In this document: piece after piece, positions 1-64,000 of the stretch
How the letters are laid out: each line of letters begins with the position of its first letter
Numbering within the stretch: position 1 is the stretch's first letter
Assembly: GCF_008298035.1 (NCBI RefSeq)
Contig: NZ_CP042910.1
Span: 7,254,001-7,318,000, forward strand
Reading direction: 5' to 3'
Source of the DNA: Gimesia maris
GTDB lineage: Bacteria > Planctomycetota > Planctomycetia > Planctomycetales > Planctomycetaceae
Length of the DNA: 64,000 nt
Translations under genes and position numbers: made by a program
The notes under the pieces: model-generated
Seen by the model: only the letters and a program-made list of their open reading frames with translations
Told to the model about the DNA's origin: nothing
The model's database searches: none

Positions 1-1388
1 ACCACCTGCGAAAGTTCACTGCGACCAAAGAAGAAATCGATGGCTGCAGAAACACTCTTGGGATTGATCAGCGTACGGGGAGACATTTCCTCAACGTCTT
101 TTTGAGTCATGCGTTCCTGCACGGTACGACGCAGTTTCAGAAACCCTTTCCGAATTTCATCGGAGGCCAGTTCATCAATCGTACGCAAACGACGGTTACC
201 AAGGTTATCGATGTCATCCACATAGGCAGAGGATTCACCTACACGCAATCGCACGAGATACCGAATGGAGTTGATAAAGTCTTCCGGACGCAGAGTCATT
301 TCCGTATCGGGAACATCCTGTTTGAACTTACGGTTGATACGGAAGCGACCAACACGCCCCAGGCGGTAGCGGTTCACGTCAAAGAACTTCTCTTTGAACA
401 GATCAATCGCACGCTCCAGCTGCGGAGGATTACCGGGACGCAGGCGGGAATAAATTCGCAGCAGCGCTTCTTCGTGAGTGGCAGTCGGGTCTTCAGCAAT
501 ACTCTGAAGCACAAGCACGTCGGTAACTTCGTCCACAATCTCAACGGTTTTCAAACCGGTGTCAACGATTTCGTCGATCAGCTCTTCAGTGATGGTTCCG
601 CAACAGTCCAGAATAACCTCACCACACCGATCATGGCCGGCCGGATAGATGACGTCTTCTGCGACAATTTTGCCAAGCAGTTTTTCCATGGCATTGCTGG
701 ACGAAATTTTTTCCGATTTCGTATCGTAGAACAGCTTCACCAGATCGGTGTCGGAAGAATAATCTTTGGACATGGCTCGCAGCAGAGTCATTGCCGAGAA
801 TTTACCACTCTGGTCAATCCGCACACCCAGCGTATCTTTTTTGCCGACAACCAGCTCGATCCAGCTGCCTCGTTCTGGAATCACGCGGCAGGAATATTCT
901 TTCTTTTCACCTGGTTCAGAGCTCAGTACAAAGTCGACGCCTGGTGAACGGTGCAACTGGCTGACGATACAGCGCTCAGCCCCGTTGATGATGAACTCAC
1001 CACCGCCGATCATCACGGGCAGATCGCCCAGGTAGACTTCCTCTTCAATCGGCTGTTCTTTCACCAGCCGCAGCCAGACACGGAAAGGACGACCATAGGT
1101 CATCCGCAACTGGCGACATTCTGTGGGCGTGTAACGGGGTTTGCCCAGTTCATACTTGACGTACTCCAACTGGTACTGCCCCTGATAGCTTTCAATCGGG
1201 AACACTTCGCGGAGAATTTCTTCCAGACCCTGATTTTTTCGCTCGCGAGGCGACTTGTCGGCTTGAAGAAAACTCGCATAGGACGAAGTCTGAATTTGTG
1301 TTAAATCAGACAACTCAAAACCATGTTCAATCTTACCAAAGTTTTTGACAGAATGAGTGGGAATAGTTCGCTGTGCTGGAATCGGCAT
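1..1388 (-). CDS. rpoB: RNA polymerase beta subunit, N-terminal part
   Basis: Beta subunit of core RNA polymerase; about 462 residues are visible and the gene runs off the left edge of the window. The ATG at 1386-1388 gives [18 protein letters not shown], followed by typical beta N-terminal motifs such as [31 protein letters not shown] and the Arg-rich stretch FRINRKF. It is the last visible gene of the secE-nusG-rplKAJL-rpoB series on this strand, separated from rplL by an unusually long 525-base spacer that contains hairpins. The family assignment is secure; nothing can be said about the catalytic half, which lies outside the window. Confidence 0.97.
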
Positions 1389-1913
1389 TAAGATGTTCTT
1401 TTCTACTTACCTGGTGCCAGATGTGGAAATGCTCTGCGCAGTTGACGCGGGAGGACTGACAGAGCACAAACCAAGAATTGCGAGGAGCCGCGGCGCGCAC
1501 CTCGAGAGAATACAGCCCCGAATGCTGCATTAAAAGCGAATCGCTTGATTAAGTTAAAGCCTGATAAATCGCTCAATACTACTTTGCTATTCAAAAGAGA
1601 GTGCAATGAGTCGATTGCTTAGACCAAATGGGACTGAAACGATGACTGATCGAAGCAGATAAACTTACGGAAACAAAAATAGGAAGCAGCATCAACACGT
1701 AACGAAATGAAGCTTCTGTAGTACAGTCACTCAACATTACTTTCGAACACAACCCGACAGAATCGCGCGCCCCTACTCGCCAGCATTGTAAACTGTGTAA
1801 CAGAACACTTCAATCATACGCAGAAAAAAACCATATGTACACACACAGAAATCTAACCTGTGCCAAACTATTTCGGCACAGGTCAGATTCAGATGGCTTT
1901 TTTCAGTGATTGA
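1389..1913. other. rplL-rpoB intergenic region
   Basis: A 525-base gene-free spacer inside an otherwise tightly packed ribosomal/RNA polymerase cluster. It contains a long hairpin next to rplL (1850-1889) and a weaker inverted repeat just upstream of rpoB (TGCTCTG at 1430-1436 with CAGAGCA at 1460-1466). Small ORFs here lack convincing ribosome binding sites and I do not call them. In E. coli the same spacer holds an attenuator and an RNase III processing site, so a comparable role is plausible but unproven. Confidence 0.6.
1850..1889 (-). promoter_or_regulatory. Long hairpin after rplL (attenuator or processing site)
   Basis: Arms 1850-1864 and 1875-1889 pair over 15 positions around a 10-base loop. 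The single non-Watson-Crick position (1855/1884) is A with C on the plus strand but U with G on the minus-strand RNA, so the stem is uninterrupted only in the rplL-rpoB transcript. It starts about 25 bases after the rplL stop and no U-run follows directly, which argues for partial attenuation or RNA processing rather than full termination. Confidence 0.55.
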
Positions 1914-2321
1914 CTACTTAACTTCAGCAGTACCGCCGGCTTCTTTGACTTCCTTAACCAGAGCTTCGGCATCTTCTTTGGAAATGCCTTCCTTCAATGG
2001 TTTAGGAGCACCTTCAACCAGGTCTTTTGCTTCTTTCAGTCCCAGGCCTGTGGCCGCACGGACGATCTTAATCACCGGAATCTTGTTGTCACCAAATCCG
2101 GTCAGGATGACATCAAATTCTGTCTTTTCTTCAGCGGCAGGACCAGCTTCAGCGGCAGGACCAGCCATCATGACAGCGCCACCGGCGGCAGCTTTAATAC
2201 CGTGAACTTCGTCGAGGTATTCAGCCAGATCTTTAGCCTGGAGCAATGTCAATCCAGCAATTTTGTCACCCAGTTCTTTGGTTTCTTCACCAAATTCAGT
2301 TGTTGCTTCGGCTGTCGCCAT
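1914..2321 (-). CDS. rplL: 50S ribosomal protein L7/L12
   Basis: Stalk protein that recruits translational GTPases to the large subunit. The 135 residues show the usual layout: an N-terminal helical dimerisation segment (about 12-45), an Ala/Gly/Pro-rich hinge (about 45-65), and a C-terminal globular domain with EFDVIL, IKIVR and [21 protein letters not shown]. The ATG is preceded by GAAAGGAAAGAAG in the minus-strand sense, a good ribosome binding site. It lies 135 bases downstream of rplJ, as expected for the L10-L12 stalk pair, and is followed by the hairpin at 1850-1889. Confidence 0.97.
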
Positions 2322-2456
2322 CTTCTCTTTCCTTTCGCACGAATGCGTAAAATAAAATCTCTCAACAATGTAAATGGAATCAACGCTGCTTTGCCTCAGC
2401 AGCCGTTGCTACAAATTTTTGACTAACGGTTCATGATCCCCGAACAAATCGGTGAA

Positions 2457-2975
2457 CTATGCCGCCTCTCCTTCAGAGATCGTCTTAATTTGCCCTGCAA
2501 GGGTCCCACCAGGACCTTTGATCGCCCCTGCCAACTGTGCACCCGGTCCAAGGACCCGAGAGACAATTTCGCCGATCAATTCCATTCGACCAGGGCTCTT
2601 ACTCAACTTTGTAACATCTTCCGATGAAAGCGGTGTTCCTTCCGTCACACCACCTTTAATCTCCAGCGTGCTGATATCGGAAGCCCACTTGGTCATCTCT
2701 TTGGACAGGGCGACAATGTCTTCTCCGCCCCAGACTAGAGTGGATGGTCCTTTCAGAACATCATCCAGGCCTTCAACGCCAATATTGGCCAGAGCCCGGC
2801 GTGCCAGAGAATTTTTCACCGTCAGGGATGCAATCCCTTTTTCCTGCAGCTTAAGACGGAAACCGTTATCGGTAATCGCATCCACTTTTGCAGAATCAAC
2901 TACGACGAAGTCGCGGACTTCGCTGATCCGAGCTTCTATCTCGGAGATGATCATTTCTTTTACAATTTTACTCAT
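2457..2975 (-). CDS. rplJ: 50S ribosomal protein L10
   Basis: Base of the L12 stalk, bound to 23S rRNA. The protein has 172 residues, normal for L10. Recognisable segments are MSKIVKEMIISEIEARI at the N-terminus, VKNSLARRAL near residue 53 (an RNA-binding segment of L10), WGGEDIVALSKEM, and a C-terminal Ala/Gly-rich helix that would dock L12 dimers. It sits between rplA and rplL in the standard L11-L1-L10-L12 order. Autogenous control by L10-L12 through the leader is usual in this family, but I did not identify the leader structure here. Confidence 0.97.
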   Translation of the reverse strand: MSKIVKEMIISEIEARISEVRDFVVVDSAKVDAITDNGFRLKLQEKGIASLTVKNSLARRALANIGVEGLDDVLKGPSTLVWGGEDIVALSKEMTKWASDISTLEIKGGVTEGTPLSSEDVTKLSKSPGRMELIGEIVSRVLGPGAQLAGAIKGPGGTLAGQIKTISEGEAA

Positions 2976-3051
2976 GAGATCTCTTCCAGCTTATGAAACG
3001 CCGAAAACTGTTTCTTTGTTTTAAGTGATGATTTTCAGATGCCAGCTATGC

Positions 3052-3756
3052 TTACAGAGCAACTGAAATCCCAGGGCTCATTGTCGCTGAAATAGCAACA
3101 TTTCGCACATAAGCCCCCTTCACAGATGAAGGTCGCAGTGAATCCAGAAACTTCAGCATTGCCTGAATATTCTCTACCAGCTGATTTTCATCAAACGAGA
3201 GTTTACCCACGCGGCAATGGACGTTTCCGCCGGCATCCACACGAAACTCAACCTTACCTGCTTTGTAATCCTGAACCGCGGTACCCACATCCTGGGTTAC
3301 GGTACCGGCACGAGGAGATGGCATCAGACCCCGAGGCCCCAGCACACGTCCCAGTGGGCCAACCACACCCATCATGTCAGGAGTCGCGATGGCTACATCA
3401 AAATCGAGCCAGCCACCTTTAATTTTTTCTGCCAGATCCTTACCACCGACCGCATCAGCACCGGCAGCTTCAGCGGCATCTGCGTTGGCACCCTGGGCGA
3501 ATACTACCACTCGCTGAGTCTTACCAATACCGTGAGGCAGATTGATCGAACCGCGTACCAGCTGATCAGCCTGACGAGGATCAACGCCCAGCCGCACAGC
3601 CAGTTCAACAGTCTGATCCATTTTTACAGGCTTGATTTTCGCGGGCAGATCGCCTTCGAGAGACTTCAGCACGCCGACCGCCTCTTCCAGACCGACCGTA
3701 CCGACGCCAGCCAGCTTTTCGTTATAAAATTTAATTCGCTTGGATTGTTTTCCCAT
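3052..3756 (-). CDS. rplA: 50S ribosomal protein L1
   Basis: L1 stalk protein that handles E-site tRNA release and in many bacteria represses its own operon. The 234-residue length is standard. Diagnostic segments are [21 protein letters not shown] (split here only for description), [17 protein letters not shown], the signature [34 protein letters not shown] read as consecutive short motifs, and [12 protein letters not shown]. It follows rplK by 95 bases and precedes rplJ. No abnormality is visible. Confidence 0.97.
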
Positions 3757-3851
3757 GACTCTCTATCCGACTAAACGTGAGATGGATTTATGAATTTTCG
3801 CCTGCATTAAATCATGAACACTTCTCGAAAGAAGGCATTCAGCAGACCAGC

Positions 3852-4277
3852 TTATTTTTCAACTTCAAGGCCCATGCTGCGAGCAGTACCAGCGATAACC
3901 TTGGCAGCCTGATCCAGGTCAGGGGCATTCAGATCCGCAAACTTGGTCTTGGCAATTTCCTTCAACTGGGCCATAGTCACTTTGCCAACTTTGTTCTTTT
4001 TGGGATTACCTGAACCTTTTGCAATCTGAGCAGCCTGCTTCAGCAGTACAGCAGCCGGCGGACTCTTCATGACAAAGTCAAACGAACGATCGTTGTACAC
4101 GCTGATTACGACAGGAATTGTGGTTCCAGCCATATCTTTGGTACGTTCGTTGAACTGTTGAACAAACTGGCCAATATTGACACCGTGGGGACCCAATGCG
4201 GTACCAACAGGAGGAGCCGGGGTCGCGGCACCACCGGGAATCTGAACTTTCACTTCTGCAACAAGCTGCTTAGCCAT
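3852..4277 (-). CDS. rplK: 50S ribosomal protein L11
   Basis: Component of the GTPase-associated centre. I choose the ATG at 4277 giving [16 protein letters not shown] and 141 residues, the normal family length; an in-frame ATG at 4292 would add five residues that L11 proteins do not have. The proline-rich [19 protein letters not shown] near residues 15-33, the [20 protein letters not shown] segment and the C-terminal rRNA-binding domain ending [10 protein letters not shown] are typical. First gene of the L11-L1 pair, 69 bases after nusG. Confidence 0.96.
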
Positions 4278-4346
4278 TCGACCGACTTTCAAAACACTTT
4301 ATAAATAGATGAATCTTTACCGTTTAGAACAGAGCCGGACGGCCCG

Positions 4347-4931
4347 CTAAACTTTTTCAATTTGCCAGTATTCCAACTCCGTCGGAGTAGGACGACTGAA
4401 TATTTCAATCAGGACGGTTACTTTGCCACTGGCTTCATCAACCGCATCGATGGTTCCCTCGAACCCTTCGAAGGTGGCATCCTTCACCTTAACAACATCA
4501 CCCACTTGAAAATCCAGTTTGATTTTAACCGGAGTTTCTTCTTTTGACTCTTCCCGGCCCAGCATACGGGCAATCTCATGCTCCTGCATGGGAATCGGCT
4601 TGCCTGCTGCTCCGGTAAAGTCCCCGACTCCATTTGTGGAACGCACCAGATACCAGCTGTCATCATTCAGCTCCACCTGGATCATCAGATAACCTGGATA
4701 CAGCTTTCGCTCAAAGACCCGCTTTTTTCCGCCTTTTGTTTCAACTACTTTTTCTGTGGGGATAATAATTTCCCCGAAATACTCTTCCAGCCCATCCCGT
4801 TTGATACCACGTAAGAGTGCGTCTCGAATGGATTTCTCCCGGTTGCTCTGCACCTTCAACACGTACCAGAGGCGCTTTTCTGAGCCTTCCGGACTTTCAG
4901 AGGTCGGTTCAGAACCAGAATCATTACTCAT
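4347..4931 (-). CDS. nusG: Transcription antitermination/termination factor NusG
   Basis: RNA polymerase-associated elongation factor that also links to the ribosome. The 194 residues contain the NGN domain (about 20-125; [18 protein letters not shown] and [13 protein letters not shown]) and the C-terminal KOW domain (about 140-194; [19 protein letters not shown]). An N-terminal Ser/Glu-rich stretch of about 20 residues precedes the NGN domain. The gene lies between secE and rplK as in most bacteria. Confidence 0.97.
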
Positions 4932-5108
4932 GAGACACCTTCAATAAGGCTTTTGAAACTGACAAAAGCCCTGTTTGACTCTAATACTGCGATCCAGAAG
5001 ACCGCAAAAAACAGGAATCGCCCATAATGAGCAGGAAGAACGATTTATTCAAGAAGCAGAGATCAAAAATCTCCGCAATTCACTGAAAGGCCGACTCGCC
5101 TGGTGATA

Positions 5109-5540
5109 TCAGATCTGCAAAAAGCGAATCAATCTGAACAACCACTGCCAGAACACGTCAAAAGCCAACAGTAAAAACGCTAAAAAAAACATCAACACAA
5201 TTACGACAGTGGTAGACCGCCATAACTGATCCCAGGTCGCCCAGGTCACTTTGCCGATTTCCGCTTCTACAGAGATCAGAAAGTCAGCAAAACGGGGAAA
5301 ATTCACCACCCGATACGCCAGCCATGTAGAAACCACGACGATCGCCACAGCAATCCCCTTCTGCATTCCAGCAGACATCCCCAGCGGTAACACATTATAG
5401 AGTGAATAAGCGCCGAAAATGGAAATTGCCACCAGGCCAATCGCAGTCAACTGACGGACCAGTCGCCCTTGATTTCGTTTATACAAACCGCCACTTACCA
5501 GTGTGGCTGAAAATGCTTGTTCCGCTTTGGATTTAGCCAT
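5109..5540 (-). CDS. secE: Preprotein translocase subunit SecE
   Basis: Essential clamp subunit of the SecYEG channel in the inner membrane. At 143 residues with three predicted membrane segments (about 32-50, 60-78 and 110-135) it resembles the longer proteobacterial form rather than the short single-helix form. The amphipathic segment before the last helix (ISVEAEIGKVTWATWDQLWRS) carries the SecE signature with its conserved KVTWATW-like run. It lies between tRNA-Trp and nusG, a widely conserved arrangement. Confidence 0.93.
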   Translation of the reverse strand: MAKSKAEQAFSATLVSGGLYKRNQGRLVRQLTAIGLVAISIFGAYSLYNVLPLGMSAGMQKGIAVAIVVVSTWLAYRVVNFPRFADFLISVEAEIGKVTWATWDQLWRSTTVVIVLMFFLAFLLLAFDVFWQWLFRLIRFLQI

Positions 5541-5663
5541 GAGACCAGTTTACTAAAATATTTAAGAACAGAGGCGAATCAAAAAAATCGCAAACCTGCT
5601 TTTTACAACGCCAGGGACACCAGACTCTCATGCCAGCCCCGACAGCAAATGCAACACTAAAAA

Positions 5664-5736
5664 CACGGGCGGAGGGACTTGAACCCCCAACCGCTGGATT
5701 TGGAATCCAGTGCTCTGCCAATTGAGCTACACCCGT
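5664..5736 (-). tRNA. tRNA-Trp (CCA anticodon)
   Basis: A 73-base cloverleaf: the acceptor stem 5730-5736 pairs with 5665-5671 (7 pairs, one G-U), the discriminator is G, and the anticodon stem CTGGA/TCCAG encloses TTCCAAA, giving anticodon CCA. The T-loop GGTTCAAGTCC is standard. The terminal CCA is not encoded. It sits between rpmG and secE. Confidence 0.97.
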
Positions 5737-5824
5737 CTACCAGCCTGAACCAGCCAGACATTTTGACAACCGGAAGCAACTCTAGAAACTGACACCAGTC
5801 ACAAAACCCCGACCAGCAAGACGT

Positions 5825-5980
5825 TTACTTCTTGCGAGACTCTTTGTGCAGAGTGTGACGCCGCAACTTAGGGCAGTACTTCATCAGTGAAAGCCGCTCA
5901 GAGCCACGAGTTTCCTTACTGACCCGATAATTTCGCATTCCGGTCTCAGTACATTCTAACCATACATATTCACGTGCCAT
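5825..5980 (-). CDS. rpmG: 50S ribosomal protein L33
   Basis: Small large-subunit protein of 51 residues, translated by hand as MAREYVWLECTETGMRNYRV, then SKETRGSERLSLMKYCPKLR and RHTLHKESRKK. The RNYRVSKETR core and the KYCPKLRRHTLHKE end are clear L33 signatures. Zinc-binding L33 has two Cys pairs; here only one Cys of each pair remains (WLEC-TETG and KYCPK-LRRH), so this copy should be zinc-free. The tuf-rpmG-tRNA-Trp-secE order is seen in several phyla and supports the assignment. Confidence 0.95.
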   Translation of the reverse strand: MAREYVWLECTETGMRNYRVSKETRGSERLSLMKYCPKLRRHTLHKESRKK

Positions 5981-6033
5981 AACAGCCCTCAGCCCTCACG
6001 GACATCAATTTCACAAATCAAATATAACCTGAA

Positions 6034-6066
6034 GGTGTCCACCCCATGAAAAACAGGGTGGACACC
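6034..6066 (-). terminator. Hairpin between tuf and rpmG
   Basis: A perfect 11-bp inverted repeat (GGTGTCCACCC at 6034-6044 with GGGTGGACACC at 6056-6066) with an 11-base loop, starting about 30 bases after the tuf stop. On the minus strand only a weak T-rich stretch follows, so it may be a partial terminator or an mRNA stabiliser that sets tuf levels apart from the downstream genes. Confidence 0.5.
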
Positions 6067-6097
6067 ATTGATTTAACAGAGAAAGCAACGCTTTCGA

Positions 6098-7294
6098 TTA
6101 CTCAACGATTTTGGTAACCACACCAGAACCAACGGTACGACCACCTTCGCGAATCGCGAAACGGCTACCTTCAGACATGGCGATTGGCTTACCGAGTTCA
6201 ACCTGAACTTCTACGTTATCACCAGGCATACACATTTCTGCGCCACCCATCAATGTCGTAGAACCAGTCACGTCCGTAGTACGGAAGTAGAACTGAGGAC
6301 GGTATCCATTGAAGAACGGAGTATGACGACCACCTTCGTCCTTGCTCAGCACGTATACCTGACCTTCGAACTTGGTGTGCGGAGGAATGGAGCCCTTGGC
6401 AGCCAGAACCTGACCACGTTCGACATCTTCCTTCTTGGTACCACGCAACAAAATACCCACGTTGTCACCAGCCATACCCTCGTTCAGAGTCTTCTGGAAC
6501 ATTTCCACGCCGGTACAGGTTGTTTCCTGTGTGTCACGCAGACCAACGATTTCTACTTTGTCGCCAACAGTGATTTTACCCTGCTCAATACGACCGGTTA
6601 CCACAGTACCACGACCAGCGATCGAGAACACGTCTTCAATCGCCATCAGGAATGGCTTGTCGGCTTCACGTTCAGGAGCTTCGATATCGCTATCCAGAGC
6701 ATCCATCAACTCACCGATACAGGCATTGAACTTCTCGTCCCCAGGATGATCGAGAGCACCCTTGGCGTTACCACGGACGATTGTAATGGAATCACCATCA
6801 AAACCGTACTTGGTCAGCAGTTCGCGCACTTCCATTTCAACCAGCTCGAGCAACTCTTCGTCGTCGACCAGGTCACACTTATTCAGAAAGACAACCAGCG
6901 AAGGCACATCCACCTGACGAGCGAGCAGAATGTGCTCACGCGTCTGAGGCATCGGGCCGTCAGCAGCGGAGACCACCAGAATGGCACCATCCATCTGGGC
7001 AGCACCGGTGATCATATTTTTGATATAGTCGGCGTGACCGGGACAGTCGATATGAGCGTAGTGACGAGTTTCGCTTTCGTACTCCACGTGACTCACAGCA
7101 ATTGTCACAGTCTTGGTATCGTCGCGAACGGTTCCGCCCTTCGCAACATCAGCATAACTCTTCATCTGGGCAAGACCCTTTTCGCTCTGTACCGCCAGCA
7201 AAGCTGTTGTCAGAGTTGTCTTACCATGGTCGATGTGTCCAATCGTACCTACGTTTACGTGCGGCTTTGTTCGCTCAAAGACTTCCTTAGCCAT
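6098..7294 (-). CDS. tuf: Elongation factor Tu
   Basis: GTPase that delivers aminoacyl-tRNA to the ribosome. The 398 residues include the P-loop GHIDHGKT (19-26), DCPGH (about 83-87), NKCD (about 138-141) and complete domains 2 and 3 ([32 protein letters not shown], and the C-terminus [14 protein letters not shown]). The odd part is switch I: where EF-Tu normally reads RGITI, this protein reads KTVTI (61-65), and the preceding loop GGTVRDDT is also unlike the usual one. The Mg-coordinating Thr (64) is kept. The gene follows four tRNA genes and precedes rpmG. Confidence 0.97.
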
Positions 7295-7440
7295 CTCTCT
7301 TTAAAACCCCTTTTTTAAACCTGACACAACGCCAGACTTAAACAATAAAACCAACAAAACAAATAGCGAGGTAAAAACAGGAGTCACCCCTCGCACGCAA
7401 GAGGCACACACCTCCTGATATCCACATTTATAAATCCACT

Positions 7441-7518
<78 letters not shown>

Positions 7519-7556
7519 ACTTTTTGATGTTCAATCGAATCGCAACTCTTATAAAA

Positions 7557-7627
7557 AGCGGGTGAAGGGAATCGAACCCTCACAACCAGCTTGGAAGGCT
7601 GGGGCTCTACCGTTGAGCTACACCCGC
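7557..7627 (-). tRNA. tRNA-Gly (TCC anticodon)
   Basis: A 71-base cloverleaf with acceptor GCGGGTG/CACCCGC (7621-7627 with 7558-7564). The anticodon stem CCAGC/GCTGG encloses CTTCCAA, giving TCC. CCA is not encoded. It corresponds to E. coli glyT. Confidence 0.97.
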
Positions 7628-7665
7628 ACTGTACTGTGACTCAGTCAAACTACAACATCTATAAT

Positions 7666-7747
<82 letters not shown>

Positions 7748-7830
7748 CAACCAGCCGAAGCTGGATTTTACAAACCTAACGCCACAAATAAGTTAACTAA
7801 TTATTTTCATGTGGCAATCCAGGCAAAAAG

Positions 7831-7903
7831 AGCTAGCGGTGGGAATCGAACCCACAACCTTCGGTTTACAAAACCGATGCTCTGCCGATTGAGCTACGCT
7901 AGC
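7831..7903 (-). tRNA. tRNA-Thr (TGT anticodon)
   Basis: A 73-base cloverleaf with acceptor GCTAGCG/CGCTAGC (7897-7903 with 7832-7838). The anticodon stem TCGGT/ACCGA encloses TTTGTAA, giving TGT. CCA is not encoded. It is the first gene of the tRNA-tuf series and corresponds to E. coli thrU. Confidence 0.97.
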
Positions 7904-8511
7904 CTGTTGACCTGAAACCAAGTTAACAGGCCTCAAGCCTCATGCAACCTGAACAACTCGCCTGGCTAAAGAGGTACTTTCCCCGCCGAAACTCAGTAAG
8001 CAGCTCAATATAGCAATCAGGCACTTGCTTGCAAGTGTGAACGCCTGGCTGATTAGAAAAAATGTTATCTTTTCTTAATGCTGTATGCCTATACGGCCTA
8101 AGATTTTCCATCTCGAAACAATCTGCTTTTCCGTCCTTGCTACCGGTCTTTTTTTCGGGCAAAAACACACCTTAAATACTTCGCATGCTAAGTTCAATGA
8201 GCCAACCGCTAAAGGACTGTTTTTCAGAGAAGAAAAACCGGGCAGAGGTTCGGACAGACCATAAAAAAAGCAGGCACAGCTCACAACAGCCATGCCTGCT
8301 CAAGGGGAGAACTCACTAAACTGATCCGGTCAGACCGGAACAGCAGAGCCTGCCTTTATATCTCATTTCAAAAAAACTCATTCACAGGTTCATATTCAAC
8401 CCAAAACTCCGTATCTACACTAAACTGCTACCAGTTTTACTGCAGCGTCTCCCCGGCCACTTGGGTCGAGCATCATAGATCGAGAGACGCCAGGGTTAAA
8501 TGTGACGCGTT
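7904..8511. other. Intergenic region between tRNA-Thr(TGT) and the sigma factor
   Basis: About 600 bases holding the sigma-factor terminator (8263-8299) and most of a dispersed repeat (8424-8515). The part nearer the tRNAs (7904-8260) should contain the promoter for the tRNA-tuf series on the minus strand, but I could not pick a convincing -35/-10 pair. Two short minus-strand ORFs here have no ribosome binding site or recognisable product and are not called. Confidence 0.5.
8263..8299 (-). terminator. Intrinsic terminator for the sigma-factor gene
   Basis: On the minus strand GCAGGCA (8293-8299) pairs with TGCCTGC (8270-8276), directly followed by seven T residues (8263-8269). This is a classical Rho-independent terminator about 215 bases after the sigma-factor stop; it should insulate the tRNA-tuf series from upstream transcription. 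Confidence 0.8.
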
Positions 8512-8515
8512 CTAG
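8424..8515. repeat. Dispersed 92-base repeat, copy A
   Basis: A 92-base element that aligns without gaps to 42017-42108 at roughly 75 % identity by eye, and more loosely to 54889-54976. It contains two inverted repeats: AAACTG/CAGTTT at its left end (around 8422-8437) and GCGTCTC/GAGACGC further in (8444-8490). Its right end (TCTAG) includes the stop codon of the sigma-factor gene. The function is unknown. Confidence 0.65.
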
Positions 8516-10182
8516 ATACCCGGAATCTCTACCCGTTCCACCTGGGTAATCCGTCTCAGTTTTTTCAGAGCACGGGACTCCAGCTGCCTGATCCGCTCTT
8601 TGGTCACGCCAAAACGGTCCCCGACCTGCTCCAGTGTCTGAGGTTCATTACGGGCATTCAGGCCATAACGATAAATCAGAATGTCCTTTTCCCGACCATC
8701 AAGCTGATCCAGAATACTCATGATCACAGCATGCTGCTTCTGGTTAATCAGCTCTTCACGATACTGACTTTCCCGTTCGTCGGTCGACTGGAAGAACAAC
8801 TCTTCGTTCCCCGTCCGAAATCGATCCAGCACTTTGTATTCGGCTGGAATGGAACGGGCATAGTTCTTCATAATAGCCCAACTGGCGTATGTGGAGAACT
8901 TATTCCCTTTGGTATAATCAAATTTTTCAATCGCACGAATCAACGACATGTTGCCGTCGCTCACCATTTCGAAGAAGTTGCCTCCCGGACGAATGTGACG
9001 CTTCGCGATCGAAACCACCAGGCGCAGGTTACTGCGGATCAGGAAGTTTTTCACGTCAGTACTCTCGTCAAGCAGCTTCTCAATCTGATCCATATCCCGG
9101 GCCTTGGGACGGTTCGGGTCCAGTTGTTCCTGGATCTGAAACGCCTTGTATTTCAGGAAATTCAGCTTCCGGAAGTAATAGGCTTCTTCTTCCCGCGTTA
9201 ACAGCGGAATGGAATACAGACTCGCCAGATAAGGAGGCAGTCCAGGTGGAGTACGAACCTTTTCACCGGCTTTATCAACTTCCGGAGGTGGCCCCAGAAT
9301 GACTTTGTCTGCATCAGCCTGCTCGAATTCATCGCTGTGCATGTAATCAATGGTTTGAGCATGCAGACGGGCAGCCCGTGCCTCGGAAATGATCCGATAG
9401 ATACTGGCCTTGGTACGACAATAACGTCGCGCCAGCTTCTCTACAGGGATCCCCCGCCGAAACGTGTTGTAGATATCACGCTTCTGCTGGTCAGTAATTT
9501 TTTCTGGAGCGTTTGGAAAGATAGCCAACTCTGGATTCTCCCGATCAAAGTTTTTTAACGTGTAACGAATCGTCTCAGGAGATCGATTCATATGCCTGGC
9601 GATGCGGCGGCTGATCTCGGCAGGGCACCCGCCATACCGGGCCAGACGTCGTGCACGACGCAGGATCTCTTCACGGTCTTCATCACTCAACTGACTGAAA
9701 TTCATACTGCGGGCAATATGCCCACGGTTCTTCTGAAGAAAGCGTTCGACGGAGGATTTCAGAAAGCCGACACGTTTGCGCCCGTTAAACCGGAACCGGC
9801 GACTCACCAAGCCCTTGTCTCGCCAGCGGTCAACGGTTTTGGTTGAAATATTGAATTTCTTACTTAAGTCCTGCACGGTGAGAACTTCTTCAGAAACATC
9901 CTCAACCTCTATCTCTGCGCTGTCGGAAAGATCTTCAATAAAGCACCGCACATCATGCAATACATCCGTCCCAGATATCACCAGATCGGGATACAGCTCT
10001 GAACGGTATGTCGTAATCCGTCGACAAAGCTCCGGATAGGAATACTCCTGATCCTGCTCGACTTCTGAAAGGAGTTCTTCTGCCCGCGTGATCTGAGCCA
10101 GCTTGACTTCATGAGGAGCGTACTTGACCTGCTGCTCAGCCAGCTGCTTGATTGCCGGATTGTTGTATTTTGAACTGATCAT
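8512..10182 (-). CDS. Sigma-70 family RNA polymerase sigma factor with multi-HTH N-terminus
   Basis: Promoter-recognition subunit of RNA polymerase, 556 residues. The C-terminal part holds region 1.2 (about 315-345, LASLYSIPLLTREEEAYYF), region 2 (382-450, LVVSIAKRHIRPGGNFFEMV and YASWAIMKNYARS) and region 4 (488-545, LEQVGDRFGVTKERIRQLES). Only about 38 residues separate regions 2 and 4, so region 3 looks reduced or missing. Residues 1-310 are unusual: a MerR-like HTH (101-150, LTVQDLSKKFNISTKTVDRW) and two more HTH-like segments (about 168-212 and 228-272). The start ATG follows GGGTGGGGAATC. It is transcribed alone and ends in the repeat and terminator downstream. Whether it is a primary or alternative factor cannot be settled here. 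Confidence 0.9.
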   Translation of the reverse strand: MISSKYNNPAIKQLAEQQVKYAPHEVKLAQITRAEELLSEVEQDQEYSYPELCRRITTYRSELYPDLVISGTDVLHDVRCFIEDLSDSAEIEVEDVSEEVLTVQDLSKKFNISTKTVDRWRDKGLVSRRFRFNGRKRVGFLKSSVERFLQKNRGHIARSMNFSQLSDEDREEILRRARRLARYGGCPAEISRRIARHMNRSPETIRYTLKNFDRENPELAIFPNAPEKITDQQKRDIYNTFRRGIPVEKLARRYCRTKASIYRIISEARAARLHAQTIDYMHSDEFEQADADKVILGPPPEVDKAGEKVRTPPGLPPYLASLYSIPLLTREEEAYYFRKLNFLKYKAFQIQEQLDPNRPKARDMDQIEKLLDESTDVKNFLIRSNLRLVVSIAKRHIRPGGNFFEMVSDGNMSLIRAIEKFDYTKGNKFSTYASWAIMKNYARSIPAEYKVLDRFRTGNEELFFQSTDERESQYREELINQKQHAVIMSILDQLDGREKDILIYRYGLNARNEPQTLEQVGDRFGVTKERIRQLESRALKKLRRITQVERVEIPGI

Positions 10183-10872
10183 GATTCCCCACCCTCTTTA
10201 TATGACTGTTCCCGGTGACCATCGTGTCCTTCACGTCATTCATCTCCAGGCTCTGCCACTTACTACGTAATAGAAGACGAATTTGAGAAGGAAAAGTTCA
10301 CACGTAAAATAATTTTAGTCAAACAAACAAAGAATGCAGCAAAAGATTGAGGACGCCCCTGAAACACTCACATAAAAATCGCCTTATCCCCTTTATTAAC
10401 AATGTCTTACAAATCAATACGGCAATTTGACGGCAGATCGATCTGAAACGTTTTTCCTATATTTCTGTGTTAAAATCCTGAAGCTCCGGCTATGGAACAC
10501 AACAAAATGTGTGAGATATCTCACATTTGCCATTCGACACCCCACCTCGCAATAAGTATACATACACTCAACAAACCAATCAACACTAAAGTACACCTAT
10601 TCGCATATTCAGAGATCTCTCCCCGATAAAATGATAGACACGTGGATCTTGCTGTAGAAATATCTTTATCCTGTGTGATCCGAATGCATCAAAATCTATT
10701 TACCTTCAATCACAACCCTGTACCATAAAGGATGAGGGCTGCGGGCAGTTGATTTACCCTCTGAACCCATCAATTGAGCCCCCTGTTCTGAACTACGCTG
10801 AAATTCTCAGTTGTATTTGATGAAACAGTTGTATTCCGATCATCGTATCACCTATCTCAAACAGGTTATTCC
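10183..10872. other. Divergent intergenic region with CRP-type palindrome
   Basis: A 690-base AT-rich spacer between the minus-strand sigma-factor gene and the plus-strand DUF1549 gene. The clearest element is the perfect palindrome at 10510-10525. I found no -35/-10 pair that I would defend and no credible small gene; a 60-codon minus ORF at 10414-10596 has no supporting features. Confidence 0.5.
10510..10525. promoter_or_regulatory. Perfect CRP/FNR-type palindrome
   Basis: The 16 bases TGTGAGATATCTCACA are a perfect inverted repeat and match the TGTGA-N6-TCACA consensus of CRP-family regulators exactly. It lies 328 bases upstream of the sigma-factor start and 348 bases upstream of the DUF1549 start, so it could serve either divergent gene. 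The regulator is not in this window. Confidence 0.5.
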
Positions 10873-12477
10873 ATGTTGAAGCGTCGCTCCTCTTCTCAAT
10901 GGATCATTCTGGCTGCCTTGATTTGCCTGATTATTTCAGTCCCTTCTTCAGCAGCACCGAAAAAAAGAGCTGCCCCCAAAACACCGCCGTTAAATTTACC
11001 GCCGTTAAAAACCCAGGAGCAGAAAATGCAGCTGCTGGGCTACATCAGGCAGACGATGCCCACGCGTCGCATTGCGCAACGGATCAACTTCAGTTCAGCC
11101 GATCTGGACCAGGCATTGGAACAGGAACTGGGACCAGCTGCTCAGACGCTGGCACAGACGATTGATGATGAGACCTTCATCAGACGGGTTTCGCTGGATC
11201 TGACCGGGCAACTGCCTGCACCGGAAAAAATTGAAGACTTCATCAAAGACCAGAGTCGTGGCAAGCGGAGCGATCTCATTGATGAACTCCTGGAATCGCC
11301 GGCCTACGGTCGCAAGTGGGCACGCTACTGGACCTCGGTAATTTTTTATGAAAGCGAAGCAAATCGAAGACGCGTTGACCCACAGGCACTGGAAGACTGG
11401 CTGGCAGAACAGTTCAACAAAGGTGCCCCCTGGGATTACATCACGGTCATGCTGATCTCGGCAACTCCCGAACGGAATAAAGCGGTTCGCAACGACTACG
11501 GCCAGGACTTCGGCCCGAATAATTTTGTCCTCGCCTGCGAAAACAAGTCGACCGAACTGGCTTCTCAGACAGCCCGTATTTTCATGGGGATCAGCATCAA
11601 ATGTGCCGAATGCCACGACCATCCTTTCGACAACTGGAAACGGGAACAGTTTCACGAACTGGCTGCTTTCTTTCATCCCTACACCTATAAAATGCCTGAC
11701 CAGACTGACCCCAAAATACAGACTGTGGTTCAGCCCCGCTTTTTACTGGGTGAAAAACCACATGAAAAAATGAAAGCCGACGCACGCCGGGTCTCCATCG
11801 CGGCTTACCTGGCTTACAACCCGAAGAATTACTGGTTCGCCCGCGCATATGTGAATCGCATCTGGAGCGAACTCATCGGCGATGGGTTCTACGATGTCGA
11901 CAGCCTGGGCCCCGACAGTGAGGTCATTCACAAGCCGGTCGTGAATCGCATTGCCGCCAACTTCCGCTATAAAGACTTCGACCCGAAATGGGTTTTCAGA
12001 CTGATCATGAATTCCAAAGTCTATCAACGTGAGATGCGCACCAGTAACTCCGCCGCGGAACTGTTTACCGCAGTCAGACCCTCACGCCTGCGTCCCGATG
12101 TAATCGCCAATTCAGTCGAAAACCTGATTGGAGAAGACCAGTCAATCCGCAAGGAAATCATGCAGGCCTTTGATATGAACCCTTCTCTCCCGCAGGATGC
12201 CTTAGAAGGCAGTATCCAACAGGCACTGCTGCTGATGAATAACCAGGAACTGCAGACCAGACTCTCACAAAGCGAACTGAAACAGCAGCTGATCAAGATC
12301 TCTTCCGACACGGAACTGGTGGATTCACTGTATCTGAATGTACTGGCCCGACATGCTACACCGTCAGAACGGGAGCGAAATCTCAGCTATCTGCGTGACT
12401 CAGAAAAACGCGAAGAAGCCGTTGATGACCTGCTCTGGGTTCTGCTCAATTCGACAGAGTTTCGCACAAAACGCTAA
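10873..12477 (+). CDS. DUF1549/DUF1553 secreted protein
   Basis: A planctomycete-rich exported protein family of unknown biochemical function, 534 residues. It begins with a signal peptide (residues 1-27, SSQWIILAALICLIISVPSSAA). The DUF1549 domain (about 95-280) carries FIRRVSLDLTGQLPAPEKIE and the CAECHDHPFDNW segment, a CxxCH that resembles a c-type haem site. The DUF1553 domain follows (about 315-530; NRIWSELIGDGFYDVDSLG). It is 26 bases upstream of the DUF1501 gene, the usual partner of this family, so the two form an operon. At 534 residues it is shorter than many family members, which often have an extra N-terminal cytochrome domain. Confidence 0.9.
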   Translation: MLKRRSSSQWIILAALICLIISVPSSAAPKKRAAPKTPPLNLPPLKTQEQKMQLLGYIRQTMPTRRIAQRINFSSADLDQALEQELGPAAQTLAQTIDDETFIRRVSLDLTGQLPAPEKIEDFIKDQSRGKRSDLIDELLESPAYGRKWARYWTSVIFYESEANRRRVDPQALEDWLAEQFNKGAPWDYITVMLISATPERNKAVRNDYGQDFGPNNFVLACENKSTELASQTARIFMGISIKCAECHDHPFDNWKREQFHELAAFFHPYTYKMPDQTDPKIQTVVQPRFLLGEKPHEKMKADARRVSIAAYLAYNPKNYWFARAYVNRIWSELIGDGFYDVDSLGPDSEVIHKPVVNRIAANFRYKDFDPKWVFRLIMNSKVYQREMRTSNSAAELFTAVRPSRLRPDVIANSVENLIGEDQSIRKEIMQAFDMNPSLPQDALEGSIQQALLLMNNQELQTRLSQSELKQQLIKISSDTELVDSLYLNVLARHATPSERERNLSYLRDSEKREEAVDDLLWVLLNSTEFRTKR

Positions 12478-12503
12478 CGGTAACCAACCACAGGAACATT
12501 CCT

Positions 12504-13787
12504 ATGCAGACTGATGCGATCTTACATCTGAATCTTAATCGTCGTGGTGGATTGTCACGCAGAAATTTTCTGCAGTCAGCCGCATTGGGAATCGGCGGTT
12601 CATCGCTGCTCTCACAGTTTCGCCTGCATGCTGAGGACCTGAAAAAAGAGGGCCGCTCCTGCATTTTACTCTGGCTGGCAGGTGCTCCCAGCCAGATGGA
12701 AACCTGGGACCCCAAACCGGGCACACCCAACGGGGGAGAAACGAAAAAAATTCAGACGCAGTCACCCGGTGTCGAAATCGCACATTACTGGCCTAAAATC
12801 GCTGCGGCCATGAACGAGATTGCTGTCATCCGCGCCATGACCGGCAAAGAAGCCGCCCACGAGCGGGGCACCTACCATCTGCATACAGGGCATCGCATGC
12901 TGGGCATCGAAAAATTCCCGCACTTTGGTTCAGTCGTCGCCCGCGAACTGGGAGACCCGCAATCCGATATCCCGAACTTTGTCAGCATCGGTCAGACCCT
13001 GAGTTCCGGTTTTCTGGGAGTTCAGGTGGCCCCGTTTATTATCGATCGCCCCGGCCTGCTACCGGACAATGTGGTGAACAGTACTTCCAATTTGCGACAG
13101 CGCCGAAGGCTCGCTCTGCTCAGCCAGCAGGAGAGTGAATTCGCAAAGGCGGGCGCAACTGAACTCGTGAAAGAACAGAGCGAACTCTATCAGAAGGCTA
13201 ACCTGATGATGACTTCGCCGCGGCTGAAAGCGTTTCAATTCGATGATGAGCCCGCTGTGATGCAGGAAGCCTATGGAAAATCTCAAACCGGACAGGGCCT
13301 GCTGGTCGCACGTCGGCTGGTCGAAGCAGAAGTCCCGTTTGTGGAAGTGCGCAGCACTGGCTGGGACATGCACAGCAGTGTATTCAGCAGTATGGCACGC
13401 CGCGCACCTGAAGTGGACCAGGGACTGTCTCAACTCCTGCTGGACCTCAAACAACGGGGGCTGCTGGAAAAAACGCTGGTGCTCTGCATGGGGGAATTCG
13501 GTCGGACCCCCAAGATCAACGCCCGCGGTCCTGCTCCGGGTCGTGATCACTGGGTCAGAAACTTCAACCTGCTGATGGCGGGTGCCGGCATCAAAGGCGG
13601 ACAGGTCATCGGCAAAACTGATGAAAATGGGCAGGAAATCATCGAAGACCCGGTTCAGGTCGACGACCTGTTTCAATCCATGTGCAAAGCCATGCACATG
13701 GATGCTGATATGGAACTGCACACCCCCGTCGGCCGCCCTGTCAGGCTGGTTGACGGAGGTGCCGTCATCAAAGGACTCTTCGGTTAG
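12504..13787 (+). CDS. DUF1501 protein with Tat-type signal
   Basis: A 427-residue member of the DUF1501 family, distantly related to the alkaline phosphatase/sulfatase fold. The N-terminus has a twin-arginine export signal (RRGGLSRRNFLQSAALGIGG, about 13-32). Family motifs follow: CILLWLAGAPSQMETWDPKP, HERGTYHLHTGHRM, STGWDMH and GEFGRTPKIN with RDHW, residues that in related enzymes bind metal. It is paired with the DUF1549 gene upstream. DUF1549-DUF1501 pairs are many in planctomycete genomes; a role in extracytoplasmic polymer breakdown is often guessed but not shown. Confidence 0.9.
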   Translation: MQTDAILHLNLNRRGGLSRRNFLQSAALGIGGSSLLSQFRLHAEDLKKEGRSCILLWLAGAPSQMETWDPKPGTPNGGETKKIQTQSPGVEIAHYWPKIAAAMNEIAVIRAMTGKEAAHERGTYHLHTGHRMLGIEKFPHFGSVVARELGDPQSDIPNFVSIGQTLSSGFLGVQVAPFIIDRPGLLPDNVVNSTSNLRQRRRLALLSQQESEFAKAGATELVKEQSELYQKANLMMTSPRLKAFQFDDEPAVMQEAYGKSQTGQGLLVARRLVEAEVPFVEVRSTGWDMHSSVFSSMARRAPEVDQGLSQLLLDLKQRGLLEKTLVLCMGEFGRTPKINARGPAPGRDHWVRNFNLLMAGAGIKGGQVIGKTDENGQEIIEDPVQVDDLFQSMCKAMHMDADMELHTPVGRPVRLVDGGAVIKGLFG

Positions 13788-13817
13788 GCGGCTGACAACT
13801 CAACCGGTTCCCCTCTG

Positions 13818-14243
13818 TCAGGACTTGATATCAATTGACAGCTGATTGGCGCTCGGCTGGACCGGCACAGTATAATCGCTGGAAGTTTCGCTCATGTATT
13901 TGGCAGGCATCCCTCCGGGGGGCTGACCATTATCTGTAATAAAGTAAACCCGATACTCGCCCGGTGCAATCGGGTCAGGCAGTGTAAACTTCCCCTCACC
14001 ATTCAGTTCCGCCTGTCCGACCATCCCGAACTTCAACGAGAAAAATCCGACCTGGCCTGATGTCACAGGCTTTCCGTTGAACGTCACCGTTCCGGATACG
14101 GTCGCGTTATCATCTGGTTTTTCCGGTGTTTCCAGACTGGCTTCACAACCGGTCAGCAGCAGCACTGCAACCAGCATCATTGACAACTTTGAATTGAAAA
14201 AAGAGCGCAAAGACCCTGGTTTCAGTATTTGAATCTGTCGCAT
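13818..14243 (-). CDS. Small lipoprotein with transthyretin-like beta domain
   Basis: A 141-residue predicted lipoprotein: positively charged start, hydrophobic stretch MMLVAVLLL and lipobox LTGC at about residues 31-34. The mature part is a carboxypeptidase-regulatory-like beta sandwich (ATVSGTVTFNGKPVTSGQV, GKFTLPDPIAPGEYRVYF). Such proteins are common next to DUF1559 genes in planctomycetes. It lies 147 bases downstream of the DUF1559 gene at 14391 and converges with the DUF1501 gene. It forms one of two similar modules in this window with the gene at 15483. Function unknown. Confidence 0.8.
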   Translation of the reverse strand: MRQIQILKPGSLRSFFNSKLSMMLVAVLLLTGCEASLETPEKPDDNATVSGTVTFNGKPVTSGQVGFFSLKFGMVGQAELNGEGKFTLPDPIAPGEYRVYFITDNGQPPGGMPAKYMSETSSDYTVPVQPSANQLSIDIKS

Positions 14244-14390
14244 AACATCAGAACCTTCAGCGTGAGAGAAATGGCGGAAACCAACGGCTATTCGAGAAGG
14301 CGTAACTGCTCCTGAACCGGTGACAGCCCAAAAACGTCAAGCCTTCATCGAATGAGTCGTCAGGTATTTCTTATGTGCAACGAAGAGAAA

Positions 14391-15227
14391 TCAGGGGAAA
14401 CTCACGACATTTCCATCAGCCTTATCACTCAGCTGCTGATACACCGTGAAATTCATGTTCTCTGACAGAAAGTGAACCGAACCATCAGTAAACACAAAAT
14501 GGGCGCCCCCCACGTGATCACTGCCGAAGTTGGCTGAGTTATCATCCCAGCCAGTCGCAGGTGTGAGATCGGCCACATTCTGATTGATATGTGCTTTCTG
14601 GGTATTCCGGGTCGCATGCCAGCCCCAGCGATATTGAGGGCTCGTCAGTGACGACTCAACAGTTCGCTTTTCACCAGCGGAAAAGACGTTGGAAGCACCA
14701 TCGGTTACATCACGCAGACGGGTATTGGAGTTCTGGTTAAACATCCCTTTCCAGTTACTGTGTGTACCTGAGTTACAGTGCCCTGTCCCGGAACTCACTG
14801 CATAGTCGCCATAGGCCTGAGTACTGCTGTTTAAACTGGAACGTGGTTTGGATGGACAAAAGTAAGCAATAACCGGTGCACTGTTCGCTGCTTTGTTAGC
14901 AGTATCACTTTGAGGCAGGCTGAAATTCCACTTGTTGTACAGGTTGGCCTGTTCCATGTAAGGAAGAATAAATGCAAATACACCAATCGCGCCAGGACCC
15001 ACACTGGCAGGAGGAAAAATTGAGTGCGTCTCATGGTAATTATGAAATGCCAGCCCCAGTTGTTTCATGTTGTTTTTACAGGTACTTCTGCGGGCTGCTT
15101 CCCGCGCCTGTTGAACAGCCGGCAGCAGCAAGGCGATCAGAATCGCAATGATCGCGATCACCACAAGCAGTTCAATCAGAGTGAACCCTCTCTGAACAGC
15201 GTTCGGTTTCTTTTGAGTCTCGAGCAT
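14391..15227 (-). CDS. DUF1559 prepilin-like protein
   Basis: A 278-residue protein with a type IV-pilin-like prepilin peptidase site ([20 protein letters not shown] near residues 13-32), then [20 protein letters not shown] and [13 protein letters not shown]. The C-terminus has the H-x-DG signature of the family ([16 protein letters not shown]). I start at the ATG at 15225-15227 because GGGGAGATAAGC precedes it; an upstream in-frame ATG at 15272 lacks this and adds an unrelated hydrophobic leader. The lipoprotein gene at 13818 follows. Family function is not known; processing by PilD and a cell-envelope location are inferred. Confidence 0.88.
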
Positions 15228-15439
15228 GCTTATCTCCCCAAAAATTAATATAAAGAAAGTAACTATCTTCATATTCTACTTGCCGCCCATGAAGACGAAT
15301 TACGTAAACCCGTATTTTTCATCCGGTTTTACAGCAGGGGAACCAAAGGGGAGAAAGAAGCCTGATTTGAGCGATTTAATTAGCATAATCCACAATTCTG
15401 CAAACCGATATCGCGCTCGGCTTGCGCAAAGCGAAACGA

Positions 15440-15458
15440 GGGCCCTGCAAAAGGGCCC
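15440..15458 (-). terminator. GC-rich hairpin after the second lipoprotein gene
   Basis: GGGCCC at 15440-15445 pairs with GGGCCC at 15453-15458 (each arm is self-complementary) around a 7-base loop, 25 bases after the lipoprotein stop at 15483. There is no strong T-run after it on the minus strand, so termination is likely weak. Confidence 0.4.
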
Positions 15459-15482
15459 ATAAAGCAGCACTGCCCCGAGTGA

Positions 15483-15902
15483 TTACCTGGACTTCAATTC
15501 AAACTGAAAATTGTTGGGACCAACCTTGGTAACATCGGCGGTTTCACCCGAATTGGTGCGGGTGTATTTCTCGGGCAGTAATCCCGTGGAATCGGCGTCC
15601 ATCACAGCAAAGCGTACTTTATGCTTTCCAGAGACGGCACCAGAGGCATCCTGATTGTACATCAGCTTGAATTTTCCTTCCGCATTGGTAGTCCCCCGGG
15701 AAGAGGCCTGGTCTGCTGCTTCCGGTTGAAATATCACCGAAATATTCTCAAGCGGTTTACCATCCAGAGTGACTGTTCCGGTGACTTCCGTCAATTCGGG
15801 TAGCGGCTCCCCACCCCCCGAACAGCCGGCAATCAAAACCATACATAAAAGAGAACAGACTGTTTTTGAAACGTTGTTTAACAGAGCGCGTTTTGTCTTC
15901 AT
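15483..15902 (-). CDS. Small lipoprotein, paralogous module to 13818-14243
   Basis: A 139-residue predicted lipoprotein with lipobox LIAGC and a following SGGGE tract. The mature domain is again transthyretin-like (EVTGTVTLDGKPLENISVIF, GKFKLMYNQDASGAVSGKHKVRF). I start at the ATG at 15902, which follows AAGGAAGAAT; a longer in-frame start at 15923 would overlap the upstream DUF1559 gene. It begins 14 bases after that DUF1559 stop codon, so the two are co-transcribed. It is similar in layout, but clearly diverged in sequence, to the lipoprotein at 13818. Confidence 0.82.
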   Translation of the reverse strand: MKTKRALLNNVSKTVCSLLCMVLIAGCSGGGEPLPELTEVTGTVTLDGKPLENISVIFQPEAADQASSRGTTNAEGKFKLMYNQDASGAVSGKHKVRFAVMDADSTGLLPEKYTRTNSGETADVTKVGPNNFQFELKSR

Positions 15903-15916
15903 ATTCTTCCTTTGGC

Positions 15917-16900
15917 TTACCATTCCCCAATAACATTTCCATCGGCGATGCTGACGAGATTGAGCAACGTTGGTTCATTGGTGTTTTCACTGACAAAACG
16001 CACGCCCCCGTCGGCCAGCAGTACATGACAGCCACCTTCATGTTTACTTCCGGGTGTCCAGGCAAATGGCAGTGAAGTTGTTGAGTTATATGGCTTGTTA
16101 ATACCGTAGCTCATATTCAACCAGAACGTATTCGTCCAGGCCCCCCAATAAGGACCATAGTTCGAACTGTATTTCTCCATCGAAGTTTCGGACATGAAGA
16201 TTGTATTGGTCGTCCCATCGGTGATATCTCTCATCCGGGCAGAACCGTTTGTTCCAAAAGCAGATCGCAGGTTGCGGGCATTATTCGCATGCCCCCAGAA
16301 TAACTCCCGATTCTTACTGTTATCTTCCCAGGCACGAGCAATGACACCATAACTGGTTCGATGATAATCCACAGTGTAATAATGAGTTGTTGTACTGGAA
16401 TTGGTTCCCGGTGAATCCGCAGGATCTGAAGGACAGACATAAATACTGAGACGCTGCCTTTTAAGCGCTGCCATATTCGAAGCGGCCGCAGTCGCACTCG
16501 GAGGTGTTACATCGGCATGCGCTGACAATCCCATCGGCTGAGAAAAATTCAACTGGTTATACAGGTTTGCCTGGTCAAGGTAAGGCAGAATCAGCAGGTG
16601 TGCGGTGATATTTTTGACATTGCCTGACATGGTATCCGGGCTCACCAGCAGGTTTCCATGCTGACACCCGGGATTGACTGTCGCTGGTGGGAAAATGGAA
16701 TGCGTATCATGATAGTTATGCATCGCCAGACCAATCTGTTTCATACTGTTTTTGCAGGTACTGCGACGGGCTGCTTCCCGGGCCTGTTGCACAGCCGGCA
16801 GTAACAGGGCAATCAAAATCGCAATGATGGCAATCACCACAAGTAGCTCAATCAGAGTGAAGCCGCGAGACCGTTCAGATTTAGTGTGAAATATGAGCAC
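15917..16900 (-). CDS. DUF1559 prepilin-like protein, second copy
   Basis: A 327-residue protein with the prepilin site [19 protein letters not shown] (about 11-29), [22 protein letters not shown], and the C-terminal HVLLADGGVRFVSENTNEP, the family H-x-DG signature. The start is GTG at 16898-16900, preceded by GGGAGAAATATC; no in-frame ATG is nearby upstream. The first 60 residues are close to those of the protein at 14391 while the rest is diverged, as expected for this multi-copy family. Operon partner: the lipoprotein at 15483. Confidence 0.88.
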   Translation of the reverse strand: MLIFHTKSERSRGFTLIELLVVIAIIAILIALLLPAVQQAREAARRSTCKNSMKQIGLAMHNYHDTHSIFPPATVNPGCQHGNLLVSPDTMSGNVKNITAHLLILPYLDQANLYNQLNFSQPMGLSAHADVTPPSATAAASNMAALKRQRLSIYVCPSDPADSPGTNSSTTTHYYTVDYHRTSYGVIARAWEDNSKNRELFWGHANNARNLRSAFGTNGSARMRDITDGTTNTIFMSETSMEKYSSNYGPYWGAWTNTFWLNMSYGINKPYNSTTSLPFAWTPGSKHEGGCHVLLADGGVRFVSENTNEPTLLNLVSIADGNVIGEW

Positions 16901-17398
16901 GATATTTCTCCCGTAAAATATGAATTAGAAATTTAAATACATACAAATAACTATATCCTGCTCGACATACGTCCCATTTCAGGATTTGCGTAAAACTGGT
17001 CAGGATTTGCCGCCAGTTATTAAAAATTGATTGCCCGGCCAGATCCGAAAGGACATGGAGATTTTCCAAACGGTGACGCTGAGAAGAACGGAATCTCTAT
17101 CTGCGACACTCTGGAATGTTGAGACGATAACTGGAGGACTTTCAAACAGATAATTGTTTACTGAATTAAAGACCAGTAACCCGAATGGCTCATTTTGATT
17201 AATCAGGACCAAAGAACCAGAGGAGTGTGGTCTGATTCGAAACTTGTGTTAATCTGAAACTAGCCTCAAAAAGACTTGGCAGCACTGCTTCTCTCAACGT
17301 ATGATAAACAGGAGAGCTGCGCCTGAGCGGGAGATTGCCTTCCGCATTAATCCTGACTGTAACTGACTTTAAAGAAACCACTCCTGACAGGCTGATTC
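16901..17398. other. Divergent intergenic region, DUF1559 and zinc-ribbon genes
   Basis: A 498-base spacer that must hold promoters for both directions. I see no clear sigma-70 pair, repeat or RNA structure and no supportable small gene. Confidence 0.4.
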
Positions 17399-19453
17399 AT
17401 GTCGAGCATTGCTGTTCCTTGTCCTCACTGCAAAAAAAAACTCAAGCTCCGGGATAAGAGTCTGCTCGGAAAAAAAGCAAAATGCCCCAACTGCAAACAG
17501 GCTTTTGTTTTGAAACTTCCGGCGATGACACCCGCCGCAGGTGAACATTCTGCTCCAGTTGAACCACCACAGACCCCCCCCGCTTCCGACCCGCAAATTC
17601 AACAGGCACCTCCCGCTGCGTCGGCAACGCCTCCGCAGGAAGAAAAGATTCAGATTGAACTGGCACAACCTGCAACGCCTGTCGTCGGCACCTCAGCCAA
17701 GTGGGTTCCCGACGAACCTGCAACACCGCCTCCGGTTGTATCGGAGCCTGCGCCCTCTGGTTTTCCGCAGATTGATACCTCAGCGCCGCCGGTTGTGAAT
17801 ACCAGCCCTGCACCCAATATCGATACTGGAGCTGCCGATTCCGCATTCCCGAATATCGCAGTTGAAGCCACGGAAAATGCCGGCGTCGCGCGAATGCGAG
17901 AGTTACGCCGCAAAAATGCAAAGCGCAGAAACGTGACAATTGCCAGCATCGTGGTCGTCCTGCTCCTGATTGGAGTCGGTGCCTACTTTGCCTGGGATCA
18001 AGTCGAAGAAACAATCGCATCCAAACCAGTGAAACCAGTCCCTGTTGCGGCAGCCAGCCCGACTGTCGCCTCAACTCAACCATACACACCACCAGCCAAG
18101 GTGGCTCCCAGCCCGACAAAGGGAGAACCGATTCAACTGTTATACGTTCCCGCCGGCACACGAATCCTGATCCATCTGCGTCCTGCAGAACTCTGGGCAC
18201 CAGGTTCACAAGGCGAAGAATTCCGTGCCTGTCTCGGGCCGGTCGGCATCTGGGCCGAACAGATCATTAAAGAAATCTGCCTGACCGGACCAGCACAGAT
18301 ACAAGAACTTACATTCTGCCTGATTCTCGGCTCTCCGGGAGCACCTCCCGAATATGCTGCGGTCATCAGGACGACCGAGCCTTTCAAACGTTCTGAACTG
18401 ATAGCACAATTAGATGGACAGCGACTGGACGACTACAGTTTCCCCGTCTATTCGGGTGAAAAATATTCGTCGATGATCGTCGATGACCACACCTATGTGA
18501 TCGGTCCACCAGGAGATCTCCGTGCCGCAGAGATGGCAGAAGCACGCGAATATCAAAGCAGTACCTCACCCGGCATCGAGTCCGTTCTGAAACAGACCGA
18601 CCGGGATCGGCACCTCACGATTGTCTTCGACCCCGATGAAGTGCGTCGACAGCAGGACGTACTGCTACCGGAAAAAGCGCATCCTTTCATCAACGAATTT
18701 CTGGACTGGATCGGTGAAGATGTCGAAACCGTTGCCTGGAGCATGCATCTGGGATCGGATGATTTTTATTCGGAATGGACGTTCCGTAATTCAACCATGA
18801 TTCGTCCCGGGAAACTCGCAATCAACCTGAAAGAACAACTTGATGCCCTTCCAGAGGAAATGCTGGAAAGTGTTCAAAAAATGAATCCGGGAACCGTAGG
18901 CAGCCGCAAAGTCATCGGCCGGTTCCCCGCGATGCTCAAAGCTTTCAGCATGGCCAATCAGGAGCAGTCGGGGGAACGTTATGCCCAGTTGGTCAGTAAC
19001 CTCCCGGAACGCGCTGCACCAAACCTGGCGCTGGCCAGTCTGTTGGCCTGGGATGAATCCACGCGCACCGACTTCTCTGTGAAAGCCAAACCCAGACCGA
19101 CGGGTCCGCAACTGCCGGATAAAGTCGTGGACCGCCTGAAAATGAAGCTCGAAGTGGACTTCAAACGCATGCCGCTGGAAGAAGTGCTGGCTTATATTGC
19201 AGACGAAACCAAAACCAAAATCATTCTGGATGGAGCGGGATTAAAACTGGTCGGTTACACTCAGAATATGAGACAGACCATGAATCTGGGTACGGTTTCC
19301 GCTCTGGAGACCCTGCAGGCCATCTTCAATACGAAAGATCAGGAGCAGATGTGCCTGATCATTGATGAAACTGCGAAAACGGCAACCGTAACCAGTAAAC
19401 CTTTCGCGCAGCAGAACAATCTGAAAATGTATGAGTTTCCGCCTGCTAAATAA
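17399..19453 (+). CDS. Zinc-ribbon membrane protein with secretin-like C-terminal domain
   Basis: A 684-residue protein of unknown function. A zinc ribbon opens it (CPHCKKKLKLRD, KCPNCKQAF, residues 6-42), then a Pro/Ala-rich linker (about 45-160), a basic stretch and one membrane segment (about 180-200, IASIVVVLLLIGVGAYFAW), and a large extracytoplasmic part. The last 90 residues (LKMKLEVDFKRMPLEEVLAY, ALETLQAIF) resemble the short N-terminal domain of secretins and TonB receptors (STN-like). The gene at 19492 has the same three-part layout and starts 38 bases later, so the two form an operon. A sensory or envelope-assembly role is only a guess. Confidence 0.78.
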   Translation: MSSIAVPCPHCKKKLKLRDKSLLGKKAKCPNCKQAFVLKLPAMTPAAGEHSAPVEPPQTPPASDPQIQQAPPAASATPPQEEKIQIELAQPATPVVGTSAKWVPDEPATPPPVVSEPAPSGFPQIDTSAPPVVNTSPAPNIDTGAADSAFPNIAVEATENAGVARMRELRRKNAKRRNVTIASIVVVLLLIGVGAYFAWDQVEETIASKPVKPVPVAAASPTVASTQPYTPPAKVAPSPTKGEPIQLLYVPAGTRILIHLRPAELWAPGSQGEEFRACLGPVGIWAEQIIKEICLTGPAQIQELTFCLILGSPGAPPEYAAVIRTTEPFKRSELIAQLDGQRLDDYSFPVYSGEKYSSMIVDDHTYVIGPPGDLRAAEMAEAREYQSSTSPGIESVLKQTDRDRHLTIVFDPDEVRRQQDVLLPEKAHPFINEFLDWIGEDVETVAWSMHLGSDDFYSEWTFRNSTMIRPGKLAINLKEQLDALPEEMLESVQKMNPGTVGSRKVIGRFPAMLKAFSMANQEQSGERYAQLVSNLPERAAPNLALASLLAWDESTRTDFSVKAKPRPTGPQLPDKVVDRLKMKLEVDFKRMPLEEVLAYIADETKTKIILDGAGLKLVGYTQNMRQTMNLGTVSALETLQAIFNTKDQEQMCLIIDETAKTATVTSKPFAQQNNLKMYEFPPAK

Positions 19454-19491
19454 ACAGGCGCTATCTGAAATCCCGTCGCAGGTGATTGCTG

Positions 19492-20391
19492 ATGGATATC
19501 ACCACATTTCAATGCCCTCACTGTCAGGCCGTGCTTCGCATGCGTTACAGACAGGTTGAAGGCACTACTTTTCCCTGTCCCGACTGCCAACAGCAGCTCC
19601 GCATCACGTTATCCCCGCAAGGCGAACTCACCGTTTCCATTATCGCGCCGGAGCCCGAACCTGCGGGCCCTTCACCACTGAAAATCAAAACGCTCACTGC
19701 CTGGAAGCAGCTGCAGAAAGGTGGCTTGTATCTGTTGGCGAGCCCCGTACTGATGGCCTGGCTGGTCGCGGGCACTGGCGCATTCATCCTGTTACTGCTG
19801 ATCATCTTCGATGAACGACACTCCGTTGAAATCGCAGTCGATCAGGAACGTGAAACAGAAACCGTTCCCGCTGATATTGAGTCAGAGAACACGAACCGTC
19901 CGGTATCACATGCAGAGCAGGCTCCCGTTGCCGATGCTGTTCCTGATTTACCGGTAAAGGAAAATCAGAATCTGACAGAACTGGCAGCGCCAGTACAGCC
20001 AGCCGAGGTTCCCGCCGAACATCAGGTGTTAGTGGCTGACAAACCGGAGAATCTGCCTCCGCTGATCGCGTCAAAACCAAAACCAGCAGCTCCGCCCGCG
20101 GCTCCCCAGACCGATGTGACGCTGGCGTTACAGATACCAATTCTGGAATTTCGCCAGGCAGAGGAAATTCCTCTGAAGACGATGATGATTCAGTTTGAGG
20201 AAATGCTTGATACCGAGTTCGATCTGGCAGACAACGTCAAAAACGACCCGCGTCTGCTGGAAACCCCAATCGCACTTTCGAGCAATAATACAACACTCTC
20301 ACATTTATTGGAGCAAATATTGAGTGAAGTAGCCCTGACATTTACTGTCAAATCAAATAAGATTTACATAGAGAGGGTTGCAGCCCCCTGA
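19492..20391 (+). CDS. Zinc-ribbon membrane protein with secretin-like C-terminal domain, shorter partner
   Basis: A 299-residue protein with a zinc ribbon at the N-terminus (FQCPHCQAVLR, FPCPDCQQQLR), a membrane segment (about 77-100, VLMAWLVAGTGAFILLLLII), a Glu/Pro/Ala-rich linker and a C-terminal STN-like segment (ILEFRQAEEIPLKTMMIQFEEMLDTEF read in parts). I start at the ATG at 19492, which follows AGGTGATTGCTG; a TTG two codons earlier is less likely. Partner of 17399-19453. Function unknown. Confidence 0.75.
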   Translation: MDITTFQCPHCQAVLRMRYRQVEGTTFPCPDCQQQLRITLSPQGELTVSIIAPEPEPAGPSPLKIKTLTAWKQLQKGGLYLLASPVLMAWLVAGTGAFILLLLIIFDERHSVEIAVDQERETETVPADIESENTNRPVSHAEQAPVADAVPDLPVKENQNLTELAAPVQPAEVPAEHQVLVADKPENLPPLIASKPKPAAPPAAPQTDVTLALQIPILEFRQAEEIPLKTMMIQFEEMLDTEFDLADNVKNDPRLLETPIALSSNNTTLSHLLEQILSEVALTFTVKSNKIYIERVAAP

Positions 20392-20489
20392 ATCAATCTC
20401 CTGACGCAAACTGGATTTTCTCTTTTGACGACTCCCGTCTCCGCTTTCTCTGAACCCGGTTGCCGGCTCATACGAAATTAGTATCTATT

Positions 20490-20789
20490 GTGAAACTCGA
20501 CGACAAAGTCTGTTACTGTTTTCATATCAGTAAACGAAAAATCATCAATCATCTGCGGATTCATCGCCCGCGGCGTGCCAGTCAGTTAAGTGATTGTGGC
20601 GGTGCCGGTACCGGTTGTGGCTGGTGTGTTCCTTATCTGAAACGCTACTTCGCCGAGTATGAGAAATCAGGTCGCTCCGAAACAGGTGAAACGCCATCCA
20701 CGGAAACGGATGTCATCACAGCAGAAGAGTACGCACGGCAACGAGATCAGTATATTGAAAGCGGAAAAGGGACTCCCCCTGCCAGATAA
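20490..20789 (+). CDS. BFD-like [2Fe-2S]-binding domain protein
   Basis: A 99-residue protein with the four cysteines of the bacterioferritin-associated ferredoxin fold: VCYCF near the N-terminus and GAGTGCGWC about 35 residues later, followed by LKRYF and a polar tail. BFD proteins pass electrons to bacterioferritin for iron release; the domain also occurs in other redox proteins. The start is uncertain: I use GTG at 20490, as TTG at 20460 adds residues not seen in the family, but neither has a good ribosome binding site. It sits 34 bases before the ABC exporter. Confidence 0.75.
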   Translation: MKLDDKVCYCFHISKRKIINHLRIHRPRRASQLSDCGGAGTGCGWCVPYLKRYFAEYEKSGRSETGETPSTETDVITAEEYARQRDQYIESGKGTPPAR

Positions 20790-20823
20790 ACGTATTTAAC
20801 CTCTACTGCTTCGAGATCACAAC

Positions 20824-21576
20824 ATGGCGGCCTCTGATACCGATGCACTCCCGTCCCTGCAAAACCAAGAGCGTTCCAGCCTGCTCTCTCTGAAAGCCAT
20901 CTCCAAAACCTATGTCACGGGAGACGTCTCTGTCCCCGTGTTACACAATGTCGATCTCGAAGTTCTCTCCGGCGAATTTCTGGTGATTGTCGGACCTTCC
21001 GGTTCCGGCAAAAGCACTCTATTGAATATCGTGGGAGGCATTGATGTCTCTACTACGGGTGACGTCTTTTTTCATCAGCAGAATATTTCCGAATTCAGTG
21101 AGCAGCAGCTGACCCGTTACCGCCGCGAAAATATCGGCTTTGTCTTTCAGTTTTATAATCTCGTCCCCACTCTGACGGCGCGGGAAAATGTCATTGTCGC
21201 AGCCGACATCAGCGCCGATCCCATGTCGCCTGACGACGCACTGAAACTGGTGGGCCTGTCTGACCGGGCAGACCATTTCCCTGCACAGCTCTCAGGTGGT
21301 GAACAGCAGCGGGTGGCAATTGCCCGTGCGCTGGTGAAAAAACCGGAACTGCTGCTGTGCGACGAACCCACGGGAGCACTCGATCTTTCTACGGGTCGCA
21401 TGATTCTTGAAGTGCTCAGCAATCTGAATCACGAGCTGGGTAAAACTGTCGTGATTATTACCCACAACTCCGCTATCGGAAAAATGGCACAACGTGTCAT
21501 CCGCATCGGCTCCGGTACGATTGCTGAAACCAGCATCAATCCGCAGCCCATCCCGGCAAATCAGGTCACCTGGTGA
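20824..21576 (+). CDS. ABC transporter ATP-binding protein (LolD/MacB type)
   Basis: ATPase of 250 residues for the exporter encoded by the next two genes. Visible motifs: Walker [10 protein letters not shown] (about 58-66), Q-loop [16 protein letters not shown], signature [15 protein letters not shown], Walker [13 protein letters not shown] and the H-loop in VVIITHN. The sequence is closest in style to the LolD/MacB subfamily, which powers mechanotransmission-type export rather than import. The stop codon overlaps the next start (TGATG), so the two are translationally coupled. Confidence 0.92.
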
Positions 21577-23960
21577 TGAAAGTTCTGCATCGAAAATTAA
21601 TGCGGGAGTTGTTCGCTGCCAAAGGGGTACTGGTCGCAATCATCAGTATCATTGCCGTCGGTATTGGCTGTTTTATTGCCATGTCTTCGACCTATGACAA
21701 TCTCGAATATTCCCGCCAGAGCTATTATCGAGTCTGTCAGATGGCCGACTTCTCGGTTGAGCTAAAAAAAGTTCCCGTGGGTGACCTGGCGACACTGACC
21801 GATGTCGCGGGCGTGACCAGTATTCTGCCTCGCATTGTGTTCGAAGTCACCGCTTCCCTGGAAGGGGTTGAAAAACCATTGTCCGGTCAGGTGGTCTCAC
21901 TTCCGGCGCATGAAAATGCCCCCATCAATCGTATTGTGATCAAGCAAGGCAGCTACTTCACCGATCAGCGTCAGGAAGAAGTCATCATCAACGATGCATT
22001 TGCCCGCGCCCACAATCTGCGGCCAGGTGACCACATTCAGTTGATTCTGAACAATCGACTGCAGGAACTGTTGATTGTCGGCACCGCCATCAGTTCCGAA
22101 TTCGTCTACCTGATCGGTCCGGGAGGCCTGGTTCCGGAACCCGAAACATACGGCGTGTTTTACCTGAAACATGATTACGCAGAGGATGTATTCGGCTTCG
22201 AAGGGGCCGCCAATCAGATCCTGGGACATCTGGCGCCCGAGTTTCAAAGCCCGGATCGGGTCCGCCAGATTCTGGACCAACTGGAACTCAACCTCGACGA
22301 CTACGGCGTCTTCTCCACCACGCCGCTGGCGCAGCAGTCTTCCCACTGGTTTCTCAAAAGTGAAATTGATGGATTAAAAGTCAGTGCAACGATCCTGCCG
22401 ACCATCTTTCTGATCGTCGCTGCACTCGCACTGAACCTGCTCATGTCCCGCATGGCAGAACAGCAGCGGACCATCGTGGGCACCCTGAAAGCGCTCGGCT
22501 ACTCCAACCAGGAAATTTTTCTGCACTTCATTCAGTTCGGACTGCTGATCGGAATCGCGGGCGGCCTGCTGGGAATTCTGATCGGCTATTCTCTGGCCGG
22601 CGCCATGACGGCACAGTATCGTAACTTCTTTGAGTTCCCTTCCCTGATCAACCAGATGTACCCGCGAGTCATTCTGCTGGGCATGCTGATCAGCATCTTC
22701 TTTGCAGTGCTGGGGACATTTCGCGGTGTCCGTTCGGTCGTGCGTCTTTCACCGGCAGAAGCGATGCGGCCCAAACCTCCTCTGCGGGCCCGACGAATTT
22801 TACTGGAAAAGATCCACGCTTTCTGGAACGCGCTTGACTTTCGCTGGCAACTCGTGCTCCGCGACATCTTTCGTAATCGCACGCGAACCCTGGGAGGCCT
22901 GCTCTCTGCGACTGTCGGCGCGATGCTGCTGCTGGTAACCTTTTCCATGTACGACTCTGCCTTTGCGCTGCTCAATTTTCAATATGACAAACTGCTGCTC
23001 AGCGACATCGATATCAGCTTTAAAGACGATCACGATTTCGCGGCCCTGTTCGAATCACAGCAGTTGACCGGAGTCGATTATGCCGAGCCCCTGTTTCACA
23101 TCGGCTGCACGCTCAAAAACGGGATCCACGAAAAGAAAGCCGGCATCACCGGCATCACGCGGACCGCACAGCTGACAATCCCCCGCGATACGGCAGGTAA
23201 CCGTGTCAATGTTCCTGAGACAGGTATTCTGGTCACGCGTAAACTGGCAGACATCCTCAAGATCCAGGCAGGGGACTCCCTCGAAATGATTCCCGTCACC
23301 GGTGATCGCGTCGCCAGGCAGGTTCCCGTCATGAAAATCATCGACAGCTACCTGGGGCTCACCGTTTATGCCGACTTCGATTATCTGAATCGACTGATGG
23401 GGGAATCACAGACCCTGACCAGCGTGCAACTGAAAACCAATCCTCGCCCGGCGATCACCCGGCAGATTTATCGGCAGGTCAAACAGATTCCCGCCATTCA
23501 GTCGGTTACTTCCATTCGCGATCAGAAAGAGAAACTCAAAGAAGTCCTCGTGGATCAGATGATTGTGATGATTGTGGTCGTCATCGTGTTTTCCTGCCTG
23601 ATTTTTTTCGGCAGTATCCTGAATGCCTCTCTCATCTCCCTTTCCGAACGACAGCAGGAAATCGCCACGCTGCGTGTATTGGGCTATACTCCCTCTGAAG
23701 TCGGTTCCATTTTCTTGAGAGAAAGTTTTTGTGTGAATCTACCTGGCATCCTGCTGGGGCTACCCGCCGGTTACTGGGCCTCCAAAGGCATCAACATTGC
23801 CTATGATACCGAACTGTTTCGGATGCCTTTTACCATCGACGCCATGAGCTGGGTTTATACGGTTCTGCTGGGAATTATTTTTACGCTGATCTCACACTGG
23901 CCGGTGCAGAAAGCCATCCGTAATATGGACTGGCTCACCGCGCTCAATGTAAAGGAATAA
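21576..23960 (+). CDS. ABC transporter permease, FtsX/MacB family with duplicated core
   Basis: A 794-residue permease with an N-terminal membrane segment (about 15-37, VAIISIIAVGIGCFIAMSS), a large periplasmic domain, three membrane helices with the FtsX domain (about 270-400, TIVGTLKALGYSNQEIFLHF), then a second membrane-anchored periplasmic domain and a second FtsX block (about 665-785, IATLRVLGYTPSEVGSIFLR). This duplicated form can work as a full permease on its own. The start is ATG at 21576; GTG one codon earlier is possible. Encoded with its ATPase and membrane-fusion protein. Confidence 0.9.
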   Translation: MKVLHRKLMRELFAAKGVLVAIISIIAVGIGCFIAMSSTYDNLEYSRQSYYRVCQMADFSVELKKVPVGDLATLTDVAGVTSILPRIVFEVTASLEGVEKPLSGQVVSLPAHENAPINRIVIKQGSYFTDQRQEEVIINDAFARAHNLRPGDHIQLILNNRLQELLIVGTAISSEFVYLIGPGGLVPEPETYGVFYLKHDYAEDVFGFEGAANQILGHLAPEFQSPDRVRQILDQLELNLDDYGVFSTTPLAQQSSHWFLKSEIDGLKVSATILPTIFLIVAALALNLLMSRMAEQQRTIVGTLKALGYSNQEIFLHFIQFGLLIGIAGGLLGILIGYSLAGAMTAQYRNFFEFPSLINQMYPRVILLGMLISIFFAVLGTFRGVRSVVRLSPAEAMRPKPPLRARRILLEKIHAFWNALDFRWQLVLRDIFRNRTRTLGGLLSATVGAMLLLVTFSMYDSAFALLNFQYDKLLLSDIDISFKDDHDFAALFESQQLTGVDYAEPLFHIGCTLKNGIHEKKAGITGITRTAQLTIPRDTAGNRVNVPETGILVTRKLADILKIQAGDSLEMIPVTGDRVARQVPVMKIIDSYLGLTVYADFDYLNRLMGESQTLTSVQLKTNPRPAITRQIYRQVKQIPAIQSVTSIRDQKEKLKEVLVDQMIVMIVVVIVFSCLIFFGSILNASLISLSERQQEIATLRVLGYTPSEVGSIFLRESFCVNLPGILLGLPAGYWASKGINIAYDTELFRMPFTIDAMSWVYTVLLGIIFTLISHWPVQKAIRNMDWLTALNVKE

Positions 23961-23962
23961 AC

Positions 23963-25324
23963 ATGTCCCGCAAATCTATTATCATCACAGTGGTCCTGCT
24001 CGCCGGACTGGGGGCGTTGTACCTCCTCTCCGATGCGCCGCTCCCGGTAGATGTGACAGTTGCTGAAAAAGGGGAAGTCAAGTCCTTCATCGAAGAACGG
24101 GCCAAGACCAGCCTGCCCCGCGTCTACCGCATCGCCATGCCTTTAAACGGCCGCGTCTTACCCATCACCGTCGAAGAGAATGAAACAGTTTCTGAAGGCC
24201 AGATCGTGGCCTCCATGGATACCTCTGACCTGGATGCAGAAGTGGCCAAAGCCCGATATCGCGTAGAGCAGTTCGCGCGGAAAATTGTTGAGCAGTCCGA
24301 TACGCGGCTGGAAGACAACTCGCTGGTGCAGTTTGATGAATTCCTGAAATCGATGGACCTGACCGTTGAAGCCGCCAGCAAACAGCAGGATGCCAGCAAA
24401 GCCAAATGGCAGTATGCCCGCGATGAATTCGACCGCAAATATCAGTTGTTCAAAAAAAGCGCCCTGTCAGAGAGCGAACTCAATGAAGCTGACCTGTTTA
24501 ATAAACAGAGCGAAATCGATTATCAGAAAGACATCTTAACCTGGCGCTCCCTGCAGGCCATTCAGAGTGCAATGCAGATCGGCAAGATCTCGATTCTGAA
24601 ATACAAAGAGAAAAAAGAGCTCTCTACTGCAGTCCTGCAGGAAGAACAGAAAGAAGCGCAGTCCCAGCTGGATCAACTGCTGCGCGACCAGAAACGCGCG
24701 ACAATGCGCAGCCCCATCGACGGAACGATTCTGACCAGAAACTATTCCAACGAGCGGACACTGGCCGCCGGCGACGTTCTACTGGAAATCGGACGCCTGC
24801 AGGATCTGGAAGTCGAGGCGGACGTCCTCTCGCAATATGTCGGGAATATACAGACTGGCTCGCTCGTCGATATTGAAGGCCCCGCGATTGGCACGCAGTC
24901 CGTGCGAGGCAAAGTCAAACGGATCTACCCCAAAGGCTTCACCAAAGTCTCTTCCCTGGGAGTCGAACAGCAACGGGTGAAAGTCATCATCAGCTTTGAC
25001 CAGAGTCTGTGGAAGCAGTTGAAAGCACAGCAGCGGAGCCTGGGTACTGATTACCGGGTCCGGGTGAAAATCTATACGGAAATCAAACAGGACGTCGTCA
25101 AAGTTTCGCGGTCAGCGTTGTTTCGCAATGCATCCGGACAATGGCAGGCCTACGTGGTGCGCAACAACAAAGCGATTCTGACGGATGTGGAAACCGGCGT
25201 GATGAACGATTTTGACGCCGAAATTATAAAGGGCATTCAGGCGGGAGATCGCCTGATTATCGCCCCCAGCATGAACCTGCAGCCGGGACAGTCCGTCGAG
25301 CCGCAGGTCATCAGGGAACTATAA
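23963..25324 (+). CDS. Efflux membrane-fusion protein (HlyD/MacA family)
   Basis: A 453-residue periplasmic adaptor with an N-terminal membrane anchor (about 6-24), a split lipoyl/barrel-sandwich domain (NGRVLPITVEENETVSEGQI and MRSPIDGTILTRNYSN), a coiled-coil hairpin (about 85-245, rich in Gln/Glu/Lys/Ala) and a beta-barrel plus membrane-proximal C-terminus. The ATG is two bases after the permease stop. With the ATPase and permease it makes a MacAB-like tripartite exporter; no outer-membrane TolC partner is in the window, and the substrate is unknown. Confidence 0.9.
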   Translation: MSRKSIIITVVLLAGLGALYLLSDAPLPVDVTVAEKGEVKSFIEERAKTSLPRVYRIAMPLNGRVLPITVEENETVSEGQIVASMDTSDLDAEVAKARYRVEQFARKIVEQSDTRLEDNSLVQFDEFLKSMDLTVEAASKQQDASKAKWQYARDEFDRKYQLFKKSALSESELNEADLFNKQSEIDYQKDILTWRSLQAIQSAMQIGKISILKYKEKKELSTAVLQEEQKEAQSQLDQLLRDQKRATMRSPIDGTILTRNYSNERTLAAGDVLLEIGRLQDLEVEADVLSQYVGNIQTGSLVDIEGPAIGTQSVRGKVKRIYPKGFTKVSSLGVEQQRVKVIISFDQSLWKQLKAQQRSLGTDYRVRVKIYTEIKQDVVKVSRSALFRNASGQWQAYVVRNNKAILTDVETGVMNDFDAEIIKGIQAGDRLIIAPSMNLQPGQSVEPQVIREL

Positions 25325-25348
25325 TAGAAAAACCTGACTGGAATCCGC

Positions 25349-25942
25349 TTAAAAACCGGTGCCGGCAGCACTGCTGATCGGAATCTGTCGCGGTTTTTCA
25401 GTCGAAGACTTTTCCAGCACGACACTCAGAATTCCGTTCTGCACCGAGGCCGTCACTTTATCCGGATCGACGGCAACCGGCATCGGAACCGATCGACGAA
25501 ACTGGCCCGAAGGACGTTCGCTGACACGGGCTGTCTGTCCGGCGGTGGTGGTCGTTCCCGTGCTGCGACTGCCGGCAATTGTCAGCATGTTGCCTGCCAG
25601 TGTGATCTTGATTTCTTCAGCGGTCACGCCCGGCAGATCAAAGGAAACCTGTACCTTCTCTTCCAGTTCCAGGACATCTACGCGCGGCATCCAGACGGCT
25701 TCGTTGCCAAACAGTCCCAGCTTATCCAGCGCCCGTTCCCCCTGCTCGACAGCGACACCCAGCAGTTTATCGAATTCGGAACGAAGTCGATCAATGGAAT
25801 TGGGGATCCCTGAAGAATCCGGTTTCCGGCTCTGTTCAGCGCCTGATTCTGTCTGGTGCTGCGTCTGTTCGCAGGTTTCTTCTGTAGAGCAGGCCGCTTC
25901 TTCTGTAGAAACATGCACGGGTTCGGGCTGTTGATCGTCCAT
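25349..25942 (-). CDS. Hsp20 small heat-shock protein
   Basis: ATP-independent holdase chaperone, 197 residues. The alpha-crystallin domain covers about 85-190 (MPRVDVLELEEKVQVSFDLPG, VTAEEIKITLAGNMLTIAGS, GILSVVLEKS). The N-terminal 70 residues are Ser/Thr/Gln/Glu-rich, longer and more polar than usual. I use ATG at 25942; GTG three codons upstream at 25951 lies closer to an AGGAGA and is a real alternative. It converges with the exporter operon. No CIRCE element is visible upstream. Confidence 0.88.
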   Translation of the reverse strand: MDDQQPEPVHVSTEEAACSTEETCEQTQHQTESGAEQSRKPDSSGIPNSIDRLRSEFDKLLGVAVEQGERALDKLGLFGNEAVWMPRVDVLELEEKVQVSFDLPGVTAEEIKITLAGNMLTIAGSRSTGTTTTAGQTARVSERPSGQFRRSVPMPVAVDPDKVTASVQNGILSVVLEKSSTEKPRQIPISSAAGTGF

Positions 25943-26211
25943 CGATATCACTTTCTCCTCTCGAGAACTTACTGTCTCGTTTTATTAATGATAGTACTGT
26001 ATTTTCGCAGTGGATGCTGATTCAGACATAAAGCATGACGCACCGCTGCCTGCATTGTCTCATATCTGATTCGCTCTGCCAGTGGAAATCTTGAAATTTT
26101 CCCGGCGAATGGCTCAAGCAGTGCAGAAAACACGTCAAAGTGTCGTAACCGAAAGATGGAACTGATTCTGTCGGACAGCTTTAAGCAAGCGCGAATTCCA
26201 CGGAGGAATGG

Positions 26212-26445
26212 TTACTTTTCATCTTCGACGGGACAGGAGCCGGCGGCTGACATCTGGTCGGCCTGCTTCTGTTTTTTGTCGGCGATGGAACAGCCTCCGC
26301 ATTCGGAGCAGCCTTCCATACCGTCGAGATTGGCAATACCGCCACAGGAGCCTTTGATACAGCGGTTGCTGAAAATTACGCCGACCGCCATTCCCAGAAA
26401 CGCCAGGGCAAATACTCCGAGAGCAAACAGGATTGTAGACATCAT
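26212..26445 (-). CDS. nqrM: Na+-NQR maturation factor NqrM
   Basis: A 77-residue membrane protein with one N-terminal helix ([21 protein letters not shown]) followed by the family hallmark IKGSCGG and a Cys-rich tail ([14 protein letters not shown]). NqrM is needed to assemble the iron centre between NqrD and NqrE. The ATG at 26443-26445 overlaps the apbE stop (ATGA), so it is the last gene of the nqr operon. The tail after CGGC is longer than in Vibrio-type NqrM. Confidence 0.88.
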
Positions 26446-27521
26446 TTTTCGTTTACCTCTCCAAATAGATGTTGCCACTGGGGGGAGTACCGCTCCCTGA
26501 AACCGGTCTCAGCTTTCACAATGAAATAAGCGGCGATATCCCGCTCCGCACACCAATTATACCCCTCTTCGGCCCCTAATACCATCAGGCAAGTTGCGAT
26601 GGCATCACAGTTCATGCATTTTTCTCCCACCACGGTCACTGAAGCCAGGGCATGTTTGACCGGACGCCCGGTGCGGGGATCGATCGTATGAGAATAACTG
26701 ACGCCATCCACTTCAAAAAAATTACGATAGTTGCCAGAGGTAGCCATCGACAGATTGTCCAGCGGAAAGACATGCTGCACAACCCGTTTCTCGCTGACAG
26801 GTTTTTCAATCCCGACGTTCCAGGGTTCGCCCTGCTGATTGCTGCCCCGAGCCCGCATTTCGCCGCCGATTTCGACCAGGTAGTTCTGAACCGACTGCGA
26901 TTCCAGATACTCGCCCACTGCATCGACGGCATATCCTTTCGCGATTGCTGACAGATCGAGGTACACCTCCGGAATCGTCTTCTTCAATGCGGGCGTATCG
27001 TGTTGTACCTGAATATGGTGATAGCCCACACTCTTGCGCGCGGCTTCGATCTGACTCTCTTCCGGTATCGTCCTCTTCCCAGGATCCGGGCCGAAGTGCC
27101 ATAAATTGACCAGTGGTCCCACGGTCATGTCAAAGGCACCGTCACTGTCCTCGCTGAGCTTCAGTCCGGAGTCTACAACTTTCACGAGCGGGGCAGATAC
27201 CGGAAACCACTCCTCCGCTGTCGACTGATTAAACTTCGACAGTTCCGACGTTTTGATATACGTCGACATCTGCTGATTGATCGTTTTCAGCAGTAAATCA
27301 ACGTCCTGCTGGATCTTGGATTTATCTGGTGAATCAACAGCATCTGAGCAGACCGTAATATGATACGAGGTTCCCATGGTGGGCCCCTCGATCTGTAGTT
27401 TCTGCAGTGTATTTGTACCAGACGCGTTCTGCTCAGATTGACACGCTAACCCCGTTGCACACAACAGCAGCAACGGCGTGAAATGCCAGACCGGAACGAA
27501 TCTTATCTTAACCGAAGTCAT
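26442..27521 (-). CDS. apbE: FAD:protein FMN transferase (lipoprotein)
   Basis: A 359-residue flavin transferase that attaches FMN to threonines of NqrB and NqrC. It has a lipoprotein signal ([14 protein letters not shown]), then [12 protein letters not shown], the Mg/FAD-binding segments [15 protein letters not shown] and [10 protein letters not shown], and [13 protein letters not shown] with the C-terminal [22 protein letters not shown] start at the ATG at 27521, which overlaps the nqrF stop by 14 bases. Its place inside the operon matches its substrates NqrB and NqrC. Confidence 0.93.
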
Positions 27522-28731
27522 CGTATCTGATGTTCTCAGGTTCGACACCCAGATCATCCAGCATGTTTCGCACGGCGGAAAGCATCATTGGCGGACCACA
27601 GATGTAGTACTCGCAATCTTCCGGTGCAGGATGTTTGCTCAGATATTCGTTGAGGAGCACCTGATGGATAAAACCTTCCAGTCCTGTCCAGTTGTCTTCC
27701 GGCATCGGATCGGAGAGAGCAATGTGCATTTTGAAGTTCGGAAATTCTTTTTCAATCGCACGGAACTCATCTTCATAGAACATTTCCCGCATACTGCGGG
27801 CACCGTACCAGTAAGAAACTTTCCGGTTGGTTTTGCGTTCTTTGAACAGTTCGTAAATATGGGATCGCAGCGGAGCCATACCGGCACCACCACCGATGTA
27901 GATCATCTCGGCATCGGTATCTGCGATGAAGAATTCTCCGTAAGGACCGGAAATCGTGACTTCATCACCGGGCTTCAGGTTGAAGATGTAAGAAGACATT
28001 TTACCCGGAGGTGTACCTTCGGGTGAGCGTGGTGGCGGGGAAGCGACACGCACGTTCAACATGATAATCCCTTTTTCGCCGGGATAGTTGGCCATGGAAT
28101 AGGCACGAATTGTTTCTTCATCTACCTTGGATTCGAAACGCCACAGATTGAACTTATCCCAGTCCTCTTTATATTCTTCAGGAATATCAAATTCACTGTA
28201 TTTCAGATGGTGTGGCGGTGCTTCGATCTGGATGAAACCACCGGCTTTGAAAGCAACATCTTCGCCTTCGGGCAGTTCCAGGACCAGTTCTTTAATGAAG
28301 GTCGCAACGTTATCGTTAGACCGCACTTTGCAGACCCACTTTTTGGTTTCGAAGACTTCAGGCGGCACTTCGATATCCATGTCTGTCTTGACCGGCACCT
28401 GGCAGGAAAGACGACAGCCTTCGCGGACTTCGCGATTATTGAAGTGGGAACGCTCGGTCGGCAGGATATCACCACCACCCTGCAGGACTTTCACTTCACA
28501 CTGGGCACAGGTTCCACCACCGCCACAGGCAGAGGAAACAAAGATCTGATTTTCAGCCAGCGCGTTTAAGAGCTTTCCGCCCGCGGGGACTTCGATCTTT
28601 TTCTGCTCATTGACCGTGATCGTGATATTCCCGGAGGCAACCAGCTTCGATTTTGCAATCAGAATAATGGCGACCAGGGCAAGCACGATGCCCGTGAACA
28701 TAATAACGCCAAAGAGAATTTCTATAACCAT
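27508..28731 (-). CDS. nqrF: Na+-NQR subunit F (NADH-binding, [2Fe-2S])
   Basis: Entry point for electrons from NADH, 407 residues. One N-terminal membrane helix (about 1-27) is followed by a plant-type ferredoxin domain with [13 protein letters not shown] and the later CRLSC ligand, then an FAD-binding domain ([17 protein letters not shown]) and an NADH-binding domain ([15 protein letters not shown] and C-terminal YYICGPPMM). The length and domain order match NqrF. It is followed by apbE with an overlap. Confidence 0.96.
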
Positions 28732-28776
28732 GATTTAACGTCGACCGCTCTAAAAAGTCAGTAATCTAGTGAAGTC

Positions 28777-29388
28777 TTACAGTTGGATACCGGAGAAAGC
28801 CATAAAGGCCATCGCCATCAGGCCCACGGTAATGAATGTAATACCCAGTCCGCGTAACCCCGGTGGTACATCACTGTATTTCATTTTTTCGCGAACGCCT
28901 GCGAGAGCCACAATCGCCAGTGCCCAGCCGACACCGGAACCAAAACCAAATACGCAGCTTTCGGGGAAGTTGTAATCCCGTTCGACCATAAACAGGGTTC
29001 CCCCCAGGATGGCACAGTTCACGGTAATCAGCGGGAGAAAAATCCCCAGCGAGTTATATAGTGCCGGAAAGTAACGATCCAGGGTCATTTCCAGAATCTG
29101 TACCATCGCTGCAATCACGCCGATATAGCAGATCAGACCGACGAAGGTCAGATCCACATTCGGATAACCGGCCCAGGCCAGCGCCCCTTTTTTCAGCAGA
29201 TGCTGAAAGATGATATTGTTGACAGGTACGGTGATGGTTTGAATCACAACAACAGCGATCCCCAACCCGAAGGCCGTTTTCACGTTTTTGGAAACCGCCA
29301 GGAAGGTACACATCCCGAGGAAGAAGGCCAAAGCCAGGTTCTCAACGAAGAGACATTTAATAAACAGGCTCAGATAATGTTCCAACAT
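28777..29388 (-). CDS. nqrE: Na+-NQR subunit E
   Basis: A 203-residue membrane subunit with six helices. The conserved cysteines MCTFLAVS (about residue 26) and VNCAILGG (about residue 120) correspond to ligands of the intramembrane iron centre shared with NqrD. The [17 protein letters not shown] and [13 protein letters not shown] segments are typical. It begins one base upstream of nqrD's neighbour boundary, i.e. tightly packed in the operon. Confidence 0.95.
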
Positions 29389-29389
29389 G

Positions 29390-30013
<624 letters not shown>

Positions 30014-30015
30014 TA

Positions 30016-30816
30016 TTACTTTTCCTCCTTTTCTCGAACGCGTTCGAGATAAGGCTTAAACCCTAAATCACCCAGCCAGAACTCCAGCAGGTGTGAGACG
30101 CCGCGCGAGGTAATCGTTGCTCCGGACAGGCCATCTACTTCATGAATGGCATTCGGAGACTCCGGATTGACCGTCCCCTTGATCACTTCAAGATCAGGTT
30201 GAAAGTCGTTTGCGTAGGCTTCTTTGCCAATCCATTGTGCTTTCCACTTGGGATTATCAACTTCACCACCGAGCCCCGGTGTTTCGCCATGCTCATAGAA
30301 GGTCAGACCGGCAACAGTAGACAAGTCGGTTTCCAGTGCCAGAAAGCCCCAGAGTGTCGACCAGAGTCCTTTACCCCGAATCGGCAATACGTACTGAGAC
30401 AGCTTTCCATTTTCATCATTGATGAGATACACCCAGGAGTAGTTTTCGCGGCGTTTGATACCGGCCAGATCCTGTGCAGAATCCAACTTCATACTCATCT
30501 TGGGATTATCGGCGGCGGCCTTCTGGTCATATTCCTGTGGATTTGGAAACAGGGCTTTATCGTCGGTGACAACTTCGCCGGTGTTCAAATCGACAATGAT
30601 GCCTTTGACCCGCTCGTCGTAAATTTTTCTCACATCAGCTCCATCCCCGGGCTTAACCAGTCCGGCTGCGGAGAGAATGTTTTTTTTACGCTCGTTTTCT
30701 TTATTCAGTTCCTGCTTGCTGCGCAGTCCGACCGCAGCCCCGGAAACGAGAATTGAGCAGGCCACACACAACGCGGCCGACACCATAAATGTGAATCCTA
30801 TTGAATCACGCGACAT
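30016..30816 (-). CDS. nqrC: Na+-NQR subunit C (covalent FMN)
   Basis: A 266-residue subunit with one membrane helix (about 8-30) and a periplasmic flavin domain. The flavinylation motif DGLSGATIT places the FMN-bearing Thr at residue 234. I choose the ATG at 30816 giving [18 protein letters not shown], which matches NqrC N-termini and has GAAGG 10 bases upstream; the longer in-frame start at 30864 would overlap nqrB by 59 bases. The [10 protein letters not shown] segment is also diagnostic. Confidence 0.95.
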
Positions 30817-32050
30817 TTCGCGCCAACCTTCTTTTAATATTTGCTTGAACAACGTAGTAGTCAATCAGAGGTGCAAAGACATTCCCAAACAGAATGGCCA
30901 ACATAATTCCCTCTGGATACGCCGGATTGACAACCCGAACCAGGATCGTCATACCACCAATCAAAATCCCATAATACCAGCGACCGGTATCGGTCATCGC
31001 TGCAGATACCGGATCGGTCGCCATGAAGACCAGCCCAAAGGCCAGCCCTCCGACTACCAGATGCCATTGGGGAGGCATCGCGAACATGGCATTCGTATTA
31101 CTGCCAATCATGTACAGCAGCAGTGAAAGCCCCATCGAACCAGCAAGTACACCTGCCATCACCCGCCAGGATCCGATGCCGGCCAGAATCAGGAAGGCTG
31201 CCCCCAACAGACAGGCAAAGGTAGAAGTCTCACCCATGGAACCTTGAATCTGCCCCATAAAGGCCTGCATCCAGGAGATTCCCAGACCGCCATCAGCTAC
31301 CGGATTGGTAACGGCTTTCATGCCCACTTCGGGAGTGGCAACTGCCATCTGTCCCAGTGAAGTTGCACCGCTGAAGCCATCGACGGCGGTCCAGACAGTG
31401 TCACCCACGATCTGAGCCGGATAAGCGAAGTATAAAAACGCACGTGCGGTTAAAGCAGGGTTGAGGAAGTTCTTCCCGGTTCCGCCGAATATTTCTTTAC
31501 CAACGACCACACCAAAGCTGATGCCCAGCGCCACCTGCCAGAGTGGTATGGTGGGAGGCAGAGTCAGCGGAAACAACATCCCGGTCACCAGGAAGCCTTC
31601 ATTAATTTCATGGCGACGAATGATACAGAACAGGCCTTCCCAGGCACCACCGACGGCCATACATACAATGTAGACGGGCAGGAAGTAAAGTGCACCATGG
31701 ACCAGATTGGAAACCAGGCTGCTGGCTTCGGGAGCAACGCCGATCGCGGCCATAACGGAACCGCGCCAGCCGGGCACAGTATCGATACCCATGGCGCTCA
31801 TCGCCGAATTAGCCTGATAGCCTGTGTTGTACAGCGCCATGAAAACACACGGCAGCAAAGCCACGATCACCATACTCATCATGCGTTTCAAATCGATGGA
31901 ATCGCGCACGTGGGATGCTTCGTGGGTCACTTCACCCGGAGTATACAGAAACGTATCTTGCGCTTCATAGAGTGGGTAAAGCTTCTCGAACTTACCCCCT
32001 TTATCGAAGAGGGGGTGTACTTTATCAAGAAGATTTCGTAACGGCTTCAT
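30806..32050 (-). CDS. nqrB: Na+-NQR subunit B (covalent FMN, Na+ channel)
   Basis: A 414-residue membrane subunit, almost exactly the usual NqrB length. It has about ten helices, the [20 protein letters not shown] segment and the flavinylation motif DGFSGATS with Thr230 as the FMN site. The ATG at 32050 ([15 protein letters not shown]) is chosen over a longer in-frame start at 32134 because it matches the family. NqrB carries the sodium path of the pump and riboflavin. It overlaps nqrC by 11 bases. Confidence 0.95.
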
Positions 32051-32269
32051 TTCGTGGTATATCTTTCTTGTTTGATGCCCCCGAAACACAGTCTGCCAGG
32101 ACACCACCGGCATTGACCATTTATCGATTGTCAAAAGAAGCCGACCGGCTTCGCACCTGACAACTGGGGTTTACGTCTTTCAATATTTTTTTATCGACCA
32201 GGCAAACAGTCATTCACCTGAAGGCCAGCTCATCCAATTCCGTCAGCACGTTGCCGGGGAGACCTGGAC

Positions 32270-33616
32270 TTAGCCCTCAATTTCAATCGTTGTCAAACTC
32301 TTACGCAATAGAGACCCGTAGTTGTATTTGCCCGGGCAGACAAACGTGCATAACGACAGATCTTCTTCATCAAGCTCCAGGCAGCCCAGTTGTTTTGCCT
32401 GTTCGGTATCTTCTGTAATCAAAGCACGCAGCAGGAATGTTGGCAGGATATCCAGAGGCATCACTTTTTCATAAGTCCCGATGGGAATCATGGCTCGCTT
32501 ACTGCCTTCGGTTGATGTGGTGAACGCAACCTTTTTGCCCTGCCCGATCCAGGACGACGCGAACACGGGAACGACAGAATACTTGTTAAACCCAGGTCCC
32601 ATCCAGCCCAGAAAGTCCCGATGAGTCCCTTCTTTCAGCGCGGTGACCTGCAGAGCATAGCGCCCCAGGTAGGCAAACGGCCCTTGTGCTGTTCGCCCGG
32701 AAAGTGCGGAACCGGAAATCAGGCGATCCATATCCCCCTCCAGGTTGCCTTCGACCAGGTCGTTGATATTAGCACCGAGGACGGTTCTGACCAGTTTCGG
32801 TTCTTTCACGACGGGACCTGCAATTGAGATCACACGTTCAGAGGACAGTTGACCGGTGGCAAACAGTTTTCCAATCGCAATCACATCCTGATAGTTGATA
32901 TACCAGACGGTTTTCTTTTCGCTGACGGGATCCAGAAAGTGAATGTGTGTGCCAACCAGACCGGCGGGATGGGGGCCGCCAAATTCTTCAACGGTGACAA
33001 AATCCTGTTCCACACCAGGCAGATTCGTTCCGGGAGCTTTACAGAGGAACAGCTTGCCTGCGGTCAGAGACTTCAAAACCTGCAGACCCTGTGTGAATGA
33101 CCGGGGTTCTTCACTTAACACCACTTCGGGAGGCGGTGCCAGCGGGTTGGTATCGATGGCAGTAACAAAAATGGAATGCGGAGTGGTTTCCGGCGAAGGG
33201 ACGCGACTGTAAGGCCGGGTTCGCAGACTGGTCCACAGACCAGACTTCAGCAGATTGTCCTGTACCTGCTCGCGTGTCAGGCTGGTGAGATCACCTTCTC
33301 CGTACGAAGTGAAAGTTTCTTCTTCGTCGCCTTCCACCTCGATCACCATCGACTGAAAAGCGCGTTTGGCACCACGATTGATTTCGGTGACCTTCCCGGC
33401 GACCGGTGCGGTAAAGAGGACCCCTTCGGTCTTTTTATCGCTGAAAAGCAGCTGGCCTTTTTTTACGGTGTCGCCCACTTCAACAAGCAGCGTGGGTTTC
33501 ATACCAATATAATCAGGGCCAATCAAAGCAACTGATCGAACTGCCGGCCCGTTTTCGATCAAAGCAGAAGGCACGCCTGCGATTGGCAGATCCAGCCCTT
33601 TTTTAATAGTAATCAT
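32270..33616 (-). CDS. nqrA: Na+-NQR subunit A
   Basis: Cytoplasmic subunit of 448 residues and first gene of the nqr operon. It shows [13 protein letters not shown], the lipoyl-like [14 protein letters not shown] and [21 protein letters not shown], and the C-terminal [22 protein letters not shown]. NqrA takes part in quinone binding in the complex. A 219-base gap separates it from nqrB, larger than the other spacings in the operon. Confidence 0.95.
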
Positions 33617-33901
33617 TGAATTATGAACCTGAATATCACGAGTTTTCTCGTTTGACTCGCCTGATGTGGTTTAAAAAACCAACGGAACGCTGTTCAAAAC
33701 ACGACAGACATTCTGAAGTTCTCTGTATCTCGATATCTTTATAGGCGCAACACGACTCTTTGCCCAAGAATTCGCGGCTATTTTACACAGATCCCCCCCT
33801 TTTTGTAGTGAAAGCAAGGTACAAAATAGATCATTTTCGATTCTGCATCAGAAAATTTCGATTCGTAGTTTAAACTCACGCGTTTTCCTTGATTCCCATT
33901 A

Positions 33902-33949
33902 GTGAGAACCGGCAAGAGGAGCGCTCATTTCCATCTCGCCGGTACTCAC
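33902..33949. repeat. Inverted repeat upstream of nqrA
   Basis: GTGAGAACCGGC (33902-33913) pairs with GCCGGTACTCAC (33938-33949), 11 of 12 positions, around a 24-base loop. No T-run follows on either strand, so it is not a simple terminator; it lies about 290 bases upstream of nqrA. The role is unknown. Confidence 0.5.
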
Positions 33950-33989
33950 CGGGTAACCAGACCACCCTCAGGAGCTACGTGGTCGGCAT

Positions 33990-34026
33990 AAAAAAACCAC
34001 CTGAAAGCATGAGTGCTTCCAGGTGG
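33990..34026 (-). terminator. Intrinsic terminator after the Gfo/Idh-DUF1080 gene
   Basis: On the minus strand a 13-bp stem (CCACCTGGAAGCA with TGCTTTCAGGTGG, one G-U) encloses a four-base loop and is directly followed by a seven-base T-run. It ends 40 bases after the stop at 34067. Confidence 0.85.
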
Positions 34027-34066
34027 CAGGTAACTGTTTTAATTTTTACTAATCTTATATTTCGGC

Positions 34067-35749
34067 TTACAGCTCAAGCAACTTTACATTCTTATACCAG
34101 ACTTTGTGCCCGTGATCTTGAAATCCCAGATAACCTTTACGGGGGAAGTCCTTGACGGCGTCTTTGAATTTGTGACTTGAACCATCGAGTCGTTTTCCCG
34201 GTTCGGTCCATTCGTCTGCATTCAGCTTCGCCACAACTTTACCATTGACGGCGACTGAGACATGCGGTCCTTGACAGGTGATCTCGAGATTCGTCCACTC
34301 ACCCGGTTTGCTGGCACGATTCACGGAAGGAGCGACCAGATCGTAGATCGCACCAAAGTCGTGCATGCCCGTTCCATCTCCCGTGAGCACCTGTGCTTCA
34401 AATCCAGTCTGCACCGGATTCTTGAGATCACCCACCCGGAAGAAAATTCCCGAGTTACATTCTTCAGGCATCTTCACGTCACATTTGAATTTAAAATCGG
34501 CAAAGGGCTTATCATACACGATCAGGTAGCCACCTGACTTGTAAGGTACCAGGGCACCATCTTCAATGGGAGCCGCAATCGGTTTGCCGTTATTGCATTT
34601 CCAGCCGGAGTAATCTTTGCCGTTGAACAGCAGTTTCCAGCCCGCTTCTTTTTCCGCTGAAGTCAGAGTGTTGTCGGGAGCACTACTGCCCGTGTCTGCC
34701 AGATCCAGTTTCGCCAGCTTGGCATGTGCTTCTTTTTCTGCTTTTTCATAGACGCTGGCCAGAGTGACTTCGGCTCCGCCCTGGCGTTTACTTTCATCAG
34801 CGGCTTCCATGAAGCTGTAAATCTCAAGTGTTTCTTCAGGGCTGACGGGGGCTTTGCCGGACCGGAAAAACTTGGCAATCTCTACCAGTAAAGGCTTATA
34901 TCCATCATATCCGCCCACGGCGACTTCCCCATTTTCCCCGACAGCGGTTCCGCCGTAACCTTTGGGAGTCCCTTTGCGGACGCCGGCGAAATGACCTTCC
35001 CGTCCGCCAGACCATTTGCCGGCCACTTCATCACGGTCGGCATTGCTGACGGTGCGTTTGACAGACTGACAGCCGGGCCCCATTACGGTAAACAGGGTTT
35101 CGACGCCGTGAATTCCGTACCAGAACAGATCGGGGTGCGTCGCTTCCAGTGAGCAGGGGCTGTGTGTACTGCATTTGGTGATCTTGCCTTCTTCTCCGTT
35201 TCTCAGACGCTGTGCGCCTTTGGCAAACCGCAGTGAAGAGGAAGAAAACATCGGCGTATTATATTTTTCAGACAGTTCATACAAGGCGATGGCATCGACG
35301 AGTGAACCTGCTACCGGTTTATCAATGAAGAGCGGCTTGCCGGCCTGAAGCACGGGAATCGCCTGTTCGAGGTGTGGACGACCATCGTTGGTTTCCAGAA
35401 AAACCACATCGACTTTCTTCAACAGTTCATCGATGGAAGGCACGATTTCCACGCCCATCTCTTTAACCTGTTCGATGTATCCGGGAACCCGGTCCACGCT
35501 GGATGCGATGTCAGGACTCCCTTTGGGGTAGGCGGCGACCACACGAATCCCCGCCAGGTCACCTTCGGGAGTTCCGGTATTCAGCAACTTCGTAAAGGCG
35601 ATCACATGCGAGGTATCCAGACCTATGATTCCGGCCTTCAACTCTTTTTTCGCTTCAGCCGCGGTTAATGGACCTGAACAGACGACTGCCAGCAAGAGTA
35701 TTGAAAATAGCGATCGGCTCATTAGCCGCATGATAGATCCTGAGTTCAT
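34067..35749 (-). CDS. Gfo/Idh/MocA-type oxidoreductase fused to DUF1080
   Basis: A 560-residue exported protein with a signal peptide (about 10-31, SLFSILLLAVVCSGPLTAAE), an N-terminal Rossmann dehydrogenase-like domain (about 35-330, KAGIIGLDTSHVIAFTKLL, FLETNDGRPHLEQAIPVL, LFIDKPVAGSL) and a C-terminal DUF1080 domain (about 365-560, AGWKLLFNGKDYSGWKC, NSGIFFRVGD, GYLGFQDHG). DUF1080 proteins include 3-keto-disaccharide hydrolases, and Gfo/Idh proteins act on sugar derivatives, so a combined role in polysaccharide breakdown is plausible. I start at the ATG at 35749, preceded by GAGGAACATT; the longer start would be TTG. Confidence 0.88.
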   Translation of the reverse strand: MNSGSIMRLMSRSLFSILLLAVVCSGPLTAAEAKKELKAGIIGLDTSHVIAFTKLLNTGTPEGDLAGIRVVAAYPKGSPDIASSVDRVPGYIEQVKEMGVEIVPSIDELLKKVDVVFLETNDGRPHLEQAIPVLQAGKPLFIDKPVAGSLVDAIALYELSEKYNTPMFSSSSLRFAKGAQRLRNGEEGKITKCSTHSPCSLEATHPDLFWYGIHGVETLFTVMGPGCQSVKRTVSNADRDEVAGKWSGGREGHFAGVRKGTPKGYGGTAVGENGEVAVGGYDGYKPLLVEIAKFFRSGKAPVSPEETLEIYSFMEAADESKRQGGAEVTLASVYEKAEKEAHAKLAKLDLADTGSSAPDNTLTSAEKEAGWKLLFNGKDYSGWKCNNGKPIAAPIEDGALVPYKSGGYLIVYDKPFADFKFKCDVKMPEECNSGIFFRVGDLKNPVQTGFEAQVLTGDGTGMHDFGAIYDLVAPSVNRASKPGEWTNLEITCQGPHVSVAVNGKVVAKLNADEWTEPGKRLDGSSHKFKDAVKDFPRKGYLGFQDHGHKVWYKNVKLLEL

Positions 35750-35955
35750 AATGTTCCTCAATCAAGTGTGACAGGTAAGCGGTCAGGGAAAATGGCAGGT
35801 AAAACAGACTCGCACTATATATAATGTGAAATGCCTGCTTTTGATTTCCTTATGAATGTTTATAAATTCGATTATTGCAGACTCAATACCGCAAATGCAA
35901 TCAAACAAACCGATCGTGAGGGAAAAAACCCTGTTTCTGATTCCTGAAGTCAGGA

Positions 35956-37431
35956 TCAGTCAGCATAATCTTTGCCGTTCAGACTATCGACCACGGAATG
36001 CTGCCAGTCTGCTAAAGCGGCTTTCATCTTCTTCAACCTCTGGGGATCGACCTGGGACAGATCCTGTTTTTCTGCAGGATCTTTCACCAGATCATAAAGT
36101 GTATATCTGGGTTTCCCCCGTTTGGTTTCCATTTTCAACAGTTTGAAATTGCCGTCGACCAGAGCCGCTGCGCCCGGCAATTTGTCTTTGGGATACTGTG
36201 TCTTCAGGCTGCCGGCGTCAGCATCCGGCGCGGGACCTTTGGGGTTGGGGTGCCCCGGTGACTGCTGCTTCTGCAGCGCCAATAAGATATCGGTACTGCG
36301 TTTAGGGTGTCCTTTCTCCGGATAGGTCCAGAAGCCCATTGGCCTGCCTCGCGCTGTCATCTGCCCTTCAATTAATGGAAGCAGACTGACACCATCCAGC
36401 TGAGGCTGATGCGAAACTTTCGCGCCGGTCATTGCCAGGACGGTGGGATAAATATCGATCGTACCACAGGGCACATTTGAAACCTCCGGTTTTTTGATGA
36501 CGGCAGGCCACTCAATGAGAGAAGGCACACGGACGCCGCCCTCCCAGAGATTCCCCTTGAAACCTGCCAGACCGCCGGTCGCCTGAGAGCGTGCCTCTTC
36601 AGTCTTGAACTGCGGAGGCCGCGGCCCGTTATCACTGGTAAACCAGAGTAGAGTATTTTCCGCCAGCCCCAGATCTCGCAGTTGACTCCGCAAATGTCCC
36701 ATGGCCCGATCCACGCCGCTGATCTCACCAAAATAATTTTGAAAGTTGGGTTTCTGGTCTGGATACAGGTCTTTCAATTCAGAGACCGCTTCGTGAGGCG
36801 TATGTGGATTTCCGAACCAGATCACCGCGAGAAACGGTTTTTTATCCTTGTCAGCCTGCTTAATGAAATCCAGCGCCGCGTCGACGGTTACGCGTGAGCT
36901 TTCCCCTTTAAGCTGTTTGACAACGCCATTGTGGCTCATATAGGGATCATTTTCGTAAAAGTTGGGGCTGGAGACCCATTCGTCGAACCCACTGTTGCCG
37001 GGAGAAACCGGGCTGTTCGACTGGACAGAACCCAGGTGCCATTTCCCAAAATGTCCGGTGGTATAACCGACAGACTTCACTGCTTCGGCGACGGTGACTT
37101 CCTGAGGTCTGAGAGTATGGCCCCAACTGAAGCAGGCAAAACGGTTGGGATGTCTGCCTGTCAGGAAGCTGCCTCGGGTGGGGGAGCAGACTGGTGCAGC
37201 CGCATAAAAGCGGTCCAGCCTCAAGCTGCTGGCAGCCATTTCATCCAGGTGGGGTGTCTTCAGAATGGGATGTCCCATAAAGCCGGTTTCCCCCCAGCCC
37301 TGGTCATCGGTCATACATAAGATGATATTTGGTCGCGTGGATTGCTGCTCTGCCGCATGCAGCAGGGAACCCGATCCCGTCAAACAGCATGCCAGCAGGA
37401 GAGGGATAAAAAATCGAAGTTGAAATTTCAT
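35956..37431 (-). CDS. Arylsulfatase-type sulfatase (secreted)
   Basis: A 491-residue sulfatase with a signal peptide (about 1-26). The catalytic formylglycine motif is CSPTR in AAPVCSPTRGSFLTGRHP (about 82-98), preceded by the metal ligands in LCMTDDQGWGETG. Later metal/substrate residues appear in FTSDNGPRPP and GKWHLGS. It needs a formylglycine-generating enzyme, not present in this window. Planctomycetes carry many sulfatases for marine sulfated polysaccharides; the substrate cannot be told from the sequence. The stop codon overlaps a small hairpin (35938-35960) that precedes a T-run, a possible weak terminator. Confidence 0.92.
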   Translation of the reverse strand: MKFQLRFFIPLLLACCLTGSGSLLHAAEQQSTRPNIILCMTDDQGWGETGFMGHPILKTPHLDEMAASSLRLDRFYAAAPVCSPTRGSFLTGRHPNRFACFSWGHTLRPQEVTVAEAVKSVGYTTGHFGKWHLGSVQSNSPVSPGNSGFDEWVSSPNFYENDPYMSHNGVVKQLKGESSRVTVDAALDFIKQADKDKKPFLAVIWFGNPHTPHEAVSELKDLYPDQKPNFQNYFGEISGVDRAMGHLRSQLRDLGLAENTLLWFTSDNGPRPPQFKTEEARSQATGGLAGFKGNLWEGGVRVPSLIEWPAVIKKPEVSNVPCGTIDIYPTVLAMTGAKVSHQPQLDGVSLLPLIEGQMTARGRPMGFWTYPEKGHPKRSTDILLALQKQQSPGHPNPKGPAPDADAGSLKTQYPKDKLPGAAALVDGNFKLLKMETKRGKPRYTLYDLVKDPAEKQDLSQVDPQRLKKMKAALADWQHSVVDSLNGKDYAD

Positions 37432-37888
37432 TTCAGGCCTCGGAGATGAAGTAATTTCGCAGAAAATACGTAGGGCGTAATCATTTCATCCTGTCCCAAA
37501 TCCGTTGGTGCGCCAAGGAATTTTGGTCGCTGCAACGAATATTTCCTGAAAGTTCCTGCAACAGACTCAGGCCCCAGGCTCCGCGACTACCTGCTTTTCC
37601 CGTCCAGAATGCAGGCGCCATTCTCCGGAAACACAGCGACTTCTGCTTCAAAATGGCCTTGGGAGCGTTCTGATTTGGCCGCTTCTTGATTGCATCACTC
37701 CGGCCTGCTCGGCTATACTTCCCGGTGTGCAGCTGACCTTCCTCTGACCTGACTTCGAGTGCTCCCTGTCAAAGCAGGATCGTGTTGCGTCTGGAGGCAA
37801 TCATTGAGGAATGACTTCCACGTAACTCCTGATCATCTGAATCGACTGCCACCAGAAATCAATCCAGAACAGAGGAACATGACCCGGT
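37432..37888. other. Divergent intergenic region, sulfatase and ROK kinase
   Basis: A 457-base spacer between divergent genes. A candidate promoter for the ROK kinase is at 37690-37719; I saw no repeat, terminator or small gene in the rest. Confidence 0.45.
37690..37719 (+). promoter_or_regulatory. Candidate sigma-70 promoter for the ROK kinase
   Basis: TTGCAT (37690-37695) and TATACT (37714-37719) are separated by 18 bases, each matching consensus at four or five of six positions, 170 bases upstream of the ROK start. Confidence 0.35.
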
Positions 37889-38917
37889 ATGAACCCGACA
37901 AAACACAATAGTCCTTATTTTGTCGGCATTGATATTGGTGGAACGAATGTCAAAGTCGGCATCGTCGATGATACGGGAAAGTCGCTGGCATTCTGTAAGA
38001 CGAAAACCGAGGTTGATAAAGGCGTTGAAGCCGGACTGAAAAACATCTACCAGGCCATTGCGGATGTGCTTTCAGACTGCCAGTTTACGATGGATGACAT
38101 CAAAGCGATCGGAATTGCCACTCCCGGAACCATGGATATTCCGGGCGGTAAGCTGGTTGATCCTCCCAACCTGCCCACCTGGAAAGATTTTCCGATCCGC
38201 CAGACTGTCAGTGATCATTATTCGGGAAAAAAGACGATCTATCAAAATGATGCGAATGCAGCTGCTTACGGCGAATACTGGATTGGCGGAGCCCGCGAGG
38301 CACGCAGCCTGGTACTCTGGACTCTGGGCACAGGCGTAGGTTGTGGTATTATTATAGATGAGATGATAATAGAAGGCCGTCACTCCCACGGGGGTGAATG
38401 CGGGCATATGATTATTCAGATGGCCAACGGCCGATTGTGTGATTCGGGACAATATGGAACACTGGAAGCGTACTCTGGCGGCAAATCGCTGGTACGTCAC
38501 TGTCAGGAACTATTGGATGCAGGCCGCAGCTCACTGCTTCATTCGATGACAGAAGGCGGGGAAGAACTGACTCCCCTGCTGATCTCAAAAGCGGCTGAAC
38601 AGGAGGACGAACTGGCGATTGAATTGATCATGGAATCGGCAATGTGCCTGGGCGTGGGAACCACGACACTCATGCATACCATTGACCCGGACATGATCCT
38701 GTTTGGCGGAGCCGTCACGTTCGGAGGCCGGGACTCTGAACTCGGGCAACGCTTCATGCAGCGGATTCGAGATGAAGCCAGACAGCGTGCCTTCAAAGTC
38801 CCCTACGAAAACACGATCATCGACTTTGCAGAACTTGGTTCCGATGCTGGTTACATCGGTGTCGCCGGCTGTGCCCGCCTGGCCTGCCGCAAAGAAGAAA
38901 CGAATGATAAAAACTGA
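37889..38917 (+). CDS. ROK-family sugar kinase (glucokinase-like)
   Basis: A 342-residue ROK protein: ATP-binding DIGGTNVKVGIVD (15-27), catalytic Asp in QNDANAAAYGEYW, and GTGVGCGIIID. The ROK zinc motif is degenerate: consensus CxCGxxGC reads here as GRLCDSGQYGTLE, keeping only the first Cys, so the structural zinc site seems lost. The start follows GAGGAAC by 13 bases; a ten-codon overlapping mini-ORF (37879-37911) begins nearer that site and could affect translation. A kinase for glucose or a related hexose is likely. It lies 52 bases before lepA. Confidence 0.87.
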   Translation: MNPTKHNSPYFVGIDIGGTNVKVGIVDDTGKSLAFCKTKTEVDKGVEAGLKNIYQAIADVLSDCQFTMDDIKAIGIATPGTMDIPGGKLVDPPNLPTWKDFPIRQTVSDHYSGKKTIYQNDANAAAYGEYWIGGAREARSLVLWTLGTGVGCGIIIDEMIIEGRHSHGGECGHMIIQMANGRLCDSGQYGTLEAYSGGKSLVRHCQELLDAGRSSLLHSMTEGGEELTPLLISKAAEQEDELAIELIMESAMCLGVGTTTLMHTIDPDMILFGGAVTFGGRDSELGQRFMQRIRDEARQRAFKVPYENTIIDFAELGSDAGYIGVAGCARLACRKEETNDKN

Positions 38918-38969
38918 TCCGGACAGAACTGTCGCGGATTGTCTTTCATAAGAAAACGAGATTTCATTT

Positions 38970-40778
38970 ATGGCTACAGAGCCCCGTCTGATTCGAAACT
39001 TTTCGATCGTCGCTCACATCGATCATGGAAAGAGTACGCTGGCAGATCAGCTGTTGCTGCAGACCGGTGCCATCACGCAACGCGAATTCAAAGCGCAGAT
39101 CCTGGACGACCTGCAGATTGAGCAGGATCGCGGGATTACCGTAAAAGCACGCACGGTTGTAATCTACTATGAGTACAAAGGGGAGAAGTACGAACTTAAC
39201 CTCATCGACACACCCGGCCACGTGGACTTCCATTATGAAGTTTCCCGCAGCCTGGCGGCCTGTGAAGGCGCGCTGCTGCTGGTCGATGCGTTTCAGGGTG
39301 TGCAGGCACAAAGCGTGGCGAATGCTTACGCCAGTATCAATGCGAACCTGACGATCATTCCGGTGGTGAATAAGATCGACCTGCCGATCACGCGGATTGA
39401 TGAAGTGCTGGAAGAAGTCGAAACCGTCATTGGTCTGGATCCTTCCGACGCCCTGATGGTAAGCGCCAAAACCGGTATTGGTGTCAAAGATGTTCTGGAT
39501 GCCATCGTCGAACGCATTCCTCCCCCCAGTGGTCTGGCAGATGCACCACTCAAAGCGCTGGTGTTTGACAGCAAGTACGACCACTACCGGGGTGTGGTTA
39601 CCTACGTGCGTGTGGTACAGGGAACAATCGAAAAAGGCCAGACCGTTGTTCTGATGCGGGGTGGCACAAAGCTGGACATTATCGATATTGGCCAGTTCAC
39701 ACCGCATATGAAAGCCGTCAAATCACTGGGACCAGGCCAGGTAGGCTACCTCGTCAGCGGCGCGAAAGAACTTGATAACGTGCATGTGGGGGATACCATC
39801 GCCAACCCACGGAATCTTCCCGAAGCACCGCTGCCCGGTTATCAGAAACCGCAACAAATGGTGTTCTGCGGCATGTACCCGATTGAAGCGACTGACTTCG
39901 AAAAACTGCGGGACGAATTATCAAAACTGAGCCTGAACGACGCCAGCTTCAGCTTCGTCCCGGAAACCAGTGATGCGCTCGGCTTCGGTTTCCGTTGTGG
40001 CTTCCTGGGCATGCTGCATATGGAAATCATTCAGCAGCGACTCGAGCAGGAATTCAATATCGACCTGCTGCAGACCGCACCAAACGTGACCTATGAAATT
40101 CTGGAGCGGAACGGCGATATTGTGCTGATCGATAATCCTCAGGATGTCCCCGATGCCAGCCGCATCGACGAATTCCGTGAACCAATCGCGCTGGTCACAT
40201 TTATTCTGCCGGCTGAAAACATTGGCACGATGATGCAGCTGTGTGCGGATCGACGCGGCATTTATAAAAATACAGAGTACCTGGGAACAAATCGTGCGCA
40301 ATTGATTTACGAGTTGCCTCTCGCCGAAATCGTGTACGACATGTACGACCGCCTGAAGAGTGCCACCCGCGGCTATGGAACAATGGATTATGAAATCCTC
40401 GGGTTCCGCCCCGCTGACCTGGTGAAGATGGATATTCTCGTCAAAAGTGAAAAAGTCGACGCACTGTCGACCATCGTGCACCGCTCGCAGTCCGAACGCC
40501 GTGGACGTGCCCTGGTGAAACGCCTCAAGGAAGAGATCTCCAAACATCAGTTTGAAATCCCGGTCCAGGCTGCTATCGGCGGAAAGATCATTGCCCGCGA
40601 AACGATCAAAGCCCTGAAAAAGAATGTGACCGCCAAATGTTATGGTGGTGATATCACGCGGAAGCGCAAGCTTTGGGAAAAGCAGAAAGAGGGCAAAAAA
40701 CGTCTCAAACAGTTCGGGCAGGTCGAAATTCCACAGAAAGCGTTTCTGGCCGTACTCGATGCTACCAAGGACGAATAA
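38970..40778 (+). CDS. lepA: Elongation factor 4
   Basis: Ribosome-associated GTPase of 602 residues, standard length for LepA. It shows the P-loop AHIDHGKST, a canonical switch I QDRGITVKARTV, DTPGHVDF, VVNKIDLP, and the LepA-specific C-terminal domain with ALVKRLKEEISKHQFEIPVQ and CYGGDITRKRKLWEKQK (read as parts). It is believed to help with stalled or stressed ribosomes. Its switch I is normal, unlike that of EF-Tu in this same window. Confidence 0.97.
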   Translation: MATEPRLIRNFSIVAHIDHGKSTLADQLLLQTGAITQREFKAQILDDLQIEQDRGITVKARTVVIYYEYKGEKYELNLIDTPGHVDFHYEVSRSLAACEGALLLVDAFQGVQAQSVANAYASINANLTIIPVVNKIDLPITRIDEVLEEVETVIGLDPSDALMVSAKTGIGVKDVLDAIVERIPPPSGLADAPLKALVFDSKYDHYRGVVTYVRVVQGTIEKGQTVVLMRGGTKLDIIDIGQFTPHMKAVKSLGPGQVGYLVSGAKELDNVHVGDTIANPRNLPEAPLPGYQKPQQMVFCGMYPIEATDFEKLRDELSKLSLNDASFSFVPETSDALGFGFRCGFLGMLHMEIIQQRLEQEFNIDLLQTAPNVTYEILERNGDIVLIDNPQDVPDASRIDEFREPIALVTFILPAENIGTMMQLCADRRGIYKNTEYLGTNRAQLIYELPLAEIVYDMYDRLKSATRGYGTMDYEILGFRPADLVKMDILVKSEKVDALSTIVHRSQSERRGRALVKRLKEEISKHQFEIPVQAAIGGKIIARETIKALKKNVTAKCYGGDITRKRKLWEKQKEGKKRLKQFGQVEIPQKAFLAVLDATKDE

Positions 40779-40787
40779 CCGGGCAGT

Positions 40788-41135
40788 TTATTCCACCTGC
40801 TCAAGCAGTTCTTCCAGCGCTTTCGTGCAGGCTTTCATCGAGATGACGGCCTGCTCGAAGTTTGTATGTAGAGACGCTTCCGGTGCATCTATCGCGAACT
40901 GATCAGTGGCTTTGCGGAGTTTACTGATTTTCTTCCGCAGCATCTTCAGATACGCATCGGGATCATCAACACGCGTTTCCAAAGCCCGGCATGCATCGAA
41001 TACAGCCCGGACAATGTGACTCAACTCCGGGAAGTCTTCGACTTCTTCACTGTGCTTGACAAACGTCCGTACCATCCAGGCATGCGACAGAATAATCTGG
41101 CTGCGTTCGACGGCCTGCGCTTTACTTAAAGACAT
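40788..41135 (-). CDS. Hypothetical all-helical protein
   Basis: A 115-residue protein that I do not recognise. It is rich in charged helical segments (AQAVERSQIILSHAWMVRTF, LKMLRKKISKLRKATDQF, CTKALEELLEQVE), has no signal peptide or membrane segment, and looks like a small cytoplasmic helical bundle. It converges on lepA, with the two stops nine bases apart. The clear ATG and consistent coding character favour a real gene. Confidence 0.6.
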   Translation of the reverse strand: MSLSKAQAVERSQIILSHAWMVRTFVKHSEEVEDFPELSHIVRAVFDACRALETRVDDPDAYLKMLRKKISKLRKATDQFAIDAPEASLHTNFEQAVISMKACTKALEELLEQVE

Positions 41136-41291
41136 CTCGCATCACTACCCTGATACTCAACCGCGATTTTTAATGGCACAAAGAACGACATACGCTAACG
41201 TGCGTTCGTGCGCGACTCTTAGAAAATTAACGGTTCGCCGAAACAGTTGCAAGAGTCGGAATCGAAAGTCCGGGCCTGAAGTGGAATCCGT

Positions 41292-41987
41292 TCAAATCGC
41301 CTGTGTGAAATCGTCGCCGTTGTAATACTCATAAAACAGGCGGCCAATTTCATCACTTAAGCGCGAGAGATATTCTTTCTTGAACTTGGAAAACGTAATC
41401 TCCGAAGTCGCCCGTGGTGCCCGCAAGGGATAGAACGATGTGAGTTCCTTGCTGTAAAGTTTTTCGCCTTCGCCAGAGTCATCCATTTCGTAGACGGTAA
41501 CCATCCCTTCCGCACGGCCGCGGTAGAGGTCGGAACTGTTCTCCTCATACAGGCTGTATTTATGCAGCTCAATGTGAATGACATACGTCACGTCGAAGGC
41601 TTCACCGATTTCTTCCGGTTTGTCCCAGTCGGGATTCTCATCCAGCCAGGCACGAATCCGATCCGGATTCACCACCTTGACGCCATGACTGTGCAAACGA
41701 AACGTGGTGTACTTCGCAAGATCGTTGTGGATCCCGTCAAAGTTATACTGCAGCTCAAGCGGCGCATAACAGACAATGGCAACCGTCACATCTTTTCCCG
41801 TCAACGACTTCTGTGTCTGCGCATCGAAGTCCGGCTCGATGGAAGGGGGACCACCAATCAGGTAGCCGATGAGAATAAAATAATTACAACCTGTCAGTGT
41901 CGTGCAGAGTACACAAACCAGCGCCAGCTTCGTGATGGTCTGAAAAAGCTGCTTCGCTACAGATAGTTTATACGAAAATATTGTCAT
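41292..41987 (-). CDS. Hypothetical lipoprotein, paralogue of the next upstream gene
   Basis: A 231-residue predicted lipoprotein with lipobox TLTGC after a hydrophobic stretch (LALVCVLCTTL). The mature part has VTVAIVCYAPLELQYNFD, IRAWLDENPDWDKPEEIGE, VTYVIHIELHKYSLYEENS and SRLSDEIGRLFYEYYNGDDF. The protein at 42141 aligns along its whole length (WLDDNGGVWNDVDELAENF, YIIHVDIDSFDYREPNSPNL, DQIGRFFYNYHSGD). I start at ATG 41987, preceded by AAGGAT. Function unknown. Confidence 0.72.
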   Translation of the reverse strand: MTIFSYKLSVAKQLFQTITKLALVCVLCTTLTGCNYFILIGYLIGGPPSIEPDFDAQTQKSLTGKDVTVAIVCYAPLELQYNFDGIHNDLAKYTTFRLHSHGVKVVNPDRIRAWLDENPDWDKPEEIGEAFDVTYVIHIELHKYSLYEENSSDLYRGRAEGMVTVYEMDDSGEGEKLYSKELTSFYPLRAPRATSEITFSKFKKEYLSRLSDEIGRLFYEYYNGDDFTQAI

Positions 41988-42016
41988 CGTGTGATCCTTC
42001 ACAACTCCGAAATTAG

Positions 42017-42108
42017 ACTGTGTCCAGTTTTGCTGTAACGTCTCCAGGTCTATTTGGACCGAGTATATTAGATTGAGAGACGCTACGGTTAATTGTGATG
42101 CACTCTAG
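42017..42108. repeat. Dispersed 92-base repeat, copy B
   Basis: Gap-free match to copy A (8424-8515) with the same two inverted repeats, here ending CTCTAG. It begins 29 bases upstream of the 41292 gene start and 33 bases downstream of the stop of 42141-42833, so it lies between the two paralogues. The motif GAGAGACGC is identical in A and B. Confidence 0.65.
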
Positions 42109-42140
42109 TATCTGGTCATCTCTGCCTGAGCAGCCTGCGA

Positions 42141-42833
42141 TCAGATCGGATCGCCTGAATGATAGTTATAGAAGAAACGACCAATCTGGTCGGCAATCCG
42201 ATCCAGATATTTTTTCCTGAAAACCGTTGCCGATTCCTGTTCAATCGATACCGGCATATGGCTGGGATATTCCGACGTGTATTCCACATCAAAGATTTCC
42301 AGTGCCCGTTTGATTCCATCAACGGCATGAACTTCGTATGCCGAGATATGACCGAAGGCCTTGCCTCTTAACAGATTGGGACTGTTTGGTTCGCGGTAAT
42401 CAAACGAATCAATGTCGACGTGGATGATGTAGTCGACCTCGAAGTTTTCGGCCAGCTCATCAACGTCATTCCAGACACCGCCATTATCATCCAGCCAGGT
42501 GGCAACTTCCCCGGTATCCATGACTTTAATATTTTCACGTCGCAGTCGATACGTTACCTGCTCCAGCAGATCATAATTCAACGACGGATAATCCGAGCGG
42601 ATCGATTCCGGTGTCGAACAGACAACCAGGACTTTTTTCTGATCTTCGATCAGATCAATTTTCGTCTGTTTGGTGAATTCACAGGTTATCAGTGGATCAC
42701 CAAAAAACATTTTGCCCGCCATCACGTACAGCGAACAGCCGCTGACACTCAATGAAACCAGCAACAGTAATACGACGGCGCAGCACCGCTGGTGGAACCA
42801 GTTTTTGTGGTCGTTCGTCATAATATTTCGCAT
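42141..42833 (-). CDS. Hypothetical lipoprotein, paralogue of 41292-41987
   Basis: A 230-residue predicted lipoprotein: hydrophobic VVLLLLVSLSV followed by lipobox SGC. It shares with its neighbour the pattern VLVVCSTPESIRSDYPSLNY, AxWLDDN, YIIHVDIDSF, a mid-part RGKAFGHISAYEV, and the C-terminal FRKKYLDRIADQIGRFFYNY. The two are tandem duplicates separated by the dispersed repeat. An ATG five residues downstream (42821) is a possible start. The family is not known to me. Confidence 0.72.
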   Translation of the reverse strand: MRNIMTNDHKNWFHQRCCAVVLLLLVSLSVSGCSLYVMAGKMFFGDPLITCEFTKQTKIDLIEDQKKVLVVCSTPESIRSDYPSLNYDLLEQVTYRLRRENIKVMDTGEVATWLDDNGGVWNDVDELAENFEVDYIIHVDIDSFDYREPNSPNLLRGKAFGHISAYEVHAVDGIKRALEIFDVEYTSEYPSHMPVSIEQESATVFRKKYLDRIADQIGRFFYNYHSGDPI

Positions 42834-42928
42834 TTTTCAGCCATCCTTGGCATGAACCGCAAAGAGTTTTCGAGATTGTTTTTTTGAAGGGACAGTTCAT
42901 CTCGCCGGGAATCCAGTGAGATCTGATT

Positions 42929-43420
42929 TTAAAAGTTCAATCGAAACGCCCACTCGATGACTGTAATCGATACCAGACTACAGATTAACCAGAGCAGACA
43001 GGTTTCAGGTTGAGAGACCAGCCAGAATCGCCGGCGATAGACACTGATCCAGGACCAGGGAATCATCACCAGGCAAATGACTGCCAGCACCAGACCGGAG
43101 GTATTGGCCTGGGCAGACTGACGGAACTGACCTCGAACAAAATGTGAAAAGGAAGTTGTCATCCCACAACTGGGACAGGGAATGGAGAATCGCGTTTTTA
43201 TTACACAAGGTGCAAAACCAAGTTTTTGATGAGTACCAAATCCACGTGAATCCGGTGTCGTTTGAATGGCCACTCCAAAACCTGCGATCAGAAACAGACT
43301 CCAGCCGATCAGCAGTAATCGCATTTTCCATCCGATGGAAGTCCCCGGATGCAGCATACGAAACGCTGACAGGAATGAACTGTCTGTCGATTTGGCCGTT
43401 GGTTTGGAATTGGAATTCAT
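42929..43420 (-). CDS. DUF2752 membrane protein
   Basis: A 163-residue membrane protein with the DUF2752 signature CPSCGMTTSFSHFVRG (about 83-98) and three hydrophobic segments (about 35-53, 108-125, 137-157). The N-terminal 25 residues are Ser/Lys-rich. The family is widespread in Bacteroidetes and Planctomycetes, with no settled function. It stands alone between two unrelated genes. Confidence 0.8.
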   Translation of the reverse strand: MNSNSKPTAKSTDSSFLSAFRMLHPGTSIGWKMRLLLIGWSLFLIAGFGVAIQTTPDSRGFGTHQKLGFAPCVIKTRFSIPCPSCGMTTSFSHFVRGQFRQSAQANTSGLVLAVICLVMIPWSWISVYRRRFWLVSQPETCLLWLICSLVSITVIEWAFRLNF

Positions 43421-43516
43421 ATTGAGAAATGAGAGAAGCCGTTGTTTATCAGTTCTATTATTTTACTGCAAGACCATTTCAAGAATTATGTCTTTCGCAC
43501 TCGAAGCCCGGCTGTA

Positions 43517-44356
43517 TTACTGCGTTCCGCGCCAGATTCCCTGGTAAACTTCGACGGCAGGGCCCGTCATAAACACTTCATCGTTATCGGCCCACTCCAG
43601 ACGTAAATCGCCACCTGGCAAGTGGATAAGCACATTTCTTTCCGATCGGCCAGTGAGCACTCCCGCGACGGCAGAGGCACAGGCCCCCGTACCACAGGCC
43701 TGGGTTTCGCCTGAGCCCCGCTCCCAGACACGCATCTTCAGCTCGGCTGGTGAAATGACTTCAATGAACTCTGCATTTACCCGCCTGGGGAACATGGGAT
43801 GGACTTCCACCTGGGGTCCGATTCCGTGTACCCAGTGGTCGTTCACTTCGTCGACGAAGGTGATGCAGTGGGGATTGCCCATGGAGACACAGGTCACTTC
43901 CAGAGTCTGCGCTCCCACTTCCAGCGGAGCGTTGACCGGGGGATCTCCCGGCAGCAGTGTCGGGATCTCGGCGCTGGTCAAAATCGGTTTCCCCATATTC
44001 ACGCGGACCTGACTGACCTTCGATCCCGCCAGTTCCAGGTCGAGACTCAAGACCCCCGCGCCGGTTTCAATCTTCAACGTCTGCTGGTTTGAGATGCCAT
44101 GATCGTAGACATACTTGGCAACACAGCGCACGCCGTTTCCACACATTTCCGACTCGCTTCCGTCCGCGTTGAACATCCGCATCTGTGCGTCTGCTTTTTC
44201 GGAAGGGCAGATCAGAATCAGTCCATCGGAGCCGATGCCTGTGTGGCGATCACTGACCGCGATTGCCAGGCTGGCGATATCTTCTGGCAACGTCTCTTCA
44301 AAACAGTTGACGTAAACATAGTCGTTGCCGGCCCCGTGCATTTTCGTAAATTTCAT
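43517..44356 (-). CDS. dapF: Diaminopimelate epimerase
   Basis: Converts LL- to meso-diaminopimelate for lysine and peptidoglycan synthesis. The 279 residues include [12 protein letters not shown] at the start, the first catalytic Cys in [14 protein letters not shown] and the second in [15 protein letters not shown]. Both halves of the pseudo-symmetric fold are complete. A functional DapF fits the now accepted presence of peptidoglycan in planctomycetes. Confidence 0.96.
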
Positions 44357-44401
44357 CGTCGGTTTTCTATTCTCAAAAGTGGATTCAGTCGGTTTCTGAT
44401 T

Positions 44402-45433
44402 TCATTCACCCGTTTCTTCTGGAGACTTCAACCCCAGAAAAATACTGCGTCGGAGCGCATTGTCGCGCCCCGAGAACTCATCTTCGTTTCCGGGCAGAAT
44501 ATTTTCCAGTGTGGTCGCCATCATATGAAACTTGGCGTCGATGTCATCTGCATAGTGTACCAGTAATGCTTCCGGGGTATGCGGGGCAATAGGCGAACCC
44601 CACTCCGGTAAATTCTGATGGGACACAATCATATGTTCCAGTCGCAGCAATGTGTCCGGGTTAAGCCCCTCCATCCGGGAGGCATGTTCGCGGACCAGAT
44701 CCCGGCCCAGTAGAATATGTCCAATCAGACGTCCCGCAGGAGTATAACGGGACCCGTGAGGTCGATATTCCAGTTCAGTCAGTTTACCGATATCGTGCAG
44801 AATTGCACCGGCTATGACCAGTGATTTATTCAGAGGCGGCTGCATCTGCTGATAATAGGCCTGATACTTGTCCGCCAGAAAACAGGCCGTTTTCGTCACT
44901 GACAACACGTGTTCGAGATAGCCACCTGTGAACGCATGATGGTTTTTGCTGGCAGCGGCAATCGTTTTAATCTGATCCGCGTACTGCGTCAGTATGTCCA
45001 ATACCAGTTTCTGCAGCGGGATTTCCGTAATCTGCTCTCGTGTGATTTCCATCAGCTCAGAGAACATCTCTTCGCTCGAAAAACGGGACCGGGAATAGTA
45101 CAGGCCTGGATCAAAACCATCCTCAGCATCTTCCTCATTCACCGGACGAATTCGATCTATATCCAGTTGGGGGCCATATTTGCTTTCATCATAACGGGCT
45201 CGGACTTTGTAAAATTCTCCCTCTGTCCAGTTGGCATCACAATCGCTAAACCAGGGTGTGTCGCTCCAGACCATGGCTGTGGCAGTGAGTGCATGATCGC
45301 GAAATTGAACGCGAAAATAAGGTTTTCCATCGCGGGTCGTCGCACGTTCTCGGGACACCAGTAACACAAAACTGTCCGCGAACTGTCCGGGTTCCATTTC
45401 GCTCAACATCAAAACTTGGCGTGATTGATTCAT
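44402..45433 (-). CDS. OB-fold/HD-domain nuclease (YhaM-like)
   Basis: A 343-residue protein with an N-terminal OB-fold domain (about 15-95, TTRDGKPYFRVQFRDHALTA) and a C-terminal HD domain (about 160-300) with HAFTGGYLEHVLSVT, AGAILHDIGKLTELEY and the third metal site VSHQNLPEWGSP. This layout is that of the YhaM 3'-5' exoribonucleases of Gram-positives. It is 45 bases upstream of dapF in the same direction. RNA degradation is the likely role. Confidence 0.85.
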   Translation of the reverse strand: MNQSRQVLMLSEMEPGQFADSFVLLVSRERATTRDGKPYFRVQFRDHALTATAMVWSDTPWFSDCDANWTEGEFYKVRARYDESKYGPQLDIDRIRPVNEEDAEDGFDPGLYYSRSRFSSEEMFSELMEITREQITEIPLQKLVLDILTQYADQIKTIAAASKNHHAFTGGYLEHVLSVTKTACFLADKYQAYYQQMQPPLNKSLVIAGAILHDIGKLTELEYRPHGSRYTPAGRLIGHILLGRDLVREHASRMEGLNPDTLLRLEHMIVSHQNLPEWGSPIAPHTPEALLVHYADDIDAKFHMMATTLENILPGNEDEFSGRDNALRRSIFLGLKSPEETGE

Positions 45434-45863
45434 GTCGTCATCCTCTGTCCTGCAAGTCCGAAATTCCTGTCGATTTTTATTTTAGAGTCGAACCTGCAAG
45501 AGTGCAAAACAGTCTGTTCACCCGCTGGCAGAATATCAGGACAAAGGAGTCCGTTTATAATTTCGGGCAATGTCTACCAGTTATCCCCTGGTTTGAGTGA
45601 AATTCCTCTCGGAACGGCTGGATTTACAGTAGAATAAAGTGATATAATGCCGTTACTTACAAAAAAGCGTAAGATTCAATCGCTCCAGCCGAAAATGCAT
45701 CTCGGAAAAGATCATGTTCCTGCTATAATGTCAGGAGCAAAACCAGGGTGCACAGGCTCGCGGATTTCTGGAGCATTTTGAGATTCGGGACCTGTTTTCG
45801 CCGATATCAAATATTCAAAGGTTTGATTACCTAAGTACTTTTTAAAACTGGAGACTCATTTCC
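45434..45863. other. Divergent intergenic region with extended -10 promoters
   Basis: A 430-base spacer between the minus-strand nuclease gene and the plus-strand A-type Fe-S carrier. Two good TGN-TATAAT extended -10 sites point rightwards, at 45643-45648 and 45724-45729. Nothing else stands out. Confidence 0.45.
45721..45729 (+). promoter_or_regulatory. Extended -10 promoter upstream of the Fe-S carrier
   Basis: TGCTATAAT is a full-consensus -10 with the TGN extension, 135 bases before the start at 45864. A similar TGATATAAT lies at 45640-45648. Neither has a strong -35, which extended -10 promoters do not need. Confidence 0.4.
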
Positions 45864-46196
45864 ATGGCTGTCACAATTACTGAAAATGCTTCCAAAGAAC
45901 TGAAGCGGTATATGGAAGACCAGAACGTCGCCGAGGGTTCACACTTGAGAATCGGAATCGTTTCTGGTGGTTGCAGTGGCTTCCAGTATGATTTCCGCTT
46001 CGTTGACGATGTTGATACTGAAAAAGACAACACGTCCGAACAACATGGGATCAAAGTGGTCGTCGATAAGAAAAGCGATCTCTACCTGGACGGAACGACT
46101 TTGGACTACTATGAAAGTCTCGAAAAACGGGGTTTCACATTCGATAACCCCAACGCTGTCAAATCCTGCGGTTGCGGCAGCAGTTTTTCTGCCTGA
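45864..46196 (+). CDS. A-type iron-sulfur carrier protein (IscA/ErpA/HesB family)
   Basis: A 110-residue Fe-S carrier with the three conserved cysteines in [10 protein letters not shown] (Cys at about residue 38) and CGCGSSFSA at the C-terminus. The region between (NNVVDKKS-like [20 protein letters not shown]) fits the family. It delivers clusters to apoproteins, and the window has many (NqrF, NqrD/E, BFD-like). It is a single-gene unit closed by a terminator at 46257. Confidence 0.94.
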
Positions 46197-46256
46197 GACG
46201 GTTCATCCCCCTCAGCAACACAGATTTGCGATTGATTGAGACATGGAAAGATTTTG

Positions 46257-46293
46257 CCGAGGAGCAGAGAATGCTCCTCGGTTTTCTTTGTTT
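46257..46293 (+). terminator. Intrinsic terminator after the Fe-S carrier
   Basis: A 10-bp perfect stem CCGAGGAGCA (46257-46266) with TGCTCCTCGG (46272-46281), five-base loop, followed by TTTTCTTTGTTTT. It lies 60 bases after the stop. Confidence 0.9.
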
Positions 46294-46578
46294 TAAGGCC
46301 GCGCTTGTTTACAGTAATAACTGATATGAGTCTGGTTCCCTGAGATCGGTTTCCGGGGAACGAGTCCAGCGGGAATCAATCCGCCTGACCGGCGTAAAGA
46401 TAACTCTGCAGAATCACCCGGGTTTAACATAGAGTGATCAACAGCAGACAGCTCCCTATCATCGTGTCTACTTCCGGTAGAGCATCCCGACCGCATCGGT
46501 TTGCAGCTGTCGCGGGAAACTCTCTGAAGTGCAAGTCAACTTATTATTAACGTATCAACAGACTAAGGAAGTAAAACC

Positions 46579-47361
46579 ATGAAGCTGGAAGGGCGAAATG
46601 CGCTCATAACAGGGGCCTCCCGGGGAATCGGCCGGGGTTGTGCAATGGAGATGGCCAAAGCAGGGGCCAACGTCGGCATCAACTATCGTTCTCACCCTGA
46701 GGAAGCAGAAGAAGCAGCAGAAGAAGCACGCTCGTACGGCGTCAAAGCCATCACCATTCAGGCTGACGTTTCCGACCAGAAATCAGTCGAAGCCGCAGTC
46801 GCTCAGGTTACTGAAGAATTCGGCAGCCTGGATCTGTTCGTTTCCAATTCTGCTTACAGTGATCGTGAACTGATTCTGGATGCTGACATGGAAGGCTTTC
46901 GACGAACCATCGATGTCACCATGTGGGGTGCCTTCTTTGGTGTGCGGGCTGCCGCCGGCCAGATGGTGAAACAGGGGAACGGGGGTTCGATCGTTGTCAT
47001 CAGTTCGCCGCACGCGGTCATCGCCATTCCGACTTCCGCAGCATACAACATGGCCAAAGCGGCCATCGATCATATGGCCCGAACTGCGGCCATCGAATTT
47101 GCACCGCATAAAATTCGCGTCAACACCGTGCATCCCGGCTGGATTGATACCCCCGGTGAACGCAAATTCTTTACCGATGAGCAACTACAGGCCGGTGCGG
47201 AAAATATTCCCTGGAAACGTCTGGGAATGCCCAATGAGGTTGGTAAGCTGGTCACCTTTCTCTCCAGCTCCGATGCAGATTATATGACGGGTGGCACATC
47301 GACGATCGATGGTGGGATCAGCCTGCCCTGGTGGTCAAAGCGTTCCGAGGGAGGCCAGTAA
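46579..47361 (+). CDS. Short-chain dehydrogenase/reductase
   Basis: A 260-residue classical SDR with the NAD(P)-binding TGASRGIGRG (11-20), catalytic Ser in VVISSPHA (142/143) and the YNMAK pair (Tyr156, Lys160). The NNAG motif is changed to SNSA (89-92). The C-terminal DGGISLPWW is typical. Many such proteins are annotated glucose 1-dehydrogenase or 3-oxoacyl-ACP reductase; the substrate is not predictable. The ATG follows AAGGAAGT. The 285 bases before it hold nothing I can name. Confidence 0.9.
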   Translation: MKLEGRNALITGASRGIGRGCAMEMAKAGANVGINYRSHPEEAEEAAEEARSYGVKAITIQADVSDQKSVEAAVAQVTEEFGSLDLFVSNSAYSDRELILDADMEGFRRTIDVTMWGAFFGVRAAAGQMVKQGNGGSIVVISSPHAVIAIPTSAAYNMAKAAIDHMARTAAIEFAPHKIRVNTVHPGWIDTPGERKFFTDEQLQAGAENIPWKRLGMPNEVGKLVTFLSSSDADYMTGGTSTIDGGISLPWWSKRSEGGQ

Positions 47362-47385
47362 ACCAATCAGTAACGGACACACGAA

Positions 47386-47462
47386 CCAACCTGATTTCCA
47401 TTTTGAGAAGAATCTCTCAACTCCTGAATCTGTAAAGACTTCAGGTTGGTCTAGTCCTTTTA
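47386..47462 (+). terminator. Nested hairpins after the SDR gene (candidate terminator)
   Basis: CCAACCTGA (47386-47394) pairs with TCAGGTTGG (47441-47449), with a second perfect 6-bp hairpin TTGAGA/TCTCAA (47403-47420) nested inside. A T-rich stretch follows (TCCTTTTATT). The long loop makes it an unusual terminator; a structured 3' end is possible. Confidence 0.35.
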
Positions 47463-47625
47463 TTCGCCATCAGATACACTATCAAGACACCGGCTCTGGA
47501 GCCTGTGCCTGCTTTTAATAATGGTCTACGCTTCTGATTTTACCGGGTTATCACTAAGATCAGCCTCTGAAAAGCGAACACCCCAGATACGTTGACCAGC
47601 CAAGGTATTCCCTGAGGAACCTGAA

Positions 47626-48513
47626 ATGACCGAGAGTCAGAGTAAAATCGAATTAAAAAATCCGGTGATCGCCGCGATTCTGGCATTTCTCATTCCAGGA
47701 GCAGGACACTTCTACCAGGGACGGACCTTTAAAGCAGCCATCTACTGCTTCTGCATCTTAAGTACTTTTTTCTGTGGCATGGCGCTGGGTGACTGGAAAA
47801 CCGTGTATTACCAGTCCTGGCAGGGAAAACGAAACCTGGGCTATTTTGCCCAAATCGGCGTTGGTTTGCCGGCACTACCCGCTTTGATTCAAAAACAGCG
47901 GTACAACAAAATGGCAGCCCCCAATAATGTGGCACGTCAGGGTGCTGACAGCAGTTTTTTTGAGACACACCCCTATCGGATGGAACTTCCACTGGAAGCA
48001 CCCTTCAAGGGAACCCTGCTCGATCGCGGTGATGATGGCAATAACATTAACGGCAAGCTGGATGGATATATCAAACTGAAAACCGTTCCCGGTGAATTTG
48101 GACCTGAAGTTTCAGGGACCTTTGAAGGAACCCTGGACAATAAACCAATTGAACCATTGCAACTCGCGGACCCTGTGGGGATTGGATTACCACTGGGAGG
48201 TGATCACAACCGGCCTCTCGAATGCGCGGTCGTACGTGAAGTCAACGGCAGGCGGACTGATACAGGCCATATCGAAGGTGCAATTCCACGCTCTTTCCTG
48301 AACTGGTTTGAAATGCCTTTAACCGATCATGAGTTGGACGATATCAACAAAAAATTAGGGAAACGTTACGAATTTGCCGTGGTCTTCACCTGGATTGCAG
48401 GTCTGTTAAACCTGCTGGTTATCTGGGATGCCTTTGAGGGCCCTGCTTATGGCAGAGGTGATGAAGAAGAATCAAAACCGGATGATAAGCAGCCGGAGCC
48501 TGTCAAATCCTGA
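47626..48513 (+). CDS. Membrane protein of the planctomycete DUF6677 type
   Basis: A 295-residue membrane protein. The N-terminus PVIAAILAFLIPGAGHFYQG is a recurrent planctomycete signature (family number recalled, not checked) and resembles small TM2-like membrane domains. Two helices follow (about 33-53 and 250-268), with a soluble middle section of about 170 residues (GDDGNNINGKLDGYIKLKTV) and an acidic C-terminal tail. The small membrane protein at 48592 follows in the same direction. Function unknown. Confidence 0.72.
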   Translation: MTESQSKIELKNPVIAAILAFLIPGAGHFYQGRTFKAAIYCFCILSTFFCGMALGDWKTVYYQSWQGKRNLGYFAQIGVGLPALPALIQKQRYNKMAAPNNVARQGADSSFFETHPYRMELPLEAPFKGTLLDRGDDGNNINGKLDGYIKLKTVPGEFGPEVSGTFEGTLDNKPIEPLQLADPVGIGLPLGGDHNRPLECAVVREVNGRRTDTGHIEGAIPRSFLNWFEMPLTDHELDDINKKLGKRYEFAVVFTWIAGLLNLLVIWDAFEGPAYGRGDEEESKPDDKQPEPVKS

Positions 48514-48591
48514 ATGAACAGTTTCATTCCCCAGTCTGAATTCCACGTATCCTGTTTTAATAAATATGTATAATAAAAGGTGTTATGAGAA

Positions 48592-48798
48592 ATGACCGTT
48601 TCACTACTTTTTGCCAGTCAGGTTAATGCGGTAGTGTATCTGATTCCGCTGCTGGCAGTGATCAGTCTGGTCTATAACGCCACGCGGTATGAGTTACCTC
48701 AAATCATCATTCAACGTTCGATCCGTTTTTTTTTCACATCGGTCATAATCATGGGAGCACTGATGACTTTACTGGCTTTGCTTTCGTGGAATTTGTGA
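48592..48798 (+). CDS. Small two-helix membrane protein
   Basis: A 68-residue protein with two hydrophobic helices (about 11-27 and 46-65) split by a short polar loop (NATRYELPQIIIQRS). The ATG lies after AGGTGTTATGAGAA, and the gene is 78 bases after the DUF6677-type gene, so the two may be co-expressed. I do not recognise the family. Confidence 0.6.
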   Translation: MTVSLLFASQVNAVVYLIPLLAVISLVYNATRYELPQIIIQRSIRFFFTSVIIMGALMTLLALLSWNL

Positions 48799-48997
48799 AC
48801 AGGCAGGCACCAGTTTTCTGCACAGGAGATCTTCCGGATCCCGCCATGCTAAAGTTTGCAGCAGAAACTTTTTGACTTGCTAAAAAAACATTCTCATTTA
48901 TTTATATTCAATTGCACTTTAGGCAAATGTTGCACATACTCAGACGATTGCGGGGTTACGGATTCCCTTTCTGCAATTGCGAGGTTGGGACTATTTT

Positions 48998-50101
48998 ATG
49001 CAGACTAATGGATTTGCACTGACAGAAATCGTAGATCTGGCAGATCATACAGATCTGTTTGAACTATTAGATAATGAAAGTGTTTATACACTCTCTCACC
49101 AGGGTTTCAGCGCCGGTTTTTCCAGTGTGAAAGCGATCAGTCGCTCTACGGGCATCGAAACACGCCGCCTGTTGCAGCCAGATCTTTCACCACTGGATAT
49201 CGCGACTGCGATTGCAGAAAAACTGCAACTGACCGTCGGCTTTGACTGGGCTGACTGCCCGGCAATCCTGCTGTGCCATTCGCACACCCGTAACCAGTCT
49301 GCCCGTCAGCTGTGCGATCAGCTCTCTGAAAAACTGGGGGTCCCCTCCGAGCGATTTATCGCCTTAAACTATGGCTGCGTCGGATTTATCGAGCTGCTGA
49401 ACCGGGCTTCCAAACTGCTGGAAAACCATCCCGCCGGCGTGCATATTCCCCTGCTGACCGTTGAAACTCCCGAACACTGGCACGATTCCTCAGACAAGGC
49501 ATTCTGCGGCATCGTCTCTGCTGGTGCCACCGGCACGACGTTGTGGAGTGGTCCCGGACATAGCCTGCTTCATGTGGAAACCTCAACCGAATATATTCCC
49601 GAAGAACGCCGTAAAGCGGATGTGCCTCTGTTCTGGACCGAACAGGGAGACATGTACGATTTCCGGGGACAGCCCGAGCACAAGCTCGTGATGCACATGG
49701 ATGGCGAATCCGTGTTTCTGAACGGCGTTGACCTGATGCTCGAAGCCTGCCTGAAGTCTTATCAGGAAGTCTCTGAGACGACAGATCGGATTCTGATTGC
49801 CCCGCATCAGCCAAGCGGTAAACTGTTAAAAGCCATGATCGCCGCAGCGAAGCAGATTCCCATTTCCGCCGACTTCCTCAATAATCTGCCGAACTATGGG
49901 AATTCCATCTCCTCAACCATTCCCACGATTCTGGCGCGACTGGATGAAGTGGTGGAGAATAACGGTCATGCCCCTGTGAATCCGGGAGACCTGATTCTGC
50001 TGCCTGCAGCAGGCATCTGCATGGACCGTCTGACCGATTCCATGTGTATTGGCCGTGCGGCTTTGAGATGGCAGCCTGGTCGTTACCGGGACGAATCGTA
50101 A
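48998..50101 (+). CDS. FabH-like 3-oxoacyl-ACP synthase III
   Basis: A 367-residue thiolase-fold condensing enzyme. The catalytic triad of KAS III can be placed: Cys127 in ALNYGCVGFIEL, His in LIAPHQPSGKLL, and Asn in NYGNSISSTIPTIL. The sequence is diverged from housekeeping FabH (NAACAGF becomes NYGCVGF), and it has no fatty-acid gene neighbours, so it may start a special acyl chain or act in secondary metabolism. I use ATG at 48998 rather than TTG at 48977. It converges on lptB, the stops six bases apart. Confidence 0.82.
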   Translation: MQTNGFALTEIVDLADHTDLFELLDNESVYTLSHQGFSAGFSSVKAISRSTGIETRRLLQPDLSPLDIATAIAEKLQLTVGFDWADCPAILLCHSHTRNQSARQLCDQLSEKLGVPSERFIALNYGCVGFIELLNRASKLLENHPAGVHIPLLTVETPEHWHDSSDKAFCGIVSAGATGTTLWSGPGHSLLHVETSTEYIPEERRKADVPLFWTEQGDMYDFRGQPEHKLVMHMDGESVFLNGVDLMLEACLKSYQEVSETTDRILIAPHQPSGKLLKAMIAAAKQIPISADFLNNLPNYGNSISSTIPTILARLDEVVENNGHAPVNPGDLILLPAAGICMDRLTDSMCIGRAALRWQPGRYRDES

Positions 50102-50107
50102 GATTAA

Positions 50108-50890
50108 CTACGCCGCTTCGCGATCGCTGCCTCGTGTACCGAAAGCTTCGCGTCCTTCGATGATCGAGCCTTTGTCGAACCGTTTCCCAAAATAGAGGGC
50201 CTGTGCGGAGGCGTCACTGAGCACGGTTTCCGCATCTCCGCTGACCAGCACCTGACCAGCCGAGATGATATAACTGCGGTCTGTAATGGTTAATGTTTCC
50301 CGTTCCCGGTGGTCGGTCAGCAGAATCGAAATGCCATCATCCCGCAGATCGGCAATGATATCCTGAATATCGTGAATTGTGACCGGGTCAATTCCGGTAA
50401 ACGGTTCATCGAGCAGAATCAGTTCGGGGGAACTGGCCAGGCAACGGGCAATTTCCAATCGTCGTCGCTCTCCCCCGGACAGGGTGGAAGCAATCTGTTT
50501 GCGTTTCGCTGTCAGACCAAACTGGTCCAGCAGGCGATCGACGGTTTCGTGCCTCTGTTTGCGAGTGACATCCAGAAATTCGAGGATGGCATAGATGTTC
50601 TGCTCGATCGAAAGTTTCACAAAGACGCTTTCATCCTGAGGCAGGTAACCCATGCCCTGCCGGGCCCGTTTATACATGGGCCAGCTCGTGACGTCAGTGT
50701 CTTCGAGAAACACGCGGCCTTTGGTGGGAGCCACCATGCCGCAGGCCATACGGAAGGTGGTCGTTTTACCTGCACCGTTGGGTCCCAGCAGACCGACGAT
50801 CTCACCGCGCTCCACATAGAAGTCGACGCCGTCGACGGCCCGTTTACCGGGATAATCTTTCACCAGGCCCACACATTCCAGTAATGCCAT
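50108..50890 (-). CDS. lptB: LptB-type ABC ATPase
   Basis: A 260-residue ATPase with Walker A GPNGAGKTT (about 36-44), LSGGERRRLEIARCLA, Walker B LILLDEPFTGIDP and the H-loop in LLTDHRERETL. The DVTxxPMYKRARQGMGYLPQ segment is the LptB-type one, which powers LPS transport to the outer membrane. No lptA/C/F/G genes are in the window, so the name rests on sequence alone. It is consistent with a Gram-negative envelope. Confidence 0.85.
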   Translation of the reverse strand: MALLECVGLVKDYPGKRAVDGVDFYVERGEIVGLLGPNGAGKTTTFRMACGMVAPTKGRVFLEDTDVTSWPMYKRARQGMGYLPQDESVFVKLSIEQNIYAILEFLDVTRKQRHETVDRLLDQFGLTAKRKQIASTLSGGERRRLEIARCLASSPELILLDEPFTGIDPVTIHDIQDIIADLRDDGISILLTDHRERETLTITDRSYIISAGQVLVSGDAETVLSDASAQALYFGKRFDKGSIIEGREAFGTRGSDREAA

Positions 50891-51007
50891 CGTACTCGTC
50901 CTCCTTGACGAAACTGCAATCGAAACTCACGCGAGAGATGATTCTACTAAATTATGCCATTCGGCTGAATATCGATTTTATATATATGGGAGAAGTGCGA
51001 TATGAGT

Positions 51008-52870
51008 TTACCGGATGCGTTTCATCCTGGAAACATTCGGATAAAAGGGCACGGATAGCTTGGCATAAGGATCATCCGGATACTCTCCCGGACGCGTCTG
51101 ATGGTAGAAAAACCGCTTGAGAGGGCCAGCACTGGGTGAGTAACCGCGCCCATCATTCATAAACGGAATTCCATGCGGCCAGTAGATCATGAAGGCTTTC
51201 CCGACCAGGGCAGAACGGGGAACGGCGTGACGATGTTCTGCCTGTCGCGAATTCCCCCAGAGTCGACTGTCGGCACTGCGGGCAGAATTATCACCGAGCA
51301 CAAAAAACTCATCATCGGACATTTTATCAAACCGGACCTGCTGACGGTGATCTTCATACTGACGACTCCAGGCAGCCGGATCCCAGAGCAATTCCCATAA
51401 GTGCCTGCGATCGCCGGAGTACTCCTGATTCTGATAATACTCATCCGCACGATAATAAATATCGCGCTGCAGCATGAGATGTGAAACTGTAAAATCAATT
51501 CCGACACCCGTTACCCCCGCCGGGGCCAGATCGCCATCGCGGGGTGCCGGTGATACCGGAGGCTGGTATTCCGTCGCGGTTCCCAGATCGACGGCAGACC
51601 CATTAACCCACAGGCAGAGTCGCTGGTCCACATTCGCAAACATGATGGAATAGCCCCCCTTCCCTTTGAGATCGGTCTCCACCGTAGTCAGTTCCGTTTC
51701 GACTGGTTCGGGATTGGGAAAATCTTCCACAAAATAGAGTCGGGCCTGACCTGTTTTCACATCAAAACGGACACGGTAATGACGGTCACCCCGCATCAGC
51801 TCGACCAGAAACTCTCCTGTCTCCGACTGGATCTCGACATCGAAACTGAGTGTGAGATCTCCCACCCAGAATGCGGCGTCGTAAGTAAACAGCCCGGAAG
51901 AGGACCCGCCTGAATAGTTATTGTAGGCGGTGTAATCACTGATGAGTCGGGACTGGGGAGGAGAAGAGAGCATCGTCTGCGTGAACAGTTCAGGGTTTTC
52001 CTGCAGCAATGCCCACTCCGACTGACGGGGTACAATATGCTGATAACGGAGCCATTCCAGCTTACCGGCTTTGCCCGCCGCCCCTTTGAACTGATACGCC
52101 CGCGATTCACGATCCAGTTCCCAGGCTGACTGCTTGAGATCTTCAAAGCGTGTCTCAACCGGCTTGACCTGCTGCATGGGGGACCAGCGCTCAGGCCAGC
52201 CATACTCCAGGATCTCGCGCGGAGGATAATCATCGTCGTACACGAGCTGCTGAACGGTCAGCTGTTTATCCAGGTTGTCCTTGCGGAGAATCTGAAACGG
52301 CTCTTTTTCATTCTTACGCGCATAGACGTCCCCGCGGGAAATCTGAATTTCTTCGCCAGGCAGACCAACGAGTCGTTTGATGTAGTTTGTCTGTGAAGCT
52401 TCGGGATATTTGAAAACAATCACATCCCAGCGACCAGGGTCACCGTAATCAAAGGGAAACTTATTGACGATGATACGATCCCCGGTGAAAGGCATGGCGT
52501 CCTGCAGGTTCGTGTAGTAACGGCAGTTCGGACAGAAGGCACCGGTGACTTTGTAGTCCGGTACATAGTACTCTGTCTTTTCGACCAGTTCATCGCTGGC
52601 TCCCACCGCATACTTCACACCACATTCGGCGCAGTGCAGTTCTTTATGACGCCCATAGAGAGTAGGCGCCATCGAACCTGTGGGAATCACAAATGCTTCG
52701 GCTGAATAGGCGCGGAAAACAAACGCGAATACCAGGGCAATAATGATCGATTCAATCGTATCGCGCATCTCATTGTGGCGACTTTTACCCTGCTCCTGTT
52801 CTGCATTACTTTTCTCAACCTGCTCATTCGGAGCTTTTTTCAGTTTTGCTTTTTCTATTTTTTTGGCCAT
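51008..52870 (-). CDS. lepB: Type I signal peptidase with zinc ribbon and large insert
   Basis: Membrane-anchored leader peptidase, 620 residues, against 200-330 in most bacteria. A membrane anchor (about 40-60) leads to the catalytic Ser66 in PTGSMAPTL and Lys165 in YIKRLVGLPGE; the C-terminal box is FFVLGDNSARSADSRLWG. Between Ser and Lys is a Cys pair set C80/C83 and C113/C116, a zinc ribbon. Between Lys and the GDNS box are about 370 extra residues with a concanavalin/LamG-like beta section (SGLFTYDAAFWVGDLTLSFD, QRLCLWVNGSAVDLG). The start is ATG 52870 (MAKKIEKAKL). The neighbour at 53003 has the same design. Confidence 0.9.
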   Translation of the reverse strand: MAKKIEKAKLKKAPNEQVEKSNAEQEQGKSRHNEMRDTIESIIIALVFAFVFRAYSAEAFVIPTGSMAPTLYGRHKELHCAECGVKYAVGASDELVEKTEYYVPDYKVTGAFCPNCRYYTNLQDAMPFTGDRIIVNKFPFDYGDPGRWDVIVFKYPEASQTNYIKRLVGLPGEEIQISRGDVYARKNEKEPFQILRKDNLDKQLTVQQLVYDDDYPPREILEYGWPERWSPMQQVKPVETRFEDLKQSAWELDRESRAYQFKGAAGKAGKLEWLRYQHIVPRQSEWALLQENPELFTQTMLSSPPQSRLISDYTAYNNYSGGSSSGLFTYDAAFWVGDLTLSFDVEIQSETGEFLVELMRGDRHYRVRFDVKTGQARLYFVEDFPNPEPVETELTTVETDLKGKGGYSIMFANVDQRLCLWVNGSAVDLGTATEYQPPVSPAPRDGDLAPAGVTGVGIDFTVSHLMLQRDIYYRADEYYQNQEYSGDRRHLWELLWDPAAWSRQYEDHRQQVRFDKMSDDEFFVLGDNSARSADSRLWGNSRQAEHRHAVPRSALVGKAFMIYWPHGIPFMNDGRGYSPSAGPLKRFFYHQTRPGEYPDDPYAKLSVPFYPNVSRMKRIR

Positions 52871-53002
52871 TACCGACAACCTGTCAAATCTAAAATGCCC
52901 GGGCACCTGATGGATCGAATCTGCGAACCAGATCTGATCATTCGCTGCGGGCTCTGATTTATGAACTGTTTTTCTGATTATTCTATAAAAAATGCGTTTC
53001 TA

Positions 53003-54709
53003 TCAGTGAATATAGCGAATTCGGGTGAAATCTGGAATGCGGATGTGACCTATATGATCACCTATTTTGACCTCGCCCTGCCGCGAAGGTAAATGCACGA
53101 GAAACGGTTTACCCAGCAGGTATTTCTGATCTACTTTTCCGTCAGCCCAGCTGCGGCTGTCGAGCGAAACGGGACTGTTATCGCCCAGCATGAAATAGCT
53201 GTTCTGATCCAGTTGATATGGTTCATCAACCCCATGCAGGGCTTTGCCACGCGTATAGTGGATATCACGAAACAGTTTCATACCGGTCAGTTTGAATGTT
53301 CCGCCGCGCGCACCAAACTGCAGGGGAATCCGTATCTCCTCACGCGGCTCTGAATTTTTGCTGAAAAGCAGAGGCTGGTAAGCCAGCTCTCCATTGATGG
53401 CAAATAAAACCTGTCGATCCATCACCGACATTTCCAGTTTCACGGGCTGCGATCGAAAATCGCTGTGCAATGGTCCGGTACGGATCGGCTGTTTCTGATC
53501 ATCGATAAACAGATTGACCTGTCGCCGTTTGAAGTCAATGAAATTTCGAAAATGATGCTGACCGTCGAACAGTTCAATCGCCAGTTCTCCCTCTGGTGAC
53601 CTGGCCTGCAGATCGCACTCAAACAGAAAATCATGTACCGGAATCGCAGTCTGATTTTCGAGTCCGGAGTTATAGGCATACCGATCCAGCACAGGGGCCA
53701 CATGCGATTTTTCATACAACAGAGCGACGGCGTACCGAAACGCATCATCTTCTGTCTGGTTCAGCAGCCGGTGACAGTTTTCCGCCGGCATTGCTCCTTT
53801 GCACGACAGCTGTTGTTTCAATTCGTCATATTGAATGGCAGCCAGCACCGGTTCGGGTTTCTCGATTTCTTCCGGCCATTTCTCCAGCGGCACTTCTGTC
53901 TGATAATGTCCCCCCTGCCTCACCCAGTGCTGGTACCTGACCCAGGACCACGTGTCTGCATCAGTGCCATCTGATGCAAATAGAAACCCATCCGGCTGCT
54001 CCTTCCAGGCAGGTGGAGCCGGTTGATTCTGTCCCTGCGTTGAATCTGCTTCCACGGGTAAAAACCGGGGCTGAAAAAAGTCATCCTCCGCTGGCTGGAA
54101 CTGATGATCGTGGACCAGCAGACGAACTGCACGTTGTGTTTTCAAATCTTTACGCTGGATTTTCCCATTGATATACAAGTCCCCTTCTTTGACCTGTACG
54201 GCTTCACCCGGTAAGCCTGCCACCCGTTTAACATATGCCTGGGTTGGCTTCATCGGATTTTGAAACACCGCCACATCCCAGCGCGCAGGAGGCTTGAGGT
54301 AGTATGCGTGTTTAAACACCAGTAACTGGTCACCTTCATTGCGGGGCACCTGAGCCAGATCGATGGAATTCGTATCACAGTTCGGACAGGTGGCATACTG
54401 CCCGGCCTGTTGAAAATCCTGCCCCTCGACAGCCGGGTCATTCACGTGGCTGGTAGAGACGGAATCATCATAGGCCACACCGTAAGTAAACGAATAATGA
54501 CAACGGGGACAGGTGACCTGTTTATGGTATCCCAACAGAGAGGGTGCCATTGAGCCTGTCGAAATCATGTAGCCTTCCGCAGCGAAGGTCCGGAAAAGAA
54601 TGACAGCAATCGCCAGCGAAGCCACGGACTCCAGCACCAGCCGAAACAGGCTGGATCGCTGCGGCAACTCTTCAGCTTGAGTTTCGAGTTGACGGGCAGT
54701 GTGGTGCAT
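53003..54709 (-). CDS. lepB: Type I signal peptidase with zinc ribbon and large insert, second copy
   Basis: A 568-residue paralogue of the next gene, upstream of it in the same direction. Catalytic Ser53 in STGSMAPSL, Lys161 in YVKRVAGLPGE, C-terminal box YFMLGDNSPVSLDSRSW. It again has Cys pairs (C67/C70, C108/C111) and a long insert with a beta-rich part (FLFECDLQARSPEGELAIEL, RQVLFAINGELAYQPLLFS). The sequences differ a lot, so the duplication is old and the design is kept. The start is unsure: ATG 54709, or TTG 54721; no ribosome binding site is clear. Confidence 0.88.
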   Translation of the reverse strand: MHHTARQLETQAEELPQRSSLFRLVLESVASLAIAVILFRTFAAEGYMISTGSMAPSLLGYHKQVTCPRCHYSFTYGVAYDDSVSTSHVNDPAVEGQDFQQAGQYATCPNCDTNSIDLAQVPRNEGDQLLVFKHAYYLKPPARWDVAVFQNPMKPTQAYVKRVAGLPGEAVQVKEGDLYINGKIQRKDLKTQRAVRLLVHDHQFQPAEDDFFQPRFLPVEADSTQGQNQPAPPAWKEQPDGFLFASDGTDADTWSWVRYQHWVRQGGHYQTEVPLEKWPEEIEKPEPVLAAIQYDELKQQLSCKGAMPAENCHRLLNQTEDDAFRYAVALLYEKSHVAPVLDRYAYNSGLENQTAIPVHDFLFECDLQARSPEGELAIELFDGQHHFRNFIDFKRRQVNLFIDDQKQPIRTGPLHSDFRSQPVKLEMSVMDRQVLFAINGELAYQPLLFSKNSEPREEIRIPLQFGARGGTFKLTGMKLFRDIHYTRGKALHGVDEPYQLDQNSYFMLGDNSPVSLDSRSWADGKVDQKYLLGKPFLVHLPSRQGEVKIGDHIGHIRIPDFTRIRYIH

Positions 54710-54888
54710 CGCGACAGACAATTAGAGAAACGGTAGAACCGGAATCAGATTTCCAGGAGGAATTACGACTGGTCATCTATTTTAGTAAAACCAGCAGGGC
54801 TGAGGAAATAGCGGTTCACACTCTCTCCCAGTGATCGGCGGTAATAATCGGTAAAGAGAGCTTAACACATTGTATTGATGTTACTTAG

Positions 54889-54976
54889 ACTGTGTCCCGT
54901 TTTACTGAAATGTCTTCAGACTGAATTGAGCAGCGTGGCATCGAACACGCGATGCGCTGCTTCACCGGGAGACGCT
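54889..54976. repeat. Dispersed repeat, divergent copy C
   Basis: It shares the left end TTAGACTGTGTCC with copy B and the GGGAGACGC right arm with A and B, but the centre has about 20 extra bases forming an extra stem (GCAGCG/CGCTGC). It ends directly at the stop codon of the subunit III homologue (54977), without the CTCTAG tail. Like A and B it lies just 3' of a minus-strand gene. Confidence 0.5.
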
Positions 54977-55621
54977 TTACCCAATCAGATAAAACAGCAG
55001 CAGCATGCAGATCCAGATAATTCCCAGGAAGTGCCAGACGACGGCACAGGCATGGACACCCCAGTGATATTCATGATCGTACAGGTAGAGGTAAGCTTTA
55101 TAAATCACGAAGCCCAGAAATCCAAAGGCAACGAAAAAGTGGAAGGCATGCACTAACACAAACGTAAACAGTACGCCATAACTGCTGGGGTAATTCGCGG
55201 CATTTTTGGTGCCTTCGAGACTCAGTAAGATATCTGAATGCTGTTGCAGGAGGTGAGCCAGTCCGATCGTCTGGATGACAAAAAAAGCGCCCCCCAGCAG
55301 AAAGGTCAGATTCAGGCAATTACGAAACGGCTGCTGTTTTTCGTGACTCACATAATAGACTGCACGCTGAATGGAAATACTTCCCAGAATCAACAGGACC
55401 GTACTAATCCAGAGCGCGGGAGGGATGACCAGGTTTACCGGTTCATGCTTTTGTGCCAGATTCGAACGGACGATCACATAAGCCAGCAGACCGCCGATAA
55501 ACAGGACGGAGATACTAAACAGAAAAATCGCCAGACCAAAATCCCGCTGGCTGAGTCTGTCTCGTGATGTGAACAACAGCACGAGACGATCTTTCCATCT
55601 CTGACTCCGGTCGGCTGGCAT
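54977..55621 (-). CDS. Cytochrome c oxidase subunit III-like protein
   Basis: A 214-residue membrane protein with five helices, of the heme-copper oxidase subunit III superfamily: SQRDFGLAIFLFSISVLFIG, VLVHAFHFFVAFGFLGFV, HYHWGVHACAVVWHFLGIIW-like C-terminus (HWGVHACAVVWHFLGIIWIC). It is the second subunit III homologue in the operon besides 56375. I start at ATG 55621, which follows AGGTGAGC. Its last base before the stop adjoins repeat copy C. Confidence 0.85.
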   Translation of the reverse strand: MPADRSQRWKDRLVLLFTSRDRLSQRDFGLAIFLFSISVLFIGGLLAYVIVRSNLAQKHEPVNLVIPPALWISTVLLILGSISIQRAVYYVSHEKQQPFRNCLNLTFLLGGAFFVIQTIGLAHLLQQHSDILLSLEGTKNAANYPSSYGVLFTFVLVHAFHFFVAFGFLGFVIYKAYLYLYDHEYHWGVHACAVVWHFLGIIWICMLLLFYLIG

Positions 55622-55729
55622 GCTCACCTGCTTTTGATCAACAAACAGAAATGTCGTTAATGACAAACGTTGAAACGACCCGCTGCTGGATCATCCTGTT
55701 TTCGAGAAGCGACCATGAAATTCGGTAGC

Positions 55730-56284
55730 TTACTTCGAATCAGTTTTGTCTGACGTTTCTGGCGTGGTCTTTTTGTCTGTTTCCGGTTTATCTGTGGAAG
55801 CGGGCTTCTGCTCAGTCGCTGGTTTTTCAGTCGGGACAGCCTGCGCGTCGGCAGCCGGCTTCGCATCGGTTGCGGCAGGGGCTGCTGCGGGAGCAGGTGT
55901 TTCCGGTGCTTCTACTAAATATTCAGGGGTTTTATCTTCAGTAAAGCCTTTGACATAGTCATCGTAGGCATGAGAATCCAGCAGGATCATACACAGAAAA
56001 AAAGCAGCAAAAATGATCGAGAAAAAGAATGCCAGCTTGTTTAATGGTTTGTCATACCAGAGGTGCATGAAGATAAAAACCACCAGGGAAGCCTTAACGG
56101 TCGCGATCGCCATCGAGACAATCACATCCAGTCTACCGGTATCAAACTTGGCTGCCTCAACCGTAATGACCGTCAATACAACCAAAGCAAGAAATACGCC
56201 TATCAGAACCTTGACCGGTACGACATGCACATGGCAGCTTTGTGGATTTTCCCCGTGGGCATCACTTTCAACATGATCTGACAT
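55730..56284 (-). CDS. Cytochrome c oxidase subunit IV with Ala/Pro-rich tail
   Basis: A 184-residue protein. The first 110 residues have three helices and match prokaryotic subunit IV (VKVLIGVFLALVVLTVITVEA, ASLVVFIFMHLWYDKPLNKLAF). The last 70 residues are a low-complexity tail (PETPAPAAAPAATDAKPAAD, then Lys/Thr/Asp-rich), which normal subunit IV lacks. It helps assembly of the oxidase. Part of the operon running from the ActD-ActE fusion. Confidence 0.85.
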   Translation of the reverse strand: MSDHVESDAHGENPQSCHVHVVPVKVLIGVFLALVVLTVITVEAAKFDTGRLDVIVSMAIATVKASLVVFIFMHLWYDKPLNKLAFFFSIIFAAFFLCMILLDSHAYDDYVKGFTEDKTPEYLVEAPETPAPAAAPAATDAKPAADAQAVPTEKPATEQKPASTDKPETDKKTTPETSDKTDSK

Positions 56285-56374
56285 GATGAATACTTTCGTC
56301 TCGTTATCTGAAAACTGCAGAGAAGCAAGGTTGCCTCTCAGAAATGTTGGTTAAACTCTTGAATACTCGAAACG

Positions 56375-57457
56375 CTAATTGATCAGGTATAACAGCGGGA
56401 AGAGGTAGATCCAGATCAGGTCGACCAAATGCCAGTAGAGTCCGACAAAATCGACTGCGCCAAAGTAATATGTTGTAAATGCACCATGTACCGTTCTGAC
56501 GATCAGCCAGCTGATGGCAATCATTCCGCCGATAATATGGATGGCGTGCACCCCGGTCATACAGAAATAAACGCCGAAGAAGGTTCGTGCCAGCATCGGT
56601 TCGGGGATTTTTTCTTTCTGTGCAGCATATTCAGCTGGAACCGTCTCGGCCATCAGAATTTCTTCATCTGTTGGTTTTTCTGTATGTCCCAGTTGATGAT
56701 AGCCAATACTGGAATACGTCCCCAGCTGCATCCCAATCGCAGAGACCAGAAAACAACCGGCTATCGTTGCCAGAGTCTTTTTACCAGGGTTCTTAAAGAG
56801 CGCCCCGAGTGCAATCCCGGAAATTACAATCACCACCCACAGGACCAGGGTCATATAGGAGAGTGTGTGCTTGGTTTTTTCAAACAGTGATTCGTCGCCG
56901 TGATCACCGTGGACAGAAGCTTCGGCTGCTTCTGCATTTTCAGCAGCCACGGCACTTTCAGCATCTGTTGCTGGAGCTGCGGCCGCCGCATCGTGATGTT
57001 CCGGGCTCTGGTAGGCGCGTCCTGGTAAAAGATGGTGATGTGCTTTCTCTGTGTACTCAAAAGATTTCACACCCAGGAAGATCGCGGCACAGGCCAGTGT
57101 TGTCACCAGACAGATCAGCAGGCCTCGCGTCTGCCCCAACTGGGCACAACGCACACCCCAGGCCATCGTCAGACTGCTGAACAGCAGAACCACGGTATTG
57201 GCTGCCCCCAACGTCGTATCCAGAAACTGGCTGGCGTAGAGGAACACCTCGGGATGTAATGAACGATAAACGGCATAAAAGCCGAACAGGCCGCTGAAGA
57301 ACAGCACTTCCGTAACCAGAAACAACCAGATTCCCAGTTTCCCGGTATCAAACTGCTGCTGGTGAGAATCAAAGTGATGCGCCAGCCGGGGATCATGGTG
57401 TTCATGATCGTGGCTGTCAGCGTGCTCGTCTGTGGTAGTGGTGGCCGCGGTATTCAT
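56375..57457 (-). CDS. coxC: Cytochrome c oxidase subunit III with internal insert
   Basis: A 360-residue subunit III against about 200-270 usually. The N-terminus is His/Asp-rich (HADSHDHEHHDPRLAHH); the first helices (GKLGIWLFLVTEVLFFSGLF, AANTVVLLFSSLTMAWGV) are normal, but between helices 3 and the C-terminal pair lies an Ala/Glu/His-rich segment and two more helices (about 205-260). The end (VGLYWHLVDLIWIYLFPLLY) is canonical. The start overlaps the ctaD stop by one base. Confidence 0.9.
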   Translation of the reverse strand: MNTAATTTTDEHADSHDHEHHDPRLAHHFDSHQQQFDTGKLGIWLFLVTEVLFFSGLFGFYAVYRSLHPEVFLYASQFLDTTLGAANTVVLLFSSLTMAWGVRCAQLGQTRGLLICLVTTLACAAIFLGVKSFEYTEKAHHHLLPGRAYQSPEHHDAAAAAPATDAESAVAAENAEAAEASVHGDHGDESLFEKTKHTLSYMTLVLWVVIVISGIALGALFKNPGKKTLATIAGCFLVSAIGMQLGTYSSIGYHQLGHTEKPTDEEILMAETVPAEYAAQKEKIPEPMLARTFFGVYFCMTGVHAIHIIGGMIAISWLIVRTVHGAFTTYYFGAVDFVGLYWHLVDLIWIYLFPLLYLIN

Positions 57458-59175
57458 TAAACTTCTTTATCTCCTGATGCGGTCACAGAGTCCTTGTCAG
57501 CCCCTTGACATTCAACGGGAACGTAACCTCCGATTTCCTCATTGTAGACGACAGATTTCATGATGTAGGGATCGCCGGCCAGTGGAGGATGATCGAAGTT
57601 ATTGTGTGGTGGTGGCGAAGAGCACTGCCATTCCAGGGAAGCACCTCCCCAGGGATTGGCAGGAGCATGTTTACCACGATACACCGAGTAAATCAGAGTA
57701 GCTGCCATTAACGCTGAGCTCAGCCCCAGCAGATAGGCGCCACATGTTGACAGAATATGCAGGTTCTGAAATTCCGGCAGATACGTGTAATACCGGCGAG
57801 GCATTCCCCGTGTTCCCAGCAGGAACTGTGGGAAGAAGGTCAGGTTGAATCCGAGAAACACACCCAGGCAGGCAATACGTCCCCAGAACTCGTTGAACAT
57901 CTTCCCGGTAATTTTAGGCCACCAGTGATGCACGGCGGCAAACAGCCCGACCAGAGAGGACCCCATCATCACATAGTGGAAGTGGGCGACCACGAAGTAA
58001 GTATCATGCAGGTGGATGTCGGTTGCCAGTGTCGCCAGGAACAGACCCGTCAGACCACCAATCGAAAAGATAAACAGGAACGCCAAAGCGTAACACATGG
58101 CCGTTGTAAAGCGGATCGAACCTTTATACATGGTCGTCAGCCAGTTAAAGACTTTAATGGCAGAAGGGATCGACACACTGAAGGTAATCGCCGAGAACAC
58201 GACGGCAACCACTTTCGACTGGCCGGAAACAAACATATGGTGTCCCCAGACCAGGAAGCCGAACACGGCAATCGCGATACTACTGTAAGCAATAAAGCGG
58301 TATCCGAAAATATGTTTGCGACTGTGAACGGCAATCACTTCACTGACCACACCCATCGCAGGCAGAATCATCACGTAAACGGCAGGGTGCGAATAGAACC
58401 AGAAGAAGTGCTGGAACAGGACCGGGTCACCACCCAGCCGGGGATCAAAAATCCCGATTTCGAATGTTTTTTCCACAATCAATAACAGCCCGGTAATCCC
58501 CAGTACGGGAGTCGCCAGAACCTGGATCAGTGCTGTCGCATACAGGGCCCATAAAAACAGAGGCATCTTAAACCAGGTCATCCCCGGTGGTCGCATGGTG
58601 TGAATGGTCACAATGAAATTCAGCCCGGTAAAAATCGAACTGAAGCCGAGAATAAAGACCCCCAACAGCGCGGTCCTTACCGCGGTACTGGTGGTAATAC
58701 TGTAAGGAGTATAGAAAGTCCAGCCGGTATCCAGACCCCCCAATGCCAGGGCAGCCAGGAAGAAGGCGGCACCAAACATCCAGAGGTAAAAGCTACCCAG
58801 ATTCATGCGGGGGAAGGCCACATCCTTGGCTCCCAGCATCACCGGCAGAATTATATTTCCAATCGCCGCCGGCACCCCTGGAATGATCACCAGGAAGGTC
58901 ATGATGGCACCGTGCAGGGTAAACATCTGATTGTAGCCATCCGCGCTCAGAAACATTTTTTCGGGACTCAGCAACTCTGTACGCAACAGAACGGCGAAGA
59001 TCCCCCCCAGAAAGAATGCAACAGTCACACCGATCAGGTACATGATACCGATGCGTTTGTGGTCGAGGGTGAAAAACCAGCTCTTCCAGCCCTTCGAACA
59101 ATTTAAATAATTCAATTCGCGGTATTGAATCGGGAAATCTGATTTTGGATTGGAGGAGTCAACTACTGTTGCCAT
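57457..59175 (-). CDS. ctaD: Cytochrome c oxidase subunit I
   Basis: Catalytic subunit with low-spin and high-spin haems and CuB, 572 residues. Visible: haem/CuB ligands in TLHGAIMTF, the [20 protein letters not shown] segment with the His-Tyr pair, and [16 protein letters not shown] with the CuB and haem His residues. Twelve helices are expected. It follows coxB by 107 bases and overlaps coxC. Proton pumping through the K/D channels is likely, as for caa3-type enzymes. Confidence 0.96.
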
Positions 59176-59282
59176 CTTCCAGCCTCCTGATTAATTTCAA
59201 ATAAGGTCGGATTAAAAATCCTGAAACACAATTGAGAAACGGATTCTCACTTTTTTATTTATTAAATCGTATCACCAGCCCA

Positions 59283-60293
59283 CTACTTCTGGGCTCTGAT
59301 GAATGCGATGATCGCTCTAATGTCCTCGTCTTTCAGCTGACCTTTAAAGGTAGGCATGACCGGAGGAAAATTGGCAACCACTTGTGATTGTGGCTCCAGA
59401 ATCGACTGCGTAATGTAATTCGCATCGGCAATCCGGGTCGTTCCGTCAGCAAATGTCCGCTCGCTTCCAAATAAACCTTTGAAGGAAGGGCCTTTGATGA
59501 TGGAACCATCCAGCGAGTGACACTGGATGCAGCCACGACTTTTGTAAAAGTATTCGCCGGCTTCGATCGGATTTTTGTTTTTGTGAATATCGGCAGCGGC
59601 CTGCAGCCACTTATCAAAATCGCCTCTGGTTTCATGCACAACAACTTTGGTAACCATTTCTGAGTGTTTGGTCCCGCAGTATTCGGAGCACATTAAAGGG
59701 TATTCCAGGGGGTACTCTACGGATTCTTCACCCTCCGGTACAGGAGGCGCGATGGCTTTAAACCATTCCTGCGTGTAACGACCGGGCACTACATCCATTT
59801 TGGTACGGAAGGCCGGAATCCACAGGCTGTGAATCACGTCATCCGATGCCATGGTGAGTGTCACATTCTCATCCAGTGGGATATGGAGTTCGCTTTCGAT
59901 CCAGCCATTGGGGTACTTGAACGCCCAGACCCATTTTTTTGCGACCACATCAATCTGATAGGACGCAGCCGGAGGCGTTCGCATATCCAGGTAAGAAGTA
60001 AATCCCACCCAGAACATGACAATGGTCAGCAGGGTTGGTATGACCGACCAGGACAGTTCGAGGGTCAGGTTATGCGTAGCGGTATTTTCCGCTTCGACGC
60101 CGGGCCGATAACGGTATTTGACCATAAACAGCAGCATCAGTCCGACGATCAGCACGAAGAAAAACGTGCAGACCCACAGAATGAAGAAGTAGACAGAATC
60201 GACATTCTCTGCCACTGTGGAACCTTGTGCCGGAAACCAGAAACCGGCTTCGGCATTCGCTAATAATTCAGGGATGAATAGTTTCATCTGCAT
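59283..60293 (-). CDS. coxB: Cytochrome c oxidase subunit II with fused cytochrome c domain
   Basis: A 336-residue subunit II of caa3 type. Two N-terminal helices (about 30-55 and 75-100), a cupredoxin domain with the CuA ligands in DDVIHSLWIP and MCSEYCGTKHSEM, and a C-terminal cytochrome c domain with haem motif GCIQCHSLDG and distal Met in FPPVMPTFKG. The in-frame ATG two codons on (60287) is also possible. The fused cytochrome c takes electrons from the alternative complex III coded upstream. Confidence 0.95.
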   Translation of the reverse strand: MQMKLFIPELLANAEAGFWFPAQGSTVAENVDSVYFFILWVCTFFFVLIVGLMLLFMVKYRYRPGVEAENTATHNLTLELSWSVIPTLLTIVMFWVGFTSYLDMRTPPAASYQIDVVAKKWVWAFKYPNGWIESELHIPLDENVTLTMASDDVIHSLWIPAFRTKMDVVPGRYTQEWFKAIAPPVPEGEESVEYPLEYPLMCSEYCGTKHSEMVTKVVVHETRGDFDKWLQAAADIHKNKNPIEAGEYFYKSRGCIQCHSLDGSIIKGPSFKGLFGSERTFADGTTRIADANYITQSILEPQSQVVANFPPVMPTFKGQLKDEDIRAIIAFIRAQK

Positions 60294-60385
60294 TCACACA
60301 TTCAACTGTTGAGTGTTAAAATATTTAAGGTATTAACCAAATCTGATTAAAACACAAATTCTCTGGCAAAGAGGCCTGATACGGT

Positions 60386-61243
60386 TCAGGAGCCCCCTGT
60401 CACTTCATGAGTCTGCCCGGTTATCGTTTCCAGCTGCACTCTACCTTTGCGTCCCCGCCAGTAGGGAATCAAAACCACAGTCAGGATAAAGACGGTCGCA
60501 AACCCACCAATTTTCATAATATTCCGCGCGGTCGGAGCATACCGACCTTTGTCTGCATCGTAGTGAAAGCAGAACAGTAAAAACCGATCAATGGTCGAAC
60601 CGATCTTTCCTTCCGACGCTTCCACCAATGCTAATTTCAAAGTCTGTTTTGGAAAACCGATACCATAGAGATATCGGGAAATCCGACCATCGGGAGTGCA
60701 GATCAATAATACAGCCGGATGAGCGTATTCTTTTCGCTCTTCGATATAATTGTATTGAACCCCCATGGCCTCCGCTAATTTTGTAATGGACGCCTGCTGA
60801 CCGCACAGAAAATGCCAGCCCCCGGCTGTGCCTGCACGATCGTATTCCTTGAAGTACTTCTGTTTTGTTAAATTTGCCCGCTGATAGGTCTCTTTGGGAT
60901 CAATACTGACAGAGACAAAATCATATTGTTGATCAGCCGACCACTCTAATTCTTTTAAACCCCTGACCAGTGCTGTGAGTTGTAAAGAACACAGCATCGG
61001 GCAGTTCGAATAATTCAGTGACAAAATCACGGGGCGATCCTTTTTAAAATAATCACCCAGCGTCACCTGTTTTCCTTTACTGTCCAGAAACACCAGATCC
61101 AGAGGTAATTTCGAATCCAGATGCTCAAGCACATCCAGTTTCTCAATATCTTTGGGAGCCGGCTCCATACGGTCTGCCCACACTGGCATGCTACTGCATG
61201 TCCAGCAGAGAAGAATCAGCATGAATAATGGAAACGGTTTCAT
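60386..61243 (-). CDS. SCO1/SenC-type copper chaperone
   Basis: A 285-residue exported thioredoxin-fold protein that inserts copper in the CuA site of subunit II. It has a signal peptide (about 1-24), the copper site NYSNCPMLCSLQL (CxxxC) and the later His in EYAHPAVLLI, plus a C-terminal membrane helix (about 250-268, IGGFATVFILTVVLIPYW), which many SCO proteins lack or have at the N-terminus. The start overlaps the stop of 61240-61569 by four bases. Confidence 0.92.
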   Translation of the reverse strand: MKPFPLFMLILLCWTCSSMPVWADRMEPAPKDIEKLDVLEHLDSKLPLDLVFLDSKGKQVTLGDYFKKDRPVILSLNYSNCPMLCSLQLTALVRGLKELEWSADQQYDFVSVSIDPKETYQRANLTKQKYFKEYDRAGTAGGWHFLCGQQASITKLAEAMGVQYNYIEERKEYAHPAVLLICTPDGRISRYLYGIGFPKQTLKLALVEASEGKIGSTIDRFLLFCFHYDADKGRYAPTARNIMKIGGFATVFILTVVLIPYWRGRKGRVQLETITGQTHEVTGGS

Positions 61244-61569
61244 GGTTTTTCAGTTTTTGCCTGTTTCTGCTTTTCCTGTTCTTCCTGAACGACAATTTCC
61301 ATCGCCCGGTCAATGGGCACTGCTACGATTTTTTTATCCTGGTCAATCCAGCGGTATTCCGATAAGGCAGCCGCCTGGTTTGCCAGAAGACTGTCGGAAT
61401 TCACCTCTGGTGCCTCGACGACTTTGATTTCGGTCTGATTGCTCTCAAACTTGTTACTCAAAGCGGCAACCGCGAATACAGTGAAAAACGTGATGATGGT
61501 TCCAACGACACCAACATACGCGATCATCGTTGTATCGAGATCATCATAGGCTGCTTTATGACCCGACAT
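61240..61569 (-). CDS. Small membrane protein of the ACIII-oxidase operon
   Basis: A 109-residue protein with one membrane helix (about 17-38, VGVVGTIITFFTVFAVAALS), then a periplasmic part with YRWIDQDKKIVAVPIDRAMEIV and a Gln/Lys/Glu-rich tail. Similar small proteins with a YRW-D...PIDRAME pattern are found near SCO and quinol oxidoreductase genes (recalled, not checked). It is coupled to the SCO gene by overlap. An assembly role is inferred. Confidence 0.65.
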   Translation of the reverse strand: MSGHKAAYDDLDTTMIAYVGVVGTIITFFTVFAVAALSNKFESNQTEIKVVEAPEVNSDSLLANQAAALSEYRWIDQDKKIVAVPIDRAMEIVVQEEQEKQKQAKTEKP

Positions 61570-61627
61570 ATTTTATTCTCTTATTCTATTATTCTAGAAG
61601 ACACTGATCGGTTTGATCAGACGTAAA

Positions 61628-62869
61628 TTAAATATTGTGAAACTTCAGTGATTCTTCGAGGCGTGGATCCCGAACCGGCATCAATGACTTCTCACCGGCG
61701 AATTTCAGGATTCCGGCAACAAAGATGCCCCCAACTCCAATTGTACAACAGACATTGATCAGGATCATCCCAAAGCTGATGGCTGAGGTCTCATGATCGA
61801 AGGCAATGTTCGGCATCACCAGCCAGAAAATATCAACCCAGTTCATGATCAGCAGATAAACGCCCCAGAAAAAGAGTGTCTTGGGATTACGTTTCATCCA
61901 GCGTGACATGAAGAACACAAAAGGAATCGCAAAGTGTCCGATGACCAGCATCAGCGAGACGACTCCCCAGCCCTTCGTCTGGCGAACAAGGAAGAATACT
62001 GTTTCTTCAGGAATATTGGCATACCAGATCAGCAGGTACTGTGAGATGGCGATGTAAGCCCAGAAACAGTTGAATGCAAACAACAGTTTACCGACATCGT
62101 GAAGATGCTCAACATTCACAGGACCATTTAACAGGTTTTTGCTGCGCAGATAAACCAGGCTGATTGCCAGGAAACTGAAGAAACCTACCAGGCCGGCGGC
62201 AAAGTAATACACGCCAAAAATCGTGCTGAACCAGTGAGGATTCAACGACATGATAAAGTCGATCGCAGCAAATGTCAGTGTAAATGCATACAACAACAGT
62301 GCCGGTCCACTGCGGCGTTCCATCAGCAATGTCAGTTCGGGATCGCCGCTTTCATCCTGGGCAACTGATTTTCCCAGGAAATACCGGGCCAGAAAGATCC
62401 AGGATCCGAAGTAAATCAGATAACGCAAAGCAAAGAAACCAGTATTCAGATAGGGGGCCTTGGCTTGCAGCAGTTGGTCTCCAGCAACTTCCTTGGCATC
62501 CGCCCATTCAAAGAGCGTGTGGTTTCCCATCAGGGTCAGAAGGACAATGGGCAGTACCAGCACTGCCAGGGGGATCACACCCATAGAGATAAACTCAGAC
62601 AGGCGACGTAATACCACACTCCAGCCGGCCCGCGTGAGCTGTTGAATCATCACAAAGAACAAAGCGCCCAGTGAGATGCTCAGAAAGAAAAACGTGCTCT
62701 GCAGATAGGAAAAGGCAAACAGATCCCACCCGTTGGTGAATCCCCAACTCAGTGCAAATGAGACTGGCAACAGAGCGGAACAGCCCAGCGCCACTTTCAT
62801 GGGGAGGGGGCCCAGCTCAGCCAGGGTTTGAACGGGAATCTTTTTGTCAGTATCGGATGAAGTTTGCAT
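61628..62869 (-). CDS. actF: Alternative complex III subunit ActF
   Basis: A 413-residue polytopic membrane protein (about ten helices) of the NrfD-like/ActF type, which binds quinol in alternative complex III. Segments such as SLGALFFVMIQQLTRAGWSV, LNPHWFSTIFGVYYFAAGLV and FWAYIAISQYLLIWYANIPE are the ones that lead me to this family. It follows the ActD-ActE fusion and precedes the oxidase genes, the standard ACIII-oxidase order. Confidence 0.88.
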   Translation of the reverse strand: MQTSSDTDKKIPVQTLAELGPLPMKVALGCSALLPVSFALSWGFTNGWDLFAFSYLQSTFFFLSISLGALFFVMIQQLTRAGWSVVLRRLSEFISMGVIPLAVLVLPIVLLTLMGNHTLFEWADAKEVAGDQLLQAKAPYLNTGFFALRYLIYFGSWIFLARYFLGKSVAQDESGDPELTLLMERRSGPALLLYAFTLTFAAIDFIMSLNPHWFSTIFGVYYFAAGLVGFFSFLAISLVYLRSKNLLNGPVNVEHLHDVGKLLFAFNCFWAYIAISQYLLIWYANIPEETVFFLVRQTKGWGVVSLMLVIGHFAIPFVFFMSRWMKRNPKTLFFWGVYLLIMNWVDIFWLVMPNIAFDHETSAISFGMILINVCCTIGVGGIFVAGILKFAGEKSLMPVRDPRLEESLKFHNI

Positions 62870-62927
62870 AACGTTTCTTGTTTTTACAACGAGATTAAAT
62901 TCAACAAGTTGTGTGGTAACGACTTAA

Positions 62928-64000
62928 TTATTTCGTACTTCGAAGTTTCTGAAGCTCTTCCTTACTAAGATCTTTTGCATCCGTGTGGTGACTCTTCTGC
63001 AGGGCTCTCAAGTAAAGAACGATCGCCCAGCGATCTTCTGGAGGAATCTGGGCTGCATAACCGGGCATCTTGCGGACACCGTTACTGATCGTATGGAACA
63101 GTCGACCCACCGGTTGATTGCGGACATTGTCGGTATAGTAAGAAGCGGGACGAATCCAGGTTCCCTGCTGTAATTCCATCGCTCGCAGTGAGACCAGACC
63201 GTCACCTTCGCCGCCCAGACCATGACAGACGGAACAGTAAATCTGGTAACGTTCTTTTCCACGGGCCATCATCTTATCTGTGACCGGCATGGGGAACTCG
63301 GTGACCCAAGGCAGCTTGGCCAGTTTCTGATCTTCAGTCGGAGCAGCGCCAGCAGCAGGTTTCGCATCAGCGGCTTTTTCGTCAGCAGGCTTCTGTTCAT
63401 CCTGCACGGCAATTGTGATGACATCCTGGTCTTCCGGCAGCACTTTCAGACCATAGTAGAACGGAATATTATCGTCTTTATATTGACCGCGGGGAATGGT
63501 TCCCTCGATATGCGGACGTACTTCACGACCATCGCTGAAGATGTTCGTTGTGTTTTGTGTTTTCAGTTTAGGCTGGAAGTCCATATCGGGAACGATGTGA
63601 ATACGGGGTGTATTCGTTGTCGTAGATCGTTTATAGGCTACCAGTGCAGGAGGCATGATTAACAGCACACCCACCAGGCTGAGCCCCAGAACCAGAGGTC
63701 GAGGCAGCTTGGGTGATTCCACATCAGACCAGAACTCTTCGACATGGGTCGGATTCAATGATTTCAGAAATTCTCCCGTATCAATTTCGGAGAACTTCGC
63801 ATCTTTCGCATCCATACTGATAAAGAAACGGTCGTTCGTCACACGGCGAAACGCCTGTGATTTAAACATCGGATTGTACAATTTCGGCAGCTGGTTCAAG
63901 CCCAACATTCCCAGGAACGCACCGAAGGCGGACAGCAGAACGGAAAGTTCGAAGGTAATGGGAATACAGGCAGGAATACTGAAAAACGGCTTGCCACTGA
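62928..64000 (-). CDS. ActD-ActE fusion protein, partial
   Basis: The reading frame runs off the right edge; 357 residues are visible. The first part is DUF3341/ActD-like: PACIPITFELSVLLSAFGAF, LGMLGLNQLPKLYNPMFKSQ, and NDRFFISMDAKDA. It continues without a stop into a membrane helix (about 100-120 of the visible part), a linker rich in Ala/Lys/Glu/Pro, and a monohaem cytochrome c with CSVCHG and Met in RKMPGYAAQIP, the ActE part. In other bacteria these are two genes. An ATG at 63908 is internal, not the true start. It feeds electrons from ActF to the caa3 oxidase. Confidence 0.88.
   Translation of the reverse strand, partial: SGKPFFSIPACIPITFELSVLLSAFGAFLGMLGLNQLPKLYNPMFKSQAFRRVTNDRFFISMDAKDAKFSEIDTGEFLKSLNPTHVEEFWSDVESPKLPRPLVLGLSLVGVLLIMPPALVAYKRSTTTNTPRIHIVPDMDFQPKLKTQNTTNIFSDGREVRPHIEGTIPRGQYKDDNIPFYYGLKVLPEDQDVITIAVQDEQKPADEKAADAKPAAGAAPTEDQKLAKLPWVTEFPMPVTDKMMARGKERYQIYCSVCHGLGGEGDGLVSLRAMELQQGTWIRPASYYTDNVRNQPVGRLFHTISNGVRKMPGYAAQIPPEDRWAIVLYLRALQKSHHTDAKDLSKEELQKLRSTK

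Follow-up and report, generated by a model that had tools for sequence, protein, structure and literature searches.

The sole EF-Tu of Gimesia maris carries an alternative switch I segment whose distribution is at odds with the phylogeny of the remaining protein

Switch I (G2) of EF-Tu typically contains the motif RGITI, which to our knowledge has been treated as near-universal in translational GTPases and is also present in EF-1A. The EF-Tu encoded in the window, the whole stretch of 64,000 nucleotides of Gimesia maris DNA analyzed here, reads KTVTI at this place, with only the threonine and the last isoleucine of the motif retained. This raises the question of whether the gene encodes a regular EF-Tu and, if it does, where its switch I came from and what it may change.

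The tuf gene of Gimesia maris

The protein was recognized by the NCBIfam EF-Tu equivalog profile TIGR00485 over residues 1–398 with 668.5 bits (cut-off, 522.4 bits; margin, about 146 bits), passing the cut-off without RGITI even though this motif is typical of EF-Tu. Reading of the open reading frame (ORF) found the GTPase motifs GHxDHGKT (G1), DCPGH (G3) and NKCD (G4) all intact. The gene lies in a standard housekeeping locus, in the order tRNA-Thr(tgt), tRNA-Tyr, tRNA-Gly, tRNA-Thr(ggt), tuf, tRNA-Trp (Table 1), and the ORFs beyond tRNA-Trp were identified by reading as secE, nusG, rplK, rplA, rplJ and rplL. The same upstream tRNA order was found at 2 further loci, one with the alternative switch I (L212) and one with RGITI (L213). 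The initial annotation had described the replacement of R, G and the first I by K, T and V next to a retained Thr and following I, a normal P-loop, DCPGH and NKCD, and a standard tuf locus; ORF reading and the tRNA scan bore out this description.

Table 1. Features of the tuf locus and of switch I, with positions in the window
Feature	Position	Strand	Basis
tuf, encoding EF-Tu (398 aa, ATG start, sole genome copy)	6098..7294	minus	ORF reading, copy search, profile match
tRNA-Trp (cca), downstream of tuf	5664..5736	minus	tRNA scan
tRNA-Thr(ggt), tRNA-Gly(tcc), tRNA-Tyr(gta), tRNA-Thr(tgt), upstream of tuf	7446..7903	minus	tRNA scan
Switch I cassette, residues 47–63, whose letters track class best on independent pairs; weaker flanks about 45 to 67	7106..7156	minus	
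Switch I residues 50–65, 16 residues versus 14; this form basic on average, RGITI form acidic	7100..7147	minus	
K61-T62-V63-T64-I65, replacing R58-G59-I60-T61-I62	7100..7114	minus	

A search of the complete genome, a single contig of 7.8 Mb, returned one EF-Tu and, at E ≤ 0.001, no second tuf, canonical or other, so that no canonical copy elsewhere in the genome carries the main role, a scenario raised in the initial annotation. Seven other proteins matched at this threshold, with 26–35% identity to EF-Tu; by reading, they are TypA, IF2, 2 LepA-like and 3 EF-G-like proteins. The alternative loop is absent from all 7: TypA, both LepA-like proteins and 2 of the EF-G-like proteins have RGITI or RGITV, and IF2 has GGIT. 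The remaining one of the 3 EF-G-like proteins (L006–L008, names by reading) has HRISI at switch I. The LepA-like protein encoded in the window (L004, match at about 38973–39821; name by reading) reads RGITV, as initially stated, and the other (L005) reads RGITI.

Among 17 genomes of the genus, including that of G. maris, 15 have a full-length EF-Tu match (93–100% identical) and 2 have a fragment (98–99%), and KTVTI is present in all 8 other same-genus genomes for which switch I was displayed. Because these genomes carry a matching EF-Tu with KTVTI, the motif is not a sequencing error, and the initial view of it as a real, biological feature shared with relatives holds. By all signs in its sequence and setting, G. 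maris EF-Tu is a normal, sole and working EF-Tu.

A second, divergent EF-Tu paralog (L156–L165) was found in 10 of the 17 genus genomes (the G. maris genome being counted in the 17) and also in family f2 (L219). The genus paralog is 64–69% identical to G. maris EF-Tu, has the alternative switch I and is absent from the G. maris genome. In one congener, it (L274) is flanked on one side by the gene for an AAA-domain protein and on the other by histidine kinase and ABC transporter genes, the transporter having a PBP-like protein.

Two forms of switch I

Switch I positions are given here in what we take to be the numbering of E. coli EF-Tu without the initiator Met. Compared with the usual IDxAPEExxRGITI, G. 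maris EF-Tu has D50 changed to A, P53 to G, R58 to K61, G59 to T62 and I60 to V63, in a loop that is 2 residues longer, and retains T61 (T64) and I62 (I65), T64 presumably being the Mg-binding threonine with the role of Thr61. We aligned 284 EF-Tus after removal of near-copies (>96.5% identity), fragments and repeat fetches; the alignment comprised 116 sequences with a short alternative form, 55 with a long alternative form, 112 with RGITI and 1 other. Six features were scored, namely D50, P53, R58 or K, G59, I60 and a loop length of 14. All 6 canonical states are missing (with K for R58) in 170 of the 284 sequences and all 6 are present in 106. The exceptions are 6 sequences deviating only at I60 (5 RGITI sequences with V or L, 1 alternative sequence with I), 1 deviating only at P53 (an RGITI sequence with L) and the degenerate paralog L370. 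With regard to the two forms, no INTERMEDIATES was seen among the 284 EF-Tus, and, L370 aside, there were no intermediates among them at R58, G59, D50 or in loop length. Thus, the 6 features switch together, the exceptions being conservative changes at I60 and P53 and one degenerate paralog.

That paralog, L370, and L371 come from 2 Acidobacteriota genomes (G716 and G806), in which they stand beside an alternative-form EF-Tu; their switch I reads AGVPL, with Pro in place of the Mg-binding Thr.

In the alternative form, a basic loop of greater length, in which K, R and K are conserved, takes the place of the acidic APEE(K/R)xRG stretch, and the net charge of residues 50–65 changes from a mean of −1.24 in the RGITI form (range −2 to 0, n = 112) to +1.50 in the short form (range 0 to 3, n = 116) and +1.84 in the long form (range 1 to 3, n = 55). 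The short type follows KGGxxRDxxK and the long type KASESxxRRDxTK. The position of R58 is occupied by K in 171/171 alternative sequences, and R57, four residues upstream of that K, is present in the short type in 55/55 sequences of one alignment and in 112/116 of the larger one. At the gate position of Ile60, the alternative form has a hydrophobic residue (V/L). Two loop sub-variants, TVRSADKTVTI (L205–L207) and GGxQRGExKILTI (L237, L245, L256 and L261), lack the usual D after R.

Distribution of the two forms

We scanned 84,980 species, each represented by one genome, and followed the best 80 loci, of which 77 were usable after L057, L070 and L083 had been filtered out. Among these, 39 were RGITI and 38 alternative, the latter comprising, among the matches listed, 29 of the short and 9 of the long type (VAKASESQGRRDxTKILTI and the like). 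By record titles, the alternative sequences among the matches listed belong to at least 11 phyla, most being metagenome-assembled genomes (MAGs): Planctomycetota, Myxococcota (Sorangium, Polyangium), Omnitrophota, Elusimicrobiota, Verrucomicrobiota, Kiritimatiellota, Acidobacteriota, Goldiibacteriota, Bipolaricaulota, Caldifarciminota (WOR-3) and Tayloriibacteriota. In 17 whole genomes chosen for carrying the alternative form, all 22 EF-Tu genes with a readable switch I are alternative; a fragment in these genomes (L111) does not contain the switch I region.

A 62-residue peptide was then used to survey single phyla. It matched 339 of the 392 Planctomycetota genomes (E ≤ 1e-9); with E ≤ 1e-15, matches were obtained in 92 of 140 Myxococcota, 139 of 145 Verrucomicrobiota and 98 of 149 Acidobacteriota. 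The matches fell into one strong and one weak group in Planctomycetota, Myxococcota and Verrucomicrobiota; Acidobacteriota had no strong match, and their alternative forms are of the long type. Of 30 loci fetched for each phylum, the 26 kept for Myxococcota comprised 16 RGITI and 10 alternative, the 27 kept for Verrucomicrobiota were all alternative (RGITI Verrucomicrobiota were fetched separately) and the 26 kept for Acidobacteriota comprised 21 alternative (long) and 5 RGITI; because fetching favors query matches, these per-survey counts are not frequencies. Planctomycetota hold both forms, even inside one genus, and both were found within each of families f69, f78, f89, f34, f59 and f14. 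The same tRNA-flanked locus holds either form in f14 (L212, L213) and f69 (L200, L201, L141, L202); a tRNA scan covered 23 loci, 12 of which had no tRNA.

Phylogeny of the EF-Tu body

To follow the body of the protein, a tree was built from 81 EF-Tus selected for contrasts, with the switch I columns (residues 32–72) removed and L203 left out. It contains 11 changes of form, at least 8 of which are forced by supported branches; many of its sequences are from MAGs and several deep branches are weak. The alternative forms were not united in any of the 200 bootstrap trees (the bootstrap had not fully converged), and the hypothesis that they form one clade was rejected (AU p = 0.000679, at a cost of 200 log units), the tested group being defined by the trait whose columns had been left out. 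An earlier test of the single clade on 90 sequences gave p = 0.0176. A 280-sequence tree, from which, as from the column test below, L203, L218, L254 and L370 were left out, has 22 changes of form, at least 9 of them forced.

Clades mixing the two forms comprise genus g120 of f69 (99/95; L200, RGITI, with L201, L141 and L202), f73/f78 (100/93; L197 and L209, RGITI, with L210 and L042), f89 (100/99; L195, RGITI, with L211) and Patescibacteria (100/99; Taylorbacteria with Moranbacteria); in addition, L025 falls among Verrucomicrobiota (99/93) and L358 among Acidobacteriota (97/94). With residues 110–398 alone, the first 4 of these clades hold, with SH-aLRT of 97–99, and the Verrucomicrobiota and Acidobacteriota clades were not among the supported ones. 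For f34 and f59, the bodies carrying the two forms do not group together within the family in the 81-sequence tree, and replacement of the whole gene is therefore likely there. The placement of f14 is unstable, with L213 joining L212/L214 in one tree but not in the 81-sequence tree. Overall, the body of EF-Tu tracks the organism, whereas the switch I segment does not.

The omitted L203 belongs to a tuf pair of genome G250 (L203, L204) with a seeming swap of the N-terminal part. We set the pair aside as a probable assembly chimera, because each of the two contigs stops at tuf or close to it and the longest exact DNA match between the genes (26 nt) falls at the junction. L203 was part of the 284-sequence alignment and of the tree in which L213 joined L212/L214; the 280-sequence tree and the column test, from which it was removed, gave an unchanged picture.

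To assess the extent of the segment, we used 9 independent pairs, each connected through supported branches (214 columns, L203 removed; its inclusion gave a similar outcome). Columns 51, 54 and 59–62 track the class in 9 of 9 pairs, column 56 in 8.5 and column 63 in 7.5; columns 47, 52, 53, 55, 57 and 58 do so in 5–6.9, and columns 45, 46, 48, 49 and 66 reach 3.4–4.8. The exchanged part therefore would span at least residues 47–63 and at most slightly more. Scattered columns (36, 174, 210, 137 and 170) track the class in at most 4.6 of 9 pairs, similar to the outer flanks, and the edges of the cassette are thus soft. Among the columns outside 36–67, examined for compensation elsewhere in EF-Tu, the best (174, 210, 137 and 170) reached 4.2–4.6 of 9 pairs, too few for a sign test.

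Origin of the alternative form

We propose that the alternative switch I is a cassette of about 20 residues with a history of its own: it would have been gained or lost as a unit on several occasions, with the remainder of tuf staying in its lineage. Its most likely route from one tuf gene to another would be homologous recombination over short tracts or gene conversion, possibly anchored in the conserved P-loop and DCPGH flanks; block replacement with the flanks kept fits such short-tract recombination. Since RGITI is common to other translational GTPases, it is probably the ancestral state, from which the alternative form would have arisen. DNA identity in the cassette is not raised, being 0.786 compared with 0.859 in a conserved control block (564 amino acid-matched distant pairs), and the events are therefore either old or from donors outside the sample. 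Our preferred reading, which we regard as probable, is that of a normal, sole EF-Tu with an exchangeable switch I cassette, replaced as a block and retuning passage of the tRNA acceptor stem. The more general proposal, of at least two interchangeable switch I "alleles", that is, a block of about 20 residues moving between lineages independently of the gene and representing two settings of a tRNA-release and proofreading gate, is tentative and falls just short of an even chance.

The rival that survives best, and which we nonetheless hold to be unlikely, is an ancient duplication, after which two tuf types would have coexisted in many ancestors, conversion would have homogenized their bodies and not their cassettes, and copies would have been lost at random. 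Both forms do occur together in Acidobacteriota genomes G700 (L347/L366), G730 (L346/L367), G755 (L349/L368) and G842 (L350, a fragment, with L369), genomes that are also a possible source for gene conversion, and conversion of tuf genes is described in passages of PMC4342817. However, the copies in G700 and G755 are only 74–75% identical in protein, so their bodies have not been homogenized, and the 5 readable second copies in the 17 genomes chosen for the alternative form are all alternative too. Convergence, by which point mutations and small insertions would have produced the same loop repeatedly, appears less probable still. It would account for the lack of a DNA signature of transfer in the cassette, and the short and long types could be separate origins, but closely similar 16-residue strings recur in distant lineages and the 284 sequences hold, apart from L370, no intermediate at R58, G59, D50 or in loop length. 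We give very little credence to a specialized or drug-tolerant rather than housekeeping EF-Tu: switch I is near the elfamycin site, but the protein is the only EF-Tu of its genome and is encoded in the standard locus. Least credible of all is the planctomycete lineage trait suggested in the initial annotation, which the strong peptide matches of all own-genus and own-family rows (best E 1.7e-32 or lower) would favor, but all 30 Planctomycetota loci obtained with an RGITI query (selected by that query, hence no frequency) are RGITI, so the phylum is mixed, and the alternative form is widespread in Myxococcota, Verrucomicrobiota, Acidobacteriota and others, a finding that the annotation itself had named as decisive against it.

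Possible function of the alternative loop

The effect of the alternative switch I would most plausibly fall on the tRNA. Passages from simulation work (PMC12405580, PMC10495418) describe switch I with R58 passing the acceptor-stem grooves and docking on domain III before tRNA accommodation, and in EF-G, according to a passage of PMC8505512, Arg58 of switch I touches A2662. Given its greater length, its basic character, the K at the R58 position and an additional conserved R, the alternative loop would be expected to hold the acceptor stem in another way and to change the affinity and rate with which the stem is passed. The most likely role of the cassette is therefore to determine how fast or how accurately aminoacyl-tRNA is released and proofread. 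GTP hydrolysis should still work, since the Mg-binding Thr and the hydrophobic gate residue are kept. As far as these passages go, acceptor-stem passage would be a better candidate for the effect than the GTPase activation, EF-Ts exchange or antibiotic binding considered initially.

In AlphaFold models, residues 55–64 are under pLDDT 50 for both the alternative and the canonical protein, the canonical model being built on the suspected chimera L203, and the models thus lend no support to the functional part of the proposal. DSSP on these models, too weak to use, assigned a helix at 47–50 in the alternative and helices at 47–52 and 54–58 in the canonical protein. Of 19 genomes, 9 yielded a 16S rRNA, 3 of the 9 being without an anchor match, and the h14 stretch differs by one base in the f89 alternative/RGITI pair (one pair only).

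Comparison with known systems

No description of the alternative loop was found in the parts of the open-access literature covered. Likewise, among 58 distinct PDB sequences matching the 62-residue peptide (three alignments viewed), no solved structure with this loop was seen: the best-scoring sequence has 83 bits (the peptide scores 131 against its own genome) and is aligned only from residue 14 of the peptide onward, and the chains aligning from residue 2 or 3 are 2 residues shorter. Genomes from many phyla have no EF-Tu form other than this charge-inverted one, which implies that R58, G59 and D50 are dispensable. Genus g120 and families f73/f78 and f89 offer natural switch I swaps in related bodies, and with the alternative form the switch I gate model can be tested directly. 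In E. coli, according to a passage of PMC5574714, a whole foreign tuf from outside the gammaproteobacteria did not support growth alone, a failure with which this second switch I solution contrasts.

Among known EF-Tu types, the nearest parallel is actEF-Tu, including Streptomyces tuf3 (Atkinson 2015, PMC4342817), which is likewise a distinct type and, in passages of that 2015 census, the only EF-Tu-like subfamily that stands clearly apart from EF-Tu itself. As described there, however, actEF-Tus are extra divergent copies in actinomycetes beside a canonical EF-Tu, whereas G. maris has one tuf and its alternative EF-Tu is the sole copy. The switch I gate for aminoacyl-tRNA selection (Girodat 2020, via PMC10495418 and PMC12405580) involves the same structural element, but the passages concerned deal with the R58 loop. 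The other translational GTPases of G. maris share the GTPase domain motifs and differ by having RGITI/RGITV, GGIT or HRISI. Compared with canonical EF-Tu (TIGR00485), finally, the G. maris protein has the same length, P-loop, DCPGH, NKCD and locus, and differs in residues 50–65, which number 16, include KTVTI, have lost D50 and P53 and belong to a form that is basic on average.
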